The notes under the pieces are model-generated. The model searched no databases. It was not told the DNA's origin and saw nothing but the letters and a program-made list of their open reading frames with translations. A stretch of DNA of 25,851 nt from a virus: IMG/VR virus record IMGVR_UViG_3300044733_003957, positions 1 to 25,851 of that record; one strand, given 5' to 3'. The position numbers were made by a program, and so were the translations under genes. Of this stretch, positions 1 through 25,851 are shown piece after piece (positions within the stretch are counted from its first letter, which is position 1; the number at the start of each line of letters is the position of its first letter).

Positions 1-1058
1 CAAACAACATTTACAGGCGGCACATTATTTGCAGTTGGATCTGTTACAAACGGAAAATTACCAACCCTCATATTTCCAGTGCCTGTATGGGCGCTCCAAA
101 CAAGAATGGCCAAGATAAAAACAGTGTCTCCCATTTTTGTGTACCTTCCAACTTGTACACTGTACGTTCCAGCACCAGCTGCAGTTGTACCGATGATTGT
201 TGGAGTGAAAGTTCCCTCTTCGTAATCATCTAACGTATTTGCGTTTGCCGAGGCTGTCGCTGTAGCGGGAAATGTAACTCCACTTAAGGTATGCAATAAC
301 ACACCTGATACCGTCTGTCCCGTTATAGCGGTAAACAATCCGGCAGCTCCGGTAACTGTTGCGCCTGTAACAGTAGTAAAACCTGCTGTACCCCCGGTTA
401 ACGTTGTGAACTGCCCAGTGTTTCCAGTGATTGTGGTGCCGGAGACACTGGTTGTAAACGTTGCTGTGCCGCCTGTGACAGTTGTAAAACGACCCGTATT
501 ACCGGTGACTACCAATCCACTGACTTCGGTCGTGCCAACAATATCGACACCTGTTACATCGGTGAATCTTCCGGTATTTCCTGTGATTACTGTTCCGGAA
601 AGATTCGCGGTAAAAACACCAGAAACACCTGTAATGTTGGCATATTGACCGTTGTCACCCGTAATTGTTGCACCAGACAAGCGTGTCGTGAATGTACCGG
701 AAACGCCAGTGACTGTGGAAATATTTCCAATTGCGGCATTAACGGTAGTTCCCGTTATTGTGGTTCCGGTGACTGTTGTAAAGCCTGCTGTATCACCGGT
801 TAAGGTTGTGAATTGTCCGGTGTTACCTGTAACAGTGTCGCCAGAAACCCTGGTGGTGTAGTTACCAGTAACCGCGTTGATTGTGGTTACGTTTGCCGTT
901 GTGCCTGTAATAGTTGTTCCGGTAATAGTACCGGTAACATTCATGTTTCCACTGATGATCGGGTTTCGTACAAAACCGGAAACGTTGACGGATTGATTAA
1001 CGCCAGAGTTGGTAAAAGTTATTGTGTCAAATCGTGCCTCCCCGTACGAATATGTCAT
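1..1058 (-). CDS. Tail fibre protein with repeat shaft, C-terminus cut by window edge
   Basis: Reading the minus strand from the ATG at 1058 gives an open frame of about 352 codons with no stop before base 1. The N-terminus (MTYSYGEARFDTITFTNSG) resembles the start of the fibre at 3021-4073 and is probably the anchor that attaches the fibre to the particle. Residues about 35-240 are a shaft of Thr/Gly/Val-rich repeats (TGNTGQFTTLTG type). A distal part follows with a DDYEEGTFTPTI...GRYTKMGD signature, which is common in phage fibre and host-binding modules. No cysteine or membrane segment is visible in the shaft. There is no Shine-Dalgarno; the start sits in the context TATAAATATG. The tail-fibre role is a family-level inference; the adhesin target is unknown. 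Confidence 0.85.
   Translation of the reverse strand, partial: MTYSYGEARFDTITFTNSGVNQSVNVSGFVRNPIISGNMNVTGTITGTTITGTTANVTTINAVTGNYTTRVSGDTVTGNTGQFTTLTGDTAGFTTVTGTTITGTTVNAAIGNISTVTGVSGTFTTRLSGATITGDNGQYANITGVSGVFTANLSGTVITGNTGRFTDVTGVDIVGTTEVSGLVVTGNTGRFTTVTGGTATFTTSVSGTTITGNTGQFTTLTGGTAGFTTVTGATVTGAAGLFTAITGQTVSGVLLHTLSGVTFPATATASANANTLDDYEEGTFTPTIIGTTAAGAGTYSVQVGRYTKMGDTVFILAILVWSAHTGTGNMRVGNFPFVTDPTANNVPPVNVV
300..960. repeat. Degenerate tandem coding repeats of the fibre shaft
   Basis: This stretch contains imperfect repeats of roughly 45-75 nt that encode the TGNTGQFTT-type shaft of the fibre gene at 1-1058. A block at 805-847 is close to one at 3490-3532 in the neighbouring fibre gene (about 6 differences in 43 nt by eye), so the repeats are shared between genes as well as within one. 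Confidence 0.7.
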
Positions 1059-1101
1059 ATTTATAAATCAAAGCTTTTTTCTACTATAAAATGGCTATTC
1101 T

Positions 1102-1545
1102 TTATGGGGCTTCAGGCCATTCAAAATCAAAGGGAAAGCCTTCTTGAAGTGTTAAATTTCTAAGTTTTTGGCGGTATTCGGCCCAGGCTGCCTGATCTAC
1201 TGGCGCATCTGGTAATTGAGTCCAATCGGAATTCATCAATAATCTTGTTCGCTTGCCTTTGATTTCAGTAATCAAAGATTGCGTTTTAAAATTAATTTCT
1301 TTTTCTGATAGCTCAATAACTTTCCAGGTTCGGTGATAAAAATTATTTTTAAATTCAGGCCAGTCTTCTTCGACTCTTTGTTTGTAAATATTAATTTCGG
1401 GCGGCGCTGAATCAAGTACTTCAATAAAACCTTCAGGGGGACTGAATGGAACAGAAAAACTTGTTTCAGGAAATCTAAGTTGAATATCCGTGCTATACAA
1501 CGGGTATTCAACAATTTCATTATTTTCAATTCTTGCGTAAGCCAT
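1102..1545 (-). CDS. Phage tail assembly chaperone-like protein (Phage_tail_APC type)
   Basis: 147 aa. The C-terminal part (residues about 95-147) has the pattern of the Phage_tail_APC family: RLLMNSDWTQLPDAPVDQAA, then AEYRQKLRNLTLQEGFPFD and a final WPEAP. Members usually lie beside tail-fibre genes and are thought to help fold or mount fibres, or to be small fibre-tip components. The N-terminal MAYARIENNEIVEYP stretch is typical of such proteins. It sits between two fibre genes, 4 nt after the 489-aa fibre gene, which supports the assignment. No SD is visible; the start follows TATAAATAC. Family recognition is by motif only. Confidence 0.8.
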   Translation of the reverse strand: MAYARIENNEIVEYPLYSTDIQLRFPETSFSVPFSPPEGFIEVLDSAPPEINIYKQRVEEDWPEFKNNFYHRTWKVIELSEKEINFKTQSLITEIKGKRTRLLMNSDWTQLPDAPVDQAAWAEYRQKLRNLTLQEGFPFDFEWPEAP

Positions 1546-1549
1546 GTAT

Positions 1550-3019
1550 TTATAACACAGTTAAAGAAGTTGTCCCAGAGGCAAACCCGGTTCCAAGGGT
1601 TGTGGTTCCTGTTGTGTAAGTAGGTGTTAATCCGGTAAGTGTAACAGTTCCGGCTGTTATCGCCCCCGTGGCCTCTGTAAATACGCCTGTTGCTATTGTA
1701 ACAGTAATATTGCTGGTGATAAGAGGGAAAGTGCCCAGATTGCCTCCGTTTGTTCTTAACCCTTTTAAAAGACTACTGTAATTTGTTGCTAAATCATCAA
1801 GACTTATATCTGTCACATGATAAATTACATTGCTGCTTGGGTCTAAAACTGCGTCATACGTGAATGTATCCCAGCCACTTGCGTTTGCGTACGTTTTTAT
1901 AGAACGTTGGTACTCTAAAACTCCATTTGCGCTATATTTGGCCGTCCAAGTATAGTTATCTTCAGCTAATCCACTGGCCCCAGGGGTTGAATAACCGACA
2001 TTTCCAACTACAATCGTGGATCCATCTCCGGTAATGCAGGTTATTGCGCCAACAGTGACCACGGGATATTCTCCAGATCCCACGCTAAAAGCGGGCGCTG
2101 TTAACTTTCTAGACCAAAGAAGAGTTCCCGCAGAATTATATTTAACTACATGCATTCGATCGCTATAGTTAATCATGCCAACAATGATATTGTTTTGAGC
2201 ATCATTGGTCATGGCTGATACATCACCGTAAACCCCAGGCGTGTCATATAGATATCGTTGCCACTGAATTGTTCCGCTTGTATTGTATTTGGTAATATAC
2301 CCGATAGTATCAAAACCCGCAGTAGCATATTTTCCTCCCACGTATACGTCTCCACTGGTATCAATCGTAAGACAATACGCAGCACATTCTTGAGAAGTTG
2401 TTCCCTGGCCCCTGATTGTTCTTTGCCATTGAAGGACGCCAGCGGTATTGTATTTTAAAACAAGAGCCCTTGTAAAATCAGTTGTGTTAATTGTTAAAAT
2501 ATCTCCAACTACATAAATATTGTCGTTTTTATCTATTTTGGAATTCCAAGGAGTAATAGTTGGGCTTTGTCCATCAAAAAAAGTTGTGTCTCTAAGGCTG
2601 CGTTGAAATTGTAAAGTTCCATTTGAATCGTATTTATAAAAACAAAGTTCAGTACCACCAAATCCACTTGCATTTACATAGCCAAGCGATCCAGCGATAT
2701 ACACATTGTTGGCGCTATCAATAGATACCTGCTGAAACTGCAAGGGTTCTGTGAAAGTTGTACTTAATACTCGTTGCCAATTAACGCTGCCATCGTTTCT
2801 GTTGTTATAAACATAACCGGCAGACTGTCCTCCTGCATTTGGATAAACACCACCAGCATGAACTATATTTCCATTTGGTCCTATAGCAACTGAATTAACC
2901 GCAAAGTAACCCGCAAAATTTGGAGCGGTTGTCGGATCTGGTCTTCCGACAAGGCTAAAAAAGAAGTTTTTGGGTGATTCAGACGAATTAAAAACAAACT
3001 GTGCTGTAATCGGGTTCAT
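1550..3019 (-). CDS. Fibre/adhesin-like protein with beta-propeller (SBBP-like) repeats
   Basis: 489 aa with no visible signal peptide or membrane segment. Residues about 45-400 contain at least five to six repeats of the pattern [I/V]xxxNNxYVxGxxxxxxx..KYNxxGxLxWQRxL (for example DNIYVVGDI, LKYNTAGVLQWQR, GDVYVGGKY, TKYNTSGTIQWQR). This pattern matches SBBP-type beta-propeller repeats. The last about 60 residues are Thr/Gly-rich, like the neighbouring fibre shafts. Lying between two fibre genes, with its stop 5 nt from the tail-chaperone-like gene, it is probably a receptor-binding or tail-tip protein. An enzymatic role (polysaccharide depolymerase) is possible, but no catalytic motif is recognisable. 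The ATG at 3019 lies 2 nt from the stop of the upstream fibre gene. Confidence 0.7.
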   Translation of the reverse strand: MNPITAQFVFNSSESPKNFFFSLVGRPDPTTAPNFAGYFAVNSVAIGPNGNIVHAGGVYPNAGGQSAGYVYNNRNDGSVNWQRVLSTTFTEPLQFQQVSIDSANNVYIAGSLGYVNASGFGGTELCFYKYDSNGTLQFQRSLRDTTFFDGQSPTITPWNSKIDKNDNIYVVGDILTINTTDFTRALVLKYNTAGVLQWQRTIRGQGTTSQECAAYCLTIDTSGDVYVGGKYATAGFDTIGYITKYNTSGTIQWQRYLYDTPGVYGDVSAMTNDAQNNIIVGMINYSDRMHVVKYNSAGTLLWSRKLTAPAFSVGSGEYPVVTVGAITCITGDGSTIVVGNVGYSTPGASGLAEDNYTWTAKYSANGVLEYQRSIKTYANASGWDTFTYDAVLDPSSNVIYHVTDISLDDLATNYSSLLKGLRTNGGNLGTFPLITSNITVTIATGVFTEATGAITAGTVTLTGLTPTYTTGTTTLGTGFASGTTSLTVL

Positions 3020-3020
3020 A

Positions 3021-4073
3021 TTATGTCGTGTAATTTGTCAGGCTTGAACCGCGCCAGCGGCTGCCTCCGTCATCAGTAATAAAAGAAACCAAGTGGGTGC
3101 GCCCTGTGATTAAAGTCGGCGCTGTGCCCCCAGGCCATTGTACGTTGCCGAACCAAGTTACGTTTCCAGAGGTGACTGTTAATTCAATTGTGAATGCATA
3201 GCTTCTTCCAGAGACTGGGACATTGCTAACTGTGAAAGTGCTATTGCTTGTAATTGTTTTTGTATAATAGTTTCCGCTGCTGCAATCAATATTTAATGCG
3301 GCTACTGCGGACACATTTTGAACATAAATTCCATTTAGATCTAAAAAGGAATTAACACCAGTAATTGTACTAACAGCTGTCTGCCCAATTCCAATTCCTT
3401 TGCTATAAACACCGCTTACAAAATTTGCCGTTGCGCCTGAAGTAGTGGTCCCTGTAAGCGTAGTAAAACCTGCTCCATTTCCTGTAAGTGTTGTAAATTG
3501 ACCTGTGTTACCTGTAACAGTAGCGCCGGAAAGAAAAGCAGTAAATGTGCCTGTGCTGACAGTAATCGTTCCAAATTGCCCCGTGGTTCCGGTAACAAAT
3601 GAAAGTACGCCACTTACGCCGGTAATGTTTGTAAATTGACCGGTATTACCCGTGATCAACAAACCAGAAAGTGTAGATGTGAAAACACCTGTACCACCGG
3701 TTAATGTTGTGAATTGTGCCGTATTTCCGGTTACTGTTGCGCCAGAAATATGTGTTGTGAACGTGCCAGAAACTCCAGTTGCGTTAGAAATTAATAGCGT
3801 ATCTCCTGTTACGGTGTTTCCAGAAAGTCGGCTTGTAAATGTTCCCGATACCCCGGTAATATTTGTAAATTGAACAGTATTACCAGTGATTAAATTACCA
3901 GATATTGTGCTTGTGCTATTAACATCAATAAAATTTGCGATCTGGCCGGAGACGTTTCCGGTGTAAGTAGTGCTTCCTGTTGTCGCTTCTGCTAAACCAG
4001 AAACAGTAATTGAATAATCTGTTCCGCCCCTGGTAAAGATAATACGATCAATTTTTAAAGAACCGTACGGCAT
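3021..4073 (-). CDS. Tail fibre protein with repeat shaft and cyanophage-type C-terminal domain
   Basis: 350 aa. The N-terminus (MPYGSLKIDRIIFTRGGTDY, residues 1-27) is similar in pattern to the start of the fibre at 1-1058. Residues about 30-225 are a shaft of near-regular repeats (SGxTVTGNTxQFTxLTGxxGxFT). The C-terminal domain from about 240 ends with a conserved-looking core (YAFTIELTVTSGNVTWFGNV, then QWPGGTAPTLITGRTHLVSF and DDGGSRWRGSSL) of a type I know from marine cyanophage structural proteins. The role would be host recognition at the tail or capsid surface. It lies 9 nt downstream of the 188-aa fibre gene. Homology to cyanophage proteins is from recall, not a search. Confidence 0.85.
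   Translation of the reverse strand: MPYGSLKIDRIIFTRGGTDYSITVSGLAEATTGSTTYTGNVSGQIANFIDVNSTSTISGNLITGNTVQFTNITGVSGTFTSRLSGNTVTGDTLLISNATGVSGTFTTHISGATVTGNTAQFTTLTGGTGVFTSTLSGLLITGNTGQFTNITGVSGVLSFVTGTTGQFGTITVSTGTFTAFLSGATVTGNTGQFTTLTGNGAGFTTLTGTTTSGATANFVSGVYSKGIGIGQTAVSTITGVNSFLDLNGIYVQNVSAVAALNIDCSSGNYYTKTITSNSTFTVSNVPVSGRSYAFTIELTVTSGNVTWFGNVQWPGGTAPTLITGRTHLVSFITDDGGSRWRGSSLTNYTT
3420..3960. repeat. Degenerate tandem coding repeats of the second fibre shaft
   Basis: This is an array of imperfect repeats of roughly 45-75 nt encoding the TGNTGQFTTLTG-type shaft of the 350-aa fibre. Units differ by several bases, so the array looks old and amino-acid-constrained rather than a recent slippage product. 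Confidence 0.65.
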
Positions 4074-4082
4074 TGTACTAAA

Positions 4083-4649
4083 TTATGGCAGAATAATAAA
4101 CGGTCCTTTAACAATAATACCCGACACACCTCCAGAAATTAAACCGGAGACGTTGATTGCTACTCCTGATCCAGAGGGAAGAGTGACTGTTAATGTGCTT
4201 CCCGTAATATCAGTGAATTGCGCCGTTTGTCCTGTAAATGTTTGGCCTGAAACAGTGCCTGTTACATTGATTCCGGAACTAAAATAACCGGAACCAAGCG
4301 TTCTTGTGTCTCCGGAAAAAATATTATTTCCAGAGTAAAGAACGTTGGTTGCCTGGAAAGTTGTGAAGTAACCACTGACTCCACTGATAATTGTTCCGGA
4401 TAAATTTGAAAAAGTGCCAGAAACGCTATTGATTAGTTGGCCGCTTTGGATTGTAATGGGGCCTGTAATTACGCCGCCGGTATAAGGAAGGTACTTGGTT
4501 TCTAAATAATTATTAAATTCTTCTAAAGTAATCTTCTTATTTTTTAAAGTCGGATCAACCTCAAAGACTTTTACCAAAGTCAGAAGATCCTGCTCTGATA
4601 AATCTGCTCCCAAAATTGAGGGCAGCTCTGTAATTCGTCTATTTGCCAC
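4083..4649 (-). CDS. Short tail-fibre/virion protein with cyanophage-type N-terminus
   Basis: 188 aa from a GTG start at 4649 (MANRRITELPSI...). Residues 1-50 (ITELPSILGADLSEQDLLTL, DPTLKNKKITLEEF) form an N-terminal module that recurs at the head of cyanophage tail-fibre genes. It is followed by YLPYTGGVITGPITI, a typical fibre transition, and then a Gly/Ser/Thr-rich shaft with one TGQTAQFTDITG repeat. It ends abruptly in KGPFIILP, with no globular tip, so it may be a proximal fibre segment or a short fibre carrying the proteins encoded just downstream. The gene leads the fibre cluster. No clear SD is present; a TATAAT hexamer lies at 4673-4678 on this strand, without a convincing -35. Confidence 0.75.
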   Translation of the reverse strand: MANRRITELPSILGADLSEQDLLTLVKVFEVDPTLKNKKITLEEFNNYLETKYLPYTGGVITGPITIQSGQLINSVSGTFSNLSGTIISGVSGYFTTFQATNVLYSGNNIFSGDTRTLGSGYFSSGINVTGTVSGQTFTGQTAQFTDITGSTLTVTLPSGSGVAINVSGLISGGVSGIIVKGPFIILP

Positions 4650-4685
4650 TTACGGTTTCAATGCCTATACTTGATTATAGCTTTC

Positions 4686-5054
4686 TTATTTTCTAATATT
4701 TACTTCAATTTTAGGAAGAGAATTGACGGCAAAATTCCAGGTGAACTGGACGCCTGTCCAAATTCCGACCGAAAGCACAAAAAATAAAATCAACTCAGCT
4801 ACGGTCAAATTTCTTTTTACATAAACAATCTGAGTCGGTACTTGAGGGCTGAACTCGGGAACTGGAGCGGATTCCTGGGGTTTTTGCTGAGCCATGTACT
4901 GAGCAATTGCAAGTTCACGAGCCCGTTGCTTCATGGCCTCGACATCGGTAAATGCCGGTGGGACGGAAGGCTGTGCCATCACCTGGGTGGGAGGGATACT
5001 GGAACCAGGGACTCCGGCCTGCGAAGGGGCTCCCGTCGAAATTTGTTCTTCCAC
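4686..5054 (-). CDS. Small single-pass membrane protein, function unknown
   Basis: 122 aa from GTG 5054 (MEEQISTGAPSQAGVP...); a TTG at 5069 would add five residues (MFCLI). Neither start has an SD, so the start is uncertain. The first half is Pro/Gln/Ser-rich and probably disordered, with an alpha-helical stretch (EAMKQRARELAIAQYMAQQK). One hydrophobic segment, LTVAELILFFVLSVGIWTGV, lies at about residues 84-103 in the 122-aa numbering and is followed by a short tail. The topology could fit a spanin- or holin-associated protein or a tail anchor, but no family is recognised. It is encoded upstream of the fibre cluster and divergent from the plus-strand operon that starts at 5109. Confidence 0.6.
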   Translation of the reverse strand: MEEQISTGAPSQAGVPGSSIPPTQVMAQPSVPPAFTDVEAMKQRARELAIAQYMAQQKPQESAPVPEFSPQVPTQIVYVKRNLTVAELILFFVLSVGIWTGVQFTWNFAVNSLPKIEVNIRK

Positions 5055-5108
5055 AATTAAGCAAAACAATTAAAAAAAGACTAGCATCTAATCAAGTAAA
5101 GTGTTGCC

Positions 5109-5516
5109 ATGAATCACGGATTGCGAAAAGGACTTGAAGATATTGCCTGGGAGCTCAAAGGCATTAAAAATATCTTGTCCGCCATGTGGCACAGCCGCTA
5201 TCAATCAGGAGAGACCGACCTGCTGAATCCCCTGTCTTTCTCTGACGAATACATTTCCACAGAGGAGGCTGCCCGTAGGCTCCAGGTTTCAGATCAGACG
5301 ATCAGAAATTGGATTGCCATGGGCCGAAAAAACAAGGAGAAAGGTTGGACCGAGGGGATTCATTACGTCAATATCAATCCCGATGGAAACAAAAAAGCTG
5401 TGATTCGCATTCCTTGGAATTATATTGTTCAATCTTTTGCCAAAAATCGTCCAATCGAGGATGACGATACATATAAAACCAGATTATATGTAACGACTAC
5501 TGAAGGGAAATTGTAA
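5109..5516 (+). CDS. Helix-turn-helix DNA-binding protein
   Basis: 135 aa. Residues 49-72 (ISTEEAARRLQVSDQTIRNW) form a winged-HTH of MerR/excisionase type. They are followed by a linker and a beta wing (EGIHYVNINPDGNKKAVIRI). The first 30 residues (RKGLEDIAWELKGIKNILSA) look like an amphipathic helix that could mediate oligomerisation. As the first gene of the plus-strand cluster, divergent from the minus-strand late genes, it is a good candidate for a transcriptional regulator of that switch or of its own operon. No enzymatic motif is present. Only 54 nt separate it from the divergent gene start, so the promoters of both must overlap or lie inside coding sequence. Confidence 0.75.
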   Translation: MNHGLRKGLEDIAWELKGIKNILSAMWHSRYQSGETDLLNPLSFSDEYISTEEAARRLQVSDQTIRNWIAMGRKNKEKGWTEGIHYVNINPDGNKKAVIRIPWNYIVQSFAKNRPIEDDDTYKTRLYVTTTEGKL

Positions 5517-5518
5517 GA

Positions 5519-5980
5519 ATGGCTTATAGGTTTTACGCAATTGACATTTCTCAAGTCACAGTTGAGAACTATGAAGAGCTGCTTTCGACCTCGTTAGCAG
5601 CACAGGTAAAAATGTTTCTTCCCCCGGACGGCTCTTTTGACACGCCTTGTCTGCGGCGGTATTTAGAAAATATAAAAACGTATGAAGAGGAAGACGCTAA
5701 TTCAAACATGACTTTGGCGAATAGGTTAAGACTTGCATTTGCAGATCTGAAACCAGATACAATTTGTGGCAAATTCCCGGCGGCAGAGCTTCCGCTAAAA
5801 AGACGTTTGAGATGCGTTGCTGAATATTTGATTCGATCTGGAGAATTTGATAAGTTAAAAGACGAAAACGGAAAACTAATTAAAAAACGCGGGAACCTTG
5901 GTAAATTAGTCGTGATTTACCAGCCCCTTCCCAAGCTTTTAGAAGCGCTCCACAAACAAAGATTGCTCAATCATGAATAG
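5519..5980 (+). CDS. Hypothetical protein of plus-strand cluster
   Basis: 153 aa, not recognised. It has mixed alpha/beta composition: an acidic, Ser-containing N-terminal half (YEEEDANSNMTLANRLRLAF) and a basic C-terminal half (PLKRRLRCVAEYLIRSGEFD, ENGKLIKKRGNLGKLVVIYQ) that looks like a winged-helix-style nucleic-acid-binding surface. No signal peptide or membrane segment is seen. It starts 2 nt after the HTH gene stop and overlaps the next gene by 8 nt, so co-transcription is likely. A DNA-binding or replication-associated role is only a guess from charge pattern. Confidence 0.7.
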   Translation: MAYRFYAIDISQVTVENYEELLSTSLAAQVKMFLPPDGSFDTPCLRRYLENIKTYEEEDANSNMTLANRLRLAFADLKPDTICGKFPAAELPLKRRLRCVAEYLIRSGEFDKLKDENGKLIKKRGNLGKLVVIYQPLPKLLEALHKQRLLNHE

Positions 5981-6356
5981 GCGTGAAAAATTATTGGCAT
6001 CTGCCATTGGCCCTGACCTTGATGAGACCAAGGCTAAGATGCTTGATGCCACCATTAAGTTAATTCTTGGTGACATGGGGCAACATTACTGCAAGTTTTG
6101 GGAATCAGAAGGTCCAGGTGTCATGTGCATGCAGCCTGATAGCGACCGGACCATGTTTTTCTTAACGTTAAAAGAATTAAATGCAGCGCAAGAGCAATGC
6201 GAACGCGATAATAATGGCGACCTTGCTGAAACGTTCCGTCGCATTTTAAGTGCTGCTCAAAAAATTGATCCCGCAGAAAAAGCTGGATACATTATCAATG
6301 ATAAAGACGGCATCCGTTATTTGGAAATTGATTACAATAAGGCCGCCGAAAGCTGA
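5973..6356 (+). CDS. Hypothetical protein of plus-strand cluster
   Basis: 127 aa, not recognised. Predicted mostly helical and acidic, with one Cys-containing stretch (GQHYCKFWESEGPGVMCMQP, residues 36-55) followed by a helical segment (FFLTLKELNAAQEQCERDNN). No metal-binding CxxC pair is present. The ATG lies inside the 3' end of the previous gene (8-nt overlap) and the TGA shares a base with the next ATG, which indicates translational coupling. Function unknown. Confidence 0.7.
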   Translation: MNRREKLLASAIGPDLDETKAKMLDATIKLILGDMGQHYCKFWESEGPGVMCMQPDSDRTMFFLTLKELNAAQEQCERDNNGDLAETFRRILSAAQKIDPAEKAGYIINDKDGIRYLEIDYNKAAES

Positions 6357-6943
6357 TGCCAATACATGATATTAGAAAAAGAAAAGAAGACCAAGAGTTA
6401 ATTACCAATTACGATTTGATTGCGTCTGCACATGCTCTTTTGGGCGGCATTGAACTGGATGTGGCCAGCTCTAAGGTAGCAAATGAATATGTGCAGGCGG
6501 AAAAATACTTTACTCCAATGGATGATGGTTTAAACGTCCAAGATTGGTACGGGAGGGTTTATTTGTTTCCGCCAAATGGCGCTTATTTCTTTGATAAAAA
6601 AAATGAGCGGTGGAAAATGACCAGGGCTTCTTCTCCTTCCTTGGTTTCTTCTCATGCCGTTTGGTTTAGGAAACTGTATAAATCCTGGTACAAACGCGAC
6701 GTAAAGCAAGGGTTATATTTTTCCAACTGCCCGGACATGATCCGGTATGAACAAAAGATTTTTGATTTGCCTGTTTGTATTTTGAAAACAGCGCCCACAT
6801 TACTGCGCAATACAAGCGAAGGCATCAGCTCACATAAGACATGCACTTCTTTGTTGGTATACCTGCCGCCTTCTCAAAACACCGAAAACGCAATTGAAAA
6901 ATTTATTGATATTTACTCCCCTAAGGGGCGAGTTCTTTGTTAA
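6356..6943 (+). CDS. Dam-like DNA N6-adenine methyltransferase family protein with altered catalytic motif
   Basis: 195 aa. Residues 15-75 follow the phage Dam (PF05869-like) layout: ITNYDLIASAHALLGGIELD, then VASSKVANEYVQAEKYFTPM, a DDGL..W element and GRVYLFPPNGAYFF. In active relatives the last motif reads N/DPPY; here it is FPPN (residues 71-74), so the residues that position the target adenine are missing. A conserved-looking C-terminal part (WFRKLYKSWY, YFSNCPDMIRYEQKIF, ILKTAPTLL) suggests a maintained protein rather than a decaying one. It may bind DNA or SAM without methylating, or act on another substrate. It is translationally coupled to the upstream gene and 33 nt from dcd. Confidence 0.7.
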   Translation: MPIHDIRKRKEDQELITNYDLIASAHALLGGIELDVASSKVANEYVQAEKYFTPMDDGLNVQDWYGRVYLFPPNGAYFFDKKNERWKMTRASSPSLVSSHAVWFRKLYKSWYKRDVKQGLYFSNCPDMIRYEQKIFDLPVCILKTAPTLLRNTSEGISSHKTCTSLLVYLPPSQNTENAIEKFIDIYSPKGRVLC

Positions 6944-6976
6944 ACCCTTTATACTGAAAAGGATTTAACGCACTCC

Positions 6977-7564
6977 ATGAGCATCCTTTGCGATCAAGAA
7001 ATTAAAGAGCTGGCAGAGTCCCAGGGGATGATTGCGCCCTTTACGGATCATCTGGTCAGAGAAGAGAACGGTAAAAAAGTTCTCAGCTACGGCCTGAGCT
7101 CTTACGGATACGACATCCGGTTGTCTCCCAAGCAATGTCTGATTTTTGGTCGCGTCCAGTCTGGCGACTCAGATCCAAAGGATTTTAACCCTCAGATCCT
7201 TCATGCTTCTGAGTTGCTTGAAGATGAAAAGGGTCAGTATTTTCTTTTGCCACCATATGGCTATTGTTTGGCGGTGGCAGAAGAACGTCTGAAACTTCCA
7301 AATGACGTAACTGTTATTGCGCTCGGGAAGAGCACCTACGCCAGGTCTGGCATCATTGCAAATATCACACCTGCGGAAGCTGGCTGGGAAGGCTATTTAA
7401 CCTTGGAGATCAGTAATGCGACAGGCCTCTTTAATCGCATTTATGTCAATGAAGGAATTATTCAGCTTCTCTTTTTGCGCGGCAACCCGTGCAAGGTGAC
7501 CTATCAGGATCGAGCCGGTAAGTATCAAAATCAAGAACAAGAAGTCGTGTATTCGAGGGCATGA
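6977..7564 (+). CDS. dcd: dCTP deaminase
   Basis: 195 aa. It converts dCTP to dUTP, feeding dTTP synthesis for phage DNA replication in the cytoplasm. The family signature GKSTYARSGI (residues 117-126) supplies Ser119 and Arg123, followed by TPAEAGWEGYLTLEISN with the catalytic Glu144. The NEGIIQLLFL strand and the C-terminal KYQNQEQEV lid are in the expected places, and length is normal for the family. Whether it is a bifunctional deaminase/dUTPase cannot be decided by eye. It sits at the end of the plus-strand cluster near other DNA-metabolism candidates, and its TGA overlaps the ATG of the next gene. A purine-rich AAAAGGA lies upstream, but at a long spacing. Confidence 0.95.
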   Translation: MSILCDQEIKELAESQGMIAPFTDHLVREENGKKVLSYGLSSYGYDIRLSPKQCLIFGRVQSGDSDPKDFNPQILHASELLEDEKGQYFLLPPYGYCLAVAEERLKLPNDVTVIALGKSTYARSGIIANITPAEAGWEGYLTLEISNATGLFNRIYVNEGIIQLLFLRGNPCKVTYQDRAGKYQNQEQEVVYSRA

Positions 7565-7779
7565 TGACTACAGAACAAGATCTTGAAGAACGCATGGACA
7601 TCCTCGAAATCCTGAATCGATCTGTGATCCATCAGGAAAACGAAGAGATCTCCAGGCGCCTGGGGGCTTTTAGGTCAGATAATGTTCAGTGGCTTTTGAA
7701 CATGTTGTCTTACACTTTTGACCAATTACAAGATGCCTTGGACCTTGAATACTATTCCATGCAAAACCAAGATTTTTAG
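7561..7779 (+). CDS. Small acidic hypothetical protein
   Basis: 72 aa, helical and acidic (QDLEERMDILEILNRSVIHQ, then a Trp-Leu-rich helix ending QDALDLEYYSMQNQDF). It could be a small helical-bundle or anti-host factor; no family is recognised. The ATGATG start overlaps the dcd stop (ATGATGA), indicating coupling. Its 3' end runs 4 nt into the convergent minus-strand gene stop at 7776. Confidence 0.6.
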   Translation: MMTTEQDLEERMDILEILNRSVIHQENEEISRRLGAFRSDNVQWLLNMLSYTFDQLQDALDLEYYSMQNQDF

Positions 7780-8228
7780 CCAAATCCTCGGCCAAAACTA
7801 ATCGATGGTTTTCTTGCATAATTAACTGATCCAACTGGACCCTGCTTGTCACCCTTACTTGGGGTTTCAATTGCAGTGTACGCAGGAAAGGGTCCAGGGG
7901 AAACTGGGTTGATGTTTACCGGGCGCTCTGGAGTTTTCCCGTCAATTGTGGGCTCATCAATAGAACGCCTTTGTTTATAAGCTGCAGCACTTTTGGCTGC
8001 TTTTGTGAACTTGGAGATGCGTTGTTGCATCTCGGTGTTCCTTGTATCAGCACGATTTGCAATTGCCTGCTCGTCGTTATCCAGGCGCCGAATATCCGTA
8101 TCGTAACTACGTTCTGGCGTTAAGTCTGTTACTTCTCCCCCTGAGGAACCACTGTCCACATAGGGGTCATACACATCCCTTACAGGAGTGTCTTGAAACG
8201 GCTGTGGTCCTGTATAAAATCTTGCCAT
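7776..8228 (-). CDS. Hypothetical hydrophilic protein, possibly virion-associated
   Basis: 150 aa from the ATG at 8228 (MARFYTGPQPFQDTPVRDVY). The frame stays open upstream to 8267, but that region would overlap the divergent gene start, so 8228 is preferred. The protein is charged and low in hydrophobics, with a helical Arg/Lys/Asp middle (NDEQAIANRADTRNTEMQQR, KFTKAAKSAAAYKQRR) and a Pro-rich C-terminus that ends in SFGRGFG. Such composition fits a small virion, neck or DNA-packaging accessory protein, but no family is recognised. It is the only minus-strand gene between two plus-strand gene groups. Confidence 0.65.
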   Translation of the reverse strand: MARFYTGPQPFQDTPVRDVYDPYVDSGSSGGEVTDLTPERSYDTDIRRLDNDEQAIANRADTRNTEMQQRISKFTKAAKSAAAYKQRRSIDEPTIDGKTPERPVNINPVSPGPFPAYTAIETPSKGDKQGPVGSVNYARKPSISFGRGFG

Positions 8229-8267
8229 GTTAACATTGTAAGCGAGGCAATACAGTAGGCTATGCAT

Positions 8268-8627
8268 ATGAATATGATTTCTGATTCAGATCATTTTTTA
8301 GATCGATTTGTTCAGGATGAAGTTTTATGCCGTTGTCTTGGGATTGAAACGTTTGGTCAGCCCCTAGACAACGAAGAGAATGACGTTCCGTTGTATGATC
8401 AATACAACAGAGGCTTAGTGGCATGTCAGAAAGATCGTCCTCGGCAAAGTTTGGAGATAGAGGGTCCACGTTCCGGAATGACTGGGTATATTCCCTCGAT
8501 GGAGGATGCCCTGGAGAAGTACCCATCGACGCTGCCCCGTCCCCAAAAACTGGTGATCAGCTTGGGGAACCAATTGCCACGGGAGGAGATCGAGATGTCA
8601 CAAAAGCGCCGTGGTTTACTCCGGTAG
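8268..8627 (+). CDS. Small acidic protein overlapping the DUF3310 gene
   Basis: 119 aa from the third codon of the frame (ATG 8268). An AGTAGG at 8254-8259 sits 8 nt upstream of this ATG, a better spacing than for the ATG at 8262. The N-terminal half (SDSDHFLDRFVQDEVLCRCL, DNEENDVPLYDQYNRG) looks like a real acidic protein. The C-terminal half is read in a different frame from the DUF3310 gene over 205 nt (8423-8627) and looks less structured. It is either a genuine overlapping gene, or the functional protein ends early and the tail is a by-product. No known domain. Confidence 0.55.
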   Translation: MNMISDSDHFLDRFVQDEVLCRCLGIETFGQPLDNEENDVPLYDQYNRGLVACQKDRPRQSLEIEGPRSGMTGYIPSMEDALEKYPSTLPRPQKLVISLGNQLPREEIEMSQKRRGLLR

Positions 8628-8953
8628 ATTCAAGCGAAGCGCTTGAAGACTCTGAAATAATTCAAGATTGCCCAGGGGGAGTATGTACTGTCCCCTGGCT
8701 TATTTCTGATCAAACTCAAAAAAAAGAAATTGACGTTGTCAATCATCCGCCACACTACACGGCTGGCGGAAGCATCGAATGCATTGAAGCAATTGAAGCA
8801 CAGCAAACCCTCGAAGAGTTTCGTGGTTACTTAAAGGGATGTATTGCAAAGTATCTGTGGCGTGAACGCCATAAAGGCGGTATTGAATCCCTTGAAAAAG
8901 CTAACTGGTATCTAGAGCGTCTTATCGAATTAGATAAAGCTCAAAACGGTTGA
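8423..8953 (+). CDS. DUF3310 protein, nucleotide-kinase-like (T7 gp1.7-related domain)
   Basis: 176 aa. Residues about 105-172 carry the DUF3310 signature: VNHPPHYTAGG, IECIEAIEAQ, EEFRGYLKGCIAKYLWRERH and a KANWYLERLIEL helix. This domain occurs in phage T7 gp1.7, a nucleoside monophosphate kinase, so a role in making dNTPs is plausible next to dcd, although no P-loop is visible. The first about 100 residues are Gly/Pro/Ser/Asp-rich and probably disordered; they contain a CPGGVC motif (83-88). The start at 8423 is the first ATG in this frame, inside the preceding gene, with an AGAGG about 10 nt upstream. The 3' end overlaps nblA by 13 nt, convergently. A start closer to the domain cannot be ruled out. 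Confidence 0.8.
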   Translation: MSERSSSAKFGDRGSTFRNDWVYSLDGGCPGEVPIDAAPSPKTGDQLGEPIATGGDRDVTKAPWFTPVDSSEALEDSEIIQDCPGGVCTVPWLISDQTQKKEIDVVNHPPHYTAGGSIECIEAIEAQQTLEEFRGYLKGCIAKYLWRERHKGGIESLEKANWYLERLIELDKAQNG

Positions 8954-9234
8954 AGATTGTCCTCGTCTTCATCATCTTCATAGTCAAACCCACAAGCTGC
9001 CGCAAGTTCTTCCAGTTCTAAATCGGTTGGAAAACCAAAGTCTATGTCAATATTTTCATTTGCCATTAAATCTTTGACAGCTTGCCATTCCAGAATTCTT
9101 TGTTGGTACAGCATTAACAGCGTATTATAAAGCTGATCCCAAGTCATTTCCTTGGCGACAAGCTCAGCCTTGCGCATTGAAAATTGTAATTCCAAGGGGA
9201 GTTCAAACTCTTTTGGCTGGACTGAACGCTCCAT
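8941..9234 (-). CDS. nblA: NblA-family phycobilisome degradation protein
   Basis: 97 aa. NblA is a small helix-loop-helix adaptor that binds phycobiliproteins and delivers the phycobilisome to Clp proteases. Residues about 10-64 match its pattern: FELPLELQFSMRKAE, then the loop AKEMTWDQLYNTLLMLYQQR and the second helix ILEWQAVKDLM. Known NblA proteins are about 55-65 aa; this one adds a roughly 30-residue acidic tail (LELEELAAACGFDYEDDEDE at 72-91). Virus-encoded NblA is known in cyanophages such as Ma-LMM01 and PaV-LD and from uncultured marine cyanophages. It is the last gene of the minus-strand lysozyme group, 32 nt after the lysozyme gene, and converges with the DUF3310 gene. No SD was found. 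The tail's function is unknown. Confidence 0.85.
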   Translation of the reverse strand: MERSVQPKEFELPLELQFSMRKAELVAKEMTWDQLYNTLLMLYQQRILEWQAVKDLMANENIDIDFGFPTDLELEELAAACGFDYEDDEDEDNLQPF

Positions 9235-9266
9235 GGTTTTCTGCGGCTAATGCTTTTATTCTAAGC

Positions 9267-9926
9267 CTAAGCGTTATAGATGAAATCAAATTCATCTGTA
9301 TCAGCGTAAATCCAAGAGCTTTCGTTGATGCAAAAATTATTTGCAAACTCAGTTAAAAGGTATGGGTTCAGCTTTTCTTCCAAGGTGCGAATTGCTCTTA
9401 CCTCATGAGGAGCTGCGGTATAGTTGCGGAATGCACTCAAAAGAATTTCAGTGGAGGCCCAGGGATTGACTTCTACTTCCGACAGGAACAAACTGATCTC
9501 TTCTCGGCGCCGATCCAGTAAGCCACCAACAACTTGATGGTGCTCGTCAAAAATCCAATTGCCAATTTCCAGGGTGGCGTTTTTGAGGTCTTCTCGTTCA
9601 ATGTCATCAACGATTGAACTGTAAAGAAAAGCTTCCCACCCAATTGAATGAATAAAAGAAATCAAGGCTTGGCGCATGTAATCATCCAGCCCCAGATTTA
9701 ATTTTGTCAGTTGAGTATCAATGACTTGCGTTTCGTGGAATAAGTATTCCAAAGCTTTTGTTTTACTACAACATTGTCCTTTTTTGACAGGAGAGCCATC
9801 TGGATAAAATTGGGTGCCAAACCCAATGGTATAGGGTTCAGCACCTGTCGTCGGATCTGGATAGGCTTTTTCATTAAAGCCTTCGTACTTGCAAATTAAA
9901 GTAATTGCAGATGCAAAATCCGACAT
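9267..9926 (-). CDS. Endolysin, GH24 T4-type lysozyme
   Basis: 219 aa from the ATG at 9926 (MSDFASAITL); the frame is also open from a TTG at 9950. The GH24 core is clear: KYEGF with catalytic Glu15, then AYPDPTTGAEPYTIGFG with Asp24 and Thr33, the equivalents of T4 lysozyme E11/D20/T26, and a downstream RQALISFIHSIGWEAF helix. It would cut the glycan backbone of peptidoglycan at lysis. There is no signal peptide or membrane segment, so export presumably needs a holin, which I did not identify. A C-terminal extension of about 70 residues lies beyond the typical domain and is not recognised. Its neighbours are a 41-aa basic protein upstream and nblA downstream. Confidence 0.9.
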   Translation of the reverse strand: MSDFASAITLICKYEGFNEKAYPDPTTGAEPYTIGFGTQFYPDGSPVKKGQCCSKTKALEYLFHETQVIDTQLTKLNLGLDDYMRQALISFIHSIGWEAFLYSSIVDDIEREDLKNATLEIGNWIFDEHHQVVGGLLDRRREEISLFLSEVEVNPWASTEILLSAFRNYTAAPHEVRAIRTLEEKLNPYLLTEFANNFCINESSWIYADTDEFDFIYNA

Positions 9927-9942
9927 GAAAGTAACAAGTATT

Positions 9943-9948
9943 ACCTCC
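9943..9948 (-). promoter_or_regulatory. Strong but distant Shine-Dalgarno for the lysozyme
   Basis: GGAGGT on the minus strand ends 16 nt before the ATG at 9926. The spacing is longer than optimal, and no in-frame ATG, GTG or TTG lies at normal distance (codons between are ATA, CTT, GTT, ACT, TTC). Confidence 0.45.
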
Positions 9949-9961
9949 AATCATACACAAT

Positions 9962-10087
9962 TTATTTACCTTGTCCGCGTGTTTTTTTACGCCCATGGTT
10001 AGGCTTTGAATGCAGTCCTTGTCCTTGACGTGTTTTTTTAGGATGAGACTCAATTTTGATGGTTGAGCTGGATTTGGGTCGTGCCAT
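9962..10087 (-). CDS. 41-aa very basic small protein
   Basis: The minus-strand frame from ATG 10087 to TAA 9962 encodes 41 residues that begin MARPKSSSTIKIESHPKKTR, continue QGQGLHSKPNHGRKK and end TRGQGK. About a third of the residues are Lys, Arg or His, and the KKTRQGQG / KKTRGQGK element is repeated. Small proteins of this pattern are familiar from cyanophage genomes, where their role is unknown; binding to nucleic acid, or packaging with DNA in the head, would fit the charge. It fills the space between the 100-aa protein and the lysozyme (18 nt and 35 nt spacing), and its codons show no stop or frameshift, so it is probably real despite its size. Confidence 0.75.
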   Translation of the reverse strand: MARPKSSSTIKIESHPKKTRQGQGLHSKPNHGRKKTRGQGK

Positions 10088-10105
10088 GGGAAAGAAAGTT
10101 TGGCG

Positions 10106-10408
10106 CTACCACTTTACCTTATTTGACCAGTACCTGGCGGAAAGTTTTGAGGGACTGGAATCTTGCGCATTGTGTCTGGCGTAATAAGATTTGCGTCGGG
10201 CTTTATCTTTTTCGCTTGTCGGATTCTTACCTGCGCCTTGAACACCCTGCTGACCAAAACGAATAATTTTTTCTTCACCATTGGCGCAGGCTTTTACAAC
10301 ATGGCTTTTGGTTGGATGACTTGGAGTTCGCTGAGGCTTGTTGCATTGCATTTTATCTTTTTGATATCTCTTCGCCGCCCCGGCAGCTTTTCTATGTTTA
10401 TCTGACAT
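10106..10408 (-). CDS. Basic conserved phage protein (ends in YWSNKVKW)
   Basis: 100 aa, strongly basic. The layout is recognisable from cyanophage and other aquatic phage proteins of unknown function: CNKPQRTPSHPTKSHVVKAC at 22-41, then EEKIIRFGQQGVQGAG, a Lys/Arg-rich KARRKSYYARH segment and a C-terminal SARYWSNKVKW. No catalytic motif is evident; a nucleic-acid-binding or head-internal role is plausible. The start at 10408 is 2 nt past the stop of the 1207-aa gene, pointing to co-translation. Conservation is from memory of similar sequences, not a search. Confidence 0.75.
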   Translation of the reverse strand: MSDKHRKAAGAAKRYQKDKMQCNKPQRTPSHPTKSHVVKACANGEEKIIRFGQQGVQGAGKNPTSEKDKARRKSYYARHNAQDSSPSKLSARYWSNKVKW

Positions 10409-10410
10409 GA

Positions 10411-13400
10411 TTACGCAAAAGCATTAGAGAACTGACTAGAACCAGCCTTTTTGTATTCGTTTAAAAAGTCGGAACCTGTTTTTATTTTACTTGAGAACGT
10501 TTCTTCTCTTTCTTCGGGAAGTTCTAATTTAAATAAAGAACCAAAATCAATCTTTGATTCTTTTTTCAAAGAAGCTGTAGAGGGTCGCGCTTTCTCTTTC
10601 ATCTTTGACAGGATAGTACCAATTTCTTCTTCTGCATCCATTGAGTAAATGTCTTCTTGTTCTTCTCCCATCAAACTGTAAACTTGTCCCAGGACTTTTT
10701 CGGGTCCTTGAGAAAGATCGACTTTGTATATATCTTTCATTTTTTCGGGGTTGGTGACCATGGAATACAGTTCAATATCTTCCGTGGTAGCGTCTGGCAT
10801 AAATTCTTGATAGAACTCATCTTCGGTTCCTTGGTAACCTGCATTTTTAAAGATGCCGTAAAGACCAGCCGCAGTATCTTTAGCCGCCTTTCCACTTCCC
10901 GTTTCTTTGTCCCGCTGAATGTAATCAACACCAATTTGCGTCTGCGTTGGTTTTCCGTTTTCTTGAAGAACCTGATCAATCTTATCCCTAATATCTTGCC
11001 CTTCGGATCCACTTAAGCCTTCAATCATTAACTCTTTAAGCTCAGTTAAATCAGCGGTTTCTTTTAATCCGTATAAATCAAACAGCTTTGACAGTTCCTC
11101 TTTATTTTTACTCAGATCAAGGTTGTCAAAAAACGAATCGACAAATTCTTCCGGCCTTACAAACTCGCCAAAAACAGATCCAATCTGATCCATTTTCTTC
11201 TTTAAAAATGGAGTCAATACTTGTTGAAGAAATATCTTGTTTATTTCTGTACCAAAAACATCTGGCGCCGGATCGTAAGAATCTTTAATTACGTTTCCAT
11301 TTGCGTCTTTCATGATATTTCCATTCGCATCAAGCTTTGGAGCATTGCGTCCAAGTACTAAATAATGTAAGTAGGCAAAGTTAGATTCTTTTGTGATGTC
11401 TAAGTTGTAATAGTACGCCCAGGCGTTCCAATTAATATCTTTGCCTTCAAAGTCTTTAGATGTCTTATTTGCTTTTGCTGCTGTCCAGGCCTGGTCGTAA
11501 CTGTTTTTTTGTTTTGTATATTTATCCGAAACATAGTTTTGAAATTTTGTAGAGTCCAAAATGATTTGCTTATTATCTCGCACCCCGTATTTTTTGTAAT
11601 ATCCAATTGGATCTTTATAAAAGTCCGAATTAAAAGTACTGGCTCCTAGCTTTTGGAGATTGGAGAACCATGTTGTAATGGTTGTTTGTGCTGCACGTTT
11701 TAATGCAGTCATGCGATCTTCCGTTTGGAAAATGTTTTCTTCTCCTTTTTGTACGTCAAGATAACTTTGAAATTCGCTTAATGATTTTGATTCATCAAAC
11801 CTTGGTTTTAAATAATCAGTGAAGAAGTTTTGTGCTAATTGAATTTCAAAGCTGACTCTTTTATTAGGCGCAACATAATTAGAAGGACGAGAGTTGTAGG
11901 CCTTGACGGCCGCCTTGTATTCTTCGCTATTTTTGTTTACGGTTTTTGAATTGATAATGTCATAGGCTTTGTCATACTCCTCCCAGGCTGTAGCAGTTTT
12001 ACTATCAACAAATCCCGCCGCAAGTCGCGCAGCTTCAAAATCTAACCAGCTTTGTTTAACTTCTTGCCTTTCTTCAGCTTTGACGTAATCTTTTGGTAAA
12101 GATTTTAAAAGGTTTTTTGCCTCAGTATTGTTAGGATCTGTTTTTAATTTGATATATGCATCATCATATTTTTTCCATTTATCAAGTGTTGCTTTATCTA
12201 TGTATCCACGAGCTTTTGTCCTATAAGTTGGAGATACATAATCATCTGGAATATCCATTCCGCCTGAATATTTTTTCTCAATTTCCTTATAAAACCAGTC
12301 TTCCCAATTGTAGATCAATCCGTTTTTAGTGCCAAAAACTGAATCAATTCCTAAGTCAACTTTTAAAAATTGTTTAAAAGGATTTTCTGTTTCTTTTTTG
12401 CCGCCGAGGCTATACATGCCTCCAATATCAAAATCTCCAAGAATTGAATTCTGAAGATTTGTTTGTATATTTTCCAGTTCATTTAGGCCTGAAAGGTTTT
12501 TCATTAATGCAAGGCTGCTTTCTTTTTCTTGCGCTGCAATGAGTTTCTTCTTGGCTTCAAGAAGAACTTCTTTACGCATTTCCCCAAACTTGCTTACTCG
12601 TTCTTTTTCTTCCTCGCCTGTTACATCTAAGATGGTTTTTTCAACATCAGTTTGGTAAACAGAAATATCCTCCGAGATTTTTTGAACTTGTGATTTGAAT
12701 TGATTTAATGTATTAATGAGTTCTTTGTTTTGCGCTGTTATGGTTTTATACTCTGCATCCGAAAGGTAATCCGGTTTAACCAGGGACCAGGCAAGTACTT
12801 TTCCAAAGTATGTGGCATCGGAAAGTTTTTTGGGATTAAGCTTTAAGGCTTCTGTTAATTGAATCCACCCTCCCTTTGGTTCGTTAGGAAATTGTTGGGA
12901 GTAAAGAAGCTGACGTTTGGCAGCCTCCCATTGTTCTTTGATACTGGAGTTGTCTTTTACAAAACTATCAATTTTTGAATCCAGGTCTCTTAAATAATAG
13001 TTTCTTGCATTTTCTGAAACTTTATTCTTTTCAACATCCTCTTCAAGACCTAAAACTTTATCTCTGACGTTTGTATAAATAGTGTCCGTTTTCCCTGGAA
13101 CTTCTTCTTTATAGTCTTTCGTTTTCTCTACGGCTGCTTCTGCTGAAGCACTTACAGGGCTGCCGCGCTCTCCTGCAGGCTTGCCAACGTACGTGTAGCT
13201 CCATAGGGCATAAGAGTTCCTGTCGTACCTCGCCAGGATATCCAGGTTGTCGTTATTAACTGCTGCATCATAAGCTGCGTCTGCTGCTTTGCCAGAAGCC
13301 GTTTTGTTTAAGTAGTAATCAGCATCAAAACTATCTAAGGAATTACCGTTTTTATCTTTTAGCAACGCCCCTGGCGTATCCGCCCCAAGAGCAGTGTCCC

Positions 13401-14034
13401 AAGGGGTTACTTTTTCGGTGGCGTAATATGTTCTAAAATATCCAGCCTTATCAACGTATTTGTTGATAATTTGATCCGGAAAATTATCAGAAATTTCTTT
13501 TGCAATCTCTGCGTCAGTCGCTCCTGCAGCTTTAATTAAATTTTTTTGTTCTTCTAAGATCTTTTTTAAATTAGCTCCGATTTTTTCAATCTCTCCTTTT
13601 GCCGTTAAATATGGATTTTTTGTTGTGTATTTATTTGCTTTTAATTGAGAAACAATTGATTCAATTTTGTTATAAAGACTATTAATTTGACCGTTAATTT
13701 TGTTTCTAGCGTTATTTGCTGCGTTTCCAATGCGTCCCAATCGATTAGCTTCTTTAGCTTCTTTGGCTTTCTTCTCATCTATTGCAATTCTGTTTTCAGC
13801 CACATACTCTGTTGTTGTTACCGGTCTGCTTTCATATATTGTTTGAGGGCCGTTTGGTGTGGTGTAAGTAACTGGTGTCATCACCCAATTAGTTGTTGTC
13901 CTGGGTACAGATACCGTGTACGAATATGTTGGCTCTTCGTTGTACTCCGTTTTATAAGCCTTTGGATTGTAAGTTGTCTTTTCAAGTACCTTGGCACTCC
14001 AAGATTTCTTTTTTGGATCGTAAGTGTAAGCCAT
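10411..14034 (-). CDS. Large helical virion protein, possibly internal/ejection protein
   Basis: 1207 aa, the largest gene here. The N-terminal about 85 residues are Tyr/Thr-rich (AYKTEYNEEPTYSYTVSVPR). The rest is highly charged and predicted largely alpha-helical with coiled-coil stretches (about 85-180, 300-375, 430-530). A duplicated unit is visible: 609-651 (GYIDKATLDKWKKYDDAYIK ... NYV-like end) and 674-721 (GFVDSKTATAWEEYDKAYDI ... SNYV). No membrane segments, signal peptide or lytic motif were found. Size, composition and position downstream of the structural genes suggest an internal virion/ejection protein, a tape-measure-like protein or a head core protein; none is proven. The C-terminus (SSQFSNAFA) is short and polar. 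Confidence 0.75.
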   Translation of the reverse strand: MAYTYDPKKKSWSAKVLEKTTYNPKAYKTEYNEEPTYSYTVSVPRTTTNWVMTPVTYTTPNGPQTIYESRPVTTTEYVAENRIAIDEKKAKEAKEANRLGRIGNAANNARNKINGQINSLYNKIESIVSQLKANKYTTKNPYLTAKGEIEKIGANLKKILEEQKNLIKAAGATDAEIAKEISDNFPDQIINKYVDKAGYFRTYYATEKVTPWDTALGADTPGALLKDKNGNSLDSFDADYYLNKTASGKAADAAYDAAVNNDNLDILARYDRNSYALWSYTYVGKPAGERGSPVSASAEAAVEKTKDYKEEVPGKTDTIYTNVRDKVLGLEEDVEKNKVSENARNYYLRDLDSKIDSFVKDNSSIKEQWEAAKRQLLYSQQFPNEPKGGWIQLTEALKLNPKKLSDATYFGKVLAWSLVKPDYLSDAEYKTITAQNKELINTLNQFKSQVQKISEDISVYQTDVEKTILDVTGEEEKERVSKFGEMRKEVLLEAKKKLIAAQEKESSLALMKNLSGLNELENIQTNLQNSILGDFDIGGMYSLGGKKETENPFKQFLKVDLGIDSVFGTKNGLIYNWEDWFYKEIEKKYSGGMDIPDDYVSPTYRTKARGYIDKATLDKWKKYDDAYIKLKTDPNNTEAKNLLKSLPKDYVKAEERQEVKQSWLDFEAARLAAGFVDSKTATAWEEYDKAYDIINSKTVNKNSEEYKAAVKAYNSRPSNYVAPNKRVSFEIQLAQNFFTDYLKPRFDESKSLSEFQSYLDVQKGEENIFQTEDRMTALKRAAQTTITTWFSNLQKLGASTFNSDFYKDPIGYYKKYGVRDNKQIILDSTKFQNYVSDKYTKQKNSYDQAWTAAKANKTSKDFEGKDINWNAWAYYYNLDITKESNFAYLHYLVLGRNAPKLDANGNIMKDANGNVIKDSYDPAPDVFGTEINKIFLQQVLTPFLKKKMDQIGSVFGEFVRPEEFVDSFFDNLDLSKNKEELSKLFDLYGLKETADLTELKELMIEGLSGSEGQDIRDKIDQVLQENGKPTQTQIGVDYIQRDKETGSGKAAKDTAAGLYGIFKNAGYQGTEDEFYQEFMPDATTEDIELYSMVTNPEKMKDIYKVDLSQGPEKVLGQVYSLMGEEQEDIYSMDAEEEIGTILSKMKEKARPSTASLKKESKIDFGSLFKLELPEEREETFSSKIKTGSDFLNEYKKAGSSQFSNAFA

Positions 14035-14041
14035 ATCTGTA

Positions 14042-14389
14042 TTAAATATTTTGCTGATAATTAACTATATCAATAACTTCTTGGCTCATCCATTTTTTAA
14101 GTTCATCTAATCTTTTTTGTTCAAAAAAAGATTGCTTTTGATACCAGTCTTCCATTTTAATACTGGCTTTTGACGTATTGCAGCGTCGACACGCAGGAAC
14201 TAAATTATTGCGATTGCTAGATCCTGATTTAAAACGCGGAATAATATGGTCTAATGTTGTGGCACTCTCTGTGCAGTACGCGCAACAATGATTCCAGGCT
14301 TGATAAATAGATTCTCGATAACGTTTTTTGGCCAGCTTAGGAGTTAATTCAATCAGCAGTGCAAGCGGTTCGTTTGCGCTACTAAACAT
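14042..14389 (-). CDS. HNH endonuclease
   Basis: 115 aa. Zinc ligands are C36-A-Y-C39 and C67-R-R-C70. Between them lie the HNH core TTLDHIIPRFKSGSSNRNNL (His48 as putative catalytic residue) and VPACRRCNTSKAS. It would nick or cut DNA. Such free-standing HNH genes in phages are either homing endonucleases or partners of terminase in packaging; here it lies among late genes, not next to a visible terminase, and beside a recombinase-like relic and an HTH gene, so a selfish or mobile origin is the better guess. The 3' end is 7 nt before the start of the 1207-aa gene. Start at ATG 14389; no SD seen. Confidence 0.9.
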   Translation of the reverse strand: MFSSANEPLALLIELTPKLAKKRYRESIYQAWNHCCAYCTESATTLDHIIPRFKSGSSNRNNLVPACRRCNTSKASIKMEDWYQKQSFFEQKRLDELKKWMSQEVIDIVNYQQNI

Positions 14390-14459
14390 CTCTTCAATTG
14401 CTGTTATCTAATTTTAAAATCCCCAACTCAATGAGTCGGTGAACTTTTGCAACTATTTC

Positions 14460-14487
14460 TTGACGGCGCCTATTTGATCGGTACCCT
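14460..14487 (+). promoter_or_regulatory. Weak sigma70-type promoter candidate for the plus-strand HTH gene
   Basis: TTGACG at 14460-14465 (5 of 6 to the -35 consensus), a 16-nt spacer and TACCCT at 14482-14487 (3 of 6 to the -10) lie 26 nt upstream of the ATG at 14514, in the 124-nt divergent gap with the HNH gene. Confidence 0.3.
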
Positions 14488-14513
14488 TGGTCAGAACACG
14501 CCCTACTTTTTTC

Positions 14514-14759
14514 ATGGCGGCTACCACTGGTTGGCTAACGGCTAACAAGACATGCGAACTCCTTGGTATTGACAAAACGTCTTTATTCAGGATGCGAGAC
14601 AACGGCACCCTGCGCCTTGGGCCTCATTTCGCAGCCTTTAAGGACACGTTCTCCCGCGACTCTTATCGCTGGAACATCGTCAATGTACGGAAAGAGCTTC
14701 GGAAGAAAGGCATTTCTTTTTCCGATCCGCTTGTTGCCGCCGGTAGTAAGCCTTTCTGA
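14514..14759 (+). CDS. Small excisionase-like helix-turn-helix protein
   Basis: 81 aa from ATG 14514; the frame is open to a TTG at 14487, but the ATG gives a compact domain. Residues about 6-35 (GWLTANKTCELLGIDKTSLF, RMRDNGTLRLG) form a helix-turn-helix of the excisionase/MerR kind, followed by a wing with YRWNIVNVRKEL. Proteins with this WLTA...LRxxGxL...YRW layout are familiar from picocyanobacteria and their phages. It is the only plus-strand gene in the 8.9-25.9 kb region. The last 80 nt overlap the convergent recombinase-like gene. It may regulate, or be an excisionase partner left from an integration module. Confidence 0.6.
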   Translation: MAATTGWLTANKTCELLGIDKTSLFRMRDNGTLRLGPHFAAFKDTFSRDSYRWNIVNVRKELRKKGISFSDPLVAAGSKPF

Positions 14760-15117
14760 GTCGGTAAGAAAACTGAAGATCAGTTAAATTCAAAGTAGTT
14801 TTCTTTGTACTAATTGCTTCAGTTAATTTTTCCCGCATACAACGAAAGCAGCTCTCAATATTAGAGGGCTGCTTTTCTTTTAACTGAAATAAATATATCC
14901 ATTGAGGATGTAATGGATATATTTTTTGTTTTTGAGAAAAGATTTTAATACTTAAATCCAGGTTCCAAGTAAAGCTAGATAAGTCATCCAGGCTTATGCC
15001 ATATGTTGCCAGCATTCCATACGCCCAGCAGGCTTTGGAAAAACCCCTGGACCGTTGGAGTGCAAAATAACAATCAACAATCTGCTGGTCGGTAGGGAGC
15101 GTTGTTGTGTTTTCCAT
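14680..15117 (-). CDS. Degenerate tyrosine-recombinase-like protein lacking catalytic residues
   Basis: 145 aa from the ATG at 15117 (MENTTTLPTD); the frame is also open from a TTG at 15168. Residues 30-41 (CWAYGMLATYGI) strongly recall the box I region of picocyanobacterial site-specific integrases, where GLR carries the first catalytic Arg; here it is GIS (Ser42). YPLHPQWIYLFQLKE (67-81) matches the next conserved part. TDLQFSYRLRKAY (112-124) aligns with the DLRHxxA region, but the RH pair reads QF. The frame ends before the nucleophilic Tyr box. It is thus a dead or repurposed recombinase fragment; DNA binding could persist. An AGCAGG lies 12 nt upstream of the start. Alignment is by eye to remembered family patterns. 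Confidence 0.55.
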   Translation of the reverse strand: MENTTTLPTDQQIVDCYFALQRSRGFSKACWAYGMLATYGISLDDLSSFTWNLDLSIKIFSQKQKIYPLHPQWIYLFQLKEKQPSNIESCFRCMREKLTEAISTKKTTLNLTDLQFSYRLRKAYYRRQQADRKKKCLSSEALSVH

Positions 15118-15242
15118 TAAATTAAATGACCTGCTATACCAAAACCTTAGCCTTGGCGAGGAGCGCAAACCAAGTTTTTTAAAGTCTTTACAAGCTTTGA
15201 TAAGCTTTATATAAATATACAGTATGTAATTATAAACAAAAG

Positions 15243-16796
15243 TTATGGCGTATACTCTTGGCCATTCTTGTCAATCATTGTGAAATTTGAAATTGTAATC
15301 CGATCTGTCGCAATGTTGAACAGTTTTTGAAGCATTGGAAATAATGCCGGAGATTGACAGTTATACGGAGGAACGTCCATCAAAGCAAGTGCTTTTTTTG
15401 TTTCTTCAAAATTTGAATATTCAGTTTTGTCTTTCATGCTTTCATCAACCAGTTGTTGTTCCCATTGCGCCATGCTTTCTATTTGTACTGGAAAATCAGA
15501 TGGCTCAGGAGGAAATACGCGGTCTTTAAATTTAAGGGCGTAAATATGTTTGCAATAACGAAGCTCGTCCAAGAGAGGTGTCCAGTTATCAGAAATTTCT
15601 GTAATAACTTTTTGCTCAATAGAGTTTGCATCCGTTTGGATATTGGTTGCAAAGTAATCATCATATACAGGCATGCCGTCTGGGCTTGAACCTGGCAAGT
15701 TAATGTTTGTATTACTTCTTTTATAAATTGAGCCAAACTCTCTGTAAACCCCTGGATAATCACGCGTTGCTTGATTATCAAGCTTGGACTCTTGGGTAAC
15801 TGTATAGTCCAATAGATAACCAGATGGAGCAAAAACCTCAACTGTCTTATTAACAACTGCACTGCTCATAATATTGTTATCGGGAAGACCTCCGGTTGTA
15901 GTTAATTCGTATCGCCCCGGTTTAATTGAGGCTACACTACTACGTGGAAATTGTTTTTTATTGCTCGATCCATTTGTTGCGGCAAATGCATAGTCTCTGT
16001 GCGTAAAATCTTGACATGTACAACAATAACGAGAACCAGTGACAAGAAAGCGTCCCGGTTCAAACGCTACCGGAGAAGGAGAAATCAAAGCGCCGTCTGG
16101 AGTTGCATAAATTGATCCGCTTTTTTTAAAAATTAAAACGCCTGTATTCTGATCAATATTAACTACCACAGCCTGAACGTAACCATATTTTTTTTGCGTT
16201 AAAGGATTAATAGTATCTTGAGTAATAATTTCACCACTGACAGTTAATACCCGGTCCTCAAAAATTTCCGTGTTTGCAGGCTTCAAACCGTTTGGTTCTC
16301 CTGAAACTGGAATATAAAAAGGAGACGGCAATGGATTTCCAGCTGACCAAGTTCCCGCTAATTTTACATACCAATAATTAGTGTCTTCTGTAATTGATTC
16401 AATATATAAACGATTAGCACTCACTGGATCAATATAGTAATCAGTTCGTATTGATCCCGCAAATCGTCGAACGGCCCAGTGCATTCCAAGTTCTTTGTTA
16501 CGGGTTGGAAAGCCATGAAAAGAACCTGAAATAACAGGGTTGGGATTTACTCCGCTTGTGGTTTGACCTGAAATTGTGTATTTAAATTGATATTCATAAT
16601 CGTTATCGTAACTTGTTGATGTAGCAATCTCGTACCCACGGCGCCACCTTGTCCAGGCGGCCTCCCTGTTAACGCTGTAAAGAGATCCCGGAACGCTTCC
16701 GCGTGAAAATTCAGTACCTATTGGTTTTACTTTAATTGGCTGGTAGGCTGTGTCTTTTTGAAAAGAACCAAAGACATCTCCGCCTCTTTTCGCCAT
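15243..16796 (-). CDS. Putative virion structural protein
   Basis: 517 aa, predominantly beta-rich, not recognised. The N-terminal segment (RGYEIATSTSYDNDYEYQFK) and an Asp/Tyr-containing centre are followed by a Cys-containing patch (FLVTGSRYCCTCQDFTHRDY at about 246-265) that could bind metal or form disulfides. The C-terminal part is more helical (QWEQQLVDESMKDKTEYSNF) and ends in DRITISNFTMIDKNGQEYTP. No signal peptide, membrane or enzymatic motif. It starts 1 nt before the stop codon region of the 260-aa gene, so the two are probably co-translated. Size and place suggest a tail or connector component, but this is inference. Confidence 0.65.
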   Translation of the reverse strand: MAKRGGDVFGSFQKDTAYQPIKVKPIGTEFSRGSVPGSLYSVNREAAWTRWRRGYEIATSTSYDNDYEYQFKYTISGQTTSGVNPNPVISGSFHGFPTRNKELGMHWAVRRFAGSIRTDYYIDPVSANRLYIESITEDTNYWYVKLAGTWSAGNPLPSPFYIPVSGEPNGLKPANTEIFEDRVLTVSGEIITQDTINPLTQKKYGYVQAVVVNIDQNTGVLIFKKSGSIYATPDGALISPSPVAFEPGRFLVTGSRYCCTCQDFTHRDYAFAATNGSSNKKQFPRSSVASIKPGRYELTTTGGLPDNNIMSSAVVNKTVEVFAPSGYLLDYTVTQESKLDNQATRDYPGVYREFGSIYKRSNTNINLPGSSPDGMPVYDDYFATNIQTDANSIEQKVITEISDNWTPLLDELRYCKHIYALKFKDRVFPPEPSDFPVQIESMAQWEQQLVDESMKDKTEYSNFEETKKALALMDVPPYNCQSPALFPMLQKLFNIATDRITISNFTMIDKNGQEYTP

Positions 16797-16797
16797 A

Positions 16798-17580
16798 TCA
16801 GAAGAAGCCGCCCTGCGCTATCACATGGGCCCCTGGGGTATAACCAGAAATATTAGGTCCATCTGGAAACACACCAACGTAAATACGGTCTCCCCGCTCA
16901 AGATAAATACCTTTATTGCGTAAGGGAGCCGTGTTACCTAGACCAGTAGTATTGCCAGCATTGGCCACAGGTGCCGCAAGAACCGGCAGCACGTCAGAAC
17001 AGTCAACCTCTTGTGTATTAGCCGGAATTGTTTTTACAAACAAAATCCGATAATCGCCATTGCCAGGGATGGGAATTGTTGTGCCACGAGTATGGTAAAA
17101 AACAAAAGATACCGCTGGAAGTTGACCGTAGCTGACGTTAGTGAAACTAAAACCATTGGCTAAACCACCAGAATAATGAATTGCTGTATTAACTCCGGTA
17201 AGAGTAGTAACGCCTGTGTATGTGTAATAACCAACGCCACTTGCCGCGCCACTACCAGTAAGGATGCCAGTAGCCGTGACATTCACAATCTGACCGCTAA
17301 CCAAAGAAATAACGGTGCCAGAAGTAGATGCGCTTACCGAGTAATCAGCATTACGATAAAAATCGTTTCGAACAATTTTAATTGAATCAACGACACCACC
17401 ATTATTATTGTCTTCCGTCAACGCAGCATCCATGTCAACAAGAATGGATGGCGTTTGCCCGCCTTGTACAAAAATTGTGTTTGCACTAGCGCTGCCTACA
17501 ACCTGCGTGGTCACTCTTACCGTGTCAAATAACGGCCTATCAACCAAAAGAGGTTGTTTATTAGTTGAAGTAGAAGCCAC
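16798..17580 (-). CDS. Putative virion structural protein
   Basis: 260 aa from a GTG at 17580 (MASTSTNKQPLLVDRPLFDT). It is rich in Val, Thr, Gly and Ser with alternating beta patterns and no membrane segment. Recognisable pieces are SASANTIFVQGGQTPSILVD near the N-terminus and ERGDRIYVGVFPDGPNISGY near the C-terminus, which look like surface beta-sandwich repeats. It may be a head decoration, tail or fibre-adaptor protein; no specific family was recognised. It follows the 90-aa gene after 49 nt and is adjacent (1 nt) to the 517-aa gene. Confidence 0.65.
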   Translation of the reverse strand: MASTSTNKQPLLVDRPLFDTVRVTTQVVGSASANTIFVQGGQTPSILVDMDAALTEDNNNGGVVDSIKIVRNDFYRNADYSVSASTSGTVISLVSGQIVNVTATGILTGSGAASGVGYYTYTGVTTLTGVNTAIHYSGGLANGFSFTNVSYGQLPAVSFVFYHTRGTTIPIPGNGDYRILFVKTIPANTQEVDCSDVLPVLAAPVANAGNTTGLGNTAPLRNKGIYLERGDRIYVGVFPDGPNISGYTPGAHVIAQGGFF

Positions 17581-17629
17581 GCTCTATACCAGCTTTTTGT
17601 TTATTATAACCGATGATTTAATTCATCAA

Positions 17630-17902
17630 TTAAAGGAATTGCTGCATGGACCCAAAGGGAAGCTGTGGTAAACGCATACGTGATTGCGCTAACGCTTCTG
17701 GGTTAGCCTGTAAAGCCATGAAGTCTTGAAAACGTTCCGAAGGAAGAAGTCTTAAATCTTCTTGGGGAAGCATGTTGAACTGTTGCAACTGACGACGATA
17801 AGAATTAACTTTTGCAGACAAGTTCACATTACGTTTACCATACCGGGCGAGATTAGCCTCACCAGGTAGGTATCCATCAAAAATGTCTGCAAAAGAATTC
17901 AT
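17630..17902 (-). CDS. Small helical hypothetical protein
   Basis: 90 aa (MNSFADIFDGYLPGEANLAR...). Basic and Gln/Leu/Arg-rich, probably helical (SAKVNSYRRQLQQFNMLPQE), ending MRLPQLPFGSMQQFL. Its ATG sits 1 nt before the stop of the upstream muramidase gene, so the two are likely translationally coupled. It may be a virion or muramidase-associated factor. No domain recognised. Confidence 0.65.
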   Translation of the reverse strand: MNSFADIFDGYLPGEANLARYGKRNVNLSAKVNSYRRQLQQFNMLPQEDLRLLPSERFQDFMALQANPEALAQSRMRLPQLPFGSMQQFL

Positions 17903-17903
17903 G

Positions 17904-18575
17904 TCAAATAATTCCTAAAACACCAAACAAACCATTGGGAAACAGATTCTTAATGATTTCTTTTTTGTATTCACCCGCAAAATTTTCTGCTGGCGTTGGT
18001 TGGTCATTAACTAAGTTCAATCCTAATAAACCCGTAAGCAACTGAGGCACAGAGCTTTTAGGGCCTGGAGCCGCTGCAACAACTTGAGTCGGAACCGCTA
18101 ATTTCTTTTGTTCTTCATAAACCTTGTAAAGATCACCCAGGCTTTTGACTGGCTGGCCGTAATAACTTTGTCCTGCAGCCGTAGGCAAAGAAGCCCATTC
18201 GGGAGCAAGTTTATCCATCACCGTGCCAAACTTGGCACCTTTTAAAAAGGGATTCAAGGCACCCCTTCGTTCAATCAACCGAAGCGCAGCGATATCTTGC
18301 TCTTCAGGACCAAAACGTTTTAAGCCCAGTTCGTTGGCCACACCTTGCCAAGTACCAGACAGAAATTGATACTTTCCTGCGGCGTCGCTACTGTATCTAC
18401 CAGACTTAACAACTTCATTAGGATGTCGGCTCAAATCCGAAAACTTACCGCCTCCAAATTTGGTACGATAGCCAGATTCGCCCGGAGTTCCTTCCGCATA
18501 GCTAATCGTATTCAACAACGCCCTAACTTGAGGCTGTTGAAGTAATTTTCGATAACGAGCGGTTTTATCTGTCAT
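17904..18575 (-). CDS. Muramidase of lambda-R (GH104) type
   Basis: 223 aa. The first about 160 residues follow phage lambda endolysin R, a lytic transglycosylase: ISYAEGTPGESGYRTKFGGG with Glu28 as the catalytic acid, DLSRHPNEVV, then SSDAAGKYQFLSGTWQGVAN, GLKRFGPEEQDIAALRLIER and EWASLPTAAGQSYYGQP. It would cleave the glycan chain between MurNAc and GlcNAc. The remaining about 65 residues are Val/Pro-rich with a hydrophobic LLTGLLGLNLV stretch and a C-terminal LFGVLGII. Being encoded in the structural block and away from the GH24 lysozyme, it is more likely a virion-associated hydrolase used at DNA entry than the lysis enzyme; this is an inference. Confidence 0.9.
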   Translation of the reverse strand: MTDKTARYRKLLQQPQVRALLNTISYAEGTPGESGYRTKFGGGKFSDLSRHPNEVVKSGRYSSDAAGKYQFLSGTWQGVANELGLKRFGPEEQDIAALRLIERRGALNPFLKGAKFGTVMDKLAPEWASLPTAAGQSYYGQPVKSLGDLYKVYEEQKKLAVPTQVVAAAPGPKSSVPQLLTGLLGLNLVNDQPTPAENFAGEYKKEIIKNLFPNGLFGVLGII

Positions 18576-18594
18576 GTTTATTATTTTACCGTTT

Positions 18595-18711
18595 TTATTC
18601 TCCTACCCAATTTGACTCGGCTTTAAGACAAGGGGCGAATACTGCTTGAAGAGCAAGGATTACGCTTAATTTGGCAACAAGACGACGAACAAAATTAGGG
18701 CAAAGAATCAT
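18595..18711 (-). CDS. Possible small Cys-containing membrane-like ORF (uncertain)
   Basis: The 240-nt gap 18576-18815 between two late genes is unusually long here. In one minus-strand frame it is open for 69 codons (18595-18804). An ATG at 18711 gives 38 aa (MILCPNFVRR, then LVAKLSVILALQAVFAPC and AESNWVGE); upstream, in frame, are WITDLLIYGG and a CCCF run, with no ATG and no SD. Hydrophobic LVAKLSVILALQAVF suggests a membrane helix, so a holin-like or lysis peptide is imaginable, but a chance open frame is also possible. Confidence 0.3.
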   Translation of the reverse strand: MILCPNFVRRLVAKLSVILALQAVFAPCLKAESNWVGE

Positions 18712-18815
18712 GAAACTAAAGCAACAACACTGGCCTCCGTAGATCAAAAGATCAGTTATCCAGTAGGTTGGACTTACGCGATAAACACAGCCAATAAAAT
18801 CAGTTTAACAAAGGG

Positions 18816-19673
18816 TTATTTTAACCTTTCTTCGAAGGCACGTTTAATTAAGGCTTGCTGAGTCTGGCTTGATTTATCTGGTGCAAAAAACTGAAGTGGA
18901 TTCGTAAACACTTCCATTGTCCCTGGTAACGGCTTTGCACTTGCAAATTGTTCTGCCACACCAATTTGATTAGTAGGAGGAAGCTGAACACCAGTTAATG
19001 GCGTCTCTAAATTAAACGCAGCCATATTTGCCTGCATTTCAGGAATCTTATTTGCATATTCCATGTCGCCCGTAGCTTGTTTGAACTGGCCAAGAGGACT
19101 AATCGCCTGGAATGCAGTGTTAGCTTCGCTGTAACCAAGCTGGCCAGGCTTAAGTTTTTGAGCAAGCTGAGGATTGGTTGTTGCCCAAATCTGAAGACCA
19201 AGCCTTTCTTTTTCTTCTGGTGTTTTAGCAGCGTTATAAGCCTTTGTTAAATCGGCAACTTGATATTTTTTGAATAGCGGATCTTGTTCTGAAAGTTGAG
19301 TTGCGCGACGCTTTTCGTCTTGATATGCCCGCTCAAGCTGAGGAGAAACAGCGCCAAATGTAGATGGTTGACTTGCAGGAATGTAGCTCGCCATATTGCC
19401 ACCGCCAATGCCACCACCTGCACTTGCTCCGCCTGCGGCACGAGCTGCTGCAGCCATTTGTAACTCATCCCCTCGATAGGTTGGCGGAAGATTTGCCAGG
19501 CCGCGTCTAGTGTCTGTATACGGATTGCGACTTGTCATTGTGCGCTGAGGCGCATCCCCTTCTAACTGCAAAAGAGATAATACAGTCCCTCCTGTTCCAC
19601 CAAGAGCCCACTTTGCTGCGTTAGGTAATTTAGACAGTAAGCTACCAACTTGTCCGAAATTAAAGGGTGCCAT
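18816..19673 (-). CDS. Putative virion protein, Ala/Gln/Pro-rich
   Basis: 285 aa from ATG 19673 (MAPFNFGQVGSLLS); the frame is also open from a TTG at 19682, but the ATG overlaps the upstream stop in a TGATG arrangement, which suggests coupling. Composition is Ala/Gly/Gln/Pro-rich. A glycine-rich patch (AGGASAGGGIGGGNMASYIP) lies at about 80-100, and a helical middle (QLERAYQDEKRRATQLSEQD, LTKAYNAAKTPEEKERLGLQ) at about 110-165. It resembles internal or head-associated phage proteins that lack strong conservation. No signal or membrane anchor. Function unknown. Confidence 0.65.
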   Translation of the reverse strand: MAPFNFGQVGSLLSKLPNAAKWALGGTGGTVLSLLQLEGDAPQRTMTSRNPYTDTRRGLANLPPTYRGDELQMAAAARAAGGASAGGGIGGGNMASYIPASQPSTFGAVSPQLERAYQDEKRRATQLSEQDPLFKKYQVADLTKAYNAAKTPEEKERLGLQIWATTNPQLAQKLKPGQLGYSEANTAFQAISPLGQFKQATGDMEYANKIPEMQANMAAFNLETPLTGVQLPPTNQIGVAEQFASAKPLPGTMEVFTNPLQFFAPDKSSQTQQALIKRAFEERLK

Positions 19674-20134
19674 CAGCGCCAATTCTCCATTAAGTAAATG
19701 CGTGAACCGATTGAGGTATCGGCTGGACCTGGCAGTGCCTGAATAAATTCAGCACCAGAACGCTCATAGCGGTAACGAGCTTGAAGAGGGTCTTTATAGT
19801 TTGGAACATATAAAATATGCGCCAAACGATTTGTTTCGTACAAATAAATTTCGTCCCAAACTTTCAACGCCTCTTTGGCGTTGCTGGAACGAATGGTACG
19901 ATCCACGTCACCAATGATGCTTTCAATCCTTGTTGAGGGACTGCTGGCAACTTCTGTTTTCTTTTCAGCCGTATCACAACGACCGATCTGAATCGTAATT
20001 TTGTCATAAAAAAACGAATCAGGAACTGTATTCATTGCTTCTTCCAAACGGGCATAGTCACCCGCTGGCACTGAAACAGTGAAATAGCCCAGGTGATACC
20101 TGACCCTGCTTTTGTCGAAGTCAGATAATTGCAC
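19673..20134 (-). CDS. Hypothetical head/connector-type protein
   Basis: 153 aa from a GTG at 20134 (MQLSDFDKSRVRYHLGYFTV). Alpha/beta, with a helical middle (STRIESIIGDVDRTIRSSNA) and a long central stretch KVWDEIYLYETNRLAHILYV; the C-terminus ends IGSRIYLMENWR. Phage proteins of this length that begin with SRVRYHLGY lie between head and tail genes and are candidates for head-tail completion proteins, but no family is securely recognised. The stop overlaps the ATG of the next gene. Confidence 0.6.
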   Translation of the reverse strand: MQLSDFDKSRVRYHLGYFTVSVPAGDYARLEEAMNTVPDSFFYDKITIQIGRCDTAEKKTEVASSPSTRIESIIGDVDRTIRSSNAKEALKVWDEIYLYETNRLAHILYVPNYKDPLQARYRYERSGAEFIQALPGPADTSIGSRIYLMENWR

Positions 20135-20173
20135 TAACCTAAGACATTATTTTTAATTATAAACTTAAAAGAC

Positions 20174-20902
20174 TTAACCAAAAATAGCCTGTTGGTACTG
20201 CTCTTGCAGCTGAGAATTATCAAGATACTTACTTAAAAAATTAGACGAAGATTTACCTGTTTTTCCTTGTAATAAAGAAGCGACAAGCTGTCCTTTTAAA
20301 TCACCCAATAAATCAGAACCGGTAGATTTTTGTTCTTTAGCGTTTAAATCATATTGTGTTCCATACATAAAAGCTTCCAGGATATCTTTTGTTCTTTCTT
20401 GTGATTCACCATAAGGAATGCCAAGCGCAGGGGCGGATGAAGACCCCATTAAATCACTGGCTTCTCCCAACGTTTTCATGTGTCCGTATCCTAGTTCATA
20501 CTTCTGATCTGGTGTGGTCCAGGTAGCCAAATTTCCGTAACCACCTACATTTGAACGTGGAGTGAATTTAACGTCGCCTTCTACAAAAATTGGAGTCCCT
20601 TCTGCGCCTGCGTAATCACGGCCCTTGTGATCAGTACTTGCTCCCGGAATACCAGTGTTACGCGGTCCCCAAGGGGATGTCATTGTCAAACCTGCCGCTG
20701 GGTTTAACATCAAACCAGCGGTATTATTTGGAATATATTTAGGTACGCGATTTTGTCCAACACGAACGTTTAAAAATTTACTCCGATGAATACCTGGGTC
20801 TTCGTATTCGCCGGTAGCAAGATTTTTAACATACGCATGTAAATGTGAACCCCTGGATACACCAGTAGAACCAAGCTGTCCCAGGTATGTAATCTTTGCC
20901 AT
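20174..20902 (-). CDS. M23 (LytM-type) metallopeptidase with circularly permuted motif order
   Basis: 242 aa. M23 enzymes are zinc-dependent endopeptidases that cut peptidoglycan cross-bridges. The usual order is H-x3-D, then the YxH loop, then the C-terminal GxTGxSTGPHLHxE element with the HxH ligand. Here LGSTGVSRGSHLHAYVKN (His20, His22) is at the very N-terminus, while DHKGRDYAG (His92, Asp96), TPIFVEGDV and YELGYGHM (His141) follow. All expected ligands are present but the order is permuted. There is no signal peptide. The C-terminal about 80 residues are helical and not recognised. Position just after the capsid genes suggests a virion or tail-lysis component. The start lies in TATAAATATG; a terminator lies upstream. 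Confidence 0.8.
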   Translation of the reverse strand: MAKITYLGQLGSTGVSRGSHLHAYVKNLATGEYEDPGIHRSKFLNVRVGQNRVPKYIPNNTAGLMLNPAAGLTMTSPWGPRNTGIPGASTDHKGRDYAGAEGTPIFVEGDVKFTPRSNVGGYGNLATWTTPDQKYELGYGHMKTLGEASDLMGSSSAPALGIPYGESQERTKDILEAFMYGTQYDLNAKEQKSTGSDLLGDLKGQLVASLLQGKTGKSSSNFLSKYLDNSQLQEQYQQAIFG

Positions 20903-20919
20903 ATTTATATTTTAAAACT

Positions 20920-20943
20920 AAAAAACCCCTGGTCTCCCAGGGG
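20920..20943 (-). terminator. Intrinsic terminator on the minus strand
   Basis: A perfect 7-bp stem (CCAGGGG-like arms at 20926-20932 and 20937-20943) with a 4-nt loop is followed on the minus strand by six T (20920-20925 read as A on the plus strand). It lies 19 nt after the HhH gene and 17 nt before the M23 gene start, so it separates the capsid unit from downstream late genes. Confidence 0.75.
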
Positions 20944-20962
20944 CTGTTAACAAGAGGAGGAG

Positions 20963-21373
20963 TTAAACGCGGACTAGATCGGCTGAAATTACGGCGTCCC
21001 AATCAACTCGTTTGATTTGCTTCAACTGCTCAAGGTTGTTAAATCGTTCACCCGATAAGGACATCTGAAGATCTTTAATCTCTCGAGCAGTTTTAAGACC
21101 AATACCTTTAATATGGTCTGCAATCATTTGCGGAGTTGCAGAATTGATATTCAACCGATTATCGGGTGGAAAAGCTCGGGGCTCTTCTCTAGAGGCTTTA
21201 TCTTTTACTTGTAAAGCAACAACTTTTTTTGTTGCTGCTTCATCAGGCTCAAGCTCTTGTTTGTAAGCGGTATAAAGACGACCGTCTTGGTCTTCGACCA
21301 TGAACCATTCGCCGTGATCCCACTCACTAACAATTTTTACACGAGCACCTGTTTTTTTGTGTTGATAAAGCAT
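20963..21373 (-). CDS. Helix-hairpin-helix protein
   Basis: 136 aa. Residues about 73-132 form a ComEA-like helix-hairpin-helix: LNINSATPQMIADHIKGIGL (turn GIG at 90-92), AREIKDLQ and FNNLEQLKQIKRVDWDAVIS. This fold binds DNA backbones non-specifically or serves protein contacts. The N-terminal 45 residues (MLYQHKKTGARVKIVSEWDH, GEWFMVEDQDGRLYTAYKQE) look like a small SH3-like beta barrel. It may act in DNA packaging, head completion or connector assembly given its place after the capsid genes. The start codon directly follows an 8-bp hairpin (21375-21399). Confidence 0.7.
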   Translation of the reverse strand: MLYQHKKTGARVKIVSEWDHGEWFMVEDQDGRLYTAYKQELEPDEAATKKVVALQVKDKASREEPRAFPPDNRLNINSATPQMIADHIKGIGLKTAREIKDLQMSLSGERFNNLEQLKQIKRVDWDAVISADLVRV

Positions 21374-21374
21374 A

Positions 21375-21399
21375 AGGACCAGAAGTAACTCCTGGTCCT
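21375..21399 (-). promoter_or_regulatory. Hairpin at the start of the HhH gene with an AGGAG at the loop
   Basis: On the minus strand, AGGACCAG and CTGGTCCT pair perfectly over 8 bp with a 9-nt loop. The only Shine-Dalgarno-like sequence (CCAGGAG) straddles stem and loop, 15 nt from the ATG, and the stem ends 1 nt before the ATG at 21373. This may tune translation or protect the 3' end of the upstream mRNA. Confidence 0.4.
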
Positions 21400-21411
21400 A
21401 GTTTACCTTAA

Positions 21412-22212
21412 TCAGCTGACTGTGCGACCGGTCAGGTAGCCGTCAATATCTTCGTAGCCAGGGGCTTCATCAGCCTGGAGGTAACAAACCTCAACCACGA
21501 AATAGCCGGTGCGGTTAGCAGAGGCATCGCCACTGGAGATATACCAACCGCCAGAAGTGGCTGTACCAGTGGTGGTAGCGCGAGCAAACACCTTAAAGGT
21601 TTCAGCACTAGAGGTGGTGCGGTAAATACCAGAAGCAATAACGCCAGCGGCGCCAGTAGCGGTCAGGACGGGGACGGTGCTGTAAGCAGCGGTGCCACCA
21701 GCAAAATAGATTTCGTTTTCCTGAGTACCAGAAACTGTGCTGGCCAGGTTGGCCTGCGACACAGCTTCGCCCACGCCAGTGGAAGCAACAGGGCCGCTGC
21801 TGTCACGACAGAAGGAGATCACGTTGCCAGTGGCAGCGTACACGCCAGAAGCAACACGGCCATCGCCCCAGCCAGCAGCAACCGAGATGGTAGCGCGATA
21901 AACGTAAGCGGGCAGGGTCGAGTTACCAGAGATCACCATGCCGGTGATGTCGGTACGGGTGTCGTCGTTGCGATACGGCGAAGGAACAATAACATTACCA
22001 GTGGCAACGGCACCAGCACCGGAGGTTGCTGTCACGGGGACATAACCACGCTGCTGGAAATAGCGATAGCCAGGGATGGCCAGCACCGAAGTGGGGCCAC
22101 CCTTGGTCGCGTTAGTTACGCCGTCATCGTTGGTATCAATGTTCTTGTACCAGCCGTTGAGGGGCTCAGCCCAGTTACCTGGGTAGATTTTCTTAGCGGA
22201 CAAATAAGTCAT
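21412..22212 (-). CDS. Putative virion structural/decoration protein
   Basis: 266 aa (MTYLSAKKIYPGNWAEPLNG...). Low in charge, rich in Thr, Ala, Gly and Ser with alternating beta patterns (VYRATISVAAGWGDGRVASG, IYFAGGTAAYSTVPVLTATG), ending in YLQADEAPGYEDIDGYLTGR. Immediately downstream of the major capsid gene, and with similarly GC-rich codons, it is likely an abundant particle protein, such as a head decoration or a tail tube component. An AAGGGA lies 10 nt upstream of the ATG at 22212. No enzymatic motif; no family securely recognised. Confidence 0.75.
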   Translation of the reverse strand: MTYLSAKKIYPGNWAEPLNGWYKNIDTNDDGVTNATKGGPTSVLAIPGYRYFQQRGYVPVTATSGAGAVATGNVIVPSPYRNDDTRTDITGMVISGNSTLPAYVYRATISVAAGWGDGRVASGVYAATGNVISFCRDSSGPVASTGVGEAVSQANLASTVSGTQENEIYFAGGTAAYSTVPVLTATGAAGVIASGIYRTTSSAETFKVFARATTTGTATSGGWYISSGDASANRTGYFVVEVCYLQADEAPGYEDIDGYLTGRTVS

Positions 22213-22246
22213 TTATTTTTCCCTTGTTTATGTATTGGTTTGATTA

Positions 22247-23410
22247 TCAGACAGTACCGTCGTCCTGAATAAAGCTATAAGCAGTGGTAACAAAATCCTT
22301 GTTCAGGATTTCAAAACCGGCGTACAGTTGCCAAATCAGAATGATGAAACGGCTGAAATCATCGTTATTATTAATCAGCACTTGAGCATTGGGGCCACCA
22401 ATACCAACGCCGATAGCCTGAGGGCCGAAGAAGTAACCCTGAGCAACTTCCTTGGCGGAGTAGCTGGAACCGTTGTCAAAAGAAGCGGTAATGTTCTTAG
22501 TCGGGAAGTTGGTCGACTCGAAGAACTTCACGCCTTCAAACTGAACACCGGTCGGCATGACGGGCTCACCGGCAAGGAAATAACCTTGGCCAGCTTGGGG
22601 ACCCATGTAGAACGATGCGTTGTTAGGCATCGCAGGGTTGCCCATATACATGCCCTGACCAGGATTGCCAGCGTAGCGGGCAATTTCACGGAAGTCAGGA
22701 TCACGACGCAGGTGCATCATGAAGGTAGGATCGCAAATGCAGCGATACAGACCATCAGCATAGGTCGGCACGTTGCGCTTACGCAGGTCCTTCACAATGG
22801 TCAGCAGGTCGGTACGAACCTGGAACTGCTGAACTTCATTGCCATACTCAGTGCTGTCGTACTTAATACGCCCGGACGAGTCTTTGGTTTTGGCACCAGG
22901 GAAATAATAACCGCCTTGAGTGGTCGAGGCAGCACCATTAGCTTCGGCTTTGGCAAGTTCGTCAATGAAGACGCGGTCACGCCAACGGCGATAGTCGTCA
23001 AGCAGCGTCAGGCTACCGATCGACTGGTGGAACATATTCAAGTTACCGGTATCCAGCAAGAGACGCTGGGCGGTAATCAGAGTTTCACGAGCAATCTTGA
23101 AAGTGCTGGGCTGGGTCGGATCGCCCGGGTCAGCAGGACCGGTGTACTCCTTCAGAACAACAAGCACCTTCTCTTTGGTGATGTTGCGGCTGTTGGCGGT
23201 ACCGATGGTCTGGTCAGCCACACGCTCGCGGCTGTCCTTAGTACCAGGGCTACCCCAGAACTTGTAGCGATCAAGCTGAACAGTTTGACCAGGCTGACGG
23301 GTGAAGTCGTGGACAACCACAGGCTCCACGGCCATTTCAGCAATATAACCAGGGTGGGGACGGTAAAGTTCCGCACCTAAGATCTTTGGGAAATCGTTAT
23401 CAAGAAACAC
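22247..23410 (-). CDS. Major capsid protein (HK97-fold type)
   Basis: 387 aa from a GTG at 23410, with a perfect GGAGG at 23421-23425 (10-nt spacing). The start (MFLDNDFPKILGAELYRPHP), the central ETLITAQRLLLDTGNLNMFH, CDPTFMMHLRRDPDFREIAR and the C-terminal SRFIILIWQLYAGFEILNKD have the features of an HK97-like major capsid protein of aquatic phages. Position after portal and scaffold fits. It would form the icosahedral shell. No N-terminal delta domain or protease cleavage site is obvious, in line with a separate scaffold. The gene is visibly more GC-rich at third codon positions than its neighbours, as expected for a very highly expressed gene. Confidence 0.85.
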   Translation of the reverse strand: MFLDNDFPKILGAELYRPHPGYIAEMAVEPVVVHDFTRQPGQTVQLDRYKFWGSPGTKDSRERVADQTIGTANSRNITKEKVLVVLKEYTGPADPGDPTQPSTFKIARETLITAQRLLLDTGNLNMFHQSIGSLTLLDDYRRWRDRVFIDELAKAEANGAASTTQGGYYFPGAKTKDSSGRIKYDSTEYGNEVQQFQVRTDLLTIVKDLRKRNVPTYADGLYRCICDPTFMMHLRRDPDFREIARYAGNPGQGMYMGNPAMPNNASFYMGPQAGQGYFLAGEPVMPTGVQFEGVKFFESTNFPTKNITASFDNGSSYSAKEVAQGYFFGPQAIGVGIGGPNAQVLINNNDDFSRFIILIWQLYAGFEILNKDFVTTAYSFIQDDGTV

Positions 23411-23524
23411 TTTCTTTTATCCTCCAATTTCGCAGGAAATGTGTTTTTTATCGGGTGAAAGATTCAGACAAAATGTCTTATCTAACACAAATTTTAGCAG
23501 TTGGTAATTTATACAAATTACTTA
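23411..23524 (-). promoter_or_regulatory. Leader region of the major capsid gene with inverted repeats
   Basis: This 114-nt gap carries the SD of the capsid gene, an AT-rich perfect 7-bp inverted repeat (23504-23510/23515-23521) just after the scaffold stop, and a 5-bp one (23466-23470/23474-23478). A TATAAATT lies within the first repeat on the minus strand. No T-tract terminator and no clear -35/-10 pair is seen; it may hold a late promoter or an mRNA processing signal. Confidence 0.4.
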
Positions 23525-24502
23525 TCATTCCATGACAAATAATTTACTTGCCACAGTGGCTGGCTGAGCGTTATTCAAAACACGCCAGGCGTTTTGAGGA
23601 TCGCGAGCCATCATTTCACTAAAGGTCCCCCAGAAGTTTTCTGGTTGTTGTTGACCTTCGGCAGCAGGAGGAGCAGGAAACTCGCTCATGTTGGTTTGAG
23701 TCGGGGCTGTGCGATAGCCAGGGGTTTCCAGTTGCCGCTCACTTTCGTAAACAGGATATGGACCTTCAGGACCAAAGAACTTCAGCGTGTAATCACTGAG
23801 TACGTCAGGATTAGTAAGAATCTCGTTATAAGCCAGATTCTCTTGATGCTCATTAACAGCAAACTGAGCGTAACGCTGAATTAAACCCTGGGCTTCAGCG
23901 CCCCACTGAACGGCGCTATCCAGCATGCCTTCCAGTTGGACGGCATAGTTATTTAGGATTGCGGGTGCTTCGATTCCGAACGCGTCCACCACCTGGCGGC
24001 TTTCCTGGCTCAGGCCGACGTAATCCGCGAGGTCCGTTAAGGATGGATTCGAGGAAGTTGGGGAAGAGCTGGGCGAGTAGGCCGGGCTGGGAGACCAAGT
24101 CTGCGTCTCCGATGGTTGCGTAGCTGGGCTGCTGGGCATTCCGTAGTTCGCCGGGCTGTAGCTGGTCGGCGCTGACGGTTGACCCTGGAATGGGGATTGG
24201 ACTGGTGCGCTCAGGAGATTCACCACCTTGTTGAACGCCGATTCCCAAGGATTGCTGTTCGGCGCTTCCGATTGGAATTGGGGGGCGTACTGCGTAGGGG
24301 CGGATTGGTAATTGGGGCTCGCCTGAGGTGTCGCTTGGGGGTAGCTGATAGCCGGTTGGTACGTTGGCGCTTGAACCGCCTGCTGATAAACCGGTGTTGG
24401 AACCGCTGTCGGAGCCGGTGCTGCCACCACGTAGCTGCTGGGAGCTACTGCTGTAGGTGCTTGGCTCGTCTGTGGGATCGATTGGACGGTAGCGTCCTGC
24501 AT
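23525..24502 (-). CDS. Putative scaffold/head assembly protein
   Basis: 325 aa from ATG 24502. The start has a strong AAGGAG (24510-24515) with 7-nt spacing. It lies inside the portal gene, so residues 1-184 are read from DNA that also encodes the portal C-terminus. Residues 1 to about 145 are Pro/Ala/Gln/Ser-rich and disordered. Residues 150-235 are helical (LTDLADYVGLSQESRQVVDA, then AVQWGAEAQGLIQRYAQFAV), followed by LKFFGPEGPYPVYESERQLE. The C-terminus (ENFWGTFSEMMARDPQNAWR, then SKLFVME) is a candidate capsid-interaction tail. Place between portal and major capsid protein and the composition suit a scaffold; no protease domain is seen. Confidence 0.75.
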   Translation of the reverse strand: MQDATVQSIPQTSQAPTAVAPSSYVVAAPAPTAVPTPVYQQAVQAPTYQPAISYPQATPQASPNYQSAPTQYAPQFQSEAPNSNPWESAFNKVVNLLSAPVQSPFQGQPSAPTSYSPANYGMPSSPATQPSETQTWSPSPAYSPSSSPTSSNPSLTDLADYVGLSQESRQVVDAFGIEAPAILNNYAVQLEGMLDSAVQWGAEAQGLIQRYAQFAVNEHQENLAYNEILTNPDVLSDYTLKFFGPEGPYPVYESERQLETPGYRTAPTQTNMSEFPAPPAAEGQQQPENFWGTFSEMMARDPQNAWRVLNNAQPATVASKLFVME

Positions 24503-25851
24503 AACTCATCTCCTTTTGTAAAGCTTCGAGAGTTCGATACAGATATGGAGTTAAATCCAGCCTGGGATCCGCAGCCATCGGTAAATCCGGTGATTGCGGG
24601 TGAGGAGTCTGCATCATGCCCCCCACTAAGCGAGCAAATTGAGAATATGCATTCTGCAATTCACCCACCATCCTGAACGGGAACCCAGATAACATCTCGG
24701 CCCGCTCCTCATCCGTTTTAGCCGGAAAGAGGTATTTCAGTGCTTCAATGCTATCAACACCTAATTCTTGTAAATTTCGAACAACAATTGAACTGTTCAA
24801 AATATCTTGCGTAGTGTCGTCGTAAACAGGTCCAGTCCAGCGCCACAAGACAGTTACGTCTCCATCGGGAATTAAACCAATAACTCCTGGTGGAATCATT
24901 TTGGTTTCAACGCAAGCCATCATTAAACGTTTGACTTGATCGTTAAACATATCCATCGCTTCTTCATATGCATTCAATTCTTCCTCAGTTGCGCCACTAA
25001 TGGGTTCGATTGGTTTTTCAAATCCTGCAATAGCCGCTAATGATTCGCGGAAAAGTTTTTCTTCCTGGAAGAGAATTAATTCCAAGCAACGACAAATACC
25101 GTAAGTGTAAATAGCAGTTGCTTTTTTGCGAGAAGTAGCAGCAACACGGCCAAATAAAGATTTGTACTCTGTTGCGGTAATACCAGCGGAAATGCCAAGT
25201 TCATCTACACCGCCAAGAGCGGTTCTAATCTCTTCCCTGTATTGTTTTGCAAACGCATTTTGATCACCCGTAATGGCATCTGGGACAATGTACCCAACTC
25301 GATCATTTGGTTCCAGGTTTGCAATTACTCGCGGAACACGGATTTGCCCGTCAACACCACGATTAATGGGGTCCGATTTAAACGTGGATCTGCTTAACGA
25401 ATTTAATCCGGTAAAACCGGAGTTTGCCGCAATGGATGGTCGCTGAACAACAGCATCGCCACCAGCTTCAATAAGATCGGTTTTTGGACGTGACGAAAGA
25501 AGTGTTGGATTACCAAAGAACTGCACGTTCTTCCGCATGGTGCGAACCATGTCATCATGAATGACGATATGGCTGGCCATGGAATCAAACTCCCCTGTCC
25601 CTTCTGTTGAAAAACCCTTAGGGTTGTTAAAGATTTCAACACAAGGAATAAAACCTAATGTGTTTTTAAAAGTTTTTGTTTTGCCGGGGACTGCATAATT
25701 TGGCATTTCAAAAGACATTTCACCTTCTGAATGCGTTTCTTCAATTGTTTTACGTTTAATCGAAAGTCGAATATAACGTTTAGAACCACGGTCTCCAAGT
25801 GTTGCAGCTCCTGTAACACTTTGGACGTTAATTGAATCGCCAAAGCCGTAG
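23949..25851 (-). CDS. Portal protein, N-terminus beyond the window edge
   Basis: The minus-strand frame is open from the right edge (about 633 residues in the window) and has no start codon before the ATG at 25718, where a shorter reading would begin. In the first 44 residues the frame reads SVTGAATLGDRGSKRYIRLS and IKRKTIEETHSEG, so the true start lies outside. Stretches such as EFDSMASHIVIHDDMVRTMR, FFGNPTLLSSRPKTDL and VTVLWRWTGPVYDDTTQDIL suit a portal protein: a 12-mer channel for DNA packaging and head-tail joining. The last about 200 residues are Ser/Gly/Pro/Gln-rich, probably disordered, end RNRSTRNPK, and are encoded in the same DNA as the scaffold N-terminus. Family assignment is by motif and position. 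Confidence 0.75.
   Translation of the reverse strand, partial: YGFGDSINVQSVTGAATLGDRGSKRYIRLSIKRKTIEETHSEGEMSFEMPNYAVPGKTKTFKNTLGFIPCVEIFNNPKGFSTEGTGEFDSMASHIVIHDDMVRTMRKNVQFFGNPTLLSSRPKTDLIEAGGDAVVQRPSIAANSGFTGLNSLSRSTFKSDPINRGVDGQIRVPRVIANLEPNDRVGYIVPDAITGDQNAFAKQYREEIRTALGGVDELGISAGITATEYKSLFGRVAATSRKKATAIYTYGICRCLELILFQEEKLFRESLAAIAGFEKPIEPISGATEEELNAYEEAMDMFNDQVKRLMMACVETKMIPPGVIGLIPDGDVTVLWRWTGPVYDDTTQDILNSSIVVRNLQELGVDSIEALKYLFPAKTDEERAEMLSGFPFRMVGELQNAYSQFARLVGGMMQTPHPQSPDLPMAADPRLDLTPYLYRTLEALQKEMSYAGRYRPIDPTDEPSTYSSSSQQLRGGSTGSDSGSNTGLSAGGSSANVPTGYQLPPSDTSGEPQLPIRPYAVRPPIPIGSAEQQSLGIGVQQGGESPERTSPIPIPGSTVSADQLQPGELRNAQQPSYATIGDADLVSQPGLLAQLFPNFLESILNGPRGLRRPEPGKPPGGGRVRNRSTRNPK
24510..24515 (-). 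promoter_or_regulatory. Strong Shine-Dalgarno of the scaffold gene inside the portal gene
   Basis: AAGGAG on the minus strand, 7 nt before ATG 24502. It decides the start of the scaffold-like gene and supports the 554-nt overlap with the portal gene. Confidence 0.7.

Follow-up and report, generated by a model that had tools for sequence, protein, structure and literature searches.

Organization of the locus

The window, by which we mean the whole stretch of DNA analysed, comprises 25,851 nucleotides (positions 1 to 25,851 of the IMG/VR record IMGVR_UViG_3300044733_003957). On its minus strand, a portal-like gene and a scaffold-like gene overlap over several hundred nucleotides, upstream of the gene for the major capsid protein:

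23949..25851, minus strand: 3' part of the portal-like gene, whose frame has no stop between the window edge (25850) and the TAA at 23951-23949
24510..24515, minus strand: Shine-Dalgarno sequence AAGGAG, within the portal coding region and separated from the scaffold ATG by a 7-nt spacer
24506..24508, minus strand: TGA stop, in frame with the scaffold ATG and two codons 5' of it
23525..24502, minus strand: scaffold-like gene of 325 amino acids, with its ATG at 24502 and its stop at 23525, between the portal and major capsid genes
23949..24502, minus strand: proposed dual-coding overlap of 554 nt, comprising the C-terminal 184 codons of the portal and the N-terminal 184 codons of the scaffold
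22247..23410, minus strand: major capsid protein gene, the next one downstream (PHROG 1357, major head protein, E 6.9e-17)

This geometry had been read in the first-pass annotation, which placed the portal stop at 23949 and the scaffold start at 24502 behind an AAGGAG, with an out-of-frame overlap of 554 nt; inspection of the sequence confirms it. The 5' end of the portal gene lies outside the window, a point missed in the first-pass annotation. The full gene has 767 codons in L002, a separate IMG/VR contig whose portal and scaffold proteins are both 100% identical to those of the window; the scaffold protein of another contig, L083, is likewise 100% identical. The shared DNA makes up about one quarter of the portal and more than half of the scaffold. 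The portal is read in the +2 frame relative to the scaffold, stops are present in the third frame, and the GC content of the overlap is 61% versus 46% in the portal core.

When codons were resampled with the scaffold amino acids held, the portal frame stayed open in 0.015% of trials. In the reverse resampling, with the portal residues held, the scaffold frame stayed open in about 5%. Openness by itself is thus stronger evidence for one frame than for the other.

Elsewhere in the window, two tail-fibre-like ORFs on the minus strand (3-1058 and 3021-4649) are built of degenerate TGNTGQFTTLTG-type repeats.

The two proteins

The structural model of the portal has a pLDDT of 43 and low TM-scores; every one of its top PDB matches in Foldseek is a phage portal (best E 1.3e-6). 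By sequence the protein falls in PHROG 20475, which is annotated as a virion structural protein only. Its gene follows that of the terminase and precedes the scaffold and capsid genes, as in the S-EIV1 gene order. Sequence searches of the PDB yielded no useful match. The scaffold-like protein matches neither a Pfam nor a PHROG family. Both in the window and in S-EIV1, its gene lies between those of the portal and the major capsid protein. In the model (pLDDT 46) the N-terminus is disordered and is followed by a long central helix and, towards the C-terminus, by further helices; the helices are predicted at residues 179-230, 290-300, 302-311 and 314-321. The name "scaffold" is therefore provisional, being based on synteny and predicted helices; more generally, the roles given here to the two proteins are those suggested by fold, synteny and helices.

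Both readings of the overlap had been described as low-complexity and disordered, and indeed they are mostly devoid of confident predicted structure. Since the overlap combines a part of the portal beyond the conserved core with the disordered half of the scaffold, the two frames can share DNA.

Conservation of the overlap among relatives

The phage collection contains one cultured relative, Synechococcus phage S-EIV1 (KJ410740). Its portal is 75% identical to that of the window and its scaffold 69.5% over the full length; the overlap is again 554 nt long and the start block is identical. The portal, scaffold and capsid genes of the window thus all have homologues in S-EIV1, arranged in matching order, at 69.5-85.5% identity. 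In IMG/VR, each query matched at least about 600 stretches. All 148 first-round loci with both genes, among the matches listed, overlap by 518-632 nt in one relative frame, and indels in the overlap region of relatives come in threes. Lineages B and C were reached via a degenerate DNA motif based on the C-terminal end of the scaffold and then expanded by two scans. An overlap of 455-662 nt in the identical relative frame was found at 461 of the 462 loci with both genes (302 in lineage A, 80 in B and 80 in C; these are loci, not independent genomes, some contigs having been fetched more than once). The sole exception, L242, lies on a contig broken by several frameshifts that affect other genes too. 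A second scan with a portal motif yielded three more divergent loci, where both ORFs overlap again.

Identity between lineages is 50-54% for the portal cores and 27-32% for the portal tails; the corresponding values are 32-42% for the part of the scaffold within the overlap and 32-47% for its unique part. Short motifs are nevertheless common to the lineages: P.pG and G..Dl..p in the portal frame and, in all three, NPW..AF in the scaffold frame. A survey of ocean viral genomes places several members of lineages B and C with S-EIV1 (PMC5332604).

Relatives in which the portal ends near 24500 had been named at the outset as the finding that would speak against an overlap. Such an ending was sought and is absent from 461 of the 462 loci. 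No relative without the overlap was recovered from the genome collection, with degenerate DNA motifs from scaffold and portal, or by walks from lineages B and C; the genome-collection search returned a single match (L155), which has the overlap. Coliphage PTXU04, found through a weak capsid match (E 0.6), was considered as an outgroup. It lacks such an overlap, but was rejected because its portal and scaffold candidates have no detectable homology to the pair. In this widespread group of viruses infecting aquatic cyanobacteria the overlap is real and old, having been retained while the portal cores diverged to about 50% identity, and current gene annotation conceals it.

Some further observations concern the neighbouring genes. 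An extra gene of about 156-158 codons lies between scaffold and capsid in L155 (7938-8408) and in S-EIV1 (KJ410740 60269-60745). It is absent from the window, where the corresponding gap (23411-23524) measures about 114 nt, and the L155 copy has no Pfam match. The terminase frame of L155 (1601-3388) contains a LAGLIDADG/Hint stretch (Pfam LAGLIDADG_3, E 2.6e-8) and probably harbours an intein. In lineage B (L251, L273, L298), the capsid gene is located about 4 kb downstream of the scaffold and not directly after it. In the S-EIV1 record (L001, L153; KJ410740 59863-62010), only the C-terminal part of the capsid protein is annotated (61540-62010), a reverse-strand ORF (60784-61545) being annotated across the rest of the gene; tblastn finds one capsid homologue at 60859-62007.

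Start signals of the scaffold-like gene

The TGA in frame just 5' of the scaffold ATG implies that the scaffold needs its own internal start and is no extension of an upstream reading. AAGGAG is invariant in lineage A. There, the portal Gln, Lys and Glu codons that coincide with it are fixed as CAA, AAG and GAG, whereas elsewhere each of these codons is used in 35-58% of cases. The block AAGGAGATGAG(T/C)TATG is found in all lineage A contexts and the block AAGGAGATGAG(T/C)TATGCAGGAC at every first-round lineage A locus. The start block is thus nearly invariant and constrained at the nucleotide level.

Predicted pairing with the anti-Shine-Dalgarno sequence is stronger at the scaffold start than at the portal start in lineage A (median -8.9 versus -4.25 kcal/mol) and in lineage B (-7.7 versus -3.3). 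In lineage C neither start is strong. At three lineage C loci (L269, L275, L296), the scaffold start retains ATG CAG GAC (MQD) without the strong Shine-Dalgarno sequence seen in A and B. A strong scaffold start combined with a weak portal start would fit the expected proportion of many scaffolds to 12 portals. As for the coupling of portal and scaffold amounts suggested in the first-pass annotation, termination-reinitiation in its usual form is not possible, since the portal stop lies about 550 nt beyond the scaffold start.

Silent diversity of the portal is reduced at the Shine-Dalgarno sequence and, less markedly, over as many as about 128 codons before the scaffold start (about 24503-24890 in the window), with a ratio of 0.43-0.64 over this stretch versus 0.76-0.80 further upstream.

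Selection on the two reading frames

All possible single-base changes were sorted according to whether they are silent in each frame, and set against the differences observed between independent sequence pairs; the implementation is our own, modelled on OLGenie (PMC7531306), with sham-frame controls. In 35 pairs from lineage A, doubly silent (SS) changes occur at 0.136 per opportunity, such opportunities being few; this is like silent changes elsewhere. Changes that are silent in the scaffold but alter the portal occur at 0.038 in the overlap versus 0.090 in the scaffold outside it. For changes that are silent in the portal but alter the scaffold, the rate is 0.019 in the overlap versus 0.106 in the portal core. 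According to the background class used, dN/dS in the scaffold frame is 0.14 (CI 0.11-0.18) or 0.26; the portal frame has values of 0.28 (0.22-0.36) or 0.49, and sham frames lie at 0.75-1.8 (about 0.7-1.8 when all lineages are considered). The analysis was repeated on larger or independent sets of distinct genes, 167 in lineage A, 68 in B and 63 in C. With 75, 20 and 26 pairs, respectively, it gave 0.19-0.27 for the scaffold and 0.28-0.52 for the portal, one interval in lineage B being wide (0.18-0.99) owing to few doubly silent sites. Stop-creating changes are rare in the overlap, but as the region is bounded by observed stops, the distribution of overlap lengths was used instead.

As judged from these substitution classes, the comparison shows purifying selection on both frames across the three lineages; the per-frame check suggested in the first-pass annotation came out in favour of both. 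Because doubly silent sites are free to change, the constraint bears on the two proteins rather than on RNA. RNA-level constraint was rejected as the main cause over the whole overlap, SS sites changing at the usual rate, although the start block is constrained as nucleotide sequence.

Distribution of constraint along the overlap

Both frames are strongly constrained over scaffold codons 1-30 and held over codons 31-115; past these the portal dominates first, then the scaffold. The rates in three segments are as follows:

24413..24502, minus strand: segment tight in both frames, encoding scaffold MQDATVQSIPQ and portal GRYRPIDPTDEP (NN 0.003, SN 0.025, NS 0.006)
24053..24157, minus strand: portal-dominated segment, scaffold codons 116-150, with the portal motif PSYATIGxADLVSQPGLLAQLFPN (portal-changing rate 0.025 versus scaffold-changing rate 0.047)
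23949..24052, minus strand: scaffold-dominated segment, from scaffold codon 151 to the portal stop (portal-changing rate 0.059 versus scaffold-changing rate 0.012)

In the last of these segments the portal tail is weakly constrained, and the portal stop shifts among relatives over six alignment positions.

Such observations might be taken to mean that the scaffold frame alone is functional and that the portal effectively ends at its core, followed by a disordered run-on that is passively tolerated. The portal tail is indeed less conserved than the scaffold in most segments, its stop moves, and it is mostly low-confidence coil in the model. Yet a passive run-on would hardly explain why scaffold-silent, portal-altering changes are reduced 2-3 fold relative to the scaffold outside the overlap in three lineages, why no portal stop occurs before 455 nt at the 461 loci, or why there are a segment in which the portal motif dominates and portal motifs common to the lineages. 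The constraint on the portal frame largely refutes this explanation, which we regard as improbable.

The converse proposal, that function in the overlap belongs to the portal frame alone, corresponds to the GenBank record of S-EIV1. There the second gene is annotated from 59863, past the portal stop; it comprises only the last 133 scaffold codons and no overlap, so that the N-terminal half of the scaffold would be spurious. Within the overlap, codon usage leans slightly towards the portal frame, a comparison confounded by frame geometry and therefore set aside in judging which frame is older, and the roughly 5% of portal-preserving trials that leave the scaffold frame open point the same way. 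Against this stand the approximately fivefold deficit of portal-silent, scaffold-altering changes, the conservation of the Shine-Dalgarno sequence, the ATG and MQDATVQSIPQ, the NPW..AF motif common to three lineages, and the matching result in lineages B and C. We consider a downstream start very improbable.

Less probable still is a programmed frameshift producing a portal-scaffold fusion, an alternative raised in the first-pass annotation. A +1 shift anywhere within the overlap would join the two frames, but a -1 shift, the common kind, enters the third frame with its about 7 stops per locus; moreover, the position of the portal stop is not fixed and the scaffold has its own conserved ribosome-binding site and start. 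Finally, metagenome contigs can carry indels, as L242 does with its several frameshifts, but a sequencing or assembly indel that artificially joined or shifted the frames, also named at first, is refuted by identical proteins on the independent contig L002 and by the same arrangement in hundreds of relatives and in cultured S-EIV1.

Proposed origin and function

With a probability of roughly 0.87, we regard the locus as a real, long, same-strand overlapping pair among the head genes of an S-EIV1-like cyanophage family, with both frames in use. Within about 455-660 nt, one frame would specify the C-terminal tail of the portal and the other the N-terminal half of the scaffold-like protein. Ribosomes reading the portal would pass straight through, and the scaffold would be initiated separately, from an internal ribosome-binding site located where the portal core ends; the strong Shine-Dalgarno sequence in lineages A and B would be consistent with a scaffold needed in far greater numbers than the portal with its 12 subunits. 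The two chains are probably tolerant and of low complexity, the constraint being partly split by segment such that each protein may retain short motifs while the other frame drifts. Both overlap-encoded segments may face the procapsid interior. As to origin, the likeliest cases are a stop loss that would have extended the portal 3' into the disordered N-terminus of the scaffold and the mirror image of this event. Overprinting, in the general sense, is likely. It has also been considered that the overlap is a genetic lock, holding a cognate portal and scaffold together against recombination in mosaic genomes, and that the portal tail and scaffold N-terminus meet in the procapsid, seating the portal at one vertex. 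We offer this as a speculation that is more probably wrong than right.

The first-pass annotation had called an overlap of hundreds of bases unusual, which agrees with the median of 15.6 nt (IQR 8.5-61) for genome mean overlap lengths in DNA viruses (PMC8903798). Overlapping genes have long been known, most of all in small viruses (PMC8227390). In phiX174 and other microviruses (E in D, K, the extension of A), long same-strand out-of-frame overlaps occur as they do here, with one frame created by overprinting; a C-terminal extension of A is among them (PMC8227390). However, these are small ssDNA phages and other genes are involved, whereas the present pair belongs to a tailed phage, in which size pressure would be weak. 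The contigs of the relatives reach about 80-95 kb. In phage lambda, the scaffold Nu3 is started at an internal site within another head gene, C, much like the internal scaffold start here; unlike here, Nu3 is in frame with C, whereas the frames of the present pair differ and the two proteins have no sequence in common. The lambda Rz/Rz1 lysis genes are a tailed-phage overlap in different frames with both proteins used, but the overlap is shorter, nested and not concerned with head morphogenesis. A limited search of open-licence papers found none describing a portal-scaffold overlap of this kind.

As the S-EIV1 record illustrates, gene callers can hide half a head protein, and where they disallow long overlaps, comparable genes elsewhere may be cut short in the same way. 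Tiny genomes are where one expects long dual-coding overlaps; in large tailed phages, which have room to spare, they are not expected among the head genes. This family of cyanophages would provide a natural test of how an overlap persists without size pressure, be it through stoichiometry, linkage or failure to escape.
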